In this document: positions 1 through 64,000 of the stretch, one piece after another | Layout: the number at the start of each line of letters is the position of its first letter | How positions within the stretch are numbered: the stretch's first letter is position 1 | Assembly (NCBI RefSeq): GCF_900078545.1 | Contig: NZ_FLLS01000002.1 | Coordinates: 682,001 to 746,000 of the forward strand | Length of the DNA: 64,000 nucleotides | From: Olegusella massiliensis | GTDB taxonomy: Bacteria; Actinomycetota; Coriobacteriia; Coriobacteriales; Atopobiaceae | Direction of reading: 5' to 3' | Position numbers and translations under genes: made by a program | The notes under the pieces: model-generated | Told to the model about the DNA's origin: nothing | What the model saw: only the letters and a program-made list of their open reading frames with translations | Databases searched by the model: none

Positions 1-499
1 GACGACCCATCTCGGCGCCGTTTAGACGGCCAGAGCACTGAATACGAATACCCTGTGCACCAGATTTGCGAGCGGACTGAACAGCCTTGCGCATTGCACG
101 ACGGAAGGCGATACGGCCCTCAAGCTGGTCGGCAATGGACTGAGCGACAAGCTGAGCGTCAAGCTCGGGGCGACGAACCTCGATAACATCAACGTTAACG
201 TTACCCTTGCCAACCTTGGCAATTCCCTCAAGCTGGGTACGCAGAGTGTCAATCTCAGCGCCCTTCTTGCCAATAACGATGCCAGGACGGCCAGTAAAGA
301 TGGTGACCTTTACCTTTTCGCCAGCACGCTCAATCTCGACGCGGGAGAGAGCTGCACGTGCAAGTTTCTTCTCGAGGAACTTGCGGATAGCGAGGTCGTT
401 GCCAAGCTTGCTGGCGTAGTCCTTGTCGGCGTACCAGCGGGAGTGCCACTGCTCGGTAATGCCGAGGCGGAAGCCGGTCGGCTGAACCTTCTGACCCAT
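1..499 (-). CDS. rpsC: 30S ribosomal protein S3 (partial, C-terminus beyond window)
   Basis: S3 is a small-subunit protein that binds 16S rRNA in the head and lines the mRNA entry tunnel. The visible part starts [13 protein letters not shown] and contains the KH-domain stretch [15 protein letters not shown], both diagnostic of S3. About 166 codons are in the window; the C-terminal part lies before position 1. The ATG at 499 follows a purine-rich Shine-Dalgarno and is 3 nt from the rplV stop, so the two genes are co-transcribed and probably translationally coupled. The reading is unambiguous apart from the truncation by the window edge. Confidence 0.97.
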
Positions 500-502
500 T
501 TC

Positions 503-868
503 CTACGCCTCCTTCCGAGGTGCGACGGTGACAGTGATATGGCTCGTGCGTTTGTTGATACGAGAAGCGCTGCCCTTTGCACGGGGACGAATACGCTTAA
601 GCGTGGGACCCTCGTCAACGTAGGCATACTTTACGTAGAGATTATTGGCACGCAGGCCATTGTTGTTCTCAGCATTGGCAATCGCAGAGCGCAGAGTCTT
701 TGCGACAGGTTCGGCGGCAGCACGAGAGGTGAAGGCGAGCTGCTCGAGCGCGCGATCAACCTGCTTGCCACGAATCTGATCGACAACCATGCGGACCTTG
801 CGGGGTGCCATGCGGACGTACTTTGCGGTCGCGGAAATCTCGACCACATTGGTATCAGTATTTGCCAT
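503..868 (-). CDS. rplV: 50S ribosomal protein L22
   Basis: L22 is a 23S rRNA-binding protein whose extended beta-hairpin lines the peptide exit tunnel. The 121-residue product has the usual length and the motif [19 protein letters not shown] near the N-terminus (residues about 17-35). The tunnel-loop region near residues 85-105 is rich in Arg and Lys. It lies between rpsS and rpsC in the standard S10-operon order, and its ATG follows an AGGGGAG Shine-Dalgarno. Confidence 0.97.
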
Positions 869-885
869 GTGTCTCCCCTGCCCTT

Positions 886-1146
886 CTATTTGGCCTTGTG
901 ACCACGGAAGGTGCGGGTCGGGCTAAACTCGCCCAGCTTGTGACCAACCATGGACTCGGTGACGTAGACGGGCACGTGCTTGCGACCATCGTGAACAGCG
1001 ATCGTGTGACCAACCATCTCGGGGAAGATGGTGCTGGAACGCGACCAAGTCTTGATGACGTCTTTCTTGCCGGACTCGTTCATTGCCGCCACGCGAGCGA
1101 GGAGGCGAGTCTCTACGAACGGGCCCTTCTTGAGGCTTCTGCTCAT
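886..1146 (-). CDS. rpsS: 30S ribosomal protein S19
   Basis: S19 is a small-subunit head protein that works with S13 close to the A site. The product of 86 residues begins [11 protein letters not shown] and ends with the conserved [15 protein letters not shown] block, both hallmarks of S19. It is 21 nt downstream of rplB and 17 nt upstream of rplV, in normal operon order. A GGAG Shine-Dalgarno precedes the ATG. Confidence 0.97.
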
Positions 1147-1167
1147 TTTGAAAACTCCTACTCTGCG

Positions 1168-2004
1168 CTACTTGGAACGACGACGACGAATGATGAGGCG
1201 GTTACTTGCCTTCTTCGGATCGCGCGTCTTTGCGCCCTTGGAGGGCTTACCCCAAGGCGAGACGGAAGGACGACCAGAGGTGTGGTTTTTGCCCTCGCCG
1301 CCGCCATGCGGGTGGTCAACGGGGTTCATGACCGTACCACGGACTGTCGGACGGATGCCTACCCAGCGAGAGCGGCCAGCCTTACCGACAACGATGTTGC
1401 TATGCTCTGCGTTGCCAACAGTGCCGATGGTGGCACGGCAGGTAAGCAGAACACGACGCAGCTCAGAAGAGGGCATACGCAGGACGGCATAGCCGTTGTC
1501 CTTGCCCATGAGCTGGACGGAAGTACCTGCAGAGCGAGCGATTGCTGCGCCCTTACCAGGCTGGAACTCCACGGCGTGCACGAAGGTGCCGACGGGGATC
1601 TCGGACAGCGGCATAGCGTTGCCCGGCTTGATGTCGATATCCTTGGTACCAGAGACAACCTTGTCGCCTACCGAGAGACCCTCGGGTGCGAGGATATAGG
1701 TCTTGGCACCATCGACATAGTGAAGCAGTGCAATACGAGCAGAGCGGTTGGGGTCGTACTCAATGGTAGCGACCTTAGCCGGTACGTTGTCCTTGCAGCG
1801 CTTAAAATCAATGCGACGATACTTGCGCTTGTTGCCGCCACCCTGATGACGGGTGGTAATGCGGCCATTGTTGTTACGGCCTGCCTTTTTGGGCAGGGGC
1901 TCCAAGAGCGACTTTTCGGGGGTGTCGGTGGTGATCTCGGCAAAGTCCGAAATCGTCTGCCAACGCCTACCGGCGCTCGTGGGCTTGAGGTGCCTTACAG
2001 CCAT
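1168..2004 (-). CDS. rplB: 50S ribosomal protein L2
   Basis: L2 is a core large-subunit protein needed for subunit joining and peptidyl-transferase assembly. The product of 278 residues begins [15 protein letters not shown] and contains the C-terminal signature [12 protein letters not shown], whose His lies near the catalytic centre. The frame is open for 24 codons further upstream, but the ATG at 2004 matches the family N-terminus and has an AGAAGGGAA Shine-Dalgarno. A gap of 185 bp containing three hairpins separates it from rplW, which is unusually large for this operon. Confidence 0.97.
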
Positions 2005-2061
2005 TCCCAATTCCCTTCTTCTCCGTTGGCCATCCACCTCGGGATGGAGCCTGAGAGCGGC

Positions 2062-2182
2062 TCCGGTGAATGACACCGGACATTCTTACTGCAAACTTGT
2101 GTCTACAGCCTTACCACGGTGCCGCGCGTATCTATCTCTGGCGGCACAATAACCCACACGCAAAAGTGCGCTGCGTGTGGGT
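2062..2182 (-). promoter_or_regulatory. Three hairpins in the rplW-rplB intercistronic gap
   Basis: The gap holds three perfect inverted repeats. An 11 bp stem pairs 2152-2162 with 2172-2182 (arm CCCACACGCA). A 7 bp stem pairs 2119-2125 with 2141-2147 (GTGCCGC/GCGGCAC). A 7 bp stem pairs 2062-2068 with 2074-2080 (TCCGGTG/CACCGGA). None is followed by a U-run on the minus strand, so intrinsic termination is unlikely. They may be mRNA processing, stability or regulator-binding structures; that role is inference. Confidence 0.6.
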
Positions 2183-2189
2183 ATGGGTA

Positions 2190-2495
2190 CTACTCCTCAG
2201 CAGCAGCCTGCTGATTTGCGAAGACCTCAATCTGCTCGCCGGCAGCGAGGGTGACGATGGCCTTCTTCCAGGTACGGGTAGAACCAACCTGGTAGCGAAC
2301 ACGCTTGTTCTTGGACTTGACCCAAGCAGTGTTGACCTTGGTGACATGAACACCGAAGAGCTGCTCAACTGCCTCCGCGATCTCCTCCTTGGGAGCGGTA
2401 CGAGCCACCTCGAAGGTGTACTTGCCCTGCTCCATCTTGTCGAACGAACGCTCGGTTACGACCGGACGAATGATGACATCATAGGCGGACTTCAT
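2190..2495 (-). CDS. rplW: 50S ribosomal protein L23
   Basis: L23 sits at the peptide exit and is the docking site for trigger factor and SRP. The product of 101 residues begins MKSAYDVIIRPVVTERSF and has the family stretch VTKVNTAWVKSK around residues 51-62. Its ATG overlaps the rplD stop (TAATG), so the two genes are coupled. The C-terminus is a short Ala/Glu tail. Confidence 0.96.
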   Translation of the reverse strand: MKSAYDVIIRPVVTERSFDKMEQGKYTFEVARTAPKEEIAEAVEQLFGVHVTKVNTAWVKSKNKRVRYQVGSTRTWKKAIVTLAAGEQIEVFANQQAAAEE

Positions 2496-3118
2496 TATGC
2501 AAGCACCTCCCCAAAGTACTTAGCGGAGTCCTCGCTCATGACGAGGGCTACGTTATCAATGAGGTTGCGCACATTTGCCTCAGAGTTGGCAACAATGGAG
2601 ACGCCAGGGAGGTTGCGGAACGCGAGGTAAGTATCGACATCGTCGTCATCAACAACGATGGTGACGCGCTTGCCCTCGAGGTTTAAAGCCTTGAGCATAG
2701 CAGCAGCATTTTTGGTCTTGGGCTCAAGAGCGAGCTTGTCGACCACGATGAGCTCACCGTCAGCCAGCTTGCCAGAAAGCACAGAACGCATAGCAAGCTT
2801 AACCTCCTTGGAGTTAACGCGCAGCTCGTGGAGGTGGGGCGTAGGCCCAAAGATAATGCCACCATGACGGAACTGACCAGCACGAATGCTACCCTGACGT
2901 GCGCGGCCTGTACCCTTCTGACGGAAAGGCTTGACGCCGCCGCCAGAAACCTCGTGGCGATTCTTAGTGGAATGAGTGCCCTGACGCAGGCATGCCTCGT
3001 AGGCGACGACCGCGCGGTGCACCACCGGGATGTTCGGCTCAATGCCGAAGACGTCAGAAGAGAGCTCGGCCTCGCCAGCCGCTGCACCTTCGACGTTGAT
3101 CATCTGAATATTGGACAT
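2495..3118 (-). CDS. rplD: 50S ribosomal protein L4
   Basis: L4 is a 23S rRNA-binding protein with a long loop in the exit tunnel; in E. coli it also represses the S10 operon. The product of 207 residues contains the loop signature KNRHEVSGGGVKPFRQKGTG. The start chosen is the ATG at 3118 (MSNIQMINVEG). The frame is open for 20 more codons upstream, but those overlap the rplC 3' end and have no L4 similarity. It lies 10 nt after rplC. Confidence 0.96.
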   Translation of the reverse strand: MSNIQMINVEGAAAGEAELSSDVFGIEPNIPVVHRAVVAYEACLRQGTHSTKNRHEVSGGGVKPFRQKGTGRARQGSIRAGQFRHGGIIFGPTPHLHELRVNSKEVKLAMRSVLSGKLADGELIVVDKLALEPKTKNAAAMLKALNLEGKRVTIVVDDDDVDTYLAFRNLPGVSIVANSEANVRNLIDNVALVMSEDSAKYFGEVLA

Positions 3119-3128
3119 GTGGTACTCC

Positions 3129-3749
3129 TTAGGCCATGCGGACCTGGACGATGGCGTTCTTGCCGCCGGGAACAGCACCCTTGATGAGCATCAAGTTCTG
3201 CTCGGCATCAATGCGGACAAGCTTAAGGTTCTTGACCGTAACGCGCTCGTCACCCATGTGACCAGCCATGTGCAGACCCTTGCGAACACGAGCGGGGTAT
3301 GCGCACTGACCAATGGAACCCGGACGACGCTGGTTGCGCGAACCGTGAGTCATGGGGCCACGTGAAAAGTTCCAGCGCTTAATGGTGCCCTGGAAGCCCT
3401 TGCCCTTGGAAGTGCCGATGACATCGACAGCCTTGACCTCGGTAAAGTCTGCAACGGTGACTTTGTCACCTGTGGTGTGCTCTTCACCCTTCTCAACGCG
3501 AACCTCGCGCAGGTAGCGCATAGGCTCGACGCCAGCTGCGGTGAAGTGACCAGCAAGCGGCTTGTTGACGTGCTTTGCGCTGATGTCGCCGAAGCCAATC
3601 TGAACGGCGTCATAGCCGTCATTTGCCTTCGTTTTAACCTGCGACACCACGCAGGGCCCGGCCTGGACGACGGTAACGGGAACAACGTTGTCGTTGTCAT
3701 CCCAAACCTGTGTCATACCGAGCTTGCGGCCAATAATGGTGTTGACCAT
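3129..3749 (-). CDS. rplC: 50S ribosomal protein L3
   Basis: L3 is an early-assembly large-subunit protein that reaches the peptidyl-transferase centre. The product of 206 residues starts MVNTIIGRKLGMTQVWD and has the signature FSRGPMTHGSRNQRRPGSIG. It is the first gene of this operon segment. The usual upstream neighbour rpsJ is missing here and lies near 11.5 kb behind fusA. A long leader and its own promoter precede rplC. Confidence 0.97.
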   Translation of the reverse strand: MVNTIIGRKLGMTQVWDDNDNVVPVTVVQAGPCVVSQVKTKANDGYDAVQIGFGDISAKHVNKPLAGHFTAAGVEPMRYLREVRVEKGEEHTTGDKVTVADFTEVKAVDVIGTSKGKGFQGTIKRWNFSRGPMTHGSRNQRRPGSIGQCAYPARVRKGLHMAGHMGDERVTVKNLKLVRIDAEQNLMLIKGAVPGGKNAIVQVRMA

Positions 3750-3994
3750 GCTCTTTCCTTACCCTCGGTGGTCATGGGACCTCGGAGATGAACTCCTGGG
3801 ACCGCCACATCGCAGGCCCTTCCTGCGCTGCCGTATCCTCCCCAGCGGACCACATCCTGTGTGGAACTGCTTCACTAGATAATCTGCCTTCAGCTGCACT
3901 TATTCGGTCAGCACACCAAACGAGTCACATTTGAGACAGCAATCCCCTAGATTCACAGCCTTGTTAGTGTACACTGTGCCGGGCGTCTCCACAA
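3750..3994 (-). promoter_or_regulatory. rplC operon promoter and ~210 nt leader
   Basis: A minus-strand promoter is readable at 3966-3994: TTGTGG (-35, 3989-3994), 17 bp spacer, TACACT (-10, 3966-3971). The transcript would then have roughly a 210 nt leader before the rplC ATG. The leader contains a perfect 6 bp hairpin CGCAGG/CCTGCG (3811-3816 with 3822-3827) and a CCACA/TGTGG pair nearby. Long leaders are expected for autoregulated ribosomal operons, but I see no match to the E. coli L4-binding leader. The regulatory role is inferred. Confidence 0.5.
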
Positions 3995-4118
3995 TCTTTT
4001 TGGAATTATTTTCAGTTGCTCCACAGAACTGTTCTCATTACAAAAGAGCCTGCCTGCGAGCGTAAGCGACATAAAAATTCATTGAAGCATCCAAAACACT
4101 AAGTTCTACTGCATATTT

Positions 4119-4188
4119 ACTACAGCTAACTGCACTAGGTATAACGGCATGACTTTGACTACAGATATAATCATGAAGTACCTGTAGT
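4119..4188 (+). promoter_or_regulatory. msrAB promoter with candidate operator half-sites
   Basis: A perfect TATAAT -10 box lies at 4166-4171; the -35 region is poor. It is flanked by the inverted repeat ACTACAG (4158-4164) and CTGTAGT (4182-4188). A further direct copy of ACTACAG is at 4119-4125. A weak -35 with half-sites overlapping the start point is the usual design of a regulated promoter. The regulator is unknown. Confidence 0.45.
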
Positions 4189-4226
4189 TGCTTGAAATAA
4201 CTTCATACATAGAAACGGATATACCT

Positions 4227-5228
4227 ATGAGCATAGAGGAAAAAGATCTCGCTACCATCTATTTTGCGGGGGGCTGCTTTTGGGGCGTTGAAGAGTACTT
4301 CTCAAGAATCTATGGCGTTATAGATTGTGTGAGTGGGTATGCTAACAGCAGCATCGAACATCCTAGCTATGAACAAGTGTGCTCTGGAGTAACTCATGCT
4401 GCAGAAACCGTACGTGTACGCTTTGATCCTGGCGTTGTAAGCCTTGAGACGCTCGTTCAGCAATTTTTTACCATTATTGACCCGACAAGCATCAATCAAC
4501 AAGGCAGTGACCGCGGTGAACAATATCGTAGTGGCATCTATTATGTCGATGACACCGATGTCAGCACCATTACACGCGCAGTGGATGAAATTTCACATGC
4601 CTATCCTCAAGGCATTGTTACCGAGGTCAAGCCTTTAGCCAACTTTTATGAAGCAGAACAGTATCACCAGGACTATCTGCAAAAAAATCCTGGTGGCTAC
4701 TGCCATATAGACTTCTCGAGTCTCGCATCGCTTCCGCAACAGGCTACACAGACATCGATTGACGCCTCTGCCTACCACAAGCCAAGCGATGCAGAAATTC
4801 GTAGCACACTTACTCCTGAGCAGTACTACATAACACAGCAAGAGGGTACTGAAGCTCCCTTTAGCGGTGATTACGATGACAACTTTGAAGCGGGTATCTA
4901 CGTCGACGTTGTGACGGGTGAACCGCTTTTTTCGAGTACTGCAAAATATAACTCTGGCTGTGGTTGGCCAGCTTTTTGGCAACCCATCGATCCTGCTGTT
5001 ATTGAAGAAAACGTTGACCTGAGCTATGGCATCGCTCGTACAGAAGTGCGCAGCCGCGTAGGCGCAAGCCATCTAGGACACAAATTTACTGACGGTCCTA
5101 CAGGACATGGCGGAATACGTTATTGCATTGATAGTGCTGCTTTACGCTTTATTCCCTATGAGCGTATGGATGAGGAAGGCTACGGAGACTTGAAGCGCTA
5201 TTGCGCTCGCGGCGGTAACAATCGCTAA
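4227..5228 (+). CDS. msrAB: Bifunctional methionine sulfoxide reductase MsrA-MsrB
   Basis: This fusion repairs oxidised methionine. The MsrA half reduces Met-S-sulfoxide and the MsrB half reduces Met-R-sulfoxide, normally recycled by thioredoxin. The MsrA domain (residues about 8-170) has the catalytic GCFWG motif. The MsrB domain (about 190-333) has [11 protein letters not shown] and the catalytic [11 protein letters not shown]. No signal peptide is seen, so it should be cytoplasmic. MsrB usually has two CxxC zinc motifs; these are absent here, as in the zinc-free type. The ATG at 4227 is preferred over an upstream TTG at 4188. It stands alone, facing away from rplC. Confidence 0.95.
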
Positions 5229-5246
5229 CTACAAGGAGGGGCAATC

Positions 5247-5300
5247 ATGATTATGAGGATGCCCCATCATGTCACAAAGATGGTTCGTTTGTCGAACTAG
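5247..5300 (+). CDS. Possible 17-residue small protein behind a strong Shine-Dalgarno
   Basis: An AAGGAGGGG Shine-Dalgarno right after the msrAB stop is followed, 5 nt later, by an ATG opening a 17-codon frame (MIMRMPHHVTKMVRLSN, then TAG). Four Met in 17 residues would fit a target or sensor of Met oxidation, but this is speculation. It may equally be the remnant of a lost gene. No family is recognisable. Confidence 0.25.
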   Translation: MIMRMPHHVTKMVRLSN

Positions 5301-5538
5301 GGGAAAATCTGACCTGCGGTTTTTATGCTTGCCGACTTCGAAACTCGAACCATTTGATCCCGCTTTCAAAATAGAATCTGCGTTCCCTCTTTGCGTCTTC
5401 ACTATGTTTTATCTGAATGCTCATCTTCGCTGCGAAAGCTCAGTCCATAAATACAATTTATTAAGCTAAGCGTAAGAACTGCGAAAACTAATTCCATAAA
5501 ATACAATTTAGTAAGCTAAGCGTCAGAAGGGAGTTGCC
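5301..5538. repeat. Intergenic stretch ending in a 49/50 bp tandem duplication
   Basis: Positions 5301-5430 show nothing I recognise. Then 5431-5479 and 5480-5529 are two diverged copies of one unit starting TGCGAAA and containing ATACAATTTA, AAGCTAAGCG and AGAA at matching positions. The second copy ends in the AGAAGGGAG Shine-Dalgarno of the next gene. The duplication therefore also duplicated any control sequence upstream of the YbjQ-family gene. Confidence 0.75.
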
Positions 5539-5859
5539 ATGATTATCACCACAACGCCCAGCATTGAAGGGCATCCTATCAAGGAGTACAAAGGCCTTGT
5601 TTTTGGGGAGGTCGTTGCAGGCATCAATTTTGCACGCGATTTTACTGCAGGCATCCGCAATCTTATTGGTGGCCGCGTTACGGGTTATGAAGAAGAACTC
5701 ATTGAAGCACGTGAAACCGCTCTTGCCGAACTGAATGAGCGCGCCCTTGCAATAGGCGCCAATGCTGTTGTTGGCGTGCGCTATGACTATGAAGCTCTCG
5801 GCGAGGGTGGCAGTATGCTCATGGTAACCGTCTCGGGCACAGCAGTGGTAACCGAATAG
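5539..5859 (+). CDS. YbjQ/UPF0145 family protein
   Basis: The product of 106 residues matches the YbjQ family (DUF74), small soluble proteins that form pentamers and are often called putative heavy-metal-binding proteins. Their function is unproven. Visible family features are [21 protein letters not shown] at the N-terminus, the Arg/Glu-rich helix around residues 50-70, and [11 protein letters not shown] near the C-terminus. A good Shine-Dalgarno (AGAAGGGAG) precedes the ATG. It stands alone and converges with glpK. Confidence 0.9.
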
Positions 5860-5905
5860 CTTTGTATGCTTGCCACAGCGCTTTGATGTGGCAAGCATAC
5901 AAAGC
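5859..5905. terminator. Perfect 19 bp inverted repeat between convergent genes
   Basis: Positions 5859-5877 and 5887-5905 are perfect inverted copies (arm GCTTTGTATGCTTGCCACA) around a 9 nt loop. The left arm overlaps the last base of the YbjQ-family stop codon, and glpK arrives from the other side. It is best read as a bidirectional terminator, although neither side has a long T-run. The arm is unusually long and perfect for a plain terminator. Confidence 0.65.
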
Positions 5906-5934
5906 AGCGAGGCCGAGTGGATAACTCAAGGCCT

Positions 5935-7434
5935 CTATGCAGGCTGAATCCATCCGCGGCTGCGCTCAACTGCACGATGCCAGCCATCGACTAGCCGTTG
6001 CGCGTGTGCTGCGTCCATCGCCGGATCAAAACGATGGCCCAAGCTCCATCGTTGCTTGATGTCCTCAAGACCATCCCACACGCCTGTGGCAAGCCCCGCC
6101 AAACAAGCAGCGCCCAGTGCCGTTGTCTCAAGGATGCGTGGGCGCAGGGCCTGCTTGCCCAAAATATCAGACTGGAATTGCATGAGAAATGCATCACGAG
6201 TAGCCCCTCCATCAACACGGAGCGCGGTCAGCGGCGAGCCTGTATCAGCCTCCATCGCATGCACTAAGTCAGCAACCTGATACGCAATCGCCTCATCAGC
6301 TGCACGAATGATATGGTCGGCGGTTGTACCACGCGTAATGCCGACTATTGTGCCGCGCGCATACATATCCCACCATGGCGCCCCAAGACCAGTAAAGGCT
6401 GGCACCAAATATACGCCGCCCGTATCAGGCACGTTTGCAGCACGTTTGCTTGTATCGGAGCTGTTGCGAATAAGGCCAAGGCCATCGCGCAGCCATTGAA
6501 TCAACGACCCGCCCACAAATACCGATCCTTCAAGCGCATAGCTTGTCTTGCCATCAATCTGGCAGGCAATAGTAGAAAGCAGCCCATTTTCGCTGGTTAC
6601 GACCTTGTCGCCCGTATTCATCAACAAAAAACAGCCGGTACCATAGGTACACTTTGCATCACCTACATCAAAGCAAGCTTGACCAAAGAGCGCCGCCTGC
6701 TGGTCGCCAGCCATGCCTGCAACGGGAATACGCTGCCCCATAAAATCGGTGTAACCGTAAATTTCACTGTTGGAACGCACCTCGGGCAGTAGCGCGCGTG
6801 GAATATCAAGAGCGCGCAAAATTGTATCGTCCCAGTCAAGGCGATGGATGTCATAAAGCATCGTACGGCTTGCATTGCTCACATCGCTTACGTGTACCGC
6901 GCCGCCCGTAAGTTTCCACACCAGCCAAGAATCAATAGTGCCAAAGGCAAGCTCACCGCGTTCGGCGCGCGCCTGAGCACCAGCAACATGATCTAAAATC
7001 CAACGGATTTTAGTTGCAGAAAAATAGGCGTCAGGAAGCAGACCCGTTGTGGCACGAATATGCTCTTTCAGGCCTGGCTGGCGCACTAATTCATCAACAA
7101 TCCCCGCCGTGCGACGACACTGCCAGACAATCGCGTCATAGATGGGTTCTCCAGTCGCGCGATCCCAAATAACGGTTGTCTCACGCTGATTGGTAATACC
7201 AACTGCAGCAATACAAGAGGGATCGATGCCCGACACTGCAACGGCTTCGTTCATCGTGCCAATCTGACTTGCCCAGATTTCACGAGGGTCGTGCTCAACC
7301 CAACCCTCTTCAGGAAAAAATTGCGTGAACTCACGCTGTGCCACACCAACCACCTGGTGGTTTTGGTCAAAAACAATACTCCTACTGGAGGTTGTTCCTT
7401 GATCAAGAGCAATAACATAACGTGATGCGGACAT
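5935..7434 (-). CDS. glpK: Glycerol kinase
   Basis: GlpK phosphorylates glycerol with ATP to sn-glycerol-3-phosphate, the entry step of glycerol use. The product of 499 residues has the FGGY-kinase signatures: [15 protein letters not shown] at the N-terminus, [11 protein letters not shown], the ATP-site [11 protein letters not shown], and [16 protein letters not shown]. Length is normal. The ATG at 7434 has an AAGGGGAG Shine-Dalgarno; 18 extra open codons upstream do not match the family. It is the last gene of the operon and has no GlpF facilitator neighbour in view. Confidence 0.97.
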
Positions 7435-7512
7435 GGCAAACTCCCCTTTTGCTAAGGTTAATGGCACGTGCCTGCAACTTGCAGACAAACACCAAGCAGA
7501 TAATGCAAGCTC

Positions 7513-7857
7513 CTACAACGACCGCGTAGCAACAACGTCAACCCCCGTGTCACAAACATTAGCAAGCACAACCTCGCCCATGCGAACCGGTGAAGTCACG
7601 CGTAGATTGCGCAGAGCAGCAACAATATCTGCCATGCGCTCTTTGGGAACTTCAGCAGCAGTTTTGACGGGCAAGGTAGGATGAGCAGCGCCGGCAATCG
7701 CTACGGTTGTAGTCACAATGCGTACGGGATGCTGCAACTCCTGAGGACCATAAACTGCTCCACGCTTGCAACCATTGCCCGTAACGGCATAGCCATTTTG
7801 CTCGTCTACCTGAAGATGACAACCCTGGGGACAACAGGTACAAATGACTTCTGTCAT
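7513..7857 (-). CDS. DUF1667 family protein of the glycerol operon
   Basis: The small (114 aa) protein has two Cys pairs near the N-terminus (CTCCPQGCHL and GNGCKRGAVYG) and the PVRxVTTTV and VPVKT-like stretches of the DUF1667/COG3862 family. This family is regularly encoded beside GlpA-like and FAD/NAD oxidoreductases in anaerobes, for example clostridial glycerol clusters. The cysteines suggest an Fe-S or electron-transfer role in glycerol-3-phosphate oxidation. This is inferred from context, not proven. It starts 2 nt after the upstream stop. Confidence 0.9.
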   Translation of the reverse strand: MTEVICTCCPQGCHLQVDEQNGYAVTGNGCKRGAVYGPQELQHPVRIVTTTVAIAGAAHPTLPVKTAAEVPKERMADIVAALRNLRVTSPVRMGEVVLANVCDTGVDVVATRSL

Positions 7858-7859
7858 AA

Positions 7860-9215
7860 CTACTCCCCCATTTCTTGGGCTGAAAGTCGCAGCGTAGCGC
7901 CCGCATACGCAGCGAGATCAGCAGCGCGAAGTTTAACGTGTTCCATCTCACCAGGAGCCATACGCTGACGACGGAAGGTTTTAATTTCACTATCGCCTGC
8001 AGACAGACATATTTGACTGCGACCCATCGGTTTGCGTACGCGAAAAGATACGCTTGTCGTCTGTCCTTCCCTCATACGGATACGCTGCGGCAAAACATAT
8101 GCGATGCCTTCACCTGGCGTCAGCTCGACCACAGACAGGTTCTCGGTACTATCCGCCCGACTCTGTACGTAAGCTGCAGCTGCAGCACCAGCAAGCTCTG
8201 ATTCTTGACTGACAAAGTCAACAAGATCATGCACCTGTACGACGTTTCCGCAGGCAAAAATACCTGGTATCTGGGTTTGCATGTCCTCAAAGACGACAGC
8301 GCCACGTGTGCGGGAATCAAGTGGAATATTCGCCTGGCGCGTAAGCTCATTTTCAGGAAGCAGACCGACGGACAGCAAAACTGTATCTACATCGAAGGTC
8401 TGCTCGGTACCTGCTATGGGTTTGTTGTCGGGACCAACCTTCGCGACCACCACTTGTTCAACACGGTTGTGGCCACGAATATCCACGATGGTATGTGCAA
8501 GCAGCAGTGGAATACCAAAATCGTCCAAGCACTGCACAATATTGCGGGACAGACCACCTGAATAAGGCATCAGCTCGACGACCGCTGCGACCTCTGCGCC
8601 TTCGAGCGTCATGCGGCGCGCCATAATAAGACCAATATCTCCTGACCCCAAAATGATGGCGCGCTTACCAACCAAATAGCCTTCCATATTGATATACCGC
8701 TGGGCAGCTCCTGCGGTATATACACCTGCAGGACGCGTACCAGGGATAGCGATGGCGCCACGAGTACGCTCACGACAACCCATCGCCAGGACAATTGTCT
8801 GAGTAGTAAGGACGCGGTAGCCCTCAGCCTGAGAGATCAGATGAACGTGATGGAGAGGCTTTTCTTTTGTGTCCGTAGCGGTCGTAGGCGCAGGCTCAAC
8901 TGAAAGCGTAGGAGCTGGCTCAACTGAAAGAACCATGGTGTCAAGCGCAACTTCAACACCTGTTGTGGCCACCATATCTTCGTACCGCTCAGCATATTCA
9001 GGACCAGTCAGCTGGTCACCAAAACGATGGAGCCCAAAGCCGTTATGAATACATTGATTGAGAATACCGCCCAACTCGCGATCGCGCTCGACAATAAGCA
9101 CGCGGCGCAGTCCTGCTTGCCAGGCAGCATGTGCAGCCGCAAGACCAGCAGGCCCGCCGCCCACAACGATGAGTTCATAGGGAGTGTGGTGCTGTGTACT
9201 TGATGGTGTCTGCAT
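7860..9215 (-). CDS. FAD/NAD(P)-dependent oxidoreductase, partner of GlpA-like dehydrogenase
   Basis: A pyridine-nucleotide-disulfide-type flavoprotein of 451 residues. The FAD-binding motif VVGGGPAGLAAA is at the N-terminus, a second dinucleotide motif ILGSGDIGLIMARR lies near residue 190, and the C-terminal GIFACGNVV block is intact. In related clusters this protein is the second subunit of an anaerobic glycerol-3-phosphate dehydrogenase, replacing GlpB. The octapeptide LSVEPAPT is duplicated in tandem around residue 105. The ATG at 9215 fits the GGAGGGG Shine-Dalgarno better than the GTG at 9224, which overlaps the upstream stop. Confidence 0.9.
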   Translation of the reverse strand: MQTPSSTQHHTPYELIVVGGGPAGLAAAHAAWQAGLRRVLIVERDRELGGILNQCIHNGFGLHRFGDQLTGPEYAERYEDMVATTGVEVALDTMVLSVEPAPTLSVEPAPTTATDTKEKPLHHVHLISQAEGYRVLTTQTIVLAMGCRERTRGAIAIPGTRPAGVYTAGAAQRYINMEGYLVGKRAIILGSGDIGLIMARRMTLEGAEVAAVVELMPYSGGLSRNIVQCLDDFGIPLLLAHTIVDIRGHNRVEQVVVAKVGPDNKPIAGTEQTFDVDTVLLSVGLLPENELTRQANIPLDSRTRGAVVFEDMQTQIPGIFACGNVVQVHDLVDFVSQESELAGAAAAAYVQSRADSTENLSVVELTPGEGIAYVLPQRIRMREGQTTSVSFRVRKPMGRSQICLSAGDSEIKTFRRQRMAPGEMEHVKLRAADLAAYAGATLRLSAQEMGE

Positions 9216-9220
9216 AGCTC

Positions 9221-10666
9221 TCACTCCCCTCCCTTTGCCAAGGAGTCCAAAACATACGAGCCGTCCTCATCCTGTAGGACCTCCAAGGGACTCATGCCCA
9301 GCTCGCGGCAGATGAGTTCCAGGATGCGTGGCCCACAGAAGCCTCCCTGACAACGACCCATGCCCGTACCAGCACGCCGTTTGACACCGTCAATCGTGGT
9401 GGCTGGGATTTCTTCGTGAAGCGCATGAATAATTTCTGCCTCGGTTACCGTTTCACAGCGGCAAATAATACGACCATACGCAGAGTCTTGAGCAACGAGT
9501 CGCGCGCGCTCGTCAGAGCTCTGTTGAGCAAAACGAATGTGAGCACGGCCATCCTGATAGTCTTGCTTTCTTGCTCCGCGAATATCGCGATGAACAAGCC
9601 AGTCACTTGCAACTTCGGCCACCGCAGGCGCACAGCTGAGACCAGGACTTTTCATGCCTGCAAGGTCAAACCAACCAGGAACATCAGGAGCTTCCCCAAT
9701 GATGAAGTCGCCAGAATCAACATTGGCACGAATGCCTGCAAAGTTGCGAATATTATCTCGAAGATTGACCTTTGGAATGGAAAGCAAGGCCTGCTGCGCA
9801 ACAAAGTCCTGACCTGATGCCGTACAAGCGGTGTTGTCTGCTTGGTCATCAGGCAGAACCTCAGCATCGGGGCCAACAATTACATTGCCGTGTACGGTAG
9901 GTGCTACCAGCACACCTTTGCCGCGCTCATTAGGACATTGGAACACAACATGGCGCACGATGCCTGCTGAGCTATGATCAAGCAAGTAGTACTGGCCACG
10001 CGTTGGCGTAATGTGAAAGCGAGGAGCAGCAATAAGGTCGTGGACCTGACCAGCTGCAACACCAGCGGCGTTAATCACGCTGCGCGCGCTGATAACACCT
10101 TAGGGCACACTCAGCTCAAACGTCCCCGCCGATGTACGTGTAACGGCGGTCACCTGAGCGCGAAGGCGCAGTTCAACACCATTGCGCACGGCAACTTCTG
10201 CCATCGCAAGCGCAAACTCCCACGGATTGACAATAGCAGCAGAAGGTGCCCAAAGAGCCCCGACAACGGCATCAGACAGCTCAGGTTCTAGCTCATGTGC
10301 ACGTGCGGCATCCACGAGTTCAATATCTGGCACACTATTGGCACAACCGCGCTGGTAGAGCGTCTCAAGGGTGGAGAGATCTGCTTCATTAAATGCAACA
10401 ACAAGACTGCCGCATTGCTCATAACCAACATCAAGTCGCTTGCAGATATCACGCGCAAGTCTGACACCGCGCACATTTAGCTTACCCATCCAGGTGTCAG
10501 GGGCAGGATCATAGCCTGCATGAAGAATAGCGCTATTGGCTTTTGTCGTACCTGCTGCGACGTCGTTTTTTGCTTCCAAAATTACAACGCTTTGGTCGTA
10601 GCGCGACAATTCATATGCGCATGCGGCACCAATAACACCGCAGCCAATGATGGCGACATCGTACAT
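9221..10666 (-). pseudogene. GlpA-like FAD glycerol-3-phosphate dehydrogenase interrupted by in-frame TAA
   Basis: Read through the stop, this 1446 bp frame encodes about 480 residues of a DAO-family oxidase with a C-terminal BFD-like [2Fe-2S] domain. The N-terminal part has the FAD motif IIGCGVIGAACAYELS; the C-terminal part has ICRCETVTEAEI and the Cys pair in GRCQGGFCGPR. Codon 189 (10100-10102) is TAA. It sits between ELSVP and the conserved VINAAGVAAG strand, with both halves in the same frame. No Shine-Dalgarno precedes the GTG at 10078, and a restart there would lack the FAD site. Options are a recent nonsense mutation, a base error or readthrough. It is the first gene of the glp operon, so its loss would leave the pathway incomplete unless another dehydrogenase exists. 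Confidence 0.85.
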
Positions 10667-10700
10667 GGCTCCCCCTCACAAGCGCTATGCAAAAGCACGA

Positions 10701-10717
10701 TATAGTGCAGCACTATA
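10701..10717. promoter_or_regulatory. 17 bp palindrome upstream of the glycerol operon
   Basis: The sequence TATAGTGCAGCACTATA is a perfect palindrome (8+1+8) lying 35 bp upstream of the first glp ATG. A half-site-like AATAGTGCT recurs near 10768-10776. On the minus strand a TTGCAT at 10724-10729 could serve as -35, with ACTATA inside the palindrome as -10. This is the geometry of a repressor operator. The regulator is not encoded nearby. Confidence 0.55.
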
Positions 10718-10848
10718 ATCTGCCATGCAAGCCATACCACTTCTCCACCTTTACTTAGAGCCGTCTTAATAGTGCTCCAATCAGTCGTTTTCTTTGTATA
10801 CTTAATACTACGAGTGAATACACCTTTTCCGAAGGAGGTATCCCGCCA

Positions 10849-11283
10849 ATGGCTGTTCAATTTATACCTCGGGTTAAACTTTTTGCTCCATTTGCAATTG
10901 CTTTAGCAATTCATTGCTATGCGCTTGCCACAAACGAGTTTGGTGGCACTTCACTCATCTATAGGACGCTTACGCTTATCTCGTGGAACGGACCTGTATC
11001 ACTCCTACAGATTAGTGAGCTATTACAGCGTTTAATTTGTGTCTACTTTTCCTTTGTAGTATGGGAAGTGCTCAAAGACGAAAATGGTTTGCATCGCATA
11101 ATAGCCGCCGTGGTACTACCGTACATCTACGCCTTAATTTGCGTAATACCTGCTGCATACATCGCATTGCCCAGTGTTCCTGTGGTGGTACGGTATGTCG
11201 CTATTGTTGCGGGAATAGCGCTGCTACTGCTTCTTGCCTTAACTTATAATCGTGAGGCCACTGACACTGAATTAGCTGTGTAG
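10849..11283 (+). CDS. Small integral membrane protein, unknown function
   Basis: A 144-residue protein with about four hydrophobic segments (roughly residues 10-30, 55-75, 85-108 and 110-132), a short basic N-terminus and an acidic C-terminal tail. I recognise no family. It has a perfect GAAGGAGGT Shine-Dalgarno and its own strong terminator, so it is a real single-gene unit. It is divergent from the glp operon and shares the palindrome-bearing intergenic region. A role in glycerol uptake can be imagined but nothing in the sequence shows it. Confidence 0.75.
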   Translation: MAVQFIPRVKLFAPFAIALAIHCYALATNEFGGTSLIYRTLTLISWNGPVSLLQISELLQRLICVYFSFVVWEVLKDENGLHRIIAAVVLPYIYALICVIPAAYIALPSVPVVVRYVAIVAGIALLLLLALTYNREATDTELAV

Positions 11284-11318
11284 ACACACGCTCTTTCGCT
11301 TGTACCTAAGGCATCCTG

Positions 11319-11345
11319 ACCACCCGCCTAGCGGGTGGTTTTTTC
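11319..11345 (+). terminator. Terminator of the membrane-protein gene
   Basis: A 9 bp perfect stem (ACCACCCGC / GCGGGTGGT) with a 3 nt loop is followed by six T on the plus strand. It is a textbook intrinsic terminator. Confidence 0.92.
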
Positions 11346-11395
11346 TCACGCTGCTCACACATATGCATTGATGGTTAGCTCACCAGGCAGAACAT

Positions 11396-11432
11396 AAGAA
11401 AAAGCCCCGCCTCTTTTTGGAAGCGGGGCTTT
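11396..11432 (-). terminator. Terminator of the str operon after rpsJ
   Basis: A 10 bp perfect stem (AAAGCCCCGC / GCGGGGCTTT, 11401-11410 with 11423-11432) is followed on the minus strand by TTTTTCTT. It closes rpsL-rpsG-fusA-rpsJ and proves that rpsJ is not co-transcribed with rplC. Confidence 0.92.
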
Positions 11433-11461
11433 AGTGTACGAGCAAAATTACAGCTATCTAC

Positions 11462-11770
11462 TTAGAGCTTGATCTCGATATCGACGCCTGCGGGAAGGTC
11501 GAGGCGCATAAGCGAATCAACGGTAGACGCGCCAGGATCAACGATATCAATCAGACGCTTGTGGGTAAGCATCTCAAACTGCTCGCGGCTGTCCTTGTCC
11601 TTATGCGGCGAACGAATGACAGTGTAGAGATTGCGTTCGGTGGGCAGGGGGATAGGACCTGCAACCTTTGCGCCGGTCTTTTGAGCGGTCTCGACAATAA
11701 GCTTGGCGGACTGGTCGACGACCTCGTGATCGTAGCCCTTAAGGCGGATCCTAATCTTCTGGCTTGACAC
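11462..11770 (-). CDS. rpsJ: 30S ribosomal protein S10
   Basis: S10 is a small-subunit head protein that also acts as NusE in antitermination with NusB. The product of 102 residues has [21 protein letters not shown] at its start and the [31 protein letters not shown] core. The start is GTG at 11770: the codons upstream (ATGGAGGT) contain the Shine-Dalgarno itself, so the ATG at 11785 is not a start. It lies 43 nt after fusA where tuf is often found, and a terminator follows. Normally rpsJ opens the S10 operon; here it ends the str operon. Confidence 0.96.
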
Positions 11771-11813
11771 TTTTGGTACCTCCATCGGTGAGCGTTATGC
11801 TCGGTCGTTGACT

Positions 11814-13913
11814 TTAAGAAGCGTTGCCGCCGTTCTTGGCGATAATTTCATCCCTTGTGCTCTTGGGGACGGGCTCGTAACTATCGAACTGCATGGTATA
11901 GCTTGCACGACCCTGAGTCTGAGAACGCAGGTCGGTAGCATAGCCAAACATCTCACCTAGAGGCACCTTGGCGCGAATGACCTTGACGTTGCTGCGGTCT
12001 TCCATGCCCTCAATCTTGCCGCGACGAGAAGAGAGATTGCCCATGACATCGCCCATGTACTGCTCGGGGGTCTCGACATCGACACGCTCAACGGGCTCAA
12101 GCAAAATGGGGTCAGACTGCTGCAAGGCCTTCTTGATAGCCATAGAGCCGGCGATCTTAAAGGCTGCCTCAGAGGAGTCAACCTCATGGTAGGAGCCATC
12201 AACGAGGGTAACCTTGATATCCTGAACGGGATAGCCAGCGATTACGCCGCTCTCGAGAGCTTCACGGATGCCCTTGTCAACAGAGGGAATGTATTCCTTG
12301 GGGATAGAGCCACCCACAGTTGCGTCGATGAACTCGTAGCCCTTGCCCTCCTCATTGGGCTCCATGTCGATGATGGCATCGCCGTACTGACCACGTCCAC
12401 CAGACTGACGAACAAACTTACCCTGGACATGCTTGACCTCGTGACCAGCGGTCTCACGGTAGGCAACCTGGGGCTTACCCACGTTGCAGTCAACCTTGAA
12501 CTCGCGGCGAAGACGGTCAACGATGATCTCAAGGTGCAGCTCACCCATACCAGCAATGATGGTCTGACCAGTCTCATGGTCGGTATGCACCTGGAAGGTC
12601 GGGTCTTCCTCAGCTAGCTTTTGCAGGCCAACGCCCATCTTCTCTTGCTCGGCTTTGCTCTTGGGCTCAACGGCAACGTCGATAACGGGCTTTGCAAACT
12701 CGATGGACTCAAGCACGATGGGGTGCTTCTCATCACAAAGAGTGTCGCCTGTCGTGGTGTTTTTGAAGCCAACGCATGCAACAATGTCGCCAGCGGAGCA
12801 CTCTTCGCGGTCAACACGATCGTTTGCGTTCATCTCAAGAATGCGACCCAAGCGCTCGCGACCACCCTTGTTGACGTTGTAGACATAGCTACCAGCATCA
12901 GCACGGCCAGAATAGACGCGGAAATAGGTCAACTTACCCACATAGGGATCGGTCATAATCTTAAATGCCAAAGCTGCAAAGGGTTCCTTAAAATCAGCTT
13001 TGCGCTGCTCAACCTCGCCAGTTTTGGGGTTAGTACCCTCAGTTGCAGCGATATCAAGCGGGCTAGGCAGGTAGTCAACGACTGCGTCAAGCAGCTCCTG
13101 AATGCCCTTATTCTTGTAAGCAGAGCCAACAAAGACGAGGTTTAGATCGTTTGACAGGATACCTTTACGGAGAGCTGCCTTGAGCATATCGACGTCGATA
13201 TCCTCTTCCATAAGGACTGCTTCCATAAGTTCATCGGAGTAGTTAGAAGCAGCATCAAGCAGCAGTTCGCGCTTCTCATTTGCCAGCTCAACGAACTCCT
13301 CAGGAATGGCATCCATAACCTCAGGATAAATCATGCCCTTAGCATCTTCCTTGAAGTCCCATGCCTCCATGGTGACGAGGTCAACGATGCCCCAGAAGTT
13401 GGACTCAGAACCCATGGGGATCTGAGCTGCAACGGCATTAGCACCCAGGCGCTCCTTCATCGTATCGATAGCATGGAAGAAGTCAGCACCCACGCGGTCG
13501 AACTTATTGATGAAAGCAATACGGGGAACGCCATAGTTGGAAGCTTGACGCCAAACGGTCTCAGACTGAGGTTGAACGCCTGCGACAGCGTCAAAGACGG
13601 CAACTGCGCCATCCAAAACACGCAAAGAACGCTCTACCTCGGCGGTAAAGTCAACGTGACCTGGGGTGTCAATAATCTGAATGACGTGATCTTTCCAGAA
13701 GCATGTAGTTGCAGCGGAGGTAATGGTTACACCACGCTCCTGCTCCTGCGCCATCCAGTCCATGGTTGCTGCACCCTCGTGGACCTCACCGATCTTGTGG
13801 GTTTTGCCCGTGTAATACAGAATACGCTCGGTAGTGGTGGTTTTACCTGCGTCGATGTGCGCCATGATGCCAATGTTGCGCAACTGCTCGAGGCTATATT
13901 TGCTTTTAGCCAT
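11814..13913 (-). CDS. fusA: Translation elongation factor G
   Basis: EF-G is the GTPase that drives ribosomal translocation and, with RRF, ribosome recycling. The product of 699 residues has the G1 motif AHIDAGKTT, the switch-[10 protein letters not shown] and NKFD (G4). Domains II-V follow, with the C-terminal [17 protein letters not shown]-type block intact. Length is normal. It is the third gene of rpsL-rpsG-fusA-rpsJ and its ATG follows an AGGAG Shine-Dalgarno. Confidence 0.98.
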
Positions 13914-13947
13914 AAAAGAATGCTCCTCAGTATCTTATCGACGCGGA

Positions 13948-14418
13948 TTAGAAGCGATAGTGCGAGAAGGCACGGTTGGCTTCTGCCATCTTGAAAAGAT
14001 CCTCGCGACGCTTGACGGAAGCGCCAACGCCATTGGAGGCGTCAATGATCTCGGCAGCCAAGCGCTCGGCCATGGTCTTCTCCTTGCGAGCGCGGCTGAA
14101 ATTGACCATCCAACGGATAGCAAGGGTGGTTGCGCGACGGGAGTTAACCTCCATAGGCACCTGATAGGTAGCGCCACCCACGCGCTTGGGCTTGACCTCA
14201 AGGGTCGGGCGGATGTTGTCCATAGCCTTCTTGAAGACTGCAAGAGCATCCTCGCCAGCTTTCTCCTGGACAAGGTTAAATGCACCATAGACAATGCGCT
14301 CAGCAGTGGCCTTCTTGCCATCAAGAAGCACCTTGTTGATTAGCTGAGTAACGAGACGGTTGTTGTAAACGGCGTCAGGCTGGACCTCACGACGAATAGC
14401 TGCTGCACGACGCGGCAT
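13948..14418 (-). CDS. rpsG: 30S ribosomal protein S7
   Basis: S7 nucleates assembly of the 30S head and contacts the E-site tRNA. The product of 156 residues starts [15 protein letters not shown] and contains the signature NNIRP-like region with [20 protein letters not shown]. It lies 34 nt upstream of fusA. Nothing in it is unusual. Confidence 0.97.
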
Positions 14419-14494
14419 GTGAATCTCCTAAGCGACGAAACGAATGCTAATAGGTGGCTGGATGCATGATGTAGTCCCAGCCGTGGGCTCAAAA

Positions 14495-14866
14495 CTACTT
14501 TGCGCGCTTTGCGCCATAGCGAGAACGAGCCTTCTTGCGGTTCTGAACAGCTGCGCAGTCGTAAGCGCCGCGGACAATCTTGTAACGGACACCAGGAAGG
14601 TCACGAACACGGCCGCCACGGATTAACACAATGGAGTGCTCCTGGAGGTTGTGGCCCTCGCCAGGGATGTAAGCTGTGACTTCGATGCCGTTGACAAGAC
14701 GGACACGAGCCACCTTACGAAGTGCCGAGTTAGGCTTTTTAGGGGTGGTAGTGAAGACACGGGTGCAAACGCCGCGCTTCTGGGGATTATGCTGGAGGGC
14801 GGCGTTTTTTGACTTAGCATGCTGCTGTACGCGACCCTGACGGACGAGCTGGTTGATTGTAGACAA
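14495..14866 (-). CDS. rpsL: 30S ribosomal protein S12
   Basis: S12 monitors decoding in the A site and is the classic target of streptomycin-resistance mutations. The 123-residue product has [11 protein letters not shown] at the start, the decoding-site [19 protein letters not shown] and [17 protein letters not shown]. The start is TTG at 14866, spaced correctly behind AAGGAGAG; an upstream TTG at 14887 would include that Shine-Dalgarno. Residue 43 region PKKPNS is wild-type-like. It is the first gene of the str operon. Confidence 0.96.
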
Positions 14867-14976
14867 AGCTCTCTCCTTCGTACCCAATCGAAATCTACAA
14901 GGCTAACGCGGTATGCGTCGCCATTTTTATTCAAGGGCAGGGCAGCACCCCCATCCCTGGATTGACGCAAGGAGTA

Positions 14977-15005
14977 AATCTACGCTGATATCCCGCTGTT
15001 GTCAA
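14977..15005 (-). promoter_or_regulatory. Promoter of the str operon
   Basis: A perfect TTGACA (-35, 15000-15005), a 17 bp spacer and TAGATT (-10, 14977-14982) point at rpsL, giving a leader of about 100 nt. The leader contains an imperfect G/C-rich hairpin around 14932-14960. The three 21 bp repeats lie 55 bp upstream of the -35. Confidence 0.75.
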
Positions 15006-15059
15006 AAAGCCACGCATCCGGGCGTATACTTCTTCCATCGAGCTTCCACAAGCTGGGGT

Positions 15060-15119
15060 TCTGCTTTCCTATCTGTAGGCTCTGCTTTCCTATCTGTAGG
15101 CTCTGCTTTCCTATCTGTC
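15060..15119. repeat. Three tandem 21 bp repeats upstream of rpsL
   Basis: The unit TCTGCTTTCCTATCTGTAGG plus one C occurs at 15060-15080 and 15081-15101, and again for 18 bp at 15102-15119, with no mismatch in the core. The period of 21 bp equals two helical turns, so all copies face the same side of the DNA upstream of the str promoter. A frame across it on the minus strand encodes the repeat peptide QIGKQSL but is not a believable gene. Confidence 0.9.
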
Positions 15120-15193
15120 CTTCAAGCGGTGTGGTTTTGCTTCTTAAAAAAGGCCCAGTTTTGTTCATGGCAACTTTTTTATTCTCACGAATA

Positions 15194-15491
15194 TCAAACG
15201 CCACGCTTTGTTTCACTTTTTTAGCCAAACGCCACGTTCTATTTCACACCCTTTCACCCCAAGTGCCTAACGCCACGTTCTATTTCACTTTTTTAGCCAA
15301 AAGCCACGTTTCATTTCACCCGAAAAAAATCTACCTGGGCAAACGTCACACCCTTTGAAACGAAGTGTGGCTTTTGACTTTTTTTCTGAAACGAAACGTG
15401 GCTTTTGGCAGGCAGGACCACTCTGCTTGAAATGATTCGTGGCGTTTGACAGGCAGAGCCGCTCCATTTGAAACAGAACGTAGCTTTTGGC
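15194..15491. repeat. Head-to-head array of eight 24 bp motifs (locus A)
   Basis: Four plus-strand copies start at 15194 (23 bp), 15224, 15265 and 15296. Four inverted copies start at 15355, 15386, 15427 and 15468. The unit is GCCAAA(A/C) then GCCACGTT, two variable bases and a TTTCA(C/A/G) end. Start-to-start spacings are 30, 41, 31 and then 31, 41, 41 bp, close to three or four helical turns. A 35 bp centre containing AATCTACCTGGGCAAACGTC separates the two halves. The array lies between the rpoC terminator and the str operon upstream region. No coding capacity is believable here. Confidence 0.85.
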
Positions 15492-15511
15492 AAGCAGAGC
15501 GAATTTGGCAT

Positions 15512-15552
15512 GAAGAAAGCCTCCCCTTTCTCGTATCCAAGAAAAGGGAGGC
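15512..15552 (-). terminator. Terminator after rpoC
   Basis: On the minus strand GCCTCCCTTTTCTT pairs with AGAAAGGGGAGGC with one mismatch, followed by TTTCTT. It lies about 55 nt after the rpoC stop. Confidence 0.85.
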
Positions 15553-15608
15553 AGGTCGCACAGAACTTCTGGCTTATAAATCTCATCTAGCAGGCAAGCA
15601 ACTCTGCC

Positions 15609-18600
15609 TTACTCTTCATCCTCGCGGCGTTCAACCTGAGAGAGAAGATCGTGCAAGGAACCAAGATCCTCGTTGATGACTTCCTCATCACTCTGGTCAC
15701 CAGTACTGCCGCCAATCAAATCCTCCTGGGAAAGAATACCTGGGGTGGCAGGTGCAGCGGTACCCAACATCACATCAGCATCAGGCGAGAAAACCATGTT
15801 AAACAGCTGAGAGAGATCCTCACTGTCAGCTTCGTCCTCATCAGGCTCGAGGATATAAAGAAGGTTGCGGGCCTCAAGACCCTCACGCAGCTCTTCAATA
15901 GCCTTGGCACCGATACCATCGATGTGCAGTAGGTCATCCTCATTTTTGCCAATCAAATCCCCAACGGTCTCAATACCCACCTCGGAGAATTTGTTGGTCC
16001 AACGCTGCGATACGCCCAGATCATCGTAGAGGTACAGCTTGGCGTCCTCACTAGAAAGCGTGCGGCCGTTCTTGGAGTAGACACCGCCGTAGCCAAAGTC
16101 ATCGCCAACCCAATCGAGCTGCTTGGGCAGCTTCTCCTCGATACCCTTAAGAGTGTCGGGAGCCCACTCCGGCAGAGTATTAGCCATAGGAGAGGTGGGG
16201 CCATCAATCTTTTGGCCATGATAGGTAAGCTCGACAGAGTTGTAAGCAGCAAGACCGGTACCTGCGGGGATGCGCTTGCCAATGATAACGTTGGACTTGA
16301 GATCCAGCAGGTGATCGGTTGCGCCTTCAATGGCAACCTCAGTCAAAATACCTGCGGTGCGCGAGAAGGAAGCAGCGGAAAGCCAGCTATCCACGGTACT
16401 TGCAACCTTGAGTGTACCCAAAATAACAGGCTCAGCCTCAGGCGCGGTACCACCAGCCAAGGTAATATTGCGCACGCTATCAGCAAACTCATAGCGATCA
16501 ACGTACTGGCCGAGCAAATACGTAGAGCTACCAGGATTGGTAACGCGGACGCGACGCAACATCTGGCGGGCGATAACCTCGATATGTTTGTCGTTCAAAT
16601 CTACACCCTGCGAAGTATAGACATCCTTGACCGACTTGACGAAGGTGTGCATCGTCGCCTCAATATCGGTAAGCCCACGAAGCTTGCGGAAGTTAACAAA
16701 GCCGCGCGTAATCTGATCACCAGCACGCACAACCACGCCATCTTCCATGCCAGGCATGAAGCGAGCAGAAGCAGGCACGCGCCACTCCTCCAGCACGCGA
16801 GTCTCGTCATCAAGATCCAGCAGCTGGATAAGGTATTCGGTCTGCTCGGGCGTAATACGCAGACGACCAGAGTATGGAGCCAAATCTGCCTCGCGGCCCA
16901 AAATCTTCTCGTTGACATTGCCAACCACGTCAAACATGCGGGCAACCGTAGGAAGACCCTGCGTAATATCGTCCGCACCAGCAACACCACCAGAGTGAAT
17001 GGTACGCATGGTCAGCTGAGTACCCGGCTCACCAATGGACTGAGCAGCAATGATGCCAACTGCCGTACCGATGTTGACAGGACGACGAGTAGACAGATCC
17101 CAGCCATAGCACTTCTGGCAGACACCATACTTAGACTTGCAGGTAAGCAGGGCACGAAGCTCAACTTTACGCAGGCCAGAGTCATACATGCGCTGGAGCT
17201 GAGCGACAGACTCGACATATTCGCCAGCAGCAACAATAACCTCACCCGTATCGGCTGCGACGATGTCATTGAGCGCACAGCGGCCAACAAGGTCGGCGTC
17301 GACTGCACTCTCGCCTGGCTTAACGAGGTCATAAGAAACGGCCTCATCAGTACCGCAGTCCTCCTCGCGGACAATGACATCTTGAGCAACGTCAATCAAA
17401 CGACGAGTCAGGTAACCGGAGTCGGAGGTGTGGGATGCGGTATCTACCAGACCCTTACGTGCGCCATAGGTAGAGATGAAGTACTCCAAGGGCTCCAAGC
17501 CCTCACGGAAGTTGGACTTAATAGGCAGGTCGATTGTCTCACCAGACATATCTGCCATCAGGCCGCGCATACCCGCAAGCTGACGCAGCTGCGTCTTGGA
17601 GCCTCGAGCACCCGAGTCCGCCATCATGTAGATGGGGTTGTCACCAGAGAAGCCCTCAAGCATCTCGGTACCCAACAGCTCAGTACAAGCAGTCCACGCA
17701 TTAACAACCTCATTGTGTCGCTCGAGCTCGGTCAAGAAACCGTCCTCATAACGCTCATTAATGGTGTTGACGCGCTCCTGTGTCTCGGCCAAAACATCAG
17801 GCTTATCCCCAGGAATAACGGCATCCCAAACGGAAATGGTCAGGCCTGCGCGCGTTGCGTAATGAAAACCAGTAGCCTTGATGGCATCCAAGATTGACTC
17901 AACCGCAGCGGTGCTATAGCGATCGCAGCAATCGTTAACCAAAGCAGAGATGTCGCCTTTTACCATCTTGTAGTTCATATAAGGATAATCAGGCGGCAGG
18001 CATTGACGATTGAAGACGACACGACCAACTGTTGTCTCAAAGCGCTCAGCATGTTCACTGACGTCATATTCCTCAAAGCTCTTCTTAGAGGTCATAACGC
18101 GGAAAATCTCTTTGTCGCCCTCTTCGATATTGGCATCCGCAGCATCAATACGCACCACGATGGGCTTGTGAAGATCCATCTCGGGATTGCCATCATAGGC
18201 AGCCAAAACGTCCTCGAAGTTAGCGTAGGCGTGCGGTTGCTCGCCCTCGGGAAGCTCGTCTGAGGTGGTGAGATAGTACACACCAAAAACCATATCCTGA
18301 GAAGGAACGGTCAGCACCTTACCCGATGCAGGAGAGCGCAGGTTGTTAGAGGACAACATCAAGACGCGAGCCTCAGCCTGTGCCTGAGTAGACAAAGGTA
18401 CATGAACAGACATCTGGTCGCCGTCAAAGTCAGCGTTAAAGGGCGCACAGACGAGCGGGTGCAAATGAATTGCTTTGCCCTCAACCAAGACTGGCTCAAA
18501 AGCCTGGATGGATAGGCGGTGGAGGGTTGGTGCGCGATTAAGCAGAACAAGGCGGTCTTTAATGACCTCGTCCAGTACGTCCCAAACAATGGACTCGCTG

Positions 18601-20030
18601 CGATCGATAGCACGCTTTGCACCCTTGATGTTTTCAACACGGTTGAGTTCAACCAAGCGACGCATTACAAAAGGCTTAAACAGCTCGAGCGCCATGGTAG
18701 AAGGCAAGCCGCACTGGTGTAGCTTGAGTTGAGGGTCAACAACAATGACCGAACGGCCAGAGTAGTCAACACGCTTACCCAGCAAGTTCTGACGGAAGCG
18801 GCCCTGCTTTCCCTTAAGCGCCTCAGCAAGAGATTTGAGGGGACGACCACCACGACCAGAGACGGGACGGCCGCGGCGACCATTATCAAAGAGCGCGTCA
18901 ACAGACTCCTGAAGCATGCGCTTCTCATTATTGACAATGATGGCAGGAGCATCGAGGTCCAGCAGGCGCTTAAGACGATTGTTGCGATTAATGACTCGAC
19001 GATACAAATCGTTGAGGTCGGACGCAGCAAAACGACCGCCGTCCAGCTGAACCATAGGACGCAAATCTGGCGGAATAACAGGGATAACGTCGAGAATCAT
19101 ATCTGCAGGATCGTTACCACCCTTGAGGAAGGCATCGACAATCTCCAGACGCTTGACAGCGCGATCCTTCTTTTGCTTTTGAGAATTCTCATCAGCAATG
19201 ATGGCACGAAGCTCCTCGACCTCAGTATCAAGGTCAACATTGCGCAAAAGCTCGCGAACAGCCTCAGCACCCATTCCACCCTTAAAATAGATGGAATAGT
19301 AATGCCTCATCTCAGTAAAGAGTGATTCATCGGAGATGAGCTCACGAGGCTCCAGCTGCATGAACTTGTCATATGCCTCACGACGAAGCTTCTTTTCGTC
19401 ATCATACTCAGCCTCAAGGTCGGCACATCCAGCCTTGACCTCCTCAGCAGAGAGAGGCTCAACCTCGCTAAACTCATCATCTGATGCTTCACCCTGAGCG
19501 ATGAGACGAGCGATCTCGTCATCGCGCTCAGCATCAAGCTCTTCAAGATCAGCGGCGAGCTCTTCTTTTAGATCCTCTGCATCAGCCTCACGAGCCTCAG
19601 TATCAACCTCGGTAATCACATAGCTGGCAAAGTAGAGAATGTTCTCCAAATCCTTACTCTTGACATCAAGAAGACGGGCCAAGGGGAAGGAAGCAGGGCT
19701 CTTGAAATACCAGATATGAGACACAGGAGCTGCAAGCTCGATGTGACCCATGCGCTCGCGACGGACCTTAGAGGTTGTAACCTCTACGCCGCAACGCTCA
19801 CAGGTAATACCCTTAAAACGAATACCCTTATACTTGCCGCATGCACACTCCCAGTCCTTGACAGGACCAAAAATCTTCTCGCAGAAAAGACCGTCTTTTT
19901 CGGGCTTGAGTGTACGGTAATTGATAGTCTCCGGTTTCTTTACCTCACCGTAAGACCAGCTACGCACCTGGTCTGCGGAGGCAAGGGAGATCTTGATCGC
20001 GTCGAAATCGGGTGTATCGAAATCTGCCAC
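15609..20030 (-). CDS. rpoC: RNA polymerase subunit beta-prime
   Basis: This is the largest catalytic subunit of RNA polymerase. The product of 1473 residues has the N-terminal zinc site (CACGKYKG...CERCG, about residues 62-80), the active-site NADFDGDQM that holds the catalytic Mg, and the second zinc site [13 protein letters not shown]. The region near residues 140-215 carries a long acidic, Asp/Glu-rich insertion. The C-terminus is also acidic and includes a helix-hairpin-helix-like block ([24 protein letters not shown]) around residue 1345 resembling the alpha-subunit C-terminal domain fold. It starts 5 nt after rpoB. Confidence 0.98.
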
Positions 20031-20035
20031 GTTCG

Positions 20036-23000
20036 CTACTCCTTATCGTCGATGCTGTTGGAGGCCAAAACAGGCTCCGCGGCGGGAACACCAATGAGAT
20101 CATCTGTGCTGTTTGCAGAAGCAAAGCTATCCACAACAGACTTGACCTGATCCTCGGCGGAAACCGGGGCACTTGGTGCCTGCTTTTTGTAGGTAATAGG
20201 CTCAATGTTGAGAGCCAAAGAGCGGATCTCCTTCACCAGAACCTTGAAAGACTCGGGAATGCCAGAGCTAGGGATGTTTTCGCCCTTGACGATGGATTCG
20301 TAAGTCTTGACACGACCATTGGTGTCGTCAGACTTGACGGTCAGAATCTCACGTAGGACATTTGCTGCACCGTAAGCGTACAGTGCCCAAACCTCCATCT
20401 CACCAAAGCGCTGACCACCAAACTGGGCTTTACCACCCAAAGGTTGCTGGGTAACCAAGCTGTACGGACCCGTGGAACGAGCGTGGATCTTGTCGTCTAC
20501 CATGTGGCCGAGCTTGAGGATATAAGAGGTGCCCACCGTAATGGGATTCTTGAACTTCTCACCCGTACGACCATCGTAGAGAGGCATTTTGCCCATATTA
20601 TTGAGCTGCGGGATAAAGGCCAAATCCTCAGCATCTGCAGCATCCATGTGCTCGCCGTAAACATGCTTGGCCTTATTCATGATGTTGATATTGGAACGAT
20701 GCTGAGCCTCGGAAACCTCAACGTCGGACGCGCCGTCAAAGACGGGCGTAGAGATGTAGAAGGGACCCTCAACAACCCTATCAGAATCAGCGTTGTCAAT
20801 ATCCCAACCATGAGCTGCAGCCCAACCAAGGTGGCACTCAAGCAACTGGCCAACATTCATACGAGAAGGAACGCCCAAAGGATCCAGCAAAACATCGACA
20901 GGCGTACCATCTGCCATGTAAGGCATATCTTCTACCGGCAAGACATTACAGACAACACCCTTGTTGCCGTGACGACCAGAAATCTTGTCGCCCTGTTGAA
21001 TCTTGCGACGCTGAGCAACGAAGACGCGAACAAGCTCGTTAACTCCAGGCGGGAGGTCATCGCCGGCCTCACGGCTAAAGCGGACCACATCAACAACACG
21101 ACCATATGCGCCATGGGGCATCTTGAGGGAGGTATCGCGAACATCGTGGGCTTTGGCGCCAAAGATAGCGCGAAGCAAGCGCTCCTCAGCGGTCAGTGCA
21201 GTCTCACCCTTGGGGGTAACCTTACCCACCAAAATATCACCAGGACGGACTTCAGCACCAATGCGAATGATGCCATCGTCATCGAGGTTGGCAAGCATGT
21301 CTTCAGAAAGGTTAGGAATCTCGCGGGTAATTTCCTCGGGACCGAGCTTGGTATCACGTGCATCAATTTCGTGACGAGAAATGTTAACCGAAGTCAGCAG
21401 GTCTTCACGAACAACACGCTCAGAAACAATGATGCCATCCTCGTAGTTATAGCCTTCCCAAGGCATGTAGGCAACGGTGAGGTTAGCGCCCAGCGCCAGC
21501 TCACCATGGTCGATAGAAGGACCGTCAGAGAGTGCTTCGCCTGCCTCAATCTGCTGACCCACCTGAACGACAGGACGATGATTGATGCAGGTAGACTGAT
21601 TGGAACGCTGGAACTTGGGAAGTTCGTAGGTCTCAGGGCTCTGAGCAGTATCAACCACTACATGGGAAGCATCAACCTCAACCACTGTACCGGCATGCTC
21701 GGCAACAACCAACTCACCAGAATCTTTAGCAGCACGGCGCTCAAGACCAGTGCCAACAAAAGGAGCAGTGGTGCGCAGCAAAGGCACAGCCTGACGCTGC
21801 ATGTTTGCGCCCATCAAAGTACGCTTTGCGTCATCGTGCTCCAAGAAGGGGATGAGATTTGCTGCGACTGAAAGCATCTGACGTGGCGAGACGTCCATAT
21901 AGTCGATTTCCTCAACGGGCACCTGCTCGGGTGCACCGAAGGAACCGTCAAAGTTGCGGGTACGAGCAACTACCGCATCAGGCTCGTAGAGCTCACCGTT
22001 GGAGTGCAGCGCAACAAAACGACCGGTCTTGGAATCTGTGGGGACATCAGCAGGAGCAATCTTGTGATTCTCTTCCTCGTCTGCCGTCATCCAGTCAATT
22101 TCGTCGGTAACCTTACCATCGACAACGCGACGATACGGAGCCTCGATAAAGCCGTATTCATTGACATGCGCATACAGAGCAAGGGAACCAATCAGGCCAA
22201 TGTTGGGACCCTCGGGCGTCTCGATGGGGCACATACGAGAATAGTGAGAGTTGTGAACGTCGCGAACAGCAGTCGGCACATTGGTACGACGGCTGGAGCC
22301 AGACTTATGGCCTGCAAGACCACCAGGTCCAAGCGCTGAGAGACGACGCTTGTGAGTTAGACCTGACAACGGGTTATTTTGGTCCATAAACTGAGACAGC
22401 TGAGAAGAACCGTAGAACTCCTTTATAGCTGCCACGATGGGACGAATATTAATCAACGACTGAGGTGTGATGTCATTGGGATCTTGGCTGGCCATACGCT
22501 CACGAATGACACGCTCCATACGGCTCATGCCAATACGGAATTGGTTTTGCACAAGTTCGCCAACAGTGCGCACACGGCGGTTGCCGAAGTGGTCAATATC
22601 ATCAAGTGTGTGATCTGCTTCACCCGCGTGCAGCGCGAGCAGGTACCTAAGGGCAGTAACGATGTCTTCAGCAGTAATGACACGAGAATCGCCATCAAGA
22701 CCAAGCTTCTTGTTGATCTTGTAACGACCAACGCGCGCAAGGTCATAGCGCTGGTTGTTGAAGAAGAGGCCATCAATCAGCGAGCGAGCAGACTCAACGG
22801 TAGGAGGCTCGCCAGGGCGCTGACGACGATAGATCTCAAGCAGAGCATCATTACGATTGGTAGAAACATCGCGCTCAAGAGTACTGCGGACAACATTAGA
22901 ATCGCCCAACAGGTTCAAAATCTCATCATCATCCTCCGCGATGCCCAATGCACGCAGGAAGACGGTTGCAGACTGGCGACGCTTGCGGTCGATAGAAACT

Positions 23001-23545
23001 ACCAAGTGACCGTGCTTGTCAATCTCAAACTCCAGCCATGCGCCGCGAGCAGGAATAAACTGCACGTGGTGTACGTCCACACCATTGTCAACCTCATGAG
23101 AGAAGTAGACGCCAGGCGAGCGGACAAGCTGGGAGACAACGACACGCTCGGTGCCATTAATGACAAACGTGCCACGCTCGGTCATCAGGGGGAAGTCGCC
23201 CATAAAGACGAGCTGCTCTTTAATCTCGCCAGACTCTTTGTTAAGGAAGCGCACATTGACAAAGAGAGGTGCCTGATAGGTAATATCCTTGGCGCGACAC
23301 TCGGCAATAGTTGCCGGAGCATCACCAAACTGGTGGTCACCAAAGGTGACCTCCATTGTGCCCGCGGAGTTCTCAATCGGAGAGAACTCAAAGAGCGACT
23401 CGGCGATACCATCGCCCATGAAACGCTCGAACGACTCCTTCTGAACTGCGATGAGGTTAGGCAGCTCCATAGACGCGGGAATCTTGCTGAAGCTAACCCT
23501 GCTACGCTCGGACTGCAGGTGCTGGGAAGACTTTGCGGTAGACAC
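20036..23545 (-). CDS. rpoB: RNA polymerase subunit beta
   Basis: This is the second large RNA polymerase subunit and the target of rifamycins. The product of 1169 residues contains the rifampicin-pocket region [30 protein letters not shown] with the sensitive-type Asp, His, Arg and Ser residues, and the C-terminal [24 protein letters not shown]. The start is GTG at 23545 behind AAGGAGG; the frame is open for 45 more codons upstream, through the Shine-Dalgarno and promoter, so these are not coding. rpoB and rpoC form one unit with their own promoter, separated from rplJL by a terminator. Confidence 0.97.
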
Positions 23546-23652
23546 CAGGCGTATCCTCCTTAAAAGAGTAAAAGATGGCACTTTTCGCAATCTAATAAAG
23601 TACCGAAGAGTTCCGCTTTCGTCAAGAATTTGCTTGACTTTATTGGATAAAA

Positions 23653-23680
23653 ATACTAGAAGAACGTTTTCGCAGGTCAA
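23653..23680 (-). promoter_or_regulatory. rpoBC promoter
   Basis: TTGACC (-35, 23675-23680), a 16 bp spacer and TAGTAT (-10, 23653-23658) point at rpoB, giving a leader of about 100 nt. The same TAGTAT -10 occurs in the tRNA-tuf promoter at 30012-30040. Two sets of direct repeats lie immediately upstream. Confidence 0.65.
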
Positions 23681-23693
23681 CTGTGGAGGCGAT

Positions 23694-23889
23694 GTGTCGA
23701 CAGTTTGCCTATCCTGCCGCGCTTATACGGTGTCGGCAGTTTACCTGCCCTGCCACGCTCATTTTGCCACGCTCATAAACAGATGGAGCATCTCTCGGTT
23801 TTCAAAATGTTTTTACCTGGGCTTTTGTTGGCCGCAAGGTCGAGGAACGAACCATCTATATGGTATGTGATCGAAGAATGAACCATCTA
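23694..23889. repeat. Two pairs of direct repeats upstream of rpoB
   Basis: A 32 bp sequence starting GTGTCG occurs at 23694-23725 and 23730-23761 (26 of 32 identical, period 36). A third partial copy, TTTTGCCACGCTCATAAAC, follows at 23762-23780. A 19 bp sequence ending GAACCATCTA occurs at 23840-23858 and 23871-23889 (17 of 19 identical, period 31). TTTTTACCTGGGC at 23811-23823 echoes the centre of the 24 bp motif arrays. All lie between the rplL terminator and the rpoB promoter. Confidence 0.7.
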
Positions 23890-23930
23890 GCGCTCGGGCA
23901 GCCTGCTCGCGACCCATAAATGACTCGTTA

Positions 23931-23966
23931 CACAAAAAGAGTCCGAGATAAATCTCGGACTCTTTA
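23931..23966 (-). terminator. Terminator between rplL and rpoB
   Basis: A 14 bp perfect stem (AAAGAGTCCGAGAT / ATCTCGGACTCTTT) with a 2 nt loop is followed by TTTTTGTG on the minus strand. It separates rplJL from rpoBC, which share one transcript with partial attenuation in many bacteria. Confidence 0.92.
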
Positions 23967-24035
23967 ATCTGTGAAGTCCTAGCGGCTTCAACCACTAGCT
24001 TTCACCCGAAAAAGCCATTTGCTAAAAGAACAAAT

Positions 24036-24416
24036 TTACTTCAGGGTGACGGTAGCACCAGACTCCTCGAGCTCCTTCTTGGCAGCCTCAGCGTCGTCCT
24101 TGTTGGCGCCCTCGAGCAGGACTGCAGGAGCGGACTCAACCTTCTCCTTTGCCTCCTTCAGGCCAAGGCCGGTGAGCTTGCGGACAACCTTGATGACAGC
24201 AATCTTGTTGCTGCCGAAAGCGGTAAGCTCAACGTCAAAGTTGGTCTTCTCCTCCTCAGCGGGAGCAGCAGCGCCAGCTGCAGGAGCAGCAGCAACAGCA
24301 ACGGGAGCAGCTGCAGAAACGCCAAAGACGTCCTCCAGCTCGTGAACCAGCTCGGAAAGCTCGAGAGCGGGCATCTCCTTTAGGGCCTCAATGATCTCTT
24401 CTTTGGTGACAGCCAT
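24036..24416 (-). CDS. rplL: 50S ribosomal protein L7/L12
   Basis: L7/L12 forms the multimeric stalk that recruits and stimulates translational GTPases. The product of 126 residues has an N-terminal dimerisation helix region, an Ala/Pro-rich hinge (residues about 34-55) and the conserved C-terminal domain with [24 protein letters not shown]. It follows rplJ by 82 nt, and a strong terminator lies downstream. Confidence 0.97.
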
Positions 24417-24498
24417 GTCATTTCTCCTTTTATGTTGGGCACGCAGGTGCCCTAGTTAGCAACAAATGCGCTTTGTGCGCGACGTACAATCATACGAG

Positions 24499-25020
24499 CT
24501 ATGCAGCGTTCTTCTGATCGGCGATAGCCTGAAGGACAGTAGCAAGGCCTCTTGCGGGACCTGCGGCGACCTGGGCAATACCGGACAGCGGGCTGCCGAT
24601 AACGTAAACGAGCTTAGCGATAAGTTCATCACGACCGGGCAGTTCTGCGTAAGCCTTGGCACCCTCAGCATCAAGAGCCTGACCATCAGCAATAGCGCTG
24701 ATAAACTCGATCTTTCCGAGCTTCTGGGCCTGCTCCTTCAAAGCTTTTGCGGTGTCGACAGGATCCTTATCAAAGAAAACATACGCGCAGGTACCCTGCA
24801 GCGACTCGCTGATGTCGGGCTTACCTGCCTCTTCGAGAACAATCCTGACAATGTTGTTCTTGTAGACCTTCATGTGTGCGCCCGCCTCGGTGAGGCTACG
24901 ACGCAGCTGTTGGGTCTGCTTGACGGACAGTCCGCGATAATCAATGACAAACAGGCCTTGAGAAGCCTCAACATCAGCCTTGATCTTCTCGAACATGTCC
25001 TTATTGGACTGAGCTGGCAT
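24499..25020 (-). CDS. rplJ: 50S ribosomal protein L10
   Basis: L10 anchors the L7/L12 stalk to 23S rRNA and represses its own operon by binding the mRNA leader. The product of 173 residues has the N-terminal rRNA-binding domain with VIDYRGLSVKQTQQLR and VYKNNIVRIV. The C-terminal helix region carries the L12-binding sites. It follows an L10 leader with promoter and is co-transcribed with rplL. Confidence 0.96.
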   Translation of the reverse strand: MPAQSNKDMFEKIKADVEASQGLFVIDYRGLSVKQTQQLRRSLTEAGAHMKVYKNNIVRIVLEEAGKPDISESLQGTCAYVFFDKDPVDTAKALKEQAQKLGKIEFISAIADGQALDAEGAKAYAELPGRDELIAKLVYVIGSPLSGIAQVAAGPARGLATVLQAIADQKNAA

Positions 25021-25084
25021 GAGTTACACCTCCCTTGCACGCAATCGGGCACGCGCCGCCGGTGCTGGCGGGCCCTGCATACGC

Positions 25085-25117
25085 AAAGACCCCACCTGGC
25101 GTGCCAGGCGGGGTCTT
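25085..25117 (-). terminator. Attenuator-like hairpin between L10 leader and rplJ
   Basis: A 15 bp stem (AAGACCCCGCCTGGC with GCCAGGTGGGGTCTT, one G-U pair) with a 2 nt loop is followed by only a short TTTGCG. It lies between the leader and the rplJ ATG, so it may act as an attenuator or a processing site. Confidence 0.6.
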
Positions 25118-25129
25118 AGAAAGTGCATT

Positions 25130-25211
25130 CTAATGACCACCTCGGCAGGCGGGTCTCCCCTTTAAGCCTTACGGCACCGGCTGTCTCTGGCAGCGGACGT
25201 GCTTTTTACCG
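25130..25211 (-). ncRNA. Ribosomal protein L10 leader
   Basis: On the minus strand the leader contains GCCAGAGACAGCCGGTG, the stretch GGCTTAA and CCTGCCGAGGTGG in the order seen in L10 leaders. L10 (with L12) binds this RNA to repress rplJL when in excess. It begins right at the predicted start of transcription. Confidence 0.75.
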
Positions 25212-25217
25212 TTAGTC

Positions 25218-25246
25218 ATTCTTGCACGCAAGACACAACCCGTCAA
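25218..25246 (-). promoter_or_regulatory. rplJL promoter
   Basis: TTGACG (-35, 25241-25246), a 17 bp spacer and AAGAAT (-10, 25218-25223) would start transcription near 25211, exactly at the L10 leader. Upstream, 25247-25420, I see nothing else. Confidence 0.65.
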
Positions 25247-25422
25247 GTCGGAGGTTTTGCGTGCCGACGAAATGCTGCAAAGGGTCACAATTTCTGCGTG
25301 TTTCGAGTGCGCTGCATTAGAGACCACTGCGTTATGAGGCAAGTCATACTAGCAGTTTTACCTAAGGATGACAGATAAAATGACAGAGCCAACGCTGCGC
25401 ACAGCTGAGGCGCTCTGCTTGA

Positions 25423-25464
25423 CAAAAAAGAGCCCCGCAGCTCTTAGATGAACTGCGGGGTGCT
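25423..25464 (-). terminator. Terminator after rplA
   Basis: The stem CCCCGCAG / CTGCGGGG plus flanking pairs (AGCACCCCGCAG with CTGCGGGGCTCT) is followed by TTTTTTG on the minus strand. It closes the rpmG-secE-nusG-rplK-rplA unit. Confidence 0.9.
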
Positions 25465-25490
25465 AAAGCTTGCAAATGCGAAGCCGAGAC

Positions 25491-26198
25491 TTAGGCCTCG
25501 AGGAAGTCACGCGTAATGGAAGAGTCAATCTTGATGCCAGGGCCCATGGTGGAAGAAACCACAACGGACTTGACATAACGGCCCTTTGCAGAAGAGGGCT
25601 TCACGCGCAGCAGCTCGGTGAGGAGAGCGCCGTAGTTCTCTGCAAGTTTGGACGCCTCGAAGGAAACCTTGCCCATTGCAACATGGCAGATGCCATAGCG
25701 GTCAGCACGGTACTCAACACGACCAGCCTTAAGCTCGCTCACCATCTTTGCAACGTCCATGGTAACCGTACCCAGCTTGGGGTTGGGCATCAAGCCACGA
25801 GGACCAAGTATGCGGCCGAGACGGCCAACTTTGCCCATCATATTGGGAGTAGCGATGACTGCGTCAAAGTCGATATTGCCCTTTTGAATCTCGGCAACAA
25901 GATCATCAGCGCCCACGATGTCAGCGCCGGCCTCCTGAGCTTCGCGAGCCTTCTCGCCCTCAGCAAAAACAGCAACGCGGACAGACTTGCCGGTGCCGTT
26001 GGGAAGGCTGATAGAGCCGCGAACGTTCTGATCGGCCTTACGGGTATCAACGCCCAGACGAATTGCAATGTCAACACTCTCATCAAACTTTGCACCTGCA
26101 AGGTCTTTGACGAGATTCATTGCCTGCATGGGGGTGTACAGCTTGCTCGGATCAAACTTTGCTGCAGCCTCGTTGTATTTCTTACCGTGCTTTGCCAT
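25491..26198 (-). CDS. rplA: 50S ribosomal protein L1
   Basis: L1 forms the mobile stalk beside the E site and, in many bacteria, represses the L11 operon. The product of 235 residues begins [16 protein letters not shown] and contains the signature [21 protein letters not shown]. Its length is typical. It follows rplK by 91 nt, and an intrinsic terminator follows. Confidence 0.97.
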
Positions 26199-26289
26199 TG
26201 TTCCTCCTTGTGGTCAACGGGCGGCATGCCCTCCCACATCAACACTCGCTCACGGCCAATCCGCTTGCGAGAAAAACTACTACGTAAAG

Positions 26290-26718
26290 CTACTCAGCAA
26301 TGGTGACGCCCATGGAGCGAGCGGTGCCCGCAACAATCTTTTTTGCAGCGTCAATATCATTGGCATTGAGGTCGGGCATCTTGATTTCAGCAATCTTGGT
26401 CAGCTGCTCATCGGTAAGCTGGCCAACCTTGTCGCGCTGGGGCACGGCAGAAGCGCTCTTGAGACCAAGTTCCTTTTTGATAAGGAAGGCTGCAGGAGGA
26501 GTCTTGAGAATAAACTCAAAAGTACGATCCTCAAAAACAGTAATCTCAACGGGCACTACGTCGCCCATCTTGTCCTTGGTCTGCGCATTGAATGCCTGGC
26601 AGAACTGCATGATGTTAACCTGAGCAGCGCCCAGAGCAGGACCAACGGGAGGTGCAGGATTTGCCTGACCAGCGGGAATCTGAAGCTTAATAAAGTGTGT
26701 AACCTTCTTTTTGGGCAT
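26290..26718 (-). CDS. rplK: 50S ribosomal protein L11
   Basis: L11 lies at the GTPase-associated centre and is needed for RelA activation and thiopeptide binding. The product of 142 residues has [34 protein letters not shown] at the N-terminus, including the Pro-rich linker. It sits between nusG and rplA, the standard order. Confidence 0.97.
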
Positions 26719-26814
26719 TGGATGCCTCCTGTGTAAGTCTCGAACTTGCTATCTGCAAACGGATACCGAGAAGCAATCCTCACCGATGTCGGAACCCGTG
26801 TTGAAGCCAAACTA

Positions 26815-27363
26815 CTAATTAATCGAAGCGACCTGATCCATGGTGAGCTCGACGGGTGTCTCGCGGCCAAAGATGGTAAGCATTACCTTAATCTTGCCAG
26901 ACTCGGGCATAATCTCAGAAACGGTACCGTCAAAATCAGCCAAAGGACCAGAGACGACGTGAATAGACTGTCCTACCTCAATATCAGTGGTCGTAATCTT
27001 GGCAGGAGTAGAAGAGTCACTGCGAGGATTGATGCGACGCATAATCTTGTTGTACTCGCTACGACGCAAGGGCGTAGGCTTGCCACCGATGCCAGCAAAA
27101 CCCGTTACGCCAGGGGTATTGCGGACGACAGCCCAGGTGTTGTCATCAATCTCCATGCGCACAAGGACATAGCCAGGAAAGACCTTCTCGTCCTTGGTGA
27201 TACGCTCGCCACCTTCCTTGAGCTTGGTAACCTCCTCCATAGGAATCTGAATATCAACAATCTGATCCCTCATGTTGTGGGTATCAATACGGTGTTCAAG
27301 GTCAGTTTTGACTTTGTTTTCATAGCCTGAATAGGTGTGAACGACATACCAACGCTTTGCCAT
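26815..27363 (-). CDS. nusG: Transcription termination/antitermination factor NusG
   Basis: NusG binds RNA polymerase and links it to Rho and to the ribosome through S10. The product of 182 residues has the NGN domain starting [17 protein letters not shown], the [11 protein letters not shown] strand, and a C-terminal KOW domain ([13 protein letters not shown]). The ATG at 27363 is chosen because the 37 upstream codons belong to the secE 3' end. It starts 2 nt after the secE stop. Confidence 0.97.
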
Positions 27364-27365
27364 GA

Positions 27366-27734
27366 CTACCCCCTCAAGCCTGTAAAGCCAACCAATGTGG
27401 AGACAAAGCCCATATCGACAAGCCAGACACAGATACCAAAGATAACTAAGGTGACAATGACGCCAACAGACCAATTGCGCAACTCGTCCTTAGAAGGCCA
27501 AGTAACGCGATGCATCTCAGACCTCACGTCAGCAAAGTAGTTGCGAATGCGACCAAAAAAACCGGTCTTTTTTACTTTGGCGGGTTTTGCAACCTTAGAA
27601 GATAAAGGTTTGGCAAGATGCTGCTTTGCCTTGGGCTCCTCAGTGCTTGCCGCAGCCTGAGCCTCGGCAACCCTCTCACGCTCTGCGGCACGGGCTTGGC
27701 GGGCGCTTCTCTTGTTACGATCCTTGTTCGACAT
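27366..27734 (-). CDS. secE: Preprotein translocase subunit SecE
   Basis: SecE clamps SecY in the protein-conducting channel of the membrane. The product of 122 residues has a basic, Ala-rich N-terminal extension of about 60 residues. The conserved amphipathic helix with EMHRVTWPSKDELRN follows, and then a single transmembrane segment (VGVIVTLVIFGICVWLVDMGFV). It lies upstream of nusG as in most bacteria. Confidence 0.96.
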   Translation of the reverse strand: MSNKDRNKRSARQARAAERERVAEAQAAASTEEPKAKQHLAKPLSSKVAKPAKVKKTGFFGRIRNYFADVRSEMHRVTWPSKDELRNWSVGVIVTLVIFGICVWLVDMGFVSTLVGFTGLRG

Positions 27735-27825
27735 TCGCGAACCTCTTCCGGGCTCTCATAGGTAAAACTTCATCTTTATCATGCAAACCGGCCAGCACCC
27801 AAGGGGTGATAGCCGGTGGTATTTC

Positions 27826-27901
27826 TGGCAGGCCAGGAAGGACTCGAACCCTCGACATACGGTTTTGGAGACCGTCGCTCTACCAACTGAACTACTGGCC
27901 T
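27826..27901 (-). tRNA. tRNA-Trp (CCA)
   Basis: The 76 nt sequence folds into a cloverleaf: acceptor AGGCCAG / CTGGCCT, D-arm with GTTGGTAGAGC, anticodon loop CTCCAAA (anticodon CCA) and T-arm GGGTTCGAGTCC. The 3' CCA is encoded. It lies between rpmG and secE. Confidence 0.95.
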
Positions 27902-27916
27902 ATGTCTGACCCTATT

Positions 27917-28066
27917 TTAGCGGGTCTCCCTGTGAAGGGTATGCTTGTGGCACCACGGGCAATACTTCTTCATCTCAAGACGATCAGGATTGTTCGACTT
28001 GTTCTTCTTGGTGGTGTAGTTGCGACGCTTGCACTCAGTGCAGGCGAGAGTAACCAGTGTACGCAT
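27917..28066 (-). CDS. rpmG: 50S ribosomal protein L33
   Basis: L33 is a small large-subunit protein near the E site. The product of 49 residues starts [22 protein letters not shown] and carries the zinc-type pairs CTEC and CPWC. Genomes may hold a zinc-free paralogue elsewhere. The ATG at 28066 has an AGGAGGAG Shine-Dalgarno; upstream open codons do not match. It heads the rpmG-tRNA-Trp-secE-nusG-rplKA unit. Confidence 0.95.
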
Positions 28067-28119
28067 AACTCCTCCTATTACAAAGCCACAAACGTGACTC
28101 GTTAGTGACGCGGTTGAAA

Positions 28120-28149
28120 ACATTAGCAGCTTATGCAGCATTTTGTCAA
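28120..28149 (-). promoter_or_regulatory. Candidate promoter of rpmG-secE-nusG
   Basis: A perfect TTGACA (-35, 28144-28149), an 18 bp spacer and TAATGT (-10, 28120-28125) lie about 50 bp before rpmG. The -10 match is modest. Confidence 0.5.
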
Positions 28150-28270
28150 GAAATGATTAGTCTGCTTGCATACATCACAGAATTATCAAAGCTTGAAGGT
28201 GTCCAGATACTCTTGCAGAGGGCTGTATGAGGTTCAAGGCAAGCTCTTTTACATAAAAACCTTGAGACTT

Positions 28271-28308
28271 GGATAAATCTGCTTCCAAAAGGATAAATCT
28301 GCTTTCCC
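28271..28308. repeat. Two 20 bp-period repeats upstream of rpmG
   Basis: GGATAAATCTGCTTCC and GGATAAATCTGCTTTCC begin at 28271 and 28291. The period of 20 bp is about two helical turns. The second copy contains ATCTGCTTTCCC, which recurs at 31929-31940 upstream of the PTS operon; TCTGCTTTCC is also the core of the rpsL 21 bp repeats. Confidence 0.75.
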
Positions 28309-28317
28309 ACTCTGGCA

Positions 28318-28348
28318 TAAAAAAACCCGGCACCACAGGGATGCCGGG
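28318..28348 (-). terminator. Terminator after tuf
   Basis: A CCCGGCA / TGCCGGG stem with a 9 nt loop is followed by eight T with no interruption on the minus strand. It separates tuf from rpmG. Confidence 0.92.
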
Positions 28349-28369
28349 CTGTGACTATCTACAAACGTA

Positions 28370-29584
28370 CTAGTCGATGATGGTGGAGACACGACCGTCG
28401 CCGACGGTGTGGCCGCCCTCGCGGATAGCGAACTTGAGGCCGGGCTCCATAGCGATGGGGTGAATCAGGTCAGCCTTGATGGTGACGTGGTCGCCAGGCA
28501 TAGCCATCTCAACCTTGGTGCCATTGGCGTCGGTGAGCTCCTGAATGTCGCCAGTGACGTCGGTGGTGCGGAAGTAGAACTGAGGACGGTAGCCAGAGAA
28601 GAACGGTGTGTGACGGCCACCCTCGTCCTTGGTCAGAACATAAATCTCACCAGTGAATGCGTGGTGAGGAGTAACGCTGCCGGGCTTGCAGAGGACCTGA
28701 CCGCGCTCGATGTCCTCACGCTTGACACCACGGAGCAGGATACCAACGTTGTCGCCAGCCTCGCAGAAGTCCATGGTCTTACGGAACATCTCGATGCCTG
28801 TAGCAACAGACTTCTGGGTCTCCTTGATACCAACAATCTCGACAGGCTCGTTGAGCTTGAGCTCGCCGCGCTCGACACGACCGGTAGCGACGGTACCACG
28901 ACCAGAAATGGTCATGACGTCCTCGATAGCCATCAGGAAGGGCTTCTCGTTGTCACGGGCGGGCGTGGGGATGTAGGAATCGACTGCATCCATGAGCTCC
29001 CAGATGCACTTGTACTCAGGAGCATCGGGATCGGTGCTGGTGGACTCAAGAGCCTTGAGAGCAGAACCACGGACGATGGGCAGGTCGTCTCCGGGGAAGT
29101 CATACTCGGAGAGGAGGTCACGGGTCTCCATCTCAACGAGCTCGATAAGCTCGTCGTCGTCGACCATGTCGCACTTGTTCAGGAAGACGATGATGTAAGG
29201 AACACCGACCTGACGGGCGAGCAGGATGTGCTCACGAGTCTGAGCCATGGGGCCGTCGGTTGCTGCGATGACGAGGATTGCGCCGTCCATCTGAGCAGCA
29301 CCAGAAATCATGTTCTTGATGTAGTCAGCGTGGCCAGGGCAGTCAACATGAGCATAGTGACGGCTCTCAGTCTGGTACTCAACGTGAGCAACAGAAATGG
29401 TGATACCACGCTCGCGCTCCTCGGGAGCCTTATCGATCTGATCGAAGGCCTCAAACTTAGCCCAGCCCTTGAGGGAGAGGACCTTGGTGATAGCGGCCGT
29501 GGTGGTCGTCTTGCCGTGGTCAACGTGACCGATGGTGCCGATGTTTACGTGTGGCTTGCTACGATCGAACTTCTCCTTGGCCAT
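28370..29584 (-). CDS. tuf: Translation elongation factor Tu
   Basis: EF-Tu delivers aminoacyl-tRNA to the ribosomal A site. The product of 404 residues has GHVDHGKTT (G1), DCPGHADY (switch II), NKCD (G4) and the C-terminal [24 protein letters not shown] block, site of kirromycin contacts. The ATG at 29584 is correctly spaced from AAGGAGG, while the ATG six bases upstream is too close. tuf lies not in the str operon but behind three tRNA genes. Confidence 0.97.
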
Positions 29585-29676
29585 TGCCATCCTCCTTCGG
29601 GAAACAGCCTTTTGGCCGCCCTTCTAAAACCTGACCTGCTTATGTCATGCGGTGGGAGAAACCACCGCTTGAACTC

Positions 29677-29753
29677 TGGTACCGGTGACTGGATTCGAAC
29701 CAGTGACATCGCGGGTATGAGCCGCGTGCTCTAACCAGCTGAGCTACACCGGC
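29677..29753 (-). tRNA. tRNA-Met (CAT), elongator type
   Basis: The 77 nt cloverleaf has acceptor GCCGGTG / CACCGGT, D-loop CAGCTGGTTAGAGC, anticodon stem CGCGG with loop CTCATAC (anticodon CAT) and T-arm CTGGTTCGAATCCAG. CCA is encoded. The anticodon stem lacks the three G-C pairs typical of an initiator. tRNA-Ile with a lysidine-modified CAT anticodon cannot be fully excluded by eye. Confidence 0.88.
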
Positions 29754-29790
29754 ATTTCGACGAAAACGTCGTCCTGCTTGAAAACAGAAA

Positions 29791-29866
29791 TGGAGCCCGC
29801 GACCGGATTTGAACCGGTGACCTCTTCGTTACCAACGAAGTGCTCTACCTACTGAGCTACACGGGC
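29791..29866 (-). tRNA. tRNA-Thr (GGT)
   Basis: The 76 nt cloverleaf has acceptor GCCCGTG / CGCGGGC, D-loop CAGTAGGTAGAGC, anticodon stem CTTCG with loop TTGGTAA (anticodon GGT), and T-arm CCGGTTCAAATCCGG. CCA is encoded. It lies 3 nt after tRNA-Tyr. Confidence 0.95.
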
Positions 29867-29869
29867 ACA

Positions 29870-29953
29870 TGGTGGGGATGTCTGGACTCGAACCAGAGAA
29901 CCCATAGGGAGCGGATTTACAGTCCGCCGCAGTTGCCGCTGTGCCACATCCCC
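29870..29953 (-). tRNA. tRNA-Tyr (GTA)
   Basis: The 84 nt sequence has acceptor GGGGATG / CATCCCC, the anticodon stem GCGGA with loop CTGTAAA (anticodon GTA), a long variable arm typical of tRNA-Tyr, and T-arm CTGGTTCGAGTCCAG. CCA is encoded. It is the first gene of the tRNA-tuf transcript. Confidence 0.95.
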
Positions 29954-30011
29954 ATTCTGTTTTCATTGCCCCCGTGCTTGCACGAATGCATTAATCACGT
30001 TAGCGGAAGAA

Positions 30012-30040
30012 ATACTACGGTTCAATGCTTTTCTTGTCAA
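30012..30040 (-). promoter_or_regulatory. Promoter of tRNA-Tyr-Thr-Met-tuf
   Basis: TTGACA (-35, 30035-30040), a 17 bp spacer and TAGTAT (-10, 30012-30017) lie about 60 bp before tRNA-Tyr. The -35 is perfect, as expected for a stable-RNA promoter. Confidence 0.75.
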
Positions 30041-30369
30041 ACAAAAAATATCCATTCCACGGTGCCGGGCGTCTCTATGAGTGGCGATTGGAGTCATGCC
30101 AAAGTCGCGACACAGATATACAAGCAGAGCTGATATTGCCTTTAACCTGCAGTTTTATCGTCAAAAGCAGGAGACTCTTCGATGCTGGCTTTCCATGCCG
30201 ATATTAAGCTTTTCTTTCACAGGCAGTTCACAAAGCATGTTTTCTGCAGGCATAAATCGCCTGCAGAAAAAGCGCGAACAAAAGATGCGTCAGAAACTAC
30301 TTGCAGCTAAAAAAGCACGGCATCCTCAGTTGGTGTCACTTTTCTGTCACGACGTGCCACTTCAGCATG
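30041..30369. other. Non-coding stretch with one perfect hairpin
   Basis: I see no gene here. The only clear structure is a perfect 11 bp inverted repeat, TTTCTGCAGGC at 30241-30251 with GCCTGCAGAAA at 30259-30269, around a 7 nt loop. Neither side has a convincing T-run, so it is not a clear terminator. Confidence 0.5.
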
Positions 30370-30399
30370 AAAAAAGGTCAGAGCCCAAGCCCTGACCTT
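30370..30399 (-). terminator. Terminator after tRNA-Thr (TGT)
   Basis: AAGGTCAG / CTGACCTT flanks a short loop and is followed on the minus strand by six T. It is 9 nt past the tRNA 3' end. Confidence 0.9.
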
Positions 30400-30407
30400 G
30401 TATTTTC

Positions 30408-30482
30408 TGGAGCCAGCAGAGGGAGTCGAACCCCCAACCCACGGTTTACAAAACCGTTGCTCTGCCATTGAGCCATGCTGGC
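30408..30482 (-). tRNA. tRNA-Thr (TGT)
   Basis: The 75 nt cloverleaf has acceptor GCCAGCA / TGCTGGC, D-loop CAATGGCAGAGC, anticodon stem ACGGT with loop TTTGTAA (anticodon TGT) and T-arm GGGGGTTCGACTCCC. CCA is encoded. A CATAAT -10 at 30494-30499 would start transcription about 5 nt before it. It is a single-gene unit between the kinase gene and tRNA-Tyr. Confidence 0.94.
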
Positions 30483-30557
30483 TTGCGTCGCACATTATGC
30501 CATAAGCTAACCCAACGCGTTGCTGAGCATGACGAAGAGTCCATATTCCAAGAAAAA

Positions 30558-31490
30558 CTACGCAAGACGTTCAATCTGAGTGCGCTTTGCCAGCTCCATA
30601 GCCACCGCAAGCTCAAAATGCCCCGTCTCGGGCGTAAGGCAGTTTGCCGTAGCACAGCCCATCGCAAATCGTAGCTGCTCGGATGGTGCGTCTCCCCGTG
30701 CAATAGCAACATCAAACGCACCAATCATCGTATCGCCTGAACCCACTGGATTTACTTGCTCGATAGCAGGCGGAGTACCCCGAAACACGCCCTCGTCAGA
30801 GCACATCACTGCTCCGTGAGCACCCAGCGACACGACGACCTCTTCTATTCCTCGTGCATGCAACTCGCGTGCGGCTGCAACCACCTCGTCAAGCGAGCAG
30901 GGCTTGTGACCCAAAATAGCTGCAATCTCATCCGTGTTTGGTTTGATTAAGAAGGGCTTCCCTTCAACACCACGCACCAAGTAGTTTCCCGATGTATCCA
31001 AAACAGCATGCGCACCCATTTCGCGCACAATACGCACGAGTACGGCATACACGTCATCCAAAATCCCAGCTGGGGCTGAGCCCGAAAATGATATGACTTT
31101 GCATTTTGCCGTAATTTCACGAAGCTTCTCTTTTAGGTGTTCAAACTCAGTAGCATGTATCGAACGCCCTGGCTCGAGAAACTCGGTCGAGCGCCTATTA
31201 GGCTCAAGAAGATTAATACAGCAACGCGTCTCAGCCTCAACACGAACGAAGTCTTCTTCTACCCCGTCTGCTGCGAGCAACTCACAAAGCAGGCGCCCGT
31301 TGTTGCCTCCTACAAAGCCCGTCGCAATAACTTTTTCGCCACAGGTATGCACGGAACGTGCGGCATTGAGGCCTTTTCCGCCTGCCGTATCAATGCACAT
31401 CGCGACACGCTGCACCTCTCCTACGCGTATAGGCGCCTCGAGGGTATACGCCTTATCAATTGAGGTATTAAGGGTGACCGTTGCGATCAT
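30558..31490 (-). CDS. PfkB-family sugar-phosphate kinase (tagatose-6-phosphate / 1-phosphofructokinase type)
   Basis: A ribokinase-superfamily kinase of 310 residues close to LacC and FruK. It has the N-terminal sugar-binding ATVTLNTSIDKAY and TAGGKGLNAARS, the catalytic-base motif NPVGSGDTMIGAF around residue 250 and the mid-protein FSGSAPAG block. Beside AgaS and a GatY/KbaY aldolase the likely substrate is tagatose-6-phosphate, giving tagatose-1,6-bisphosphate. Fructose-1-phosphate kinase is the alternative, but no fructose PTS is near. It is divergent from the PTS operon and shares its candidate operators. Confidence 0.88.
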   Translation of the reverse strand: MIATVTLNTSIDKAYTLEAPIRVGEVQRVAMCIDTAGGKGLNAARSVHTCGEKVIATGFVGGNNGRLLCELLAADGVEEDFVRVEAETRCCINLLEPNRRSTEFLEPGRSIHATEFEHLKEKLREITAKCKVISFSGSAPAGILDDVYAVLVRIVREMGAHAVLDTSGNYLVRGVEGKPFLIKPNTDEIAAILGHKPCSLDEVVAAARELHARGIEEVVVSLGAHGAVMCSDEGVFRGTPPAIEQVNPVGSGDTMIGAFDVAIARGDAPSEQLRFAMGCATANCLTPETGHFELAVAMELAKRTQIERLA

Positions 31491-31988
31491 GACACGCTTC
31501 TCCTTACTGCATTACGTCTATGTGCATCGCGTATATACACAATCTCGCGCGTATATCACAAAATCTTATTTCTGATGACGAACATTTTTTGAGAATTGAT
31601 ACCAGCTGAGCTGCCATAAAGTATCAAAATTGCAAGCGATCTTTCAATCAAGCCAATAAAACCTACGCTGCCAATAAAAGACGAGGTACATTATTCTCGT
31701 TAAACATACCAACTTGCAATGTGGTATCTATAAAAAATACCAGTTTACCTGCATATTTACCGTGAACGGTCAAACAGGACCGTTCACAGTAATGAGCTGG
31801 TTCTTTTTTCTAAACCCAGATTGAAGTGAAAGCTCGCTGGTTCTATTTTTGTTTCAGTGGAAATGTGGTGCCTACCAGTTTTCACAGATTTTTCTACATA
31901 ACTGCCATATTACGGGCACGGATGCTTTATCTGCTTTCCCTCGTTTGTACATAAGACGATGACACAAGAACAAATGAAAGGTGACACC
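31491..31988. promoter_or_regulatory. Divergent control region of kinase and PTS operon with ATACCA/TGGTAT half-sites
   Basis: The 498 bp gap has no gene. ATACCA (31706-31711), TGGTAT (31722-31727) and ATACCA (31737-31742) form two overlapping inverted repeats with 10 and 9 nt spacers; another ATACCA is at 31599-31604. Such half-sites resemble operators of UTRA-domain GntR regulators, and one is encoded at 35399. A 10 bp perfect hairpin, GTGAACGGTC / GACCGTTCAC, lies at 31762-31787. ATCTGCTTTCCC at 31929-31940 matches the rpmG upstream repeat. Confidence 0.5.
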
Positions 31989-32429
31989 ATGGTCGGTTGC
32001 ATCCTTACAGGACACGGTGAGTTCGCGAGTGGGCTTGGCAGCGCGGTTGAAATGATTGCTGGTCCCCAGGACAACCTAACGGTTGTAACTTTCCGTGAAT
32101 CTGAGGCGGGTGACTACGCAGATCGTATTGCTGTTGCTATTACAGATTCGGTTGCAAAGTATGGCAACACGGTAGTTTATTGTGACCTTATGGGTGGCAC
32201 GCCTTTTAACCAAGCAATGCTCATCTCCCAAGAAGTCCCCGGCGTAGAGGTAGTTACTGGTACAAATCTACCCATGCTACTTGAGTGCCTGACATCCATT
32301 AGTAACGAGACCACAGCACCAGGGCTCGCTGCGCTTGCGCTTGAGGCTGGTCAAGAAGGCATCGCAAATCCTGTACTTGGTGTTGGTGCGGCTAACGATA
32401 TGTACGACGCGGAAGAGGAGGGTATCTAA
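31989..32429 (+). CDS. PTS system EIIA component, mannose family
   Basis: EIIA passes the phosphoryl group from HPr to EIIB. The product of 146 residues has the phosphorylatable His in LTGHGEFASG (residue 9) and CDLMGGTPFNQA, both typical of the mannose/GalNAc EIIA family. The ATG at 31989 follows AAAGGTG; an upstream in-frame start at 31959 has no such site. The gene opens the PTS operon and its stop overlaps the next start by one base. Confidence 0.93.
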   Translation: MVGCILTGHGEFASGLGSAVEMIAGPQDNLTVVTFRESEAGDYADRIAVAITDSVAKYGNTVVYCDLMGGTPFNQAMLISQEVPGVEVVTGTNLPMLLECLTSISNETTAPGLAALALEAGQEGIANPVLGVGAANDMYDAEEEGI

Positions 32430-32722
32430 TGACTCACAGCTTCTGGCAACAGGTTCTTTCTTCATCCGTCGCCCTTCTGATACTTTTTGCAATCATTACG
32501 CTGGTCTACGCCCTTGTGAGCTACAGCAAAGGTCGCAAGCAGCGCAATTACTACAAAGAACTTCACCGTAATCTCAAAGTGGGTCAGCAGGTGGTTTTTG
32601 CTGGTGGCTTGATTGGCGTGATAACGCGCATAGGCACCGAAACCTGTGACATTCGTCTCAAATCCGATGCAGAGGTCGAAGTTTCTCGCTTTTCTATTCA
32701 GCAAATTGGCGGAGTGAAATAG
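32429..32722 (+). CDS. YajC-like membrane protein in the PTS operon
   Basis: A 97-residue protein with one N-terminal transmembrane helix (residues about 10-32) followed by the soluble YajC-type domain (HRNLKVGQQVVFAGGLIGVITRIG). YajC is an accessory subunit of the SecDF translocon. A YajC homologue inside a mannose-family PTS operon is also known from the pneumococcal hyaluronan-disaccharide cluster. Here it is coupled to EIIA by a TAATG overlap, so it probably serves this transporter rather than general secretion. That role is inferred. Confidence 0.85.
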   Translation: MTHSFWQQVLSSSVALLILFAIITLVYALVSYSKGRKQRNYYKELHRNLKVGQQVVFAGGLIGVITRIGTETCDIRLKSDAEVEVSRFSIQQIGGVK

Positions 32723-32781
32723 CTCCGCGCGGGCATACAGCTCATCAAAAGTCTGCAGTAGCGGACGGAAAGGGGCACATA

Positions 32782-33264
32782 ATGGCAGAGCCCAACATCG
32801 TATTGGTCCGTATCGATAATCGTCTTATTCATGGGCAGGTTGCTACCCAGTGGACTGGCAGCGTGGGAGCAAATCTCCTCCTTGTTGCCAATGACGAAAT
32901 TGCTACCAACAAGATGCGCCAAAATCTCATGAACATGGCAGCGCCCGCAGGTGTTGCGACGCGTTATTTCTCTATTCAAAAGACCATCGATGTCATCCAT
33001 AAGGCTGCACCTCGTCAGCACATCTTCATCATCGTTGAAAATCCTCAGGATGCCCTGCGCCTTGTCAAAGGTGGCGTGCCTATTAAAAAACTCAACATTG
33101 GCAATATGCACATGTCCAATGGCAAGCGACAGGTTGCGACCACAATCGCTGTTGATGATGCGGATGTTGCCGCTTTTAAAGAACTTCAAGATGCGGGTGT
33201 TGAACTCTGGATTCAGCGTGTCCCCAGCATTCCCGCCGAAAACACCGACAAGCTCTTTAAGTAG
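32782..33264 (+). CDS. PTS system EIIB component, mannose family (AgaV-like)
   Basis: EIIB accepts the phosphoryl group from EIIA and gives it to the incoming sugar. The product of 160 residues has the active His in VRIDNRLIHGQVATQW (residue 17) and the typical NIGNMHMSNGKRQV. Length is normal for the family. It follows the YajC-like gene by 59 nt and precedes EIIC after a gap with hairpins. Confidence 0.93.
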   Translation: MAEPNIVLVRIDNRLIHGQVATQWTGSVGANLLLVANDEIATNKMRQNLMNMAAPAGVATRYFSIQKTIDVIHKAAPRQHIFIIVENPQDALRLVKGGVPIKKLNIGNMHMSNGKRQVATTIAVDDADVAAFKELQDAGVELWIQRVPSIPAENTDKLFK

Positions 33265-33292
33265 GAAAACCTTTCGAACCGTTTTTACACTG

Positions 33293-33360
33293 AGCCAAAC
33301 GTTGGCACTTGTGCAGACCTTATTTTGGTCATTCTGCCTGACGAGGGCCCCGGCAGGCAT
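33293..33360 (+). promoter_or_regulatory. Hairpins between EIIB and EIIC genes
   Basis: GCCAA / TTGGC (33294-33298 with 33302-33306) and TGCCTG / CAGGCA (33335-33340 with 33354-33359, plus an inner CG pair) lie in the 151 bp gap. No T-run follows closely, so they more likely affect mRNA stability or processing, setting different levels of soluble and membrane subunits. Confidence 0.4.
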
Positions 33361-33415
33361 ATAGACAAGCACTATAAACTTTTTTAATTTGTTAGCACAG
33401 GAAAGGGAGGTAGGG

Positions 33416-34213
33416 ATGGAATATTCAGCTTTGCAAGTCATTCTGGTCTTCATTGTTACGTTCATCGCAGCAATTGACCAGTTCAGCTTCCTCGAGTCGC
33501 TGTATCAGCCACTCGTGACTGGCATGGTTATCGGTCTCATCCTTGGCGATCTTCAAACTGGTCTGATTGTTGGTGGCACGTACCAACTGATGACCATCGG
33601 CAACATGCCTATCGGTGGCGCACAACCCCCCAACGCAGTTGTCGGCGGCATTATGGCTACCGTTCTTGCCATTTCTCTTCATCTTGAGCCGAACATCGCA
33701 GTTGCTACTGCAATTCCGTTCTCCCTGCTCGGCCAGTACGGCGTTACCCTGCTCTTTACTCTTATGTCCCCGTTGATGAGCAAAGCTGACCAATTTGCAG
33801 CTGCTGCTGACCCCAAGGGCATCGAGAAGATCAACTACCTTGCAATGGGTTTGCTTGGCCTCATCTTTGGCGTCGTTGTCACCTTATTCTTTATTGGTGG
33901 CGCCACAATGGGTCAGGCTGTTGTCGATGCAATTCCCGCTTGGCTTTCCGCTGGTCTCTCTGCAGCTGGTGGCATGATGCGTTTTGTTGGTTTTGCAATC
34001 CTGTTGAAGTTTATGATGAACCGCGACATGTGGGGCTTCTACTTCTTGGGCTTTGGCATGGCACTGATTGTCTCGGGTATCCCTACCCTCGCAACCCCCG
34101 CCCTGCTCATCCTCGCACTCATCGGCTTTGGTTTTGCTTACTGGGATTACCAGCAGAACACCGAGCTCAAGGGTGCTGCAATCTCTGACGGAGGTGACGA
34201 AGATGGCATCTAA
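33416..34213 (+). CDS. PTS system EIIC component, mannose/sorbose family
   Basis: EIIC is the membrane channel that binds and translocates the sugar. The product of 265 residues is very hydrophobic, with about seven or eight membrane segments, and has the family stretch LILGDLQTGLIVGGTYQLMTIGNMPIGGAQPPNAVVGG. The ATG at 33416 has a GGGAGG Shine-Dalgarno; nine open codons upstream are ignored. Its 3' end overlaps the EIID start by 11 nt. Confidence 0.93.
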   Translation: MEYSALQVILVFIVTFIAAIDQFSFLESLYQPLVTGMVIGLILGDLQTGLIVGGTYQLMTIGNMPIGGAQPPNAVVGGIMATVLAISLHLEPNIAVATAIPFSLLGQYGVTLLFTLMSPLMSKADQFAAAADPKGIEKINYLAMGLLGLIFGVVVTLFFIGGATMGQAVVDAIPAWLSAGLSAAGGMMRFVGFAILLKFMMNRDMWGFYFLGFGMALIVSGIPTLATPALLILALIGFGFAYWDYQQNTELKGAAISDGGDEDGI

Positions 34214-35273
34214 TGAGGAACTCACTAGCTATAAAAACCTTGAGCAGGCTCCCGATCTTGATCAGAAGACCCTAAACAAGATGGCGTGGCGCTCTTGCTT
34301 CCTCCAGGCTTCCTTCAACTACGAGCGTATGCAGTCGGCTGGTTGGTTGTACTCCATCCTTCCTGGTCTCGAGAAGATCCACACGGACAAGGACGATTTG
34401 TCCACCTCGATGACTCACAACATGGAGTTCTTTAACATCCACCCCTTCCTTGTCACTTTTGCTATGGGCCTCATCCTATCCATGGAGCAAAAGAAGGTTG
34501 ACATCCCCACCATTCGTGCGGTCCGCGTTTCTCTTATGGGTCCTCTTGGCGGCATTGGCGACGCTCTTTTCTGGATGACTCTTGTGCCTATTACGGCAGG
34601 CATTTGCTCCAATATGGCCATTAGCGGCAACGTCTTTGGTCCCATTCTCTTCCTTATCATCTTTAACTTGGTTCAGTTTGCTCTGCGCTTTGGTCTGATG
34701 AACTGGTCCTACAAGATGGGCATGTCTGCGCTCGATAGCCTCATGGCAAATATGCAGGCCTTCACCCGCGCAGCTTCCATCCTCGGTGTCTTTGTCGTTG
34801 GCTGCCTTACCGTCACCATGGGCGGCACCCAAATCAAAGCAGTCATCCCCAACGGCAGCACCCAAGCATATGTTGCTCACACTGCAACCGTTGCTAACGA
34901 TGAGGTCCCAAGCTTTGAGATTATCAAAGCAGGCGATGATGGTGTCACGCTCTCGGGCATGAATGACAAGGATGGCAATCCTCTCTCTGGTACCGATGCA
35001 AACGGCAACCCCGCCACTGCAGGCGCCGTTGATCTTGGCAATGGTATGAGCGAGGTTACCTATATGGAGATGGTGGAATCCCCCGTCAACATTGATATTG
35101 CAAACATCCTTGACAGTATCTGCCCCAAGCTTATCCCAATGGCAATTGTTATGCTGCTCTATTACTTGTTCTCCAAGAAGAACTTCACGCCTATGAAGGG
35201 TATCGTGCTCGTACTCATCCTCGGCATCTTGGGCGCTGGTCCCTTTGGCCTCTGGCCAAGCATTTGGGGCTAG
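34203..35273 (+). CDS. PTS system EIID component, mannose family, with insertion
   Basis: EIID works with EIIC in the membrane. The product of 356 residues begins with a soluble N-terminal part containing the typical RSCFLQASFNYERMQSAGWLYSI. A membrane region with MGPLGGIGDALFWMT follows, and the C-terminus is hydrophobic. It is about 60 residues longer than usual because of a polar, Gly/Asn/Asp-rich stretch at roughly residues 225-285 between two membrane segments, perhaps an external loop. The start overlaps the EIIC stop and a terminator follows. Confidence 0.92.
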   Translation: MASNEELTSYKNLEQAPDLDQKTLNKMAWRSCFLQASFNYERMQSAGWLYSILPGLEKIHTDKDDLSTSMTHNMEFFNIHPFLVTFAMGLILSMEQKKVDIPTIRAVRVSLMGPLGGIGDALFWMTLVPITAGICSNMAISGNVFGPILFLIIFNLVQFALRFGLMNWSYKMGMSALDSLMANMQAFTRAASILGVFVVGCLTVTMGGTQIKAVIPNGSTQAYVAHTATVANDEVPSFEIIKAGDDGVTLSGMNDKDGNPLSGTDANGNPATAGAVDLGNGMSEVTYMEMVESPVNIDIANILDSICPKLIPMAIVMLLYYLFSKKNFTPMKGIVLVLILGILGAGPFGLWPSIWG

Positions 35274-35294
35274 GTTTTCCTAGTACGTCCCTGC

Positions 35295-35331
35295 AGGACG
35301 CACGGACATATCCTGTTCGTGCGTCCTCTTT
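35295..35331 (+). terminator. Terminator of the PTS operon
   Basis: A 10 bp stem AGGACGCACG / CGTGCGTCCT is followed by CTTTTTCTT. It separates the PTS genes from the GntR regulator. Confidence 0.9.
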
Positions 35332-35398
35332 TTCTTGCACCCCTGTCAAAATATTTTTCCTCATACTCGTACATAGAGCACTTGAAAGGAGGAGAAAG

Positions 35399-36127
35399 GT
35401 GACTATCGTATCTCGCAAACAGCCTCTCTATGACCAATTAGTTGATATCCTCAAAGAGAAGATTGAAAACGATTTGGAGCCTGGCGACCTTCTTCCTTCT
35501 GAACGTGAGCTTTCCCTACGTTACGGCCTATCTCGCACAACAGTGCGTCAGGCAATGGGTGAACTTGAGACTCTAGGCTTGGTAAAACGTGTGCACGGAC
35601 GTGGCACCTTTGTGGCTCATTCCGAAGCTGAGGTAACCAATCTCTCTGCCATGTACAGCTTCACCGATCAAATGCGTCGCGCTGGCCGTCATCCTCAAAC
35701 CAAAATCTTGGAGTTCAAGCTGGCGGAAGCACCCAAGCAGGTTGCAGAAAAGCTTGGTCTTCGCCTGGGAGAACACATCTACCAGCTCAAGCGTCTAAGG
35801 CTGGTTGATGAGACCCCCATGATGCTGGAACGCACCTATCTACCTGCAACACAGTTTATAGGCCTGAACTACGATGAGGTCTCTACAAGGGCTTTGTACG
35901 AAGTAATGGAGCAGGAATACCACCAGACAATTCGCCTAGCACAAGAAGACTTTAGTGCAAGTATTGCTCGTTCGGATGCAGCTACCTATCTAGACATTCC
36001 TGAGGGGTCGGCGATCTTAAAGCTCGTACGAATCACTTTTAATGAGAAGAACATACCTATTGAATTCACCCGTAGCGTTGCCCGTGCTGATCAATTCAAT
36101 TACCGCATTACTCATTTCAGAGGCTAA
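35399..36127 (+). CDS. GntR/HutC-family regulator with UTRA domain
   Basis: A transcriptional regulator of 242 residues. The N-terminal winged helix has PLYDQLVDILKEKIENDLEPGDLLPSERELSLRYGLSRTTVRQAM split across residues 8-52, typical GntR. The C-terminal UTRA domain (about 95-240) binds an effector, in relatives usually an amino-sugar phosphate. GTG at 35399 follows AAAGGAGGAG. Location between the PTS operon and agaS makes it the likely local regulator. Candidate operators lie at 31599-31742. Confidence 0.92.
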   Translation: MTIVSRKQPLYDQLVDILKEKIENDLEPGDLLPSERELSLRYGLSRTTVRQAMGELETLGLVKRVHGRGTFVAHSEAEVTNLSAMYSFTDQMRRAGRHPQTKILEFKLAEAPKQVAEKLGLRLGEHIYQLKRLRLVDETPMMLERTYLPATQFIGLNYDEVSTRALYEVMEQEYHQTIRLAQEDFSASIARSDAATYLDIPEGSAILKLVRITFNEKNIPIEFTRSVARADQFNYRITHFRG

Positions 36128-36242
36128 GCAAAAATGCTGTTGAGATTTCTAGGCCATATAAATCTTGGTTTTGCTTGTCCTCTCTCAATCCCTAAGACAG
36201 AAAAAATCGTCAGCTTTGCTGGATTAAAGGAAGCGTGATTAC

Positions 36243-37412
36243 ATGTACAAAAAATCGATTGATGAGCTCATCGCTCTCGGGGCTGACATCACGACCCAAG
36301 AAATTGGGCAGCAGCCCGAACTTTGGGAAGACACGCTCTCTATTTATGACAACAACATTGAGGCTATTACCGAATTTGTTGTGAGAGCAAAGGCCCTCGG
36401 TGGAGACCGTCACACCCATGTTATCTTTGCAGGCGCCGGAACTTCTGCGTATGCGGGCGACACCCTGGTCCCTTATCTGCGCCGTCAGGGTGATAACGAT
36501 GCATTTATCTTCCAAGCATTGCCAACCACCGATATTGTTTCTGCACCTCGCGATTTCCTGCGTCCTGAGGATCCTACCGTACTTGTCTCCTTTGCTCGTA
36601 GTGGCAATAGCCCCGAAAGCCTAGCAGCAGTTGAACGTGCAGGCCAGGTTGTTGAGAATATTCTCTACCTCAATATCACTTGCGCACCCGATGGTAAACT
36701 TGCCACACAGTTTGCAGAGCGTAGCGATGGTCTAACTCTGCTGATTCCTCGTGCTAACGACCGCGGTTTTGCAATGACTGGTAGCTACAGCTGCATGACT
36801 TTACTTGCTGCTCTGATTTTTGATACCTCATCTTATGAAGACAAGGCCGCTTGGATTACGCAGGCTGCCAAGATGGGTCGTGAGGTTATCGAGCGTGAAG
36901 ATGAAATTTGCAATTGGCTTGAAGGTGACTTTACTCGCATCACCTATCTAGGCTCTGGCGCTCTTGGCGCAATGACTCGTGAAGCACAGCTCAAGATTTT
37001 GGAGCTAACCGCTGGAAAAATTGCAACCTCGTTTGATACTTCTATGGGCTATCGTCATGGACCCAAATCCTTTGTTAACGAAAAAACGTTGGTCTTTGAC
37101 TTTGTAAGCTCCGAACCTTACACCCGTCAGTACGATCTCGATATTCTCAACGAAATTGGCGGTGATGGCATCGCGAAGCACACTGTTGCCATCCAACAGC
37201 AAAGCACAGCAAACTATACGGGCGAGTCTTTTGACTTTATAGGCGACCGTCCCCTGCCTGAGCTCTATCTGGTGCTACCCTACATCTTGTTTGCCCAGAC
37301 CATTGCACTTAACACCTCAATCAAGGTTGGCAATACTCCTGATACGCCTTCTCCTACAGGCACGGTCAACCGTGTTGTGAAAGGTGTGAGCATTCATCCC
37401 TTTGAGTCCTAA
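36243..37412 (+). CDS. agaS: Galactosamine-6-phosphate deaminase/isomerase AgaS
   Basis: AgaS converts galactosamine-6-phosphate to tagatose-6-phosphate and ammonia. The product of 389 residues has two SIS domains: the first with VIFAGAGTSAYAGDTL and [15 protein letters not shown], the second with TYLGSGALGAMTREAQLKILELTAGKI and the conserved MGYRHGPKSFVNEKT. Length fits AgaS rather than the single-domain NagB. It is preceded by the GntR gene and followed by a terminator. Confidence 0.93.
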   Translation: MYKKSIDELIALGADITTQEIGQQPELWEDTLSIYDNNIEAITEFVVRAKALGGDRHTHVIFAGAGTSAYAGDTLVPYLRRQGDNDAFIFQALPTTDIVSAPRDFLRPEDPTVLVSFARSGNSPESLAAVERAGQVVENILYLNITCAPDGKLATQFAERSDGLTLLIPRANDRGFAMTGSYSCMTLLAALIFDTSSYEDKAAWITQAAKMGREVIEREDEICNWLEGDFTRITYLGSGALGAMTREAQLKILELTAGKIATSFDTSMGYRHGPKSFVNEKTLVFDFVSSEPYTRQYDLDILNEIGGDGIAKHTVAIQQQSTANYTGESFDFIGDRPLPELYLVLPYILFAQTIALNTSIKVGNTPDTPSPTGTVNRVVKGVSIHPFES

Positions 37413-37436
37413 GCAGCTTGCTTTTGTACCGTTTGC

Positions 37437-37482
37437 AGACCCGCGTTGCTTCGACTCTCACATCGGAGCCGCGGGTCTTTTA
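37437..37482 (+). terminator. Terminator after agaS
   Basis: A 9 bp stem AGACCCGCG / CGCGGGTCT with a 24 nt loop is followed by TTTT. Confidence 0.8.
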
Positions 37483-37538
37483 CCCTAGTATGGATGTCAC
37501 TAATTCCCTAGTCTCTGGCGAGACAGAAATGAGGCGTT

Positions 37539-38708
37539 ATGAGTACCTATGCCATTTACGCTGATAAGTTTGTGCTGGCAGGAAGGCTGGTGGGGCCTGG
37601 TTATTTGCCCGTGGTTGATGGCAAATTTGGCAACTTTAGCTACGAGAAGCCTGCGTGTGAAATTTTGGACAAGACGGGCAAGTGGATTGCTCCTGGCCTC
37701 GTGGATATTCATATCCATGGTTTTTATGGTCATGCAACCACTGATATAGATGCTGATGGTATCAATGAATCCAGTCTTGGTTTAGCAAAGTTTGGTACGA
37801 CGGCTTGGTGTCCAACAACTTTTACCAACCCCACAGAAACCATCGGCCGCGAGGTGGCTGCCATTGCTGAGGCCAACTGCAAGCGGGATGCCAACTTCTT
37901 GGGTGCACGCATTGCGGGTATCTTCCTCGAAGGACCCTTTTTTACTATGAAACACGTAGGTGCGCAAAATCCTGACTATCTTATTGATCCTCAATACGAG
38001 ATTTTTGCCGATTGGCAAGAAAAAGCTCAGGGCCTTATAGTCCGCAGCGGCCTTGCTCCCGAGCGTGAGGGCTCGGTTGAGTATATCTCCCGTCTGTCTG
38101 CCGAGGGTGTCACCTGTGCTATTGGTCATTCTGATGCAACCTACGAACAATGTCTCAAGGCTGTTGACGCGGGCTGCACTACTTTTTTGCATACCTACAA
38201 CGGAATGCGCGGTCTACACCACCGCGAGCCTGGTGTAGTAGGTGCGGCAATGACAACTCCAGATACTTTTGCTGAGGTCATTGGTGACGGTAAGCATGTG
38301 AACCCTGTCTCTATCAAGGTACTGATTGAAACCAAGGGCTGGCAACACACACCTCTTATTACCGACTGCTTGGGTTGTGGAGGCCTGCCAGAAGGTCACT
38401 ATATGAGCGGCGGCCTACCCGTTGAAATGCGTGATGGCGCCTGCTATCTCACCGAGGGTCATAATGCTGGCAGTTTGGCTGGCAGCGTAGCACGCCTTAT
38501 TGATGTGGTTAAAAACCTCTACGACTGGAATTTGGTCACGGCGGAACAAGCTATCCGCATGGCCTCTGAGGTTCCCGCTCGTGCAACAGGTATAGATCAC
38601 AACGTGGGCTTTATCATGCCTGGTCGCAATGCTGATTTTATCGCGCTCAATCCAAACATGACGCTTGATGCCACCTATATCTCCGGCTCACTTGTTCCTG
38701 TAGAGTAG
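37539..38708 (+). CDS. nagA: N-acetylgalactosamine/N-acetylglucosamine-6-phosphate deacetylase
   Basis: This amidohydrolase removes the acetyl group from the PTS product, giving galactosamine- or glucosamine-6-phosphate and acetate. The product of 389 residues has the metal motif VDIHIHGFYGH, the GIFLEGPFF block with its metal-binding Glu, the His of IGHSDA and FLHTYNGM, and the catalytic Asp region near HNAGSLAGS. Context favours the GalNAc form (AgaA-like). The gene has its own Shine-Dalgarno and terminator. Confidence 0.92.
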   Translation: MSTYAIYADKFVLAGRLVGPGYLPVVDGKFGNFSYEKPACEILDKTGKWIAPGLVDIHIHGFYGHATTDIDADGINESSLGLAKFGTTAWCPTTFTNPTETIGREVAAIAEANCKRDANFLGARIAGIFLEGPFFTMKHVGAQNPDYLIDPQYEIFADWQEKAQGLIVRSGLAPEREGSVEYISRLSAEGVTCAIGHSDATYEQCLKAVDAGCTTFLHTYNGMRGLHHREPGVVGAAMTTPDTFAEVIGDGKHVNPVSIKVLIETKGWQHTPLITDCLGCGGLPEGHYMSGGLPVEMRDGACYLTEGHNAGSLAGSVARLIDVVKNLYDWNLVTAEQAIRMASEVPARATGIDHNVGFIMPGRNADFIALNPNMTLDATYISGSLVPVE

Positions 38709-38810
38709 ACAATGCGCTACCATGCATGGTGAGCTCGGTAGAGTATTACTGATGAAGTGAGGCACCCTCGCGTTCGCAGAATAATTCCCCCCATTCTACG
38801 CTCGCGTGCC

Positions 38811-38843
38811 AAAGCTCCAATGCTTCCGCATTGGAGCTTTTTT
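38811..38843 (+). terminator. Terminator after nagA
   Basis: A 13 bp perfect stem (AAAGCTCCAATGC / GCATTGGAGCTTT) with a TTCC loop is followed by TTT. The TTCC tetraloop and long stem make it very strong. Confidence 0.93.
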
Positions 38844-38876
38844 ATTACGCAAGAGTTAGGTTTTCTTTACAAAGTG

Positions 38877-38918
38877 AGCGCCCTGTGCTGTTCCTATACA
38901 GGAACTACACAGGGCGCT
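38877..38918 (-). terminator. Nested hairpin after the aldolase gene
   Basis: The outer stem AGCGCCCTGTG / CACAGGGCGCT (11 bp) encloses an inner GTTCCT / AGGAAC. The following minus-strand bases are CACTTTG, so the T-run is weak, but the position right after the aldolase stop fits a terminator. Confidence 0.7.
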
Positions 38919-38948
38919 ACGCACAGGAGCTTCCAGCTTCCCCAAGCA

Positions 38949-39800
38949 CTATGCCTTGTTGGTGGAGCCGAGGTTGTCCATGTGACTCATAACAACTGCT
39001 TTAATGTTTTCCATGCCCAAAGCTGCGGGCTTTTTGGGATCAAAGTTGGCTGGATTGTTTGCCATGTAATCCATATAGCCTTTGGAATAAGCCTGGCGAA
39101 GCTCGGTAGCATAGTTCACTTTGCAGATGCCATTTTGAATAGCCTCGGCAACTTGATTGTCAGGTACGCCAGAAGTGCCGTGCAGAACGAGGGGAATTTC
39201 CAAACGGCTACGAATGGCCTTGAGCACGCCCTGCTCAATATGAGGAGTGCCGTGATAAACGCCATGAGCAGTTCCCACCCCTACCGCAAGGCTCGTGCAA
39301 TGGGTGCGTGCCACAAACTCCTCTGCCTCGTCGGGATCAGTATAAGGATTTTCGCCTGCGACCATAGGGCCATCGTCTTCCTTACCGCCGACTTTGCCGA
39401 GCTCTGCTTCAACAGGCAAATCAATCGCCTGGGCAATCCTAGTAACAGAAGCAGTCAAAGCGATATTGTCCTCAAAGGGAACATGGCTGCCGTCGATCAT
39501 AACCGAGGTATAGCCCGCACGAATTGCCTGGGCACAACGATCAAAGCCATCCCCATGATCAAGATGCAGTGCAACGGGAACACTTGCAGCCTCGGCAGCA
39601 GTGCGTACCATGGCAACAAAGTAATCAAGACTCGCATACTTCACAGAACCAGGCGTGGTCTGCATGATAACCGGCGAGTGCTTCTCCTGCGCCGCTGCGA
39701 CAACTGCCATAACAAACTCGAGATTTTCGACATTAAACGCACCAACTGCATAATGACCGGACTGTGCGTCGAGCAGCATTTGCTTGGTATCAACAAACAT
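38949..39800 (-). CDS. Class II tagatose/fructose-bisphosphate aldolase (GatY/KbaY-like)
   Basis: This zinc aldolase cleaves tagatose-1,6-bisphosphate (or the fructose isomer) to DHAP and glyceraldehyde-3-phosphate. The product of 283 residues has the catalytic/metal motif ALHLDHGDGFD around residue 80, EAELGKVGG, the second metal His in VGVGTAHGVYHG and VLHGTSGVP. Length and the neighbouring AgaS favour the tagatose enzyme. It is transcribed opposite to nagA and divergent from the DeoR gene. Confidence 0.92.
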   Translation of the reverse strand: MFVDTKQMLLDAQSGHYAVGAFNVENLEFVMAVVAAAQEKHSPVIMQTTPGSVKYASLDYFVAMVRTAAEAASVPVALHLDHGDGFDRCAQAIRAGYTSVMIDGSHVPFEDNIALTASVTRIAQAIDLPVEAELGKVGGKEDDGPMVAGENPYTDPDEAEEFVARTHCTSLAVGVGTAHGVYHGTPHIEQGVLKAIRSRLEIPLVLHGTSGVPDNQVAEAIQNGICKVNYATELRQAYSKGYMDYMANNPANFDPKKPAALGMENIKAVVMSHMDNLGSTNKA

Positions 39801-40140
39801 GGGACACCTTTCTTTTCGAAATGAGCTTGCTTTATACTTTCGTTACCGCAAGACTTGCTTGCTTATAGGTAAAATAAACAAGCAAGAAATACTGCCTGTA
39901 TTCTAATAACTACGTCTATTTTAAGGGATTTTGGTTTTAATTTTTGACTACATTTATACAGGTATATAGCGTAATTTGACAATATTTGAAATGCTGTGAT
40001 AGACGTTTGCTTTCCTTTGTATGCCGCGGAATAGTTTTCCGAGGTTTTTTGCCTTAACGTAAGAAAAAGAAAGCTATAAACTTATTTTGAGAAAGAAAAG
40101 CGAAAGCACATCTCCTTCATATTTGTAAAAAGGAATGCAA
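39801..40140. promoter_or_regulatory. Divergent control region of aldolase and DeoR genes
   Basis: This A/T-rich gap has no gene. AATAC / GTATT with a 5 nt centre (39888-39902) is a small palindrome near the aldolase start. TTGACA at 39976-39981, a 17 bp spacer and ATAGAC (39999-40004), preceded by TG, could drive the DeoR gene. Both are weak calls. Confidence 0.35.
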
Positions 40141-40947
40141 ATGGCAGAGCAGCTCACGAAAAATACAACGTCTACGAGCCATTCTTTTGTCGAAGATCGT
40201 CGCAGCGAAATCATGAATACCCTCGAGCAAAAAGGGAAAGTCCGTGTTGATCAGCTTGCGGCACTATTCGGTGTCTCGCGCGTGACCATTCGCGGGGATC
40301 TTGATGCGCTGAGCCGCGATGGACGGCTCAAACGCACGCATGGAGGAGCAGTTGCCCTTTCAAAAACCGTAACCACTTCAATACAGGAGCAACGCATCAA
40401 CGTTAATGCCGAAGCAAAACGTCGCATTGCTCTCCGGGCAGCACAGCTGGTACCTAATGGGAGCTCGATTTTGCTGGATTCTGGTACCACTGCAATCGAG
40501 CTTGTACGCGCCTTAAATAATCACAAGAATCTGACGGTGGTTACCAATGATCTCAGCGTCGCTGATTTGGTGGACCGCTCCATGCCCGCAGCTGATGTGA
40601 TTTTTCTTGGTGGGCTGCTGCGCAAAGGACACCGCTATGTCAGCGGTCCTCTTACTTTGCGCTCGCTCGATTCGCTTCGCCCTGATATTGCTTTTGTATG
40701 CCCTACTGCCTTTGTTCCCCAGCGTGGGTTTATGACAAACAACCAAGCAATGGCCGCCCTCAAGGAGGCGTTTTGCCACTGTGCAGACAAGACTTATATT
40801 TTGATGGACTCCAGCAAACTCGGCGCAACGGGACTACTACGTTTTGGAGATGTCAGTGACGTCGATGCCATCGTTACCGAAGCCGACCCCGCTGGCCTCA
40901 TTGCTGCTGCAGCTGAAAATGGAGGTGCCCAGCTTATCGTGGCATAG
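40141..40947 (+). CDS. DeoR-family transcriptional regulator (AgaR/GlpR-like)
   Basis: A sugar-phosphate-responsive repressor of 268 residues. The N-terminal winged helix shows KVRVDQLAALFGVSRVTIRGDLDALSRDGRLKR, whose parts match the DeoR signature, followed by THGGA. The C-terminal sensor domain has LLDSGTTAIELVRAL and VTNDLSVADLV. The start at 40141 is spaced correctly from AAAAAGGA; the ATG at 40135 is too close. It is divergent from the aldolase gene, which it probably controls. A role for the whole amino-sugar region is inferred. Confidence 0.9.
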   Translation: MAEQLTKNTTSTSHSFVEDRRSEIMNTLEQKGKVRVDQLAALFGVSRVTIRGDLDALSRDGRLKRTHGGAVALSKTVTTSIQEQRINVNAEAKRRIALRAAQLVPNGSSILLDSGTTAIELVRALNNHKNLTVVTNDLSVADLVDRSMPAADVIFLGGLLRKGHRYVSGPLTLRSLDSLRPDIAFVCPTAFVPQRGFMTNNQAMAALKEAFCHCADKTYILMDSSKLGATGLLRFGDVSDVDAIVTEADPAGLIAAAAENGGAQLIVA

Positions 40948-41030
40948 CGCTTGGACACAGCACTCTCACAGACACTCTGGCATGGTGGCCTATGCTGCTG
41001 CAAACCCCCAAACAACGGCGACAAGGCGGG

Positions 41031-41630
41031 TTACTCGCGCCCGAGAAGAGCGTTAAGTTTGGCACGCGTCTGAGGGTCCAAGCGGTCTTCAACAGTCATG
41101 CGAGCATGTGTACGCGCGTCGAGCTCACGTGCAACCTCATGATCAACGTGTTCCATTTCTTGCACAAGCAAAGCACTCGAAATCTTGGTAACTGACGATG
41201 CATAAGGACCCAGTCCAGCCGTCGAGCGAATTGTCCTGTCGGAAGTCACCAACGCAACATCTCTGCCCGCCCGACGCGCCTGTGAGCAATAGCGCTCAAT
41301 AACTGAATCAGCACTTTCACCTTGCTCAGAAAATACAATATTGATACCAGCAGCCTTCATTATGGGGCGCTCGGGTGAGAGATTTTGTGCACCGTCATAC
41401 ACAATCACAGCCTCGTAGCTGCCCTGTGCATATGCAGCAACATCGGCAAGCAGAGCTTCGCGTGCACGTTCAAAAGGGTCAGCGTCAATCGAGCCACCAC
41501 CTGCTGCACGCCCGCTACCACCAGCAGACATGTGTACAGGATAGCCATCCTCATCTATCAAATCTTCGTAACGGGGAGTTGCGCGTAACACGTTATAGCC
41601 ATCAACAACAAGCAGGGCTTTTCTTGCCAC
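41031..41630 (-). CDS. NYN-domain ribonuclease Rae1/YacP family
   Basis: Rae1 in Bacillus subtilis is an endoribonuclease that enters the ribosomal A site and cuts mRNA. The product of 199 residues has the PIN-like NYN core: LLVVDGYNVLRA at the start, VIVYDGAQN in the middle and ALVTSDRTIR with acidic metal ligands. A Gly/Ser-rich insertion lies near residues 35-48. GTG at 41630 is 1 nt after the rlmB stop and is spaced well from GGAGG inside rlmB. Order cysS-rlmB-rae1 is as in Bacillus. Confidence 0.88.
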   Translation of the reverse strand: MARKALLVVDGYNVLRATPRYEDLIDEDGYPVHMSAGGSGRAAGGGSIDADPFERAREALLADVAAYAQGSYEAVIVYDGAQNLSPERPIMKAAGINIVFSEQGESADSVIERYCSQARRAGRDVALVTSDRTIRSTAGLGPYASSVTKISSALLVQEMEHVDHEVARELDARTHARMTVEDRLDPQTRAKLNALLGRE

Positions 41631-41631
41631 G

Positions 41632-42525
41632 CTACTCAGCCTCCGAAACCCGGCGAAGCCACTCATAACACATCACAGTTGCTGCCTGCGCTACGTTAAG
41701 TGACTCAATATGTCCACGCTGAGGCAGTTTGCAGCCAAAATCACAGTGCTCCATCACGAGACGGGATACACCACTGCCCTCAGATCCCATAACTAACGCA
41801 AGACGTCCTCCCATAGGAGCAGACCACACACTATCCTCAGCATGCTCAGTTGCGGCACAGGCCCAAAAGCCCACTTCCTTAAGTTTATCAAGCACTGCTG
41901 GCAGATTGGCTACCTGCACTACAGGGATATGCATAACGGCGCCAGCAGAGGTTTTATATGCACCAACACCTACACCAGCTGCGCGCACCTTAGGGATGAT
42001 GACGCCAGCAGCTCCCACAACTTCGGCAGATCGAACGATAGCACCAAGATTGCCTTGGTCAGTGACATGATCGAGTATGACGACGAGAGCGTCTTTGTCG
42101 CCAGCGCGTTCAATCACATCGGACAATGAAGCATAACGATAGGGCGCCACCTGACAAGCAATACCTTGATGTGCACCATGTGAGGACAGCGCATCGAGAC
42201 GTTCGCGCGGAACTTCCTCAACAGGAATACCTGCAGCAGACAATTGCTTGACAAGACTTTCTAATGACGCATCGCCTGTAGCAACCAACGCCCGCTTTAG
42301 AGGAACCCCCGCTTTAAGTGCTTCAGCGCAGGCACGACGGCCCTCGATATAGTCTGTACCTAAGCGATGCTCGCTCGGACGACGAGCAGCTGTATGACGA
42401 TTGTCGCCATGATGCTCAGGACGTCTACCACTCGCATTGCGCGTATTGACGCGCCTTGAGGCGTTCTGCTTGTCCAAACGAGACGAACCCTGACGAGCGG
42501 CTTTTCTTGGCTGCTTATTATTCAA
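41632..42525 (-). CDS. rlmB: 23S rRNA 2'-O-methyltransferase RlmB / TrmH family
   Basis: A SPOUT methyltransferase that uses SAM to methylate a guanosine ribose in 23S rRNA. The product of 297 residues has a basic, disordered N-terminus of about 55 residues. The substrate-binding domain starts at YIEGRRACAEALKAG, and the trefoil-knot domain has DHVTDQGNLGAIVRSAEVVGA, LVMGSEGSGVSRL and the C-terminal SLNVAQAATVMCYEW. These three motifs define the family. A tRNA target (TrmH) cannot be excluded. Confidence 0.93.
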   Translation of the reverse strand: MNNKQPRKAARQGSSRLDKQNASRRVNTRNASGRRPEHHGDNRHTAARRPSEHRLGTDYIEGRRACAEALKAGVPLKRALVATGDASLESLVKQLSAAGIPVEEVPRERLDALSSHGAHQGIACQVAPYRYASLSDVIERAGDKDALVVILDHVTDQGNLGAIVRSAEVVGAAGVIIPKVRAAGVGVGAYKTSAGAVMHIPVVQVANLPAVLDKLKEVGFWACAATEHAEDSVWSAPMGGRLALVMGSEGSGVSRLVMEHCDFGCKLPQRGHIESLNVAQAATVMCYEWLRRVSEAE

Positions 42526-42567
42526 AATCTACACCCCATCTCTAAGCGCATAGCACTAGAGAATCGA

Positions 42568-44040
42568 TTACTTCTTTGTACGAAGACGAGCACCGGCTGA
42601 CGTGTCTTCAACTACGAGCCCCAGCTCGGCAATGCCATCGCGAATGGCATCGGCGATACCCCAGTTTTTCTGAGTGCGGGCAACTTGGCGAGCAGCCAGC
42701 AGTGCTTCTGCCGCCTCAGTCGCAGAATCACCAGCATAGCCCGCCTGCTCACGCGCAAGATCGATAAGACCCGCAGGCAGCTCTTCTTCATTGCGGGAAA
42801 GCTCGATACCCAACACCTCAGCAAGCTCGATAATGGCATCGGAAGCCCGCAGTGCCAGTGCAGTCGAAATTTCAGCACCCGCAGCATCAAGATAGCTATT
42901 TGCAGCTGTAACCAGCGCAAAGATTGCCGCTAAACCACCAGCAGTGTTAAAGTCATCGTCCATTTGGATGACAAACTCACGGTGAGCCTCATCAATAGCG
43001 GCACCAAGGGTGCGATCCTGCTGGGTCAAAGTGCCATCCTGGGGAGCATTCTGTGCTGCCCAGCGTAGATTTTTAACGCACGTCTGTAAACGCTCAAGCG
43101 TCCCTACAGCACCGTCCAAGCGCTCAAAAGAAAAGTCCAACGGTGAGCGATAGTGAGTTTGCAACATCAAGAGGCGCACTGCTCCTGCAGGATACTTATC
43201 CAAAACTTCCTTGAGCGTATAGAAATTGCCCAAGCTCTTAGACATTTTTTCGCCCTCAACGCGCAACATGCCTGTATGCATCCAAGTATGGGCCAGGGGT
43301 TGACCCCAGGCACAATAGGCCTGAGCAGTCTCATTTTCGTGATGCGGAAACACCAGGTCGGCACCGCCGCCGTGGATATCAATGGGAGTACCTAAGTAAT
43401 GATGAATCATTGCGCAGCACTCGGTGTGCCAGCCTGGGCGACCTTCACCCCAAGGCGATGGCCACGAGGGCTCACCTGGCTTTGCGGCCTTCCATAACGC
43501 AAAATCCAAAGGATCACGTTTGTCGGTATTTTCCTCAACACGCGCACCCACCTGCAGCTGATCAATGTTGCGACCAGACACCATACCATAGCGATTGTCA
43601 CTACGTACAGAAAAGTACACGTCTCCCGATTTGACCACGTAGGCATGACCACCTTCAATCAGAGTTGAAATCATGTCTTGCATGGCAGCAATCTCGCGCG
43701 TGGCACGGGGACGAATGTCCGGATCGAGCACGCCTAAACGGTGCATTTGCTCGATAAAGGCGCAGGAATATTCCTCAGCAACCTCAGCAGCAGTGCGGCC
43801 CTGCTCATTTGCCCGATTGATAATCTTGTCATCCACATCAGTAAGGTTTTGAGCAAAGGTGACTTCATAGCCTTTGTAGGTGAGATAGCGACGAATCACG
43901 TCAAAAGCAAGGAAGGTGCGACCATTGCCAATGTGAATCTGATCGTAGACTGTAGGGCCACAGACGTACATGCGCAGCTTGCCAGGCTCGATGGTCTTGA
44001 GTTCTTCTTTACGGTGATTTTGGCTGTTGTAGACGAGCAT
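42568..44040 (-). CDS. cysS: Cysteinyl-tRNA synthetase
   Basis: This class I synthetase charges tRNA-Cys. The product of 490 residues has the zinc Cys and HIGH-type motif in RMYVCGPTVYDQIHIGNGRTFLAFD, the SWPSPWGEGRPGWHTECCAM block, the zinc-ligand HHENETAQ region and the KMSKSLGN signature. The ATG at 44040 has an AGGAG Shine-Dalgarno. It lies downstream of ispF in the clpC-disA-isp block. Confidence 0.97.
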   Translation of the reverse strand: MLVYNSQNHRKEELKTIEPGKLRMYVCGPTVYDQIHIGNGRTFLAFDVIRRYLTYKGYEVTFAQNLTDVDDKIINRANEQGRTAAEVAEEYSCAFIEQMHRLGVLDPDIRPRATREIAAMQDMISTLIEGGHAYVVKSGDVYFSVRSDNRYGMVSGRNIDQLQVGARVEENTDKRDPLDFALWKAAKPGEPSWPSPWGEGRPGWHTECCAMIHHYLGTPIDIHGGGADLVFPHHENETAQAYCAWGQPLAHTWMHTGMLRVEGEKMSKSLGNFYTLKEVLDKYPAGAVRLLMLQTHYRSPLDFSFERLDGAVGTLERLQTCVKNLRWAAQNAPQDGTLTQQDRTLGAAIDEAHREFVIQMDDDFNTAGGLAAIFALVTAANSYLDAAGAEISTALALRASDAIIELAEVLGIELSRNEEELPAGLIDLAREQAGYAGDSATEAAEALLAARQVARTQKNWGIADAIRDGIAELGLVVEDTSAGARLRTKK

Positions 44041-44107
44041 AAAAACTCCTCGATAGTAGTCGTGTGTGCTGATTTTAACGCGCTTGTACAACGGGCGGAT
44101 TCAGGAC

Positions 44108-44599
44108 CTATTTTTCGTCAAGCAAAACCACAGCCCACGCAGCAATTCCTTCGCCTCGACCCACAAACCCCAGATGCTCGGTCGTGGTGGCCTTGACGCC
44201 CACCTGCTGCAAATTCAGATGCATCGCAGTAGCAAGACGTTCGCGCATCATCTGACGATAGGGTGCCAAGCGCGGTGCTTGGGCAGCAACCGTACAGTCC
44301 ACGTCCATAATCTGCCAGCCATTGTCGAAAAGCAGAGTACACACGCGTTGGAGCAGCGCAATCGAATCTGCATCTTTATATGCCGGATCGCTATCGGGAA
44401 ACATCTGTCCGATATCGTTGGCGCCTTCAATGCGAGCAGCACCAAGCAGAGCATCCATCAGGGCATGCGTTACCACATCGGCATCTGAATGTCCCGCAAG
44501 CCCACGCTCTGACTCCACGGCAGTGCCGCCTAAAATACAGGGGCGTCCTGCCGCAGCATCAGCAAAAGCATGCACATCAAAGCCATGTCCAATACGCAT
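44108..44599 (-). CDS. ispF: 2-C-methyl-D-erythritol 2,4-cyclodiphosphate synthase
   Basis: IspF catalyses the fifth step of the MEP isoprenoid pathway, forming the cyclic diphosphate with release of CMP. The product of 163 residues has RIGHGFDVHAF with zinc ligands, GLAGHSDADVVTHALMDALLGA and the C-terminal TTEHLGFVGRGEGIAAWAV. The ATG at 44599 fits AAAGGATT; upstream codons do not match. It follows ispD by 42 nt. Confidence 0.96.
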   Translation of the reverse strand: MRIGHGFDVHAFADAAAGRPCILGGTAVESERGLAGHSDADVVTHALMDALLGAARIEGANDIGQMFPDSDPAYKDADSIALLQRVCTLLFDNGWQIMDVDCTVAAQAPRLAPYRQMMRERLATAMHLNLQQVGVKATTTEHLGFVGRGEGIAAWAVVLLDEK

Positions 44600-44641
44600 A
44601 TATAATCCTTTCAAAGCCAACGCTAAGCCAGCTCAATCTTC

Positions 44642-45445
44642 TTAAAAGCCACAACCTTCTTGTGACAAGCGTTGCTCAAGGAGCGCTTCTGCCAAGAGAG
44701 CATCTTCAGGAAGCGTCACTTTGAGATTGTTCTTTCCGCAGTCTACACACGCAACACGTCCTCCTTGTCGCTCAACAAGGGACGCATCGTCAGTGCCTAT
44801 AAATCCCTCCTGCGCTGCTAAGCGATATGCCTCAAGCAAGGCCTCCCGGTGAAAAATTTGAGGCGTCTGAGCGCACCAATAAAAACTTCTGTCAGGGGTC
44901 GAGATAACTGTTGTTCCTTCCACAAGCTTGAGCGTATCAATTGAAGGGGTGGCAGCAATCGCACCAACAAGCAGAGTATCTTGCTGTAGCCGATCGATGC
45001 ATGCCTCGAACGCTTCGGATTGCGCAAGTGGTCGCGCCCCATCATGCACGGCGATGAGTCCGCAATGAGTGGGAACACGACTCAAGCCATGGGCCACTGA
45101 CTCCTGACGAGTTGTCCCACCTTCGACATAGCAAATGGGATGAATCAGAGTAAGCGTATCTTCGATGAGATGCTGGGTCTGTGCAATATATCCTTTGGGC
45201 GTCACCACAACAAGTGAGCATACCGAGGCTGCGCGATCGGCCGCTAGGACCGACCAACACAAGATGGGCATGCCAGCAAGCGCTACATATTGCTTGCCCG
45301 CAGGGTTGCCAAAGCGCCGACCGAGCCCTCCCGCAACTATAATTGCGCAGGTAGACCTATCAACATCGCCGTCACCTTGGCGCTGCTCCTGCGCAGCGTT
45401 TGCGACCTGTGCGTCCTGCTTGCAAAGCTCATCGCAGTAACTCAT
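44642..45445 (-). CDS. ispD: 2-C-methyl-D-erythritol 4-phosphate cytidylyltransferase
   Basis: IspD attaches CMP to MEP in the third step of the MEP pathway. The product of 267 residues has the nucleotide-binding loop AIIVAGGLGRRFGNPAGKQYVAL, the VHDGARPL motif and TDDASLVE. An N-terminal extension of about 32 polar residues precedes the catalytic domain. The start overlaps the disA stop by 4 nt (ATGA), so translation is coupled. Confidence 0.94.
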   Translation of the reverse strand: MSYCDELCKQDAQVANAAQEQRQGDGDVDRSTCAIIVAGGLGRRFGNPAGKQYVALAGMPILCWSVLAADRAASVCSLVVVTPKGYIAQTQHLIEDTLTLIHPICYVEGGTTRQESVAHGLSRVPTHCGLIAVHDGARPLAQSEAFEACIDRLQQDTLLVGAIAATPSIDTLKLVEGTTVISTPDRSFYWCAQTPQIFHREALLEAYRLAAQEGFIGTDDASLVERQGGRVACVDCGKNNLKVTLPEDALLAEALLEQRLSQEGCGF

Positions 45446-46518
45446 ACACGGTTCCCCTGCATACGCTGCAACGTATCAAGCAAAATATTGGGATTGCGCA
45501 CACCTAAATCACCAACATGTTCGGGATGCGCTGCAATAGCGTCAATCAAGCGACGCAGTGATCCATACTCATTGACGAGTTTGTCAGCTACACCATCACG
45601 CACAACCGAAACATTGCTCAGCGTGCGCAGACCCAAAGATGTCACAGGCGAATCTTCACTACGATCTTCAAAGCCCAAAGCCGCAGCGACTGTCTTTGCC
45701 GAACGCATTTCTCCATTGCGCATCTCGTGGAAAGCACGACGTATCGCACGGGCATTTTCCTCGGTAGAATCAGCCGCATAGTCACGAATCATCAGGGTGT
45801 ACGTCTCGTCCATGTCACCCACAAACTCATCACGCTGCATCGCAATGGTACGTCCCTCCGACCCAAGCTCCGAAATAACACCGCTCAGCTCCTGTGATTC
45901 GGTCATCAGCACTTCAAAGAGGTAGAGAACGTCAGTAACATCACGTATCGTAACGTAATCATCAAGCTCGAGGGTTGTCAGGCGAAGCAGACCATGATCA
46001 AGCCGCGTACGCGTATTTTGCATCGAGACTAGTAGTTGGTTGACCATGCCCATCAACTCGGAAACAGTGCGCATTTGAGTACCGTGGCCATCAATAAAGA
46101 ATGTAACCACCTGGCGACGCTGCGACACAGAAATCACTAATGCCTTGGTCAGCAAGCTCATGCGTGCAGCTGTACGGTGACGCATGCCCGTCTCGGATGT
46201 TGGTAGAGATGGGTCGGGATTGAGGTGATAATTCGCACGCAAAATCCTTGTGAGATCCTTGTCAATTACGATGGCACCATCCATCTTTGCGAGTTCAAAG
46301 AGGCGGTTTGCCGTAAACGAGATATCAAGTTTAAAACCATCATCACCGGCAGCGATAACATTTTCTACGTCACCGATACAGATCAGTGCACCAAGATGAG
46401 CAGCAATAATCATGTCAAGCGCATGGCGAAGAGCTGTGCCGGGGGCGGCTTGACGTATTGCTTCATCAAGACGCTCAGCGGTAGTTTTTTCGTTGTCAGT
46501 TGGCGCGAGAATGTCCAT
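45442..46518 (-). CDS. disA: Diadenylate cyclase DisA
   Basis: DisA makes c-di-AMP from two ATP and scans DNA for branched structures. The product of 358 residues has the DAC-domain motifs KMDGAIVID (DGA) and TGMRHRTAARMS (RHR) in the N-terminal 150 residues. A helical linker and a C-terminal helix-hairpin-helix DNA-binding domain (around residues 295-345) follow. Both catalytic motifs are intact. The usual neighbour radA is absent here, but clpC upstream and ispD downstream match the Bacillus order. Confidence 0.96.
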   Translation of the reverse strand: MDILAPTDNEKTTAERLDEAIRQAAPGTALRHALDMIIAAHLGALICIGDVENVIAAGDDGFKLDISFTANRLFELAKMDGAIVIDKDLTRILRANYHLNPDPSLPTSETGMRHRTAARMSLLTKALVISVSQRRQVVTFFIDGHGTQMRTVSELMGMVNQLLVSMQNTRTRLDHGLLRLTTLELDDYVTIRDVTDVLYLFEVLMTESQELSGVISELGSEGRTIAMQRDEFVGDMDETYTLMIRDYAADSTEENARAIRRAFHEMRNGEMRSAKTVAAALGFEDRSEDSPVTSLGLRTLSNVSVVRDGVADKLVNEYGSLRRLIDAIAAHPEHVGDLGVRNPNILLDTLQRMQGNRV

Positions 46519-46888
46519 GCATTACCTCCATATGCGAAGACGAGCTGCGTCGATTCTGTTCATACCCTTACTAGTATAAGACGGTCTGAGGCTCCAAACA
46601 GCGGTCTCTTCCTCTTCCCCAGTCTTCTCATGATGGCATGTAGCCGCCACTGTCTTTACTTTCGTCTTGCTGAACCCTATGCGCCCTCAACGTTCTCGTA
46701 TCAGAAGATACCACCATGCTGCAAGAAAAAGATCATCATACTCAGAGACAAACTCAGGCGTTCTGGTTTTAATGCAATGGATGAGTTGACTGCCAGCTCT
46801 ATCCCAAGCTGGCGTTGCATTAAATAGAAGCAGAGCGTACGAGAAATATTCATATCTGCACGAGCAGTCTGCTATGTTGATGCGAAGT
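46519..46888. other. Non-coding stretch upstream of disA
   Basis: I see no gene with a convincing start and no tRNA or known leader between the disA ATG and the repeat array. Several short frames exist but lack Shine-Dalgarno sites. The disA promoter must lie here; no consensus pair stands out. Confidence 0.4.
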
Positions 46889-47083
46889 GCCAAAAGCTAC
46901 GTTGCGTTTCGTGCCGCTTCAAGGCAGGTGCCAAAAGCCACGTTCTACTTCACTTTTTTAGCCAAAAGCCACGTTTCATTTCACGCGAAAAAATCTACCT
47001 GGGCAAACGTCAAGCCCTTTGAAACAGAACGTGGCGTTTGACAAACGGGAGCACGACTTTTGAAATGATCTGTGGCGTTTGGC
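46889..47083. repeat. Head-to-head array of five 24 bp motifs (locus B)
   Basis: Three plus-strand copies of the same 24 bp motif as at 15194-15491 start at 46889, 46930 and 46961. Two inverted copies start at 47019 and 47060. Spacings are 41, 31 and 41 bp. The 34 bp centre (46985-47018) again carries AATCTACCTGGGCAAACGTC. The inner part, about 46951-47023, is nearly identical to 15286-15359. It lies between the clpC terminator and disA. Confidence 0.85.
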
Positions 47084-47156
47084 AAGCAGCTCTTGTCGAA
47101 GTAGGACGAGAGCATGTTACGTTCCGCGCGCCGATTTATCTAGATGCTCGGCACAG

Positions 47157-47190
47157 CAAAAAGGGACCCTGCACAAGCAGGACCCCGTTT
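47157..47190 (-). terminator. Terminator after clpC
   Basis: On the minus strand GGGGTCCTGC pairs with GCAGGGTCCC (two G-U pairs) around a TTGT loop, followed by TTTTTGC. Confidence 0.88.
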
Positions 47191-47208
47191 TGCTTCATAC
47201 AAAGGTGG

Positions 47209-49827
47209 CTATTCAGCCGATCCTTCGAGAGTACCTCCGCTTACAGGGGCGCGACCCGAAGCTCCGCCACCAGCACCAAGGTTCCAACGTTCACGGGCAC
47301 GTGGCGCATCAAGATGCGTTCTCTCTTCCAGCTGAGGAATCTCACCCTGGCGCTTGGAAAAGACAATCTTTTTTTCACCGTCGACTTCAGCGGTATCGAC
47401 GCAAATAATGTCACCTGCGCCGTAATTACCCTGTAGTAAAGCCTCAGCCAAAGGATCCTCGATAAGCGTCTGGATTGCACGACGTAAAGGACGGGCACCA
47501 TAAATCTTGTCCGTGCCCTTAGCTGCTACAAAATCGGCCGCTGCATCACTTAGCTCAATGGACATACCCTGCCCCACCAGACGTCTGCGCAAATCGCCAA
47601 CCAGCAGCTCAACAATCTGACGTAATTGCTCACTCGTGAGCGATTTGAAGACCACAATTTCGTCAACACGATTGAGGAATTCAGGACGGAAAAGCTTCTT
47701 GAGTTCAGCTTCCACACGGCTGCGAATTTCTTTATCTGACAGCCCATCGTCGCCTTGGCTCGTAAAGCCCATAGGAGACGTATGGGCAATCTCACGTGCG
47801 CCAATGTTAGAGGTCATGATGATGACCGTATTTGAGAAGTCTACCTGTCGTCCTTGGCCATCGGTGAGATGACCTTCATCAAGGATTTGAAGCAAAATAT
47901 TAAAGACGTCAGGGTGGGCTTTTTCAATCTCGTCGAAAAGCACAACTGAATATGGACGACGGCGCACAGCTTTGGTAAGCTCACCACCTTCGTCATAGCC
48001 CACATATCCAGGAGGAGCGCCAACCAGCTTGGACACAGTGTGCTTCTCCATAAACTCGCTCATATCAAAGGAAATCAGCGCGTCTTCGCTGCCAAAGAGA
48101 AACTCTGCGAGCGACTTTGCCAACTCAGTTTTTCCTACACCCGAAGGTCCAAGGAAGATGAAAGAACCACCGGGCCTTCGCGGATCCTTGAGCGGCGAGC
48201 GCGAACGACGAATCGCACGGCTTACCGCACTAATTGCCTCGTCCTGACCAATAACGCGTTGATGCAAGGCATCCTCACAACGCAAGAGCTTTGCAGCCTC
48301 TGCCTCAGTGAGATTAGATACCGGCACACCCGTGATATCGGATACGACATCGGCGATAGCCTGCTCATCAACTGTGACCACATTGAGAGCTTGCTTTGCA
48401 CGCCACTCTTCCTCAAGCTGATCGCGCTTGGCAGAAAGACTTTTTTCCTCATCACGCAGGCGGGCGGCCTCCTCGTACTCCTGCGCATCCGCCGCCTCAT
48501 CTTTTTTTGCGGCAAGCTGCGTTAGCTCTTCATCAACGCGCGCAAGATCGGGCGGCAATGACATCTTGTGAACACGAGTACGGGCACCTGCCTCGTCAAT
48601 AACATCAATCGCCTTGTCTGGCAAAAAACGATCCTGAATATAACGATTAGATAAGGTTACTGCAGCTTTGAGGGCTTTTTCCGTATAACGCACGTGATGA
48701 TGTTTTTCATAGCTGCTGCGCAAACCAGAAAGGATCTCTAGCGTATCAGCAATACTGGGTTCGCCAATATAGACAGGCTGGAAGCGACGCTCAAAAGCAG
48801 AATCTTTCTCAATATGCTTGCGATATTCTTCCGCAGTAGTTGCGCCAATAACCTGAATTTCACCACGTGACAGAGGGGGTTTCATGATGGAGGCTGCGTC
48901 CATCGATCCTTCCGCTGAACCAGCGCCTAGCACTGTGTGAATCTCATCGATAAACAAAATGACATCGTCGGCAGACTCCACCTCAGCAATAACCTTCTTT
49001 AGGCGATCTTCAAACTCACCGCGGTACTTTGAGCCTGCAACCATGGCCGCCATATCAAGTGTCCAGATTTGCTTGCCACGCAAAATATCAGGCACATTGC
49101 CTGCAGCAACTAGCTGAGCAAGACCTTCAACAACAGCAGTCTTGCCAACACCAGGATCACCCAAAATAAGAGGATTGTTCTTTTGACGACGAGCCAATAC
49201 CTGCATCACACGCTCGGTCTCGCGATCGCGACCAATCACGGGATCAAGCTTGCCTTCAGCAGCGAGCTTGGTAAGGTTGCGACCAAAACGTTCCAGCAGC
49301 GAATCGTCATCGTCCTCATCAGGGCGCTGACCTGCAAACATTTGTCCAAAACTCACAGGAGCAGACTGATGATGCGACTCGCGAGGTTTGTCTTTATTAA
49401 CGAGTTCTGCCACCGCATTGCGTACCGCGTCAGCCGAAATACCCATACGACCCAAAGCGGTCATCGCAATACCGTCACCCTCGCTCACAATTCCCAGCAA
49501 GAGATGTTCGGTTGCGATATACGTTTGTCCATGTGCCATGGTTTCGCGATAGGCATTTTCTAGCACACGCTTTGCCCGTGGTGTAAAGGGGATGTGTCCA
49601 CCGGAGCCTGGTTGCAAATCCTCGCTAGAAATCTGACGAATAGTTGCTAAAGTTTCCTCATAGGTCACATCGAGTGACGCGAGAGCCTTGGCAGCGACGC
49701 CATCGCTTTCTTTAATCAGCGCGAGCAGCAAATGCTCCGTTCCAACATACATTTTGCCCAGACGCTGAGCTTCGTCTTGGGCGAGGCTCATAACTTTCCG
49801 AGCTCGATCGGTAAATTTTTCGAACAT
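47209..49827 (-). CDS. clpC: ATP-dependent Clp protease ATPase subunit ClpC
   Basis: ClpC is an AAA+ unfoldase that feeds ClpP. The product of 872 residues has the N-terminal Clp-N repeats (MFEKFTDRARKVMSLAQDEA to about 145), AAA-1 with GDPGVGKTAVVEG, and a UVR-containing middle domain (about 440-490). AAA-2 has GPSGVGKTELAKS, FDEIEKAHP and the D2-small domain. A Gly-rich tail of about 40 residues ends the protein. The ClpP-contact loop is in AAA-2. No ctsR, mcsA or mcsB is adjacent, so regulation differs from the Bacillus operon. I see no CIRCE or HAIR operator upstream. Confidence 0.96.
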   Translation of the reverse strand: MFEKFTDRARKVMSLAQDEAQRLGKMYVGTEHLLLALIKESDGVAAKALASLDVTYEETLATIRQISSEDLQPGSGGHIPFTPRAKRVLENAYRETMAHGQTYIATEHLLLGIVSEGDGIAMTALGRMGISADAVRNAVAELVNKDKPRESHHQSAPVSFGQMFAGQRPDEDDDDSLLERFGRNLTKLAAEGKLDPVIGRDRETERVMQVLARRQKNNPLILGDPGVGKTAVVEGLAQLVAAGNVPDILRGKQIWTLDMAAMVAGSKYRGEFEDRLKKVIAEVESADDVILFIDEIHTVLGAGSAEGSMDAASIMKPPLSRGEIQVIGATTAEEYRKHIEKDSAFERRFQPVYIGEPSIADTLEILSGLRSSYEKHHHVRYTEKALKAAVTLSNRYIQDRFLPDKAIDVIDEAGARTRVHKMSLPPDLARVDEELTQLAAKKDEAADAQEYEEAARLRDEEKSLSAKRDQLEEEWRAKQALNVVTVDEQAIADVVSDITGVPVSNLTEAEAAKLLRCEDALHQRVIGQDEAISAVSRAIRRSRSPLKDPRRPGGSFIFLGPSGVGKTELAKSLAEFLFGSEDALISFDMSEFMEKHTVSKLVGAPPGYVGYDEGGELTKAVRRRPYSVVLFDEIEKAHPDVFNILLQILDEGHLTDGQGRQVDFSNTVIIMTSNIGAREIAHTSPMGFTSQGDDGLSDKEIRSRVEAELKKLFRPEFLNRVDEIVVFKSLTSEQLRQIVELLVGDLRRRLVGQGMSIELSDAAADFVAAKGTDKIYGARPLRRAIQTLIEDPLAEALLQGNYGAGDIICVDTAEVDGEKKIVFSKRQGEIPQLEERTHLDAPRARERWNLGAGGGASGRAPVSGGTLEGSAE

Positions 49828-49958
49828 GCTCACACTGCCCTTCTGCGCCGCCATGTGCAACACAATGCTGCTGTGATGGTAGCGTCAGCTTCTTACTGGT
49901 AGTCTGTTCACGTTTACCCACATAAGCAGCTAAGTAAACACTGTGGCGCACTTTGTAT

Positions 49959-49995
49959 CAAAAAGACGGGTGCCATCCCTGACATCCGTCTTTTA
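49959..49995 (-). terminator. Terminator after the HD-domain gene
   Basis: AAAGACGG / CCGTCTTT with further inner pairs is flanked by A-run and T-run, so it works in both directions. It separates the HD gene from clpC. Confidence 0.85.
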
Positions 49996-50057
49996 TTTCA
50001 CTTCGTAGGAAAGCAGCACAGCACATACAAGCGACTGTACAGCCATACTCTGACTGC

Positions 50058-50651
50058 TTAGTTAAAGGCCTCACTCGTTGCTACAAGCTCCTGCTCAGCT
50101 GCAATAATGCTCGCAAACAGTTCATCGAGCGTCATGCCATTGAGTTCGGCACCATGTGCGATAACATCACGATCACAGCCAGCAGCAAATTTTTTGTTTT
50201 TGAATTTCTTCTTAAGGCTCTTAATTTCAAAATCGGTCACAGAACCCGAGGGGCGCATGCGAATACACGCATTGATTAGGCCGCTAAGCTCATCAACTGC
50301 ATAAAGTACACGTTCCATCTTGAGCTCGGGTGCAGGCAGCTCAGGGTTGATGTCATAGTTGTGGGTCTGGATAGCATGTGCAAGCGCGGGGTTAGCACCC
50401 GCTTCGGCAAGCAACTCGGCCGTCTTGACCGTGTGGAGCATATCGTCTTGCCACTTCTCCCAATCAAGGTCGTGGAGCAAGCCTACCTGACCCCAAAAAT
50501 CAACATTTTCAGGATCGTACTTCTCAGCGTAATAACGCATCAGGGCCTCGACCTGTTGACCATGCAAAATATGATATTCATCTTCGTTGTACTGCTTAAG
50601 AAGATCAAACGCCTGCTCGCGCGTAAGACCACTTTCAAGTTTGTCTGCCAT
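50058..50651 (-). CDS. HD-domain phosphohydrolase, function unknown
   Basis: A 197-residue protein of the HD superfamily, metal-dependent phosphohydrolases. The metal-binding pattern is visible as an early His in YHILHGQQVEALM, the HD doublet in GLLHDLDWEKW, His in QTHNYD and Asp in AVDELSGLI. Homologues are widespread and called hydrolase or putative nucleotidase; no substrate can be read from the sequence. It is a single gene with its own terminator. Confidence 0.85.
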   Translation of the reverse strand: MADKLESGLTREQAFDLLKQYNEDEYHILHGQQVEALMRYYAEKYDPENVDFWGQVGLLHDLDWEKWQDDMLHTVKTAELLAEAGANPALAHAIQTHNYDINPELPAPELKMERVLYAVDELSGLINACIRMRPSGSVTDFEIKSLKKKFKNKKFAAGCDRDVIAHGAELNGMTLDELFASIIAAEQELVATSEAFN

Positions 50652-50777
50652 GCTTCCCCCTTTTGCTTTGAAACCCTGTAGCTACGTTTTGTGGTAGCTA
50701 CAGGGTTCTCAGATTTACTTAAGTATAAACGCAAGCGCGGAGCAGACGACACTCCTGCGCTGCATTGTTGCGGCAAT

Positions 50778-52289
50778 TTAACGATTCTCAGGCTTCATGT
50801 GTGGGAAGAGAAGCACATCACGAATCGAAGGTTGATTAGTCAAAAGCATAACGGTGCGGTCGATACCAATGCCAATACCACCCGTAGGAGGCATACCGTA
50901 CTCGAGTGCGCGCACATAGTCGTAATCGTACTCCATGGCTTCATCATCACCTGCGGCCTTTGCAGCCACCTGTGCCTGGAAGCGACCTTCCTGATCAACG
51001 GGGTCATTGAGTTCGGAGAAGGCATTGGCATACTCGTGACCAGCAATAACCAACTCAAAACGGTCGGTCAAACGCGGCTCATCATCCTTGCGCTTTGCCA
51101 GCGGTGAGACCTCAACGGGATAATCACAGACAAAGGTTGGATTGACAATCTGACTTTCGCAGAGCTCATCATAAAGAGTAAAAATGAGCTTACCAGCACC
51201 CCAGCTTGGCTCCCATTCAAGACCATTTTTCTCAAGAAGCTCACGTAGATGCTCAACGGGTGTGTCAATGCTGACCTGCTCACCTACGCGCTCGGAGACA
51301 AGTTCGTTCATGGGAGCAGAACGCCACTCACCCGAAAGATCGATGGTGTACTCACCAAAAGGAATTTGCTCACTCTCGTTAACAGCGGCGTTGCCCGCCT
51401 TAATGAAGCCCTCCGCAAGGCGCTTCATCCCCTCAAGATCATTGTAGGCGCAATAGGCCTCCATGCTGGTGAACTCGGGGTTATGGGTGAGGTCCATACC
51501 TTCATTGCGGAACTGACGGCCCATCTCCCAAACGCGCTCCATACCACCTACAATGAGTCGCTTGAGATGGAGTTCGGTAGCAATACGCAGGTAAACTTCC
51601 TGATCCAGCGCATTGAAATGTGTAGTAAAAGGACGAGCGTTAGCGCCACCGAGGGTCTCCTGCAAGATGGGCGTCTCAACCTCGAGGTAGCCCTGCTCCA
51701 ACATATAACTGCGGAAGGCAGACAGGATGCGCGAGCGCTTGACAAAAACATCTTTTACCTCGGGGTTCATGATGAGGTCTACGTAACGCTGGCGATAACG
51801 AACTTCCTTGTCGGTAAGACCGTGGAACTTCTCAGGCAGCGGACGACAAGCCTTAGAAAGAATCGTGATATTGGTCGGCGAGACAGAGAGCTGGCCACGA
51901 CGAGTACGCACTACGGTGCCGGTCGCCTCAATGACATCGCCCAAGTCGAGCATGTCGAGGATGCCCCACTTATCCTCGCCCAGCACATTAATGCGGCAAA
52001 ATAGCTGCATTTGACCCGTGCAATCCTCGATCACGATGAAGGAAACTTTACCCTGCCCACGCTTTGCTCGAATGCGACCACCAAGGGTCACCACGTCATC
52101 TGTGTCGCCGCCATCTTCAAGATCAACATAACGCTTTTCAAGCTCAGCGGCATGCGCGGTGACATGACTTTGAATGGGATAGGGATTGATACCCTGATCC
52201 AGAAGAGTCTGACGTCGTGCGCGACGTTGAGCTCTCTCGTCGTTTACGGATGGGGCAGCTTGTTGGGTGGTGGCGTCCTGCTCTGCCAT
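50778..52289 (-). CDS. lysS: Lysyl-tRNA synthetase, class II
   Basis: LysS charges tRNA-Lys. The product of 503 residues has the OB-fold anticodon-binding domain (about 60-170) and class II motifs 1 (LEVETPILQETLGGANARPF), 2 (QFRNEGMDLTHNPEFTSMEAY) and 3 (GMPPTGGIGIGIDRTVMLL). ATG at 52289 is chosen because the upstream codons run into the hairpin region. A terminator-like hairpin ends only 16 nt before this ATG. greA lies upstream. Confidence 0.96.
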   Translation of the reverse strand: MAEQDATTQQAAPSVNDERAQRRARRQTLLDQGINPYPIQSHVTAHAAELEKRYVDLEDGGDTDDVVTLGGRIRAKRGQGKVSFIVIEDCTGQMQLFCRINVLGEDKWGILDMLDLGDVIEATGTVVRTRRGQLSVSPTNITILSKACRPLPEKFHGLTDKEVRYRQRYVDLIMNPEVKDVFVKRSRILSAFRSYMLEQGYLEVETPILQETLGGANARPFTTHFNALDQEVYLRIATELHLKRLIVGGMERVWEMGRQFRNEGMDLTHNPEFTSMEAYCAYNDLEGMKRLAEGFIKAGNAAVNESEQIPFGEYTIDLSGEWRSAPMNELVSERVGEQVSIDTPVEHLRELLEKNGLEWEPSWGAGKLIFTLYDELCESQIVNPTFVCDYPVEVSPLAKRKDDEPRLTDRFELVIAGHEYANAFSELNDPVDQEGRFQAQVAAKAAGDDEAMEYDYDYVRALEYGMPPTGGIGIGIDRTVMLLTNQPSIRDVLLFPHMKPENR

Positions 52290-52305
52290 GTGAGCGTTCC
52301 TCTCG

Positions 52306-52352
52306 TAAAAATAAAGGCCCACCTGCGTAGTGTGTGCAGGTTCAAAGGCCTT
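52306..52352 (-). terminator. Terminator/attenuator between greA and lysS
   Basis: On the minus strand AAGGCC pairs with GGCCTT and the inner AACCTGC with GCAGGT, followed by TATTTTTACG. The T-run ends about 16 nt before the lysS ATG, leaving no room for a separate promoter. Either lysS depends on readthrough or this is an attenuator. Confidence 0.8.
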
Positions 52353-52432
52353 AGCTTTAGCTATAACGCAGTATATAACGCGCCACCAGCCCAAGTCCAT
52401 GAGCTGCCAGCGCGTGAAGATGCGGCGATGTT

Positions 52433-52906
52433 TTAGCGAGTAATGTTGGTAATGGTGAGGTCACGTGTCTTACCAGAGGGGGTAACGTAGCTAATCTTGT
52501 CACCCACAAGATGACCCATACTAGCTGCACCGACAGGGGATTCGTTGGAAATCTTATTCTCAAGGGAGTCAGTCTCGGTGGTGCCAACGATGGTAAAAGC
52601 AACCTTTTTGCCCTTGGAATCTTCGAACTCGACTGTGCAGCCCAGCGATACAGACAGCTCACCAGCGCCTATCTCAACCACACGAGCAGTCGAAAGAATC
52701 TGACGAATCTCGTTAATACGAGCTGCGTTTTTTGCCTGCTCTTCCTTAGCGGCATCATACTCAGCATTCTCGGAAAGGTCTCCTTGCGCGCGAGCCTCCT
52801 TGATTGCCTCAATAATCTCGGTGTTCTTGTCGCCCTCGCGATACTCGAGCTCCTCAACCAACTTATTGCGGCCCTCGGGAGTGAGCGTCATCTCAGTCTT
52901 TGCCAT
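52433..52906 (-). CDS. greA: Transcription elongation factor GreA
   Basis: GreA rescues backtracked RNA polymerase by stimulating transcript cleavage. The product of 157 residues has the N-terminal coiled coil with the catalytic acidic tip QGDLSENAEYDAAKEEQ (about residues 40-57). The C-terminal FKBP-like domain with NESPVGAASMGHLVGD follows. ATG at 52906 gives the normal length; upstream open codons are ignored. It probably forms a unit with lysS. Confidence 0.96.
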   Translation of the reverse strand: MAKTEMTLTPEGRNKLVEELEYREGDKNTEIIEAIKEARAQGDLSENAEYDAAKEEQAKNAARINEIRQILSTARVVEIGAGELSVSLGCTVEFEDSKGKKVAFTIVGTTETDSLENKISNESPVGAASMGHLVGDKISYVTPSGKTRDLTITNITR

Positions 52907-53047
52907 GTGCTGCCTTCTATATGTCGAAATGGGTGGTACTAGTTGATATTGTATGATTGCCACGAGAATCAAGCTCAACAGAGCAAAACGCAGCCGCCCG
53001 GCCTTGCTCAAGCAGTTGCATCTACACGACGAATAATCGCCGATAGC

Positions 53048-53248
53048 TTACTCGGTATCTTTGATATCCTTGTCATCGGTCTTTTCGGCATCAGCCTCAG
53101 AGCTTTCACCCTCATCCATGCCCTCACGGACATTTTTGACGGTCTTGCCTAGTGCAGAACCAAGCTTCGGAAGATTCTTGGGCCCAAAGATGACCAATGC
53201 AATGATGAGAATCACGAGTAGCTCGGGAACGCCCATACCAAGTATCAT
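53048..53248 (-). CDS. tatA: Sec-independent translocase subunit TatA
   Basis: TatA oligomerises to form the passage for folded proteins with twin-arginine signals. The product of 66 residues has one N-terminal membrane helix (MGVPELLVILIIALVIFG), the hinge FGPKNLPKLGSALG, an amphipathic helix and an acidic tail. The GP hinge supports TatA/TatE. No tatC is adjacent. An AGGAGG-type Shine-Dalgarno precedes the ATG. Confidence 0.92.
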   Translation of the reverse strand: MILGMGVPELLVILIIALVIFGPKNLPKLGSALGKTVKNVREGMDEGESSEADAEKTDDKDIKDTE

Positions 53249-53352
53249 GTTTAACCTCCGTGGGTGCGACCATCGCGTTTGCGATGTGTTTGCAAGCGTG
53301 TAGTATACCGCATATCTTTATATACTCACAATTTCTCTGGGGGTGAATTTGC

Positions 53353-54315
53353 ATGCCGACGCTGCTTTTGGTACTGATTGTGGCTGTGAGTGCGTTAGAT
53401 ATATTCATCCTGTGCCTACCATGGTTACTGAGAAAACGTGGGGTGTGGTTGTGGTGGCACACCAAATTTGGTCCAGCGCTGGTATTTGATTCACAAGATG
53501 ATGATGGAACAACCGTGCGCCTGCTAAATGTTCGGGGGAAATACCAATCGGTAGCCTATGTAGATCCTGATCTACGCTGGGAGCTCGCTTGTATTTATCA
53601 CAAGTATTTTGCTGAAATTGTCGATATTGTGGGTCTAACGGGAAACTCCCACACCACTAAATCTATAGATCAGGCGGGAAAAACTACAGATCCTCAGCCT
53701 CTTTTAGACGCCAAGGATTGCTCTTCTTCCTGTCTCAGGCATGTGCCTCCCTCAGATTGCTTACGCCAGGCTTCTTCAGAGTTCAAACCAGCTGCTGTAG
53801 TTATTGGTGGTGGCGGATACTCTTTTCCTAAATGGTTGGTCGCACATTGCCCCTGTTTGCATACGGTAGTTGTAGAAATTGACCCAGCAATTACCAAGAT
53901 TGCGCGGAAACATTTTTTTCTTAATGAGCTTCTTGAGGAATTTCCCGATAACGTCCCTGAACTCATTTGTGATGATGGCTGGGCATGGCTGCGAAACTGT
54001 CATCGAAGTTTTGACTTAATCGTTAACGACGCCTTTAGCGGAAAACATCCGCTCGGTCCTCTCGGAACGGCTGAAGGCGCACGATTGATACATCAGCATT
54101 TGACAAGTCAAGGCGTCTACCTCGCTAACGTTATTGCACCGCTGGAAGGCAAGGGATCTAGACATTTGCAGGATACATGTCACACCTTTTGTGCTGAATT
54201 CAAATATGTGTGGCTCATTCCAGAGGACGAGGAAGATCCAAACATCATTGCTAACAATTGCCTCATCGCCAGCAACCACCCTTGGCCCATCTCCCATCGT
54301 TACCTCCTGTCTTAG
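53353..54315 (+). CDS. Spermidine-synthase-like methyltransferase-fold protein with N-terminal membrane anchor
   Basis: A 320-residue protein with a hydrophobic N-terminal helix (residues 3-26) and a Rossmann-fold domain like spermidine synthase. VVIGGGGYSFPKWL is the nucleotide-type loop, VVEIDPAITKIARKHF the acidic strand, and LIVNDAFSGKHPLG the motif where synthases bind the amine. A Ser/Cys/Asp-rich insert of about 45 residues lies before the loop. Similar actinobacterial proteins are called fused MFS/spermidine synthase or polyamine aminopropyltransferase-like. The substrate is unknown and true polyamine synthesis is doubtful. Confidence 0.8.
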   Translation: MPTLLLVLIVAVSALDIFILCLPWLLRKRGVWLWWHTKFGPALVFDSQDDDGTTVRLLNVRGKYQSVAYVDPDLRWELACIYHKYFAEIVDIVGLTGNSHTTKSIDQAGKTTDPQPLLDAKDCSSSCLRHVPPSDCLRQASSEFKPAAVVIGGGGYSFPKWLVAHCPCLHTVVVEIDPAITKIARKHFFLNELLEEFPDNVPELICDDGWAWLRNCHRSFDLIVNDAFSGKHPLGPLGTAEGARLIHQHLTSQGVYLANVIAPLEGKGSRHLQDTCHTFCAEFKYVWLIPEDEEDPNIIANNCLIASNHPWPISHRYLLS

Positions 54316-54425
54316 CTAACCCTGTTCTATCTAACAGTTTCAACCCTATCATCTCAATCAGCTTCGGTTCTACCGTCTAGATCCTCTTTTATCTCACTTA
54401 CTAAGCCACATTCCTGAGTTTTAAT

Positions 54426-54656
54426 GACCCCTATTCGCTCTGACGTGCGATATGCGCCATTTATTGACAAAATAGATTAGAAATTTATGCCTCATTTTCT
54501 GTAACACTGCTCTTACCTGCTATTTTGTAAAAGTGTACAGGCACGTCAAAACCCGAGAAAACACCTGCTTTGTATTTTGGTCAATCTACCTGCAAAAACA
54601 TCACTTACTTAAAACTAGACAATGGCGCATATCGTCATTTAGAGCGAATGAGGGTC
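54426..54656. mobile_element. 230 bp element with terminal inverted repeats, copy 1
   Basis: The ends are inverted copies: 54426-54461 and 54621-54656 match in 29 of 36 positions when one is reversed (outer part GACCC...ATTCGCTCT, inner part CGATATGCGCCATT). The right half, from GCACGTCAAAACCCGAG onward, is nearly identical to copy 2 at 56044-56273, while about 75 bp after the left end differ. No clear target duplication is seen. It may be a MITE or a structured RNA gene. The stretch 54316-54425 before it holds nothing I recognise. Confidence 0.75.
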
Positions 54657-54776
54657 TATTTTTGTTCTCTTCGCATACAAGAAGCACCGTTCAGTGAAAT
54701 TGTTAGGTTTGATTTTTGGCTTGGGTGGGTATGGTCTGCATATAAACTTTCAGTTTGAACACAAAGAGGTTATCTA

Positions 54777-55994
54777 TTGCAGCCGCCACAGCAGCCGCAT
54801 ATTGTTCTCTCGCACACAAGCGCCTTGTGGTACCACCGCCTTGCTGCTGCAGGAATATTTTCTCCGCCTTTTTCGTGCAATTACAAGACTCTTGAATCGG
54901 CAAAGGATTGTTTGTCCAAGGTACCTCATTTAGACAAATCTTGGTTCCACATTTCAACAACAGATCTTGCTGCTCGGTCTATCTATATCCAGGAAGATGT
55001 CGAAAATTTTTTGTTGGAGCATCCTCACGAAGACCCATGGGCAGCACTGGCAGCTTCTTCCCTACTACCTCATAATTTTCAGCCACTAAAGAACATAGAG
55101 CTCCTTTGCAATTCATCGGCTCATCGCCATTGGCGCAATAATGTGGCCGTCCACCGCCACTCTACAGCGCTCCCTAAGGGATCGGTTTTGCGAGCTGGAG
55201 TTGGTTTGTACGTAGCGTCCCCAGAGTTTACGATTTTCCAGATGGCGCGCTATCTCAAGGATGTGCATTTATTAGCAGCACTTATTACCGAATTTTCCGG
55301 GTCTTACGTCTTGTTACCTCAAGGGCTATTGTGCTGTTCGCGCTATACAGCTGAAGGGAAGACGCCAATACAAAGTGGCCGTTTGATTGGAGATGGCTAT
55401 GTTGAATGTGCGCCTCTCATCTCAGTAGATAATCTCAAACATCTTCTAAACAAATATCCAGAGCTACCTGGAAGTACACTTGTTGAAAAAGCCCTTAAAG
55501 CCAGTGGTAATGGCAGTGAATCTCCTTTTGAAACTGCAGTGAGCGTTGAGTTGCAGCTCATTCGAAGTCGTGGTGGTGCAGGTGCAGGCTCGGCACGATT
55601 AAATAAAAAAATACCTTTTAATGAGATAGAACAACAAATGGCAAATGGCCGCAGTCATGCTCGCGCAGATATCTTGTTTGTTCGTCCCGATGGTAAACGA
55701 ATAGACGTTGAGCCTGGAGGAGTATTCGGACACTCAGGCAAAAAGGCGATGGACTTAGATAGACGTCGGCGTCATGCGCTTGAACATGCAGGCGTAGAAG
55801 TTATTGACATCACATGGGATGAATATGCCAACAGAGATGTGTGGGAAACCATTTGTCGACGAATAACGAATCACCTTGGAAAACGTTTTCATGTGCCATC
55901 ATTATCGATACAAAATAAACAACAACTGGTTCATGATGATTTCTGTAATTGGAATTGCATGCGAATATTCCCACCAGATGCATGGCGAAGATAG
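54777..55994 (+). CDS. AbiEi-like N-terminal domain fused to PD-(D/E)XK/DUF559-type nuclease
   Basis: A 405-residue protein of a type I associate with Coriobacteriia. The N-terminal half has SHTSALWYHRLAA and the block SPEFTIFQMARYL, as in AbiEi-like and similar regulators. The C-terminal domain has SPFETAVSVELQLIRSRGGAG, then ARADILFVRPDGKRIDVEPGG, where Asp and Glu could be the metal ligands of a restriction-like or DUF559/Vsr-like nuclease, and VIDITWDEYANRD. TTG at 54777 follows AGAGGT; a TATAAA at 54741-54746 could be its -10. It is flanked by the two ~230 bp elements, suggesting a mobile cassette. The function is unknown. Confidence 0.7.
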   Translation: MQPPQQPHIVLSHTSALWYHRLAAAGIFSPPFSCNYKTLESAKDCLSKVPHLDKSWFHISTTDLAARSIYIQEDVENFLLEHPHEDPWAALAASSLLPHNFQPLKNIELLCNSSAHRHWRNNVAVHRHSTALPKGSVLRAGVGLYVASPEFTIFQMARYLKDVHLLAALITEFSGSYVLLPQGLLCCSRYTAEGKTPIQSGRLIGDGYVECAPLISVDNLKHLLNKYPELPGSTLVEKALKASGNGSESPFETAVSVELQLIRSRGGAGAGSARLNKKIPFNEIEQQMANGRSHARADILFVRPDGKRIDVEPGGVFGHSGKKAMDLDRRRRHALEHAGVEVIDITWDEYANRDVWETICRRITNHLGKRFHVPSLSIQNKQQLVHDDFCNWNCMRIFPPDAWRR

Positions 55995-56043
55995 CACCTA
56001 GCTTAAACTCTGATTCAAATGGGCTGACCACAGGTTGACTGAA

Positions 56044-56273
56044 ACCCCTATTCGCTCTGACGTGCGATGTGCGCCATTTAGCAGCCATTTTTATTTAATA
56101 TTTGATACAGATTCTCCACGGTATAGTCATCTACCAGCGGTTTTATATACCTCTTAAGGCACGTCAAAACCCGAGAAAACACTTGCTTTGTATTTCAGCC
56201 AATCTACCTGCAAAAACATCACGTGCTTAAAATTAGGTAATGGCGCACACCGTCATTTAGAACGAATAGGGGT
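56044..56273. mobile_element. 230 bp element with terminal inverted repeats, copy 2
   Basis: Same orientation as copy 1. The left end 56044-56078 is inverse to 56239-56273. Where copy 1 has ATAT in both inner arms, copy 2 has ATGT in the left arm and the pairing ACAC in the right, so the arms have changed together. AATCTACCTGCAAAAACATCAC is common to both copies apart from flanking changes (written here in two parts: AATCTACCTG and CAAAAACATCAC). The right end is directly joined to a 13 bp perfect hairpin. Confidence 0.75.
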
Positions 56274-56303
56274 GGCCGACTGGGCCGGCCACCCCTATTT
56301 TGT
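56265..56303. terminator. 13 bp perfect hairpin joined to the element end
   Basis: AATAGGGGTGGCC (56265-56277) pairs perfectly with GGCCACCCCTATT (56287-56299) around a 9 nt loop. TTTTG follows on the plus strand. It lies between convergent nuclease and DUF389 genes and likely terminates both. The left arm is also part of the element end. Confidence 0.7.
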
Positions 56304-56320
56304 GAAAAAGGGATTGGGAA

Positions 56321-57511
56321 TTATTTTGTGGCTGAGCTTTCTGCTGTTGCTGAGGGAACTGAGACTGCATCATGAGGTTTTGCGGCATCGGTATCTGCAG
56401 GCTCATCGCTAACCGTTGCGTTCTCCCCGTCTTTTGCCTCAACCTCAAATCGCAATTCATCGAGTTGCTTGATATGCACGCGCAGCAAGCCTCTTATCTC
56501 AGATTTCTTCAAATTATCCAACTCTTCTTTTGTCTTGAGCGTCGCCACCAAACGCTGAGAGAGCGCATCCGATTTGCTGTCATATGCATTAACCGCACCG
56601 ACCCTATATGAGACAAAACCTGGACAAATAGCTTCCAGTTCCTGCGTAGTCTGCCTTACCTCATAACTATCTTGCACAATAAACGCTTCACCCGAGTTCT
56701 GCGCCATCGTCTCATTGACCGCATGAACCGTCAGAAGCACGCAGGGGATGAGAAAAACTAGCGTTCCAATCGCTACACGCCGACGCAACACTATTGACCT
56801 GTGCATTGCTGCTTTGTTCTCTGCAGTACTCACCACTCCGTCCCCATCTAAATCTCGTTTGAGGGGAGTTTTCAACAACATTATTACCACCTGGGCTGAC
56901 ACCGCAATAAATAATGCGTTCAGCAAAAACTCATAAAAGGCACCGGCGAATAGCGTGAACTTTGCCATCGCAATACCATAACCAGAAGCACATAAAGGTG
57001 GCATCAGCGCAGTCGCTACTGCCACACCCGAAAGCAATGTACTCGGCTCTTGATCGCGCGAAATTCCAAGTCCACCCGCAAAACCTCCCGCCAAAGCAAT
57101 CAGCACATCCCAAATATTGGGATGTGAATTAGTCAACAGCTCAGAGGTCTCATTTGAGATAGGAGAAAGTACAAAGTACAAAGTCGACGTAACGAGGCAA
57201 ATAATCACCTGCACCACAAAGCCAACCAATACCTCACGCAACATGCGCAAATCGGCAGTCGCCACTGCATACGCAAAACCCATAACTGAGCCCATCAGCG
57301 GACAGATGAGCATGGCGCCAATAACGGCTTCGGTGGAATCCATATTAAGACCCACCGACGATATCAGCATTGCCACGATGAGCAAGCATAGATGGGGCCC
57401 ATCAATTCGCGCTCCAGCCTGCACGCGGCGACGAATCACCTGGTAACTAGCTCGCCCATCGCGCACATTTACAAATTCCCGGAGAAGCCGCGTGAGATTT
57501 GTCGCAACCAC
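56321..57511 (-). CDS. DUF389 family membrane protein with EF-hand-like loop
   Basis: A 396-residue membrane protein of the DUF389 family (function unknown). About six membrane segments lie in residues 40-290. Family motifs are GLNMDSTEAVIGAMLICPLMG and SGVAVATALMPPLCASGYG. A cytoplasmic-type loop after the fifth segment contains DLDGDGVVSTAE, a perfect 12-residue EF-hand calcium loop pattern. The C-terminal 110 residues form a soluble domain with a disordered Ser/Ala/Asp-rich end. GTG at 57511 is behind AAAGGGGG. Confidence 0.87.
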   Translation of the reverse strand: MVATNLTRLLREFVNVRDGRASYQVIRRRVQAGARIDGPHLCLLIVAMLISSVGLNMDSTEAVIGAMLICPLMGSVMGFAYAVATADLRMLREVLVGFVVQVIICLVTSTLYFVLSPISNETSELLTNSHPNIWDVLIALAGGFAGGLGISRDQEPSTLLSGVAVATALMPPLCASGYGIAMAKFTLFAGAFYEFLLNALFIAVSAQVVIMLLKTPLKRDLDGDGVVSTAENKAAMHRSIVLRRRVAIGTLVFLIPCVLLTVHAVNETMAQNSGEAFIVQDSYEVRQTTQELEAICPGFVSYRVGAVNAYDSKSDALSQRLVATLKTKEELDNLKKSEIRGLLRVHIKQLDELRFEVEAKDGENATVSDEPADTDAAKPHDAVSVPSATAESSATK

Positions 57512-57651
57512 GCCGCCCCCTTTCGTTGATTTTAAAATCGAACAGTCATGCAACAGCCATGTTCAATTGTAGGCATAGTCAAGGAGGTCTAATATCTTTG
57601 ATGAGTTGGTAACGCAGAGAACTCGCAGAGCGCAAACCCGCAACTGAAAGT

Positions 57652-58482
57652 ATGCCCATGCTCTTTATAAGACGAAACTCTTGGTTTTACCTGGTTCTTA
57701 TGTGCCTTTTGAGTATCTCAATTGCCAGTATTCTCACCGGATGTGGCACCATGAATAAAACGCGCGATGGCTCAGGGGTTACAAGCGCTAGACCCCAAGC
57801 ACAGAGCTCCGCAGCACATGGCTCCGTAGCACAGGGCTCCGCAGCACATGCCGCCTCTTCCCCTGCCACTCCGAGCGCCAAAGAGCTCCGTGCAAAGCTC
57901 AACATTAGCGAAGACTTCCGCAGCGCGTTTGACCACGGCCCAAAGCCTATCTCCAGCCAACTCTATATCGTGATGCACGACACTGAAACTAACGCTGATG
58001 CAGCTGGAGTCGTGAACTCTTGGGAGGCCAGCGGAAAGCTCGTTGCAGCACATTTTGTTGTCAACAAGGACGGCTCTATCATCCAATGCATCCCGCTTGA
58101 CCGTATTGCACATCATGCGGGTTTTGGCGACACGGGGCACAACGACTATTTTGGCACCACAGACGAAAGTCGCGATGACAAAGCGGGGACCGAGCCCATT
58201 GGTTCTTGGGCTTCAGACTATGGTATGAATTCGTATTCAATTGGCATTGAAATGGTGCACGCCAGCACCTATGGCGAAGAATATCCAGAAGCCCAACTTG
58301 CGGCTGTTGACCAGCTCATTGCCTATATCGATGCATATTTTGCTGAAGAAGGTCAGACAACACCAAGCAAAATTATCGATCACAAGGCATGGCGGTCGGG
58401 CAATTCAGACACCTCATCCGAGTTTGCGACATACCTCAACAATCTCCAGGCAACTCGTACTCACGATGGAGGCACGCGCTAG
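57652..58482 (+). CDS. Lipoprotein N-acetylmuramoyl-L-alanine amidase (amidase_2)
   Basis: A cell-wall amidase that should cut the bond between muramic acid and L-alanine. The product of 276 residues has a lipoprotein signal peptide with lipobox LTGC (Cys about 31). A repetitive Ser/Ala/His/Gly linker (QSSAAHGSVAQGSAAHA) follows. The amidase_2/PGRP domain has the zinc His in LYIVMHDTET, AHFVVNKDGSIIQCIP, AHHAG, SIGIEMVH and IIDHKAWR. It is anchored outside the membrane. It is monocistronic; a prophage origin is possible but no phage genes are near. Confidence 0.88.
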   Translation: MPMLFIRRNSWFYLVLMCLLSISIASILTGCGTMNKTRDGSGVTSARPQAQSSAAHGSVAQGSAAHAASSPATPSAKELRAKLNISEDFRSAFDHGPKPISSQLYIVMHDTETNADAAGVVNSWEASGKLVAAHFVVNKDGSIIQCIPLDRIAHHAGFGDTGHNDYFGTTDESRDDKAGTEPIGSWASDYGMNSYSIGIEMVHASTYGEEYPEAQLAAVDQLIAYIDAYFAEEGQTTPSKIIDHKAWRSGNSDTSSEFATYLNNLQATRTHDGGTR

Positions 58483-58544
58483 GGTCGCACTAGATTCACG
58501 CAGGCCAATGCAGGTATATGTTAAATCCTAACCCACGTTTTTAT

Positions 58545-59600
58545 TTACCTTTTTGTCGGTTGCGCCTTGGGATACAGCGCGTTGAACTCCTCAAAGTACT
58601 TATTTTTGTTAGTTGAGTCATACACTGACTTGAGTATCTCTTTAATTTCATCGTCGTGATCTTTGGAATTGGCACCATAGGAATTCACCTTTGACCACGC
58701 GCGGTTGATAACATGAATACGCTGGTACAAATCCTCCGCAAGCGTAGTCATATTCTTATAGTCATCGCTATAGGGCGAGTCGCTCGGCACAGTCATTGCC
58801 GCTATATCGTTTTTCAGCTGGAGTAAATCCGACTCAATGGTGGCGGCAGAATTTGCAAGCTCATTACGCGTGTTCATGTCAGACTTGAGATAGTTTTCGT
58901 TAAAATCACTCGAGCAATTCCTCACCGCATCATCATATCCACCGATGCTTATATAGATTTCGCTCAGTTTCTTGTAGCAATCCAAAGCGGGCGCCGAAGG
59001 CTCGTCGTTGCTTGTATCAGGTTTTATTTCAGACGTCTCAGTTTTTGCATCCTTGGTATCTGTCTTTGGCGCAGCAGGGGCAGCTTTTTCTGAGGGAGGC
59101 TGTACCATATTCTCATCGGACTTTTCGCTGGGCCAAAATATAATCGCCACCACAGCGCAGGTAGCAAGCACAAGCACAGCTATGGCCACCGCAGCAATAA
59201 TTGTGCTTCGGTCACGACGCGGAGACGCAGCTTGGCGGGCAGCCACGGCAGAAACAGGAGCATTAGCTGCCGCAGGTATATATTCGGTCGGCGCATTATC
59301 CGCCACCAAAAAAGCTTCATTCATGCTTGTGTTATCTACAAAAAGACCTGAATCATCTAAATCATCCGTCACTTCTTGAGCGGCAAAAGCTTCGCCATTA
59401 TCCTCAAGTATTTGCTTGGTTTCGTCGCTAGACAAAGGTTGCGTAAGGTCATTGGATGCGGCAGGGCTGGATGCAGAATTGGCGGTATTTTCCGGATTTG
59501 CCGTATCCCAAGCATCAAAATCAACAGCTACCCGCACGCCACAGCTAGGACAGAAAATTGCCTCTTTATCAAGCAGAGCGCCACAGTTTGTGCAATACAT
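58545..59600 (-). CDS. Zinc-ribbon membrane protein, function unknown
   Basis: A 351-residue protein starting with a zinc ribbon (CTNCGALLDKEAIFCPSCG, two CxxC pairs). A low-complexity Ala/Asn/Asp-rich region of about 100 residues follows. One membrane helix (STIIAAVAIAVLVLATCAVVAIIFW, about residues 135-160), a Lys/Thr/Asp/Pro-rich linker and a helical external domain of about 140 residues complete it. The layout matches many Gram-positive zinc-ribbon membrane proteins of unknown role. ATG at 59600 is 5 nt behind GAGGAGG. Confidence 0.8.
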   Translation of the reverse strand: MYCTNCGALLDKEAIFCPSCGVRVAVDFDAWDTANPENTANSASSPAASNDLTQPLSSDETKQILEDNGEAFAAQEVTDDLDDSGLFVDNTSMNEAFLVADNAPTEYIPAAANAPVSAVAARQAASPRRDRSTIIAAVAIAVLVLATCAVVAIIFWPSEKSDENMVQPPSEKAAPAAPKTDTKDAKTETSEIKPDTSNDEPSAPALDCYKKLSEIYISIGGYDDAVRNCSSDFNENYLKSDMNTRNELANSAATIESDLLQLKNDIAAMTVPSDSPYSDDYKNMTTLAEDLYQRIHVINRAWSKVNSYGANSKDHDDEIKEILKSVYDSTNKNKYFEEFNALYPKAQPTKR

Positions 59601-59720
59601 CATGCCCTCCTCACCTACCACTGGTCTATCCCAGCTTATCGCAATGTAAAACTCATAGCCTATACAAGACTGAGGAGCAGTACTACAAACGTAATTACGC
59701 TATTCAACCCTGCCTAAATC

Positions 59721-60557
59721 TTACGAGAGTTTCTTCTTTCGAAATACCAAGTACCTATTGAGATCTCCGGTACGTCCGTCAGCTGAAAAGCACTCCTGTA
59801 GTTCTGCTAAATCAGAAGAAGCATCCACAAGTGCGTCAATTTCTACCGCATCAAAATGATGACAATAGCGCCAGACATCAGAACGCTCCTGCCATCCCAA
59901 CAAAAAATCGTTAGGTTCTAAATCACTCTGCGTTATGCCTAGTTTATCTAACGCCTCGGCAGTAGTTTCTTGAGCACGACTAGCAAGCTTAGGGTTATTC
60001 ATAAACTGCCAAAATGAGAGAGCGCAGGTGCCACCTGGGCGCGTAGCTCCAAGCAACTCTCGAATCAGAGTAACTCGAGCGGCATGGGTAGGCACGTGGT
60101 GCATAAACCCAAAACAAAGCGACAAATCAACGGCTGGAAAATTTGAATCCCGCAAACCAGACGTATGCTTGTTTATGAGCTCTTCAACAATATCTATTTG
60201 TGCAAATTGAACATCCCAAGGAAGCGAAAACGCGCTATGACGTGCAAGGGACACACAGTTATCAACTGCATAGTATGCAACGGAGACATGAGCTTGCGCC
60301 GCATCATTACTTTTTGCAGACACACAAGAGGTCTTTAACGTGTGCGCGAGAAAATCCCCAAAACGCAAATTGCCACATGCCACATCCAACACAGATAGCA
60401 TCGGTGAATCGCAAAAAGATATACCAGCAAGCTCGGTAACTCTTTTCCACCCCTGCCACGGTGCCTGGCGCGTTTGTGAAAATGAAGCAGCTTGAGCCTG
60501 GTAAAACTCTGTATTTATGCGGTTCAGCCGTCGCGCAATTTCGATATTCACTGTCAC
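59721..60557 (-). CDS. SAM-dependent methyltransferase, Trm9/ALKBH8-like
   Basis: A class I methyltransferase of 278 residues. NTEFYQAQAASFSQTRQAPW at the N-terminus, VLDVACGNLRFGDFL (SAM loop) and FGFMHHVPTHAARVTLIREL, followed by ATRPGGTCALSFWQF, reproduce the pattern of Trm9. That enzyme methylates cm5U34 of tRNA to mcm5U in eukaryotes. The divergent neighbour is an Elp3 homologue that makes cm5U, so a joint wobble-uridine pathway is likely. This is inferred; an unrelated small-molecule methyltransferase is the alternative. The start is GTG at 60557. Confidence 0.75.
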   Translation of the reverse strand: MTVNIEIARRLNRINTEFYQAQAASFSQTRQAPWQGWKRVTELAGISFCDSPMLSVLDVACGNLRFGDFLAHTLKTSCVSAKSNDAAQAHVSVAYYAVDNCVSLARHSAFSLPWDVQFAQIDIVEELINKHTSGLRDSNFPAVDLSLCFGFMHHVPTHAARVTLIRELLGATRPGGTCALSFWQFMNNPKLASRAQETTAEALDKLGITQSDLEPNDFLLGWQERSDVWRYCHHFDAVEIDALVDASSDLAELQECFSADGRTGDLNRYLVFRKKKLS

Positions 60558-60682
60558 ATCCCCGCCCCCAAGTAGAACTAAACTTCCAAACCCACCGTAC
60601 GATACATGCTAGCGCGAAATTCGCGTTTATCTTGCCTTGCCTATAATTGCATCCTAAACAGACTGAAGTACGGGAGAGACGC

Positions 60683-62539
60683 ATGGAAGAACTCTTGCTG
60701 GATATACTTGAACACCTACGCGCGCTGCCAGCAGAGCGCACGGACGATGCGTTAACGCGGTCTGAATTAGATGCTCTTTGGCGCAAACATAACCGCGGAG
60801 TGCACAACAACGAAAAACATCTCTCAAAGCGCTTCATCTTGCCTTTTTATCAAAAAATAAAGCAAGAGAATCCTGAGCGCTGGGCGTACTGGAATATTGA
60901 CAGCGCACTTGAAAAGCGCCTTATTCGTACCATCCAGATGAAGCCTCATCGCACGGGGTCAGGGGTTGCAACCATCACTGTTATTACGCGCCCTCAAACT
61001 TGCTCGAGTAATTGCTTATACTGCCCCTGCGACCTACGCATGCCCAAAAGCTATCTTGCCAACGAGCCTGCCTGCCAACGCGCAGAGCATAACTTTTTTG
61101 ACCCTTATCTGCAGGTTGCCGCTCGTCTACGCGCATTATCGCAAATGGGACATTCCATCGATAAAATCGAGCTCATTGTGCTCGGCGGGACCTGGAGTGA
61201 CTATCCGCGCGCTTATCAAACTTGGTTTATTCGCGAGCTGTTTCGTGCCCTCAACGATTGGCCTATCGCCAAAGAAACCTTGCGTCAACGCTATGACCAC
61301 TACCGTAAGTTAGGTCTTGCAAATAGTCCTGCTCAGCTCAGCAAATTTGTAGAGACACAGCAAGTTTTGGTTAATCAAGGCAAGAAAAGTTTTAATGACG
61401 CATTCCGTGATTTATATCAAAAAAGTGAGGCTCACCAAAGCGCTTCAAAGTACATGAGCGCACAGATGAATGAGCTTTTTGCCGAGCAGCTACGCAATGA
61501 ACGGGCACAGCATCGTGTGGTAGGACTTGTTATCGAAACACGTCCTGATACCGTTACCCCGCAAAATCTCACGCTTTTTCGCCAAATGGGCTGCACGAAA
61601 ATTCAGATGGGCATACAGAGCACCCGACAAGCCATACTGGACGCCAATCAGCGCTATACCAGCTTGGAACAGATTCACCGGGCCTTTAACCTTATTAGGC
61701 TTTTTGGTTTCAAAATTCATGCGCATCTGATGGTGAATTTGTTGGGTTCCACGCCAGAATCAGACAAACAGGACTTTCTCGCATTTGCAAATACTCCCAC
61801 TTTTTTGCCTGACGAAATCAAGCTTTACCCCTGTGCGCTGGTAGAGGGAACACAGCTGGTAGAGCATTTCAAGGACGGTTCGTGGCGTCCATATAGTCGA
61901 GACGAGCTTGTTGATGTGCTTGTAAGTGATGTCCTTGCAACACCGCCCTACATTCGCATTTCTCGCATGATTCGTGACATTAGTGCAGATGACATTCTTG
62001 TAGGAAATAAGCATACCAACCTACGCCAGATGGTGGAAAACGAGATCCGAAATGCGGGTAGGGCGGGTCTTGTACAAGAGATTCGTTTTAGAGAAATTTC
62101 CCTCGACAAGATTAACTTGGCTGAACTCGTGCTGGATGATTTTACCTATGAAACCACCGTTACAAACGAGCACTTTTTACAGTGGGTTACCCCCGAAGGT
62201 CGAATTGCAGGTTTTTGCCGTTTGTCTCTTCCTAAGTGGAAACTCCTTTGTGATGGAAATGTCGATGCCCGAGCAGATGAGCTACCTGTCGCACCAGGAC
62301 AAGCAATGATTCGTGAAGTACACGTCTATGGTCAAGCAGTACGCCTTGGTCAAGCGGATGTTGCTACTCAGCACAAAGGCTTGGGCCGTCAGCTGGTTGA
62401 ATGCGCATGCGATATTGCCCGCAGCGCAGGGTATGACAGTATCAACGTCATTAGCTCAGTAGGCACCCGCGCCTACTACCGGCGTCTCGGTTTTGAGGAT
62501 GCAGGGCTCTATCAGCGCCGAAAACTCATAGCAGATTAA
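60683..62539 (+). CDS. Elp3-family tRNA uridine-34 acetyltransferase (radical SAM + GNAT)
   Basis: Elp3 uses a [4Fe-4S] cluster, SAM and acetyl-CoA to make 5-carboxymethyl-uridine at tRNA position 34. The product of 618 residues has the radical-SAM cysteines TCSSNCLYCPCDLRMPKSYL and ANEPACQRAEHN, then ELIVLGGTWSDYP, VIETRPDTVTP, QMGIQSTRQ and DEIKLYPCALVEGTQL. The C-terminal GNAT domain has HKGLGRQLVECACDIARSAGY and TRAYYRRLGFEDAGLYQRRKL. No Elp1/Elp2 partners are needed in bacteria. ATG at 60683 follows GGGAGAG. It is divergent from the Trm9-like gene. Confidence 0.92.
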   Translation: MEELLLDILEHLRALPAERTDDALTRSELDALWRKHNRGVHNNEKHLSKRFILPFYQKIKQENPERWAYWNIDSALEKRLIRTIQMKPHRTGSGVATITVITRPQTCSSNCLYCPCDLRMPKSYLANEPACQRAEHNFFDPYLQVAARLRALSQMGHSIDKIELIVLGGTWSDYPRAYQTWFIRELFRALNDWPIAKETLRQRYDHYRKLGLANSPAQLSKFVETQQVLVNQGKKSFNDAFRDLYQKSEAHQSASKYMSAQMNELFAEQLRNERAQHRVVGLVIETRPDTVTPQNLTLFRQMGCTKIQMGIQSTRQAILDANQRYTSLEQIHRAFNLIRLFGFKIHAHLMVNLLGSTPESDKQDFLAFANTPTFLPDEIKLYPCALVEGTQLVEHFKDGSWRPYSRDELVDVLVSDVLATPPYIRISRMIRDISADDILVGNKHTNLRQMVENEIRNAGRAGLVQEIRFREISLDKINLAELVLDDFTYETTVTNEHFLQWVTPEGRIAGFCRLSLPKWKLLCDGNVDARADELPVAPGQAMIREVHVYGQAVRLGQADVATQHKGLGRQLVECACDIARSAGYDSINVISSVGTRAYYRRLGFEDAGLYQRRKLIAD

Positions 62540-62591
62540 AAAAGCATGCTGCGACATTACCTGTGCAATTAGCCTTAAGACATATCACACA

Positions 62592-64000
62592 TCAGGACAT
62601 CCGGCCATTCTCAACAGAGTAGATATCATCGGCAATCCGCAGGGTGGATGCCCGATGAGAAACGAGCGCTATCGCCTTGCCATCAGACGACTCCTTGAGT
62701 GCCTTGAGAACAACTGCTTCATTCAGGCTGTCTAAATTGCTCGTCGGCTCATCAAGAAGAACAAACGGCGCATCATGCAAAAATACCCGTGCAAGCCCAA
62801 TCCGTTGCCGTTCCCCACCCGACAAGGTACTTCCCAGCTCACCGACCAGTGTGTCATATCCTTCAGGCAACGTCATGATGAACTCATCAAGTGAGGCCTT
62901 TCGGCACGCCTCCCGAACCTCTTCGTCCGTTGCGTCAAGCCGTGCGATACGGACATTGTTCATAATCGAGTCATGGAATAGATCCGTATCTTGTGTCATG
63001 TAACTCTCCATGGCACGCAAATCCTTGGTATTTATCCTGTTGATGTACTTACCCGAAACGCTTACTGCGCCACCATCTGCTTCCCAAAACCGCATCAGCA
63101 ATTTGAGTAGCGTGGACTTGCCACTTCCGCTCTTACCGATAATCCCTACGATCTTACCTGGCTCGAAACGCATCGATATGTCCTTAAGTACCTGCGTTCC
63201 ACCATACGAGAAGGACAGCTTGTCGCAGCGCGCTTCGGTAAACGATGTGGATTCCTCTCCCACAACGTCTACAGTCTCTGGAACCTCATCGAGAATATCC
63301 AACACCCTGCTGCCAGCTGCAATCGTACTCTGAAGGGTTGTCCCCAAACCAGCCAATGCTGCAACAGGTCCATAGGAGGAAAGCAGGGCGAGGACAGAAA
63401 TGACAACACCAGAGAAATCTAAAGCACCTGTGTCATATAGATAAAGAGAACTGATAAGCATGAGCACGTCAAAGATCAAAATTACCGTATAAGAAATAGC
63501 CGTATTGCAACCAGTAATCTTACTCAACGTTCCTTGAACTGCTTCCAGTTCATCACTCATCACATCCATCTGCGCTCGGCGTCGTTTACCCTCACCAAAT
63601 TGAATTGTCTCATCAAGGCCACGGATGCTCTCGAGCACAAACGATGACAGCTCACCAGATTGATGGCGGATGTCATCACAGATAGCGCCACTGATCTTGG
63701 AGACAACAGCGGGCACCAGCACTCCAACCGCTAGAAACGCAACAAGTGCCAGTAGTCCCAGCAAAGGATTGAAGCTACCAATGAATAGGCACATTACGGT
63801 CTCAGTCAGAATAGCAATACATATCGGCGAGATGGTGTGTGCATAGAAAACCTCTAGGAGCTCCACGTCAGAGGTAATAAGTGAAACAAGGTTACCTTTA
63901 TCCCTACCCTCAAGTTTTGCTGGACACAGCCTCCTTAATGCCTGAAACACTTTGTCTCGTATGATCGCAAGTAGTGTAAAGGCAATGTAGTGATTCATCT
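62592..64000 (-). CDS. ABC transporter ATP-binding/permease protein, CydC-like (partial)
   Basis: An exporter-type half transporter: membrane domain fused to ATPase. About 468 residues are in the window; the N-terminal one or two membrane segments lie beyond position 64000. The membrane part has LRRLCPAKLEGRDKGNLVSL and ITSDVELLEVFYAHTISP, and about four membrane segments. The ATPase has Walker A GKSGSGKST, signature LSGGERQRIGLARV, Walker B FVLLDEP and the H-loop SHRAST. CydC-like proteins export thiols or haem-related compounds, but the substrate is unknown here. A partner gene may follow upstream outside the window. Confidence 0.9.
   Translation of the reverse strand, partial: MNHYIAFTLLAIIRDKVFQALRRLCPAKLEGRDKGNLVSLITSDVELLEVFYAHTISPICIAILTETVMCLFIGSFNPLLGLLALVAFLAVGVLVPAVVSKISGAICDDIRHQSGELSSFVLESIRGLDETIQFGEGKRRRAQMDVMSDELEAVQGTLSKITGCNTAISYTVILIFDVLMLISSLYLYDTGALDFSGVVISVLALLSSYGPVAALAGLGTTLQSTIAAGSRVLDILDEVPETVDVVGEESTSFTEARCDKLSFSYGGTQVLKDISMRFEPGKIVGIIGKSGSGKSTLLKLLMRFWEADGGAVSVSGKYINRINTKDLRAMESYMTQDTDLFHDSIMNNVRIARLDATDEEVREACRKASLDEFIMTLPEGYDTLVGELGSTLSGGERQRIGLARVFLHDAPFVLLDEPTSNLDSLNEAVVLKALKESSDGKAIALVSHRASTLRIADDIYSVENGRMS

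Follow-up and report, generated by a model that had tools for sequence, protein, structure and literature searches.

The gap between rpoC and rpsL in the window (the whole stretch of 64,000 nucleotides of Olegusella massiliensis (O. massiliensis) DNA that was analysed) holds an array of eight copies of one motif, four direct and four inverted, found by the repeat finder run over the window and seen in the sequence itself. This array (locus A) lies downstream of the rpoC terminator and upstream of a promoter-like site of rpsL (15005-14977). Its units, located with a weight matrix trained on the O. massiliensis genome, follow the 25-bp motif TTGYCAAAMGCCACRTTYYRTTTCA, here called family 1, and its parts are as follows:

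15191-15215, + strand: family-1 unit, left arm 4, outermost (weight matrix)
15222-15246, + strand: family-1 unit, left arm 3, 31 bp on (weight matrix)
15263-15287, + strand: family-1 unit, left arm 2, 41 bp on (weight matrix)
15294-15318, + strand: family-1 unit, left arm 1, 31 bp on, adjoining the core (weight matrix)
15319-15355, + strand: asymmetric core CCCGAAAAAAATCTACCTGGGCAAACGTCACACCCTT, related to the core common to all families
15356-15380, - strand: family-1 unit, right arm 1, head-to-head, 62 bp from left arm 1 (weight matrix)
15387-15411, - strand: family-1 unit, right arm 2, 31 bp on (weight matrix)
15428-15452, - strand: family-1 unit, right arm 3, 41 bp on (weight matrix)
15469-15493, - strand: family-1 unit, right arm 4, 41 bp on (weight matrix)
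15519-15552, - strand: intrinsic terminator of rpoC (context)

The preliminary description of this array as four direct and four inverted copies set head-to-head holds for the layout, while its measures need revision: the unit is 25 rather than 24 bp long, the centre 37 rather than 35 bp, and the array spans 15191-15493 rather than 15194-15491. The steps, which had been given as 30, 31 or 41 bp, are 31, 41 and 31 bp, then 62 bp head-to-head, then 31, 41 and 41 bp, with no 30-bp step anywhere in locus A. Between the array and rpsL, positions 15057-15119 of the window carry three tandem copies of a 21-bp unit, GGCTCTGCTTTCCTATCTGTA, which occurs in this genome only there and, as diverged copies, at the same place in the closest relative among those compared, Atopobium sp. 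oral taxon 810 (F0209; hereafter the relative); considered as a fourth motif family, it was rejected as a private three-copy repeat. A second family-1 array lies further along the window:

46887-47085, + strand: second family-1 array (locus B), between the disA and clpC genes (weight matrix)
46887, 46928 and 46959, + strand, with 47020-47044 and 47061-47085, - strand: units of locus B, at steps of 41, 31, 61 and 41 bp

In the genome as a whole, family 1 amounts to eight arrays and a few single units, and a whole-genome search with the motif pattern gave 39+36 matches, compared with 7+1 for a control pattern. A retrained weight matrix found 307 sites in the stretches examined from this genome and the relative, and its reversed-matrix control found 0. 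It had been proposed earlier to check whether the spacings cluster at 31 and 41 bp, random spacing elsewhere being taken as fatal to the idea of phasing, and cluster they do: 196 of 217 same-strand neighbours stand exactly 31 or 41 bp apart (112 at 31, 84 at 41). Head-to-head pairs are separated by 62 bp in 25 of 30 cases, and tail-to-tail pairs are absent among the 307 family-1 units from the stretches of both genomes. Several of the spacing exceptions measure about 78-82 bp, or about two 41-bp steps, and probably contain one decayed unit between the neighbours. In canonical orientation the two arms are unequal, one stepping 31 and then mostly 31 bp, the other 31 and then 41 and 41 bp. In the outer units the motif is informative and the linker is not (1.47 versus 0.26 bits per position for left arm 4), which indicates that motif and distance have been kept, not linker sequence. 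In the 41-bp steps of the right arm, several of the 16-bp linkers run on into a palindrome (CAAGCAGAGCCGCTCTGCTTG, for example), which is perhaps a candidate site for a second factor.

The steps of 31, 41 and 62 bp, the conserved motif with its variable linkers, the absence of tail-to-tail pairs and the lack of pairing between the arms together lend good support, at the level of sequence, to the earlier suggestion of a helically phased platform for a putative binding protein. Inverted arms, which are present in every family of these elements, could also suggest an RNA or a cruciform, the arms forming one long hairpin that would undergo processing or act as a transcription terminator, and the single arms found outside the genus do match well over 20-35 bp. 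However, the innermost left and right units match each other at 18.6 of 25 positions within arrays, a value reached in 133 of 2000 shuffles, and at 18.0 between arrays, and the second pair of units shows no excess at all. Side-specific letters moreover break the pairing (position 4 of the family-1 motif is C in 25/25 left units and T in 23/25 right units), the arm steps are unequal (31 versus 41), and Rfam gave no covariance-model match over the array in the window or over the core at 17 loci. The hairpin or RNA reading was rejected on these grounds and is considered very improbable; the side-specific conserved letters instead argue for an asymmetric protein complex rather than pairing arms.

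The earlier proposal that such a protein might act at the rpoC/rpsL boundary in particular was not supported by the comparison of loci. Sister arrays adjoin clpC, rplM, glmM, uvrC/whiA, groEL, guaA and other genes without a common function, so that locus A, being one of several arrays between unrelated housekeeping genes, appears to be located at rpoC/rpsL incidentally, and three other species of the genus have an empty gap between rpoC and rpsL. By crude gene calling, the arrays lie mostly downstream of genes. This placement, spread around the chromosome, would agree with a platform serving the host, on which a nucleoid-associated, segregation or insulator protein would bridge DNA between operons and the phasing would have been selected for host function. 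The phasing itself, the conservation of the motif above the linker and the presence of five of the eight arrays at orthologous places in the relative, where adjacent genes are about 90% identical, are consistent with such a role, as is the common arm order of all eight arrays of this genome relative to GC skew, the four in negative skew being all f and the four in positive skew all r (Fisher p 0.03). However, this polarity is weaker in the relative (11/0 versus 7/4, p 0.09) and absent among the family-3 matches listed, which are all on the + strand on both sides of dnaA; a replication-polar element, suggestive in this genome, was rejected.

The narrow distribution of family 1 also speaks against a host function. 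Among the genomes searched, the relative, which belongs to the same genus, is the sole other one in which the motif is abundant (181 motif matches), and its array numbers are lower bounds because runs of N or contig ends fall at or near array centres (L192, L193, L212, L213 and the starts of L216-L223). Three other species of the genus lack the motif, and among 140 genomes of the family the phased pair forms real arrays in no species but these two, apart from one copy in Olsenella massiliensis. The sequence of that copy matches, and next to it, as next to an array of this genome, stand about 3.5 kb that are 94% identical between the two and include a large gene of surface-protein type (L093 in Olsenella massiliensis, L040 here), a shared stretch that is likely to reflect horizontal transfer. 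The motif has no match in the plasmid and phage collections or the viral contigs, and a phage or plasmid origin was rejected on that basis; the core gave two matches in viral contigs, within what chance could give. Furthermore, two single units of this genome are full arrays in the relative, and at other loci only remnants or nothing are found here where the relative has arrays, which indicates an ancestral set that is eroding in this genome. With family 1 missing from the rest of the family bar the one copy that was probably shared horizontally, and with many arrays kept by the relative lost or eroded here, a host-serving platform is considered unlikely.

At the disA-clpC locus the situation is reversed, and array fragments accompany an insertion in the relative: about 5.7 kb (L206, 1877-7615) stand in the place that here holds locus B alone, with debris of all three families around them and with genes resembling those for a Fur-family regulator, Dps, argG and argH. 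The centres of orthologous arrays differ by 20-32%, while a neighbour from the same species is found at 6-15%, on either side, in three of four arrays, and variants of the innermost unit are species-typical, being common to the arrays of one species. To judge from these comparisons, the array centres are evolving in concert, by gene conversion, recombination or re-copying, and ordinary homologous recombination between copies could be sufficient to produce this pattern. Elements of families 2 and 3 (described below) stand beside or inside remnants of family-1 arms (L190, L191, L206). At L191 (9230-9660), a family-2 element, with a possible 4-bp GCAT duplication around it, appears to be inserted in the linker of a family-1 arm and is followed by a family-3 element. 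No clear target-site duplication was seen in six pairs of filled and remnant sites, and some empty sites keep remnants of units, so that several of them are best regarded as deletions. Most family-1 arrays of this genome occupy ancestral positions, which weighs against recent movement of family 1. A separate observation concerns the DNA that directly follows guaA (L044 4915-13959; C2:1504914-1513958), an island carrying a type I restriction-modification system. The direct repeats at its boundaries include the 3' end of guaA, a terminator and an array that is complete at one boundary and a single unit at the other, and the island looks like an integration at that 3' end.

The intergenic, 3'-biased placement, the nesting of families and the decay in this genome could also be expected of decayed miniature transposons, or of repeat debris left by a transposase no longer linked to it, in which case the phasing would be a relic without a present role; Tn7-type ends do carry arrays of transposase sites. 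A miniature transposon, however, has fixed ends and a free interior, whereas here the centre is conserved and the ends and unit number vary, and assignment to the MITEs was rejected because outer units and boundaries vary where fixed outer terminal inverted repeats would be expected. A terminal repeat with target duplication was not found either, and the fact that centres change in concert within each species suggests that exchange is still going on, all of which makes transposon debris quite unlikely. A transposase or integrase beside the elements was likewise sought and rejected, as the motif does not occur within about 1.5 kb of the rve-type and tyrosine recombinase genes of the genus, and a Tn7/Mu-type transposon end was dismissed with it, the rve-domain genes lacking the motif over the same distance.

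Near a decayed array of the relative stood further arrays, similar in their centre but built from a different motif, and scans gave two further families with the same architecture as family 1 and the asymmetric core AAAATCTGACCTGCGnTTTT in common. Family 2, with the motif CGAAAAGGGTTCCTAATTCATCATC, has steps of 30-31 bp (5/6) and a head-to-head distance of about 57 bp; family 3, with the motif AGATGGTTCAxxTTTCGAA, has steps of 31 bp in 20/24 cases and of 59 bp head-to-head in 17/20, and lies between convergent genes in 13/22 cases by crude gene calling. Family 3 occurs elsewhere in this genome and twice in the window:

5274-5359: family-3 element, units 5274-5299 (+ strand) and 5334-5359 (- strand), head-to-head step 60 bp, with the core GGGGAAAATCTGACCTGCGGTTTTT between them
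23777-23892: second family-3 element, - strand units 23836-23861 and 23867-23892, 31 bp apart
About 23777-23802, + strand, and about 23804-23828: weak unit and core AAAATGTTTTTACCTGGGCTTTTG of the second family-3 element, read by eye

Both elements, which carry the AGATGGTTC..TTTCG motif and had gone unmentioned in the preliminary description, share the same kind of core. The centres of the three families have AAAA(A)TCT(G)ACCTGCGC in common, after which the sequence becomes T-rich in families 2 and 3, and the general layout of the core is an A-tract, then GACCTGCG or a close variant, usually followed by T4. With one mismatch allowed, the family-3 core pattern was found across 398 genomes of the class 17 times here, 10 times in the relative and 41 times in 20 other Coriobacteriales genomes spanning several families, against a single match for a control pattern in the 398 genomes, although the search was seeded with the core itself and the apparent conservation comes partly from this selection. 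The inverted repeats that flank the core differ between genera (e.g., GGAACCAAACCGCCC, TTTTGGCAGAAATCTTCAGATAT and GGCACAAAAACCGAGTTC), and at 19/26 loci outside the genus the inverted flanks exceed the 99th percentile of random positions (p about 3e-12). Three arm units about 30-31 bp apart are present at L226; arms outside the two Atopobium species mostly have one or two units, however, and strict phasing is therefore limited to these two. The set of cores is not pure, as two of the matches outside the genus (L235 and L241) look like ordinary terminator hairpins, and a neighbour gene common to the other genera was looked for and rejected, the flanking ORFs being unrelated or without a Pfam match.

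These elements, in which a core is flanked by inverted arms of a lineage-specific motif of about 25 bp, multi-unit and stepped by 30-31 or 41 bp in the two Atopobium species, probably form a class of dispersed, mobile or self-homogenising elements, whose phased arms would be the sites of a putative protein acting at the core. We see about an even chance that locus A is one copy of such a dispersed, non-coding, intergenic class of the Coriobacteriales. The nesting, the concerted evolution and the decay of arrays lead us, from sequence comparison, to prefer the reading of a mobile or selfish element to that of a fixed site for chromosome organisation. The mechanism that we propose would begin with a sequence-specific protein, one paralogue for each motif family, which would bind the units on one face of the DNA, oligomerise along both arms, join them over the core and act there, much in the way that a recombinase or transposase reaches its core through arm-type sites. 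Its action would drive the copying or homogenisation of the elements, which would be mobile repeats, self-propagating or non-autonomous, that are tolerated in positions downstream of genes and that would decay by loss of units under lower activity of the system, for which this genome would be an example; roughly half of our confidence goes to this account of binding, oligomerisation, action at the core and resulting spread or homogenisation. A wider version, possible and offered tentatively, is that of an order-wide class with a constant core and fast-changing arms, in which each family would have its own recombinase or homing protein co-evolving with the arm motif and would copy itself from one intergenic site to another by an as yet undescribed mechanism.

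Where dozens of loci keep strictly to spacings of three or four helical turns, they point with unusual directness to the cooperative assembly of protein on DNA, and the combination of an unchanging core with arms that vary from genus to genus suggests that a protein has co-evolved with its sites. Through such elements, a new protein for DNA binding or recombination would be reachable at little cost in the Coriobacteriales of gut and mouth, the consensus motifs making binding directly testable, and the elements would be a case of dispersed bacterial repeats evolving in concert. The view expressed at the outset, that no described element has this form, is shared by our search of the open literature, which found no description of the phased head-to-head architecture.

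Arrays of asymmetric 20-25 bp sites, inverted and unequal in their left and right arrangement, are typical of Tn7/Mu-type ends, and the elements described here resemble these in all such respects, but they have no fixed outer terminus, cargo or transposase, and their conservation peaks at the inner junction. They differ from CRISPR, as had been proposed, in their degenerate units inverted about a centre, their linkers of 6 or 16 bp and their housekeeping neighbours. The distinction from REP was also borne out, the family-1 unit being asymmetric rather than a short palindromic hairpin and the arms not covarying. REP/REPIN sequences with their RAYT do share lineage-specific inverted repeat arms and many intergenic copies, whereas the units of families 1 to 3 are non-palindromic and spaced at 31 or 41 bp, their arms are unpaired, and the core persists while the arms change. 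The pneumococcal BOX (boxA-boxB(n)-boxC) combines fixed terminal modules, terminal inverted repeats and target duplications with a variable middle; it resembles our elements as a dispersed intergenic composite repeat with a variable unit number and a bias to gene 3' ends, whose families cluster and insert into one another (PMC3049150). Assignment to BOX-type modular repeats was nevertheless rejected, since the layout is the opposite, with a fixed middle and variable outer arms, and the units, inverted about the core, are set at helically phased steps. Although the defining features that were tested set our elements apart from them, dispersed composite repeats such as BOX (PMC3049150) and the REPINs are the nearest known kinds. 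The likely mode of action that we propose is that of phage-type attachment sites, in which an asymmetric core likewise lies between inverted arm sites, and from which our elements differ in having dozens of dispersed copies, no linked integrase and arms of up to nine phased units.

Follow-up and report, generated by a model that had tools for sequence, protein, structure and literature searches.

The closest described counterparts of the locus reported here are the bacterial MITEs and the Tn3-derived TIME elements. MITEs such as Chunjie (235 bp), MITEAba12 and the Correia elements are short, non-coding, AT-rich sequences that are bounded by terminal inverted repeats (TIRs), lie between genes, and form a strong hairpin in RNA form (PMC10969869, PMC6382973). 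TIMEs are miniature elements of 262 bp that are derived from Tn3 and carry TIRs of 38 bp, and a pair of TIME copies in direct orientation is able to mobilize the intervening DNA, a composite known as TIME-COMP (PMC4133298). The window analysed here, a stretch of 64,000 nucleotides from the genome of Olegusella massiliensis, contains two short, TIR-bounded elements in the same orientation with a single gene between them, an arrangement that can be compared with both.

Element A (54427..54655, + strand) is 229 bp long and lacks one base compared with the 230-bp family to which it belongs, and element B (56044..56273, +) is 230 bp long. The left and right TIRs lie at 54427..54461 (+) and 54621..54655 (-) in A, where the left arm contains two conserved blocks, ACCCCTATTCGCTCTGA and CGATATGCGCCATT, and at 56044..56078 (+) and 56239..56273 (-) in B. 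The arms of each pair are 35-36 nt long and 80-81% complementary, and the 20-nt TIR core occurs twice in the window, where chance alone predicts 0.01 occurrences. Both elements also carry an internal block, block 3 (TCTACCTGCAAAAACA; 54585..54600 in A and 56203..56218 in B, both +), that is common to a second palindromic repeat family described below. The first-pass annotation had proposed two same-orientation elements of about 230 bp with TIRs of 35-36 bp, bracketing one gene and containing no transposase. Positions, strand and arm lengths were all confirmed, and a single sizeable ORF (54777..55994, +; TTG start, 405 aa) lies between A and B. The elements have a G+C content of 39-42%, compared with 51% for the window, and fold more stably than shuffled sequences (z-scores of -5.7 to -6.2); no Rfam family matched them above threshold. 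On the left, the A-ORF-B segment is preceded by a gene with a spermidine/spermine synthase domain (SpeE-like; 53353..54315, +), and on the right it is followed by a gene for a DUF389 membrane protein (56321..57553, -). Just downstream of the ORF, at 56266-56299, there is a GC-rich hairpin followed by TTTTG, one arm of which is the right tip of B and the other the sequence at 56287-56299, so that part of a terminator may come from B.

A TIR pattern search identified four copies in the 1.81-Mb host genome, A and B among them. In the sister genome, that of Atopobium sp. oral taxon 810 F0209 (hereafter G001), the same search gave 24 TIR matches, corresponding to about 12 copies, a difference in copy number of about threefold between sister species. 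No TIR pattern match was found in the three other genomes of the genus or in the remaining 25 relatives, and a control search with the reversed pattern returned zero matches. When exact TIR patterns were scanned across 84,980 species, the only matches were to G001 contigs, apart from two lone matches at chance level, and the plasmid, phage and viral collections contained no copy of the element. All copies that we read are intergenic. Their neighbours at other loci include dehydrogenase/LytTR, nitroreductase, ABC transporter, argH/clpC-like and LacI-type regulator genes, with no nuclease gene at any of the other loci read and no consistent gene neighbour or orientation among copies. The link between element and nuclease genes that the first-pass annotation suggested is not supported: copies at other places with no nuclease gene, the first of the observations that it had named as refuting its proposal, were seen. 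The elements form a dispersed family, lacking a transposase, in two genomes. Copies also cluster elsewhere in G001, where one at 69775 is accompanied on the same contig by a half copy at 70659. A minimal G001 copy (L064:3439-3500) consists of two TIRs joined as a 62-bp hairpin, with the core missing. Our literature search found no report of a MITE in the class Coriobacteriia, and the 230-bp repeat family has apparently not been described before.

The most unusual property of the family is its constant length. Ten copies can be aligned over 230 columns with no more than one gap, of a single base, even though identity in the core falls to 49-63% between subfamilies; by a rough minimum-spanning estimate, about 490 core substitutions have accumulated against one indel. 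Neutral, fossil MITEs would be expected to show more indels. The best conserved parts are the TIRs, in which ACCCCT.TTCG.TCT.A and CGAT.TGCGCCATT form a pair of blocks, together with three internal blocks that span columns 87-96, 120-138 and 158-173 and start about 36 bp apart. Within the TIRs, 20 of 35 pairs are invariant and 6 of 35 have changed on both sides, the latter a modest excess over shuffles, and beyond the TIR stem the consensus contains no helices other than two pairings of 3 bp. RNA structure was accordingly rejected as the main constraint, the TIRs being conserved chiefly in sequence, and their conservation would instead reflect binding of a protein to the TIR sequence.

Measured against the known elements, the family shares several features with MITEs: a length of 229-230 bp, 35-bp TIRs, no transposase, and several dispersed, intergenic copies. 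Like bacterial MITEs, the elements are AT-rich and form a strong hairpin. However, their TIRs exceed the usual range of about 4-30 bp, no target duplication adjoins them, no parent IS was found, and length is maintained exactly, with three ordered internal blocks, despite the 50-60% core identity between subfamilies. Tn3-type ends begin with GGGG, whereas the outer tip here reads ACCCC. The locus further differs from TIME and TIME-COMP in that there is no 5-bp duplication, that no movement has been seen, and that A and B are old and unequal.

Comparison of the two species places the insertions in time. A, B and copy D sit at corresponding positions in the two species, the G001 counterpart of the copy C site retains a remnant of 19 nt (4 nt of flank plus a TIR tip), and the O. 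massiliensis site that matches the G001 copy C17 retains a degraded TIR. Thus, all five of the five testable insertions predate the split of the species. No direct repeat abuts the TIRs of any copy, and target duplications may be absent because the copies are too old. Copy D and its G001 ortholog (L007:5035-5264 and L063:5930-6196) have the 8-bp sequence ATCAGAGG on either side, set off from the ends of the TIRs by 6 and 3 nt; this repeat could be a target duplication plus additional bases. The comparison yielded no clean empty site, and the flanks of the G001 copies C34:79834 and C21:26071 could not be recovered or aligned in the O. massiliensis genome. Exact TIR patterns revealed no autonomous partner with the same TIRs among the 84,980 species, although gaps in the G001 assembly could hide one. 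The locus itself was seen only in the two element-bearing genomes, where its order is the same (SpeE-like, A, ORF, B, DUF389) and its flanks match. In G001, however, element A is inverted and is identical to G001 B at 230 of 230 positions. Shared TIRs let copies recombine with or convert one another, which would explain both features of G001 A. Alternatively, the state of G001 A could be an assembly artefact; other copies in this assembly contain N gaps and duplicated ends.

What does the bracketed ORF encode? Its sole domain match is to REase_MTES_1575 (PF18741), a family of the Vsr fold (defined in PMC3710099), at 17.9 bits, which is below the Pfam cut-off of 38.2. The match lies in the C-terminal region and recurs in all six close relatives, with a best E-value of 9e-4, and the N-terminal two thirds have no domain match. 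A profile built from the six relatives matches the Vsr-like mobile-intron endonuclease 3r3p weakly (E 0.011), and several residues that could be catalytic, among them D298, D310, E312 and H319, are invariant across the six. Structure prediction without an alignment gave no reliable model (mean pLDDT 34). Judged from these sequence matches, the ORF is plausibly a Vsr-fold nuclease. The first-pass annotation had called the product AbiEi-like or PD-(D/E)XK-like; the nuclease part of that assignment agrees with the weak REase_MTES_1575 match, but AbiEi does not, as no AbiEi family profile in Pfam, NCBIfam or PADLOC matches the ORF. The dN/dS ratio of the ORF relative to the sister species is 0.10, indicating that it is under purifying selection.

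Relatives of the ORF are far more widespread than the element. Of 100 related genomes, 73 contain broader relatives, with up to 12 per genome, against two genomes with the element, and the relatives outside these two genomes have no elements alongside; viral contigs contain no relative of the predicted nuclease. In two genomes of the genus, G004 and G002 (L067:2705-10149 and L068:5552-10690 cover both loci), relatives that are 54-55% identical to the ORF, also free of elements, lie beside SngA and SngB of the Shango system (SngABC). In G004, where the Shango genes were assigned by profile matches, the relative sits between SngB and SngC; in G002, where assignment was by sequence likeness, it sits beside SngA-SngB-like genes without SngC. 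Based upon this context, the relative could be an accessory nuclease of Shango. The ORF in the window, by contrast, adjoins none of SngA, SngB or SngC, its neighbours being the SpeE-like and DUF389 genes. We take the ORF, which has relatives inside Shango-type operons, to be an orphan that encodes a predicted, possibly defence-related nuclease.

We consider it probable that A and B belong to an old, non-autonomous MITE-like family, and that these two copies bracket a resident, predicted nuclease gene most likely by chance. For each insertion, a transposase or recombinase would have acted on the TIRs in trans, so that the elements would be mobile, and mobility or some other function would need a defined nucleoprotein or hairpin architecture, accounting for the fixed length and the three blocks spaced 36 bp apart. 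Copies would then recombine with or convert one another through their shared TIRs, and the ORF would be a resident gene under selection that A and B happen to surround. Several observations weigh against this reading: no target duplication adjoins any copy, neither an empty site nor an autonomous partner came to light, and indels are strikingly few. The coincidence also has a cost, in that with random placement two of only four copies would fall 1.6 kb apart with a probability of about 1% (6 pairs x 2 x 1.62 kb / 1807 kb). This figure favours the cassette proposed by the first-pass annotation, in which two MITE-like copies moved the ORF as one unit with a transposase supplied in trans, as in TIME-COMP. 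Composites of two miniature elements are documented (PMC4133298), and in the comparison of the two species the ORF has a dS of 0.25, below the values for its left and right neighbours (0.41 and 0.44), which could mean a more recent exchange of the interval. However, dS is comparably low in genes elsewhere (0.22 and 0.26), and the sequences to the left of A (TTTTAATG) and to the right of B (GGCCGACT) provide no outer direct repeat. Moreover, the segment is found at one and the same locus in both species with no second location seen, A and B are old copies whose cores have diverged to 67% identity in the O. massiliensis genome, and ORF relatives outside the two genomes lack elements, with no other pairing of nuclease and element. 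Movement of the ORF as a composite is thus improbable, and even if true would follow the known TIME-COMP design. Still less credible is the idea that the predicted nuclease spreads its own flanking elements in the manner of homing systems. The match to a mobile-intron endonuclease would fit such a role, but element copies elsewhere come without the ORF and ORF relatives elsewhere come without elements, and we give this idea next to no weight. The arrangement invites interpretation as a 'nuclease cassette' but fits better with two copies of a repeat around a resident gene; the repeat is an apparently new family for the Coriobacteriia.

Two further readings assign the elements a function in the host. 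In one, they would not derive from a transposon but would serve the host, as structured RNA or as DNA that carries binding sites in a set order. This would account for a length of 230 bp held through about 490 inferred core substitutions with one indel, for the three conserved internal blocks at 36-bp spacing, for a folding z-score of about -6, and for the presence of a similar block at the centre of the second palindromic family, which has the same host range. Yet the TIRs are conserved mainly in sequence, as the pattern of invariant and doubly changed pairs indicates, the neighbours and orientation of the copies are inconsistent, Rfam offers no match, and copy number differs threefold between sisters, making a host function unlikely on balance. 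In the other, A would be an invertible switch that flips between its own TIRs upstream of the ORF and thereby controls ORF expression. The distance from A to the ORF downstream of it is 121 bp, and A is oriented oppositely in the two species, but its complete identity to B in G001 is better explained by conversion by B or by an assembly artefact, promoter-like sites in the A-ORF-B region show no excess over chance, and other copies do not consistently lie ahead of genes. A switch at this position is accordingly very doubtful. The invariant 230-bp length, the ordered blocks, and the core shared with the second family raise the question of what machinery maintains them.

This second family consists of dispersed palindromes of about 110 bp with arms GCCAAAAGCCAC...GTGGCTTTTG. 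Its arms can also be given as GCCAAAAGCCACGTTTCATTTCA / TGAAAC..AACGTGGCTTTTGAC around a core, AAAAATCTACCTGSGNAAACGTSA, and extra arms are often repeated outward. In the window it occurs at 15190-15503 and 46880-47090, and further stretches are found in L176-L203. There are about 8-10 copies in the O. massiliensis genome and about 25 in G001, and the family is essentially absent from other relatives, which is the host range of the 230-bp element. In A and B, block 3 has the sequence AATCTACCTGCAAAAACATCA, and 18 of 24 positions agree with the centre of the second family. This likeness was equalled in 0 of 2000 shuffles for A and likewise for B, but is marginal for copy C and not significant for D. 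A common machinery for the 230-bp element and other palindromic families is possible. For example, in these two oral species one enzyme could act on several unrelated palindromic families whose sole common feature is the core block AATCTACCTGC..AAAC..TCA, namely the 230-bp element, the ~110-bp GCCAAAAGCCAC hairpin family, and possibly two more. We put this forward tentatively, as a rather unlikely proposal; if true, the core and not the TIRs would be the common signal, and the families would represent a new core-directed system for palindrome mobility or chromosome organization. G001 also contains two further hairpin types, with arms GATGGTTCAAGTTTCG and AAAAGGGTTCCTAATTC and a similar A-rich ACCWGC centre (L112:2350-2480 and 2830-3000; L109:2100-2200; L062 near 6500).

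Follow-up and report, generated by a model that had tools for sequence, protein, structure and literature searches.

The window analysed here, a stretch of 64,000 nucleotides of Olegusella massiliensis, holds two copies, W1 and W2, of a short element with inverted ends, which flank the gene of a 405-aa protein (Table 1). The question raised by this locus is what kind of entity the element is. A first-pass annotation proposed that it acts as a folded nucleic acid, either a structured RNA or a hairpin substrate for a recombinase.

Table 1. Positions in the window of the two element copies, their parts and neighbouring features.
Feature	Position	Strand	Remarks
W1 element	54427..54655	+	229 bp; ends 122 bp 5' of nuclease gene start
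W1 left inverted arm	54427..54461	+	inverted-repeat search (54426-54461 there)
W1 box 1	54512..54520	+	CTTACCTGC
W1 box 2	54585..54593	+	TCTACCTGC
W1 right inverted arm	54621..54655	-	inverted-repeat search (54621-54656 there)
Gene of 405-aa protein with C-terminal Vsr/EDxHD-like nuclease domain	54777..55994	+	profile matches, invariant residues
W2 element	56044..56273	+	230 bp; begins 50 bp 3' of nuclease gene stop
W2 left inverted arm	56044..56078	+	inverted-repeat search
W2 box 1	56130..56138	+	TCTACCAGC, element position 87
W2 block CAAAACCCGAGAAAA	56165..56179	+	element position 122
W2 box 2	56203..56211	+	TCTACCTGC, element position 160
W2 right inverted arm	56239..56273	-	inverted-repeat search
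Perfect 14-bp inverted repeat	56265..56299	.	takes in last 9 bases of W2

Both copies have imperfect inverted arms of 35 bp, which in W2 are complementary at 28 of the 35 positions. Identity between W1 and W2 is 95% in the left arm and 86% in the right arm, but 41% over columns 39-113 as compared to 89% over columns 114-195, in agreement with the earlier remark that the right half is conserved and the stretch after the left end has diverged. The example given in that annotation of inner-arm bases changing together (ATAT/ATAT in copy 1, ATGT/ACAC in copy 2) is correct in part. At columns 26/205 an A-T pair is replaced by G-C and pairing is kept, but A24.C207 of copy 2 is a broken pair, since ATGT would need ACAT. 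At the right end of W2, CGGCCACCCCTATT adjoins the perfect 14-bp hairpin of which the last W2 bases form an arm. This hairpin is probably the terminator of the minus-strand DUF389 gene, and we infer that W2 abuts, or was inserted into, that likely terminator. Several simple identities were rejected. An invertible promoter is ruled out for W2 because it sits between two converging genes, and the element encodes no conserved peptide, with stops in all six frames in several copies. W2 was unmatched in both a plasmid and a phage collection, and its arm pattern was absent from viral contigs.

The window genome (G000) has four copies, W1, W2 and two elsewhere in the chromosome, whereas its sister species and nearest relative (G001) has seven intact and up to eight partial ones, giving up to 15 whole or partial copies; the partial ones are interrupted by assembly gaps, contig ends or deletion, and some contig-end pieces may be halves of one copy. 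The window arm pattern was absent from all 148 other genomes scanned, and two candidate distant carriers of W2 in the same family (G008 and G059) were discarded, their matches being confined to the box-2 region. An alignment of 11 copies has 230 columns in every row and is gapless save for one base in W1, even though the lowest identity between copies is 59-60%. Parsimony over these copies requires 333 substitutions and a single indel of 1 nt, against about 14 indels expected from the flanking intergenic DNA of G000 and G001, a small control with 4 indels per 94 substitutions. Element length stays at 226-230 bp across 22 elements. One collapsed copy was encountered (L025 3439-3500), in which the interior is gone and the left arm is fused almost directly to the outer right arm.

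Comparison of sites between the sister species gives a view of how the copies behave. The sites of W1, W2 and A4 are each occupied by a copy in G001 as well. At the W1 site the flanks are the same but the G001 copy is inverted, and over 230 bp it matches its partner copy at 100% identity, which indicates that copies exchange sequence and that the arms permit flipping of the insert. A search with joined flanks for clean empty sites of eight copies found no intact one; the site of B17 in G000 is occupied by a decayed element end and that of B10 is a rearranged region. No target-site duplication was found in the flanks of window-type copies, though age could erase one. In two other genomes, G004 and G002, the sequence is collinear on one side of the nuclease gene and dissimilar beyond the element on the other (L173 1-6456 versus L174 1-6552), so that rearrangement near elements is likely. 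The elements occur in convergent, divergent and tandem settings, some near the housekeeping genes clpC, uvrA and a phoU-like gene.

The pairing of the arms was followed in 14 elements from four genomes, aligned in one orientation. In this set 93.1% of the 490 arm cells are paired, as compared to 32.2-48.5% when the partners are slid by 1-3 columns, and 22 of the 35 arm pairs have changed on both sides. Box 1 lies at positions 86-87 and box 2 at 156-160; each is within two mismatches of TCTACCTGC in 13 of the 14 elements, B21c being without the first and L174b without the second. Covariation across copies in related genomes was the check proposed by the first-pass annotation, and its description of co-varying arms around a conserved unpaired core is real and general across the elements. 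With the 11 window-type copies only, RNAalifold pairs little outside the arms and the both-side changes are modest (6 of 38 predicted pairs); strong arm covariation emerges once diverged relatives join the set.

Such pairing could reside in RNA or in DNA. Shuffled sequences fold as well as the element interior, whose z-scores run from -1.8 to +0.8 on both strands in all 14 elements. An RNA helix is expected to favour G.U among its mispairs. The arm mispairs comprise 29 G.T versus 18 A.C in 22 elements (P 0.14), which does not establish such a preference, and 18 of each in 22 elements outside the genus. Rfam gave zero matches to the elements at gathering scores, and chance-level matches below these. 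The near-zero interior scores and the absence of a G.U preference indicate a dyad in DNA. The structured-RNA half of the original proposal thus finds no backing, and for the window element a DNA site, mobile or targeted by an enzyme, is more probable than a folded RNA. Three processes could keep the arms symmetric: the action of a dimeric protein, the use of a cruciform, or repair between the arms. The active form may be either an extruded hairpin or a double-stranded dyad.

A covariance model of the 14 elements was run on 397 genomes, with scoring limited to the top candidates, five at most in each genome. By this measure 64 genomes matched, with strong matches of 226-230 bp in G000, G001, G002, G004 and G035. 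The 26 best loci (L204-L229) were followed; one is in G035 and the other 25 belong to different genera and families. Inverted arms pairing at 24 or more of 28 positions are present in all but L224, and the arm sequences are mostly unrelated. A box with at most one mismatch occurs in 25 of the 26 (the exception is L217), a frequency that is partly selected because the box is already in the model. Other families of Coriobacteriales carry palindromes of 140-230 bp with unrelated arms, 30-38 bp long depending on the repeat family, and one common core. This core is an asymmetric motif in the middle of the element, YTACCWGC, or in fuller form CAAGCCrTCTACCTGCGGTTTTG, with a single occurrence in most repeat families and two in the window type. 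After exclusion of L206, L224 and L225, the fuller form is the centre consensus of 22 of 23 elements outside the genus, L217 being without the box. The carriers are gut and mouth bacteria. Among the papers listed by literature searches, none printed the core motif or combined Atopobium with miniature inverted repeats, and none appeared to deal with Collinsella or coriobacterial repeats of this sort or with AbiEi-linked terminal inverted repeats; the palindrome group is large and apparently undescribed so far.

Further palindromes were seen in the same genomes. The window has a second family at 15225-15492 and 46890-47085, with AAAAGCCACGTTTCATTTCA units facing a centre ATCTACCTGGGCAAACG near the same core box, and this family is also found in G001 (L021 12924-13125, L023 13596-13793, L025 11777-11927). 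In G001, GGTTCATCCTTCGAG palindromes are abundant and occur in many places; several of them have a box similar to GCAGGTCAT at their centre (joined-flank query 659-740).

The protein encoded between W1 and W2 offers a candidate partner for these sites. All 20 homologues compared share seven invariant residues (S249, E252, G266, G267, D298, E312 and H319). When a profile of the 20 family members was compared with solved structures, the one match at E < 0.01 was 3r3p (E 3.7e-4), which we take to be the EDxHD homing endonuclease I-Bth0305I; the entry itself is named 'Mobile intron protein'. The N-terminal part, which may resemble AbiEi-type proteins, yielded no identifiable DNA-binding domain. 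The Pfam family MTES_1575, described as a Vsr-fold nuclease domain (PMC3710099), scores below its cut-off on the 405-aa protein (17.9 versus 38.2 bits) and touches 10 of the 20 family members. PADLOC gave weak nuclease matches only, in 2 of 20 members each, NCBIfam offered no nuclease or repeat-related model for the family, and a two-sequence structure model reached a pLDDT of 31. The gene is a free-standing open reading frame, outside any intron or intein.

The association of element and gene extends well beyond the window. In all six homologues that are at least 39% identical (G000, G001, two in G002, G004 and G035; five genomes), an element of 226-230 bp lies within 300 bp of the gene. The two homologues in G002 and the one in G004 are at a different genomic position, unaccompanied by other genes of the window locus, and their elements, of 226-228 bp, start 22-75 bp past the stop and have arms of other sequence. 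In G035 the element is upstream of the gene and the contig ends shortly past it. Arm sequence differs between element families beside close nuclease homologues. Element orientation relative to the gene also varies, L175 being opposite to L173, L174 and W2.

The same association was found when genes were chosen by protein search alone: of 27 such genes, 9 lie within 300 bp of a boxed inverted repeat, and the other 18 have none in that range. With the two window-type loci left out, eight elements fall in the 14.8 kb near the genes versus two in the other 116 kb of the same loci (P 4e-10); on non-coding bases only, 1.6 are expected versus the eight found (P 2e-4, or 3e-3 with one pseudo-count). 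The box is present in 8 of 13 repeats that were found by their arms beside protein-chosen genes, a count that none of 500 shuffled 9-mers reached. From the other direction, 4 of the 26 loci obtained with the element model, which is blind to genes, adjoin a nuclease-family gene, three of them at 18-40 bp, and 22 have no such gene nearby. At one locus (L185) palindromes of about 110 bp, TTGCAACCTGAGG, with two boxes each, flank a distant nuclease-family gene on both sides (2450-2559 and 3936-4047).

In view of the above, we consider W1 and W2 to be members of a Coriobacteriales superfamily of intergenic palindromic DNA repeats linked to a Vsr-like EDxHD protein family, in the manner of REP/RAYT systems, and assign this reading a probability of about 0.5. 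The recombinase half of the first-pass proposal survives in modified form: palindromic DNA acted on by a nuclease or recombinase agrees better with the data, given the EDxHD/Vsr-like genes beside elements and the occurrence of the core near phage integrase genes. In the proposed mechanism, the protein of each family would read the arms of its own elements as paired half-sites of one dyad, in duplex DNA or in an extruded cruciform. It would then cause a break or pairing near the core, through which copying or conversion of the element from site to site could take place, and recombination between copies would homogenise the arms and could flip an element in place. Covariation of the arms would follow from the need of both to fit one protein and from their homogenisation by inter-copy recombination. 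The sequences show the family, its arms, core and gene linkage, the dispersed copies and one flipped, homogenised copy; binding, cleavage and movement are parts of the proposed mechanism. Several observations count against this reading: neither a clean empty site nor a target duplication was recovered, 18 of the 27 nuclease genes and 22 of the 26 model-derived elements have no partner nearby, element orientation to the gene varies, no DNA-binding domain is recognised in the protein, and box presence in the model-derived elements is partly selected.

A more far-reaching version is tentative. Here the palindromes would be selfish throughout the order, each EDxHD/Vsr-like nuclease having private, co-evolving arms around a universal core, and temperate phages would have taken this core as a multi-copy chromosomal landing site. 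The exact core CAAGNCNTCTACCTGCGGTTTTG is present in six viral contigs (L240-L245), in each case without hairpin arms. An integrase-family open reading frame lies 290-540 bp from the core in four of the six, and none was found among the frames tested in the other two. This proximity suggests that the viral core is an attachment core, in which case phages may land in these repeats.

Alternatively, the element could be a MITE, an ordinary non-autonomous transposon mobilised by a transposase that escaped notice; hitch-hiking or shared safe insertion sites would then account for the association with the nuclease. Its shortness, its terminal inverted repeats, the lack of a conserved open frame and the dispersal near housekeeping genes would be in agreement with this, but target duplications are not seen at window-type copies. 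Among 140 family genomes the outer end sequence occurs in only 3, twice in these same elements and once beside a terminator-like hairpin, and no longer element with the same ends turned up. Indels are almost absent and box positions fixed despite up to 40% divergence, and one core is common to families whose arms are unrelated. We regard a MITE as unlikely.

The viral contigs could also mean that the central motif is the core of a tyrosine-recombinase site, at which phages integrate or the element itself recombines, and the inversion of one element between the species would be consistent with this. However, the core shows little dyad symmetry (5 of 11 positions), no integrase gene was seen among the neighbours scanned with Pfam, and the inversion is also explained by homologous exchange through the arms, which makes this explanation rather improbable. 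A role as immobile operators, or as decoy or immunity sites, through which the nuclease regulates itself or acts in defence would account for the short distance between element and gene in the six closest homologues, but many copies are far from any such gene and the copy numbers of the sister species differ, so we hold it to be very unlikely. A structured non-coding RNA, to which the co-varying arms and the retained length and internal motifs would be suited, is hardly credible in view of the interior scores on both strands, the lack of a G.U excess, the Rfam result and sites in all three gene settings.

If W1 and W2 are indeed nuclease-linked palindromic DNA repeats, a cognate DNA site and a probable role could be assigned to an unnamed Vsr-like nuclease family, and the natural pairs of protein and arms around a constant core would form a readable code for nuclease DNA choice. 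Part of the intergenic repeat content of the Coriobacteriales would be explained, perhaps together with a phage landing site in that order.

Several known systems can be compared with these repeats. The Collinsella-1 RNA motif (RF01700) is described as a candidate structured element from gut Actinobacteria (PMC2864571). It gave no match to the elements in Rfam scans, even at E up to 5. Integron attC and other folded recombination sites have palindromic arms of variable sequence with conserved pairing. The present arms share these properties, but here the conserved motif is central and not in the arms, and no integron integrase was found among the scanned neighbours. Correia elements, ERIC sequences and MITEs are short, intergenic and multi-copy, with inverted ends and a rather constant length. 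All of this applies to the window element too; the differences are that target duplication was not found and that a core is common to families with differing arms. I-Bth0305I is reported to dimerise on a site of nearly 60 bp (PMC3943268). The 405-aa protein resembles it in its C-terminal domain and in the invariant acidic and histidine residues, but its gene is not intronic and is tied to a palindrome family, and cleavage by this protein is a prediction. REP/BIME sequences with RAYT are palindromes scattered through intergenic DNA; some adjoin the gene of an enzyme that processes DNA, and the repeat sequence is specific to that gene. The adjacent protein is Vsr/EDxHD-like here, with no Y1/HUH transposase match in Pfam, and the elements, of 150-230 bp, share an asymmetric core, but the arrangement is alike in each of the three traits: dispersal as intergenic palindromes, the adjoining of some copies to a DNA-processing enzyme gene, and gene-specific repeat sequence.
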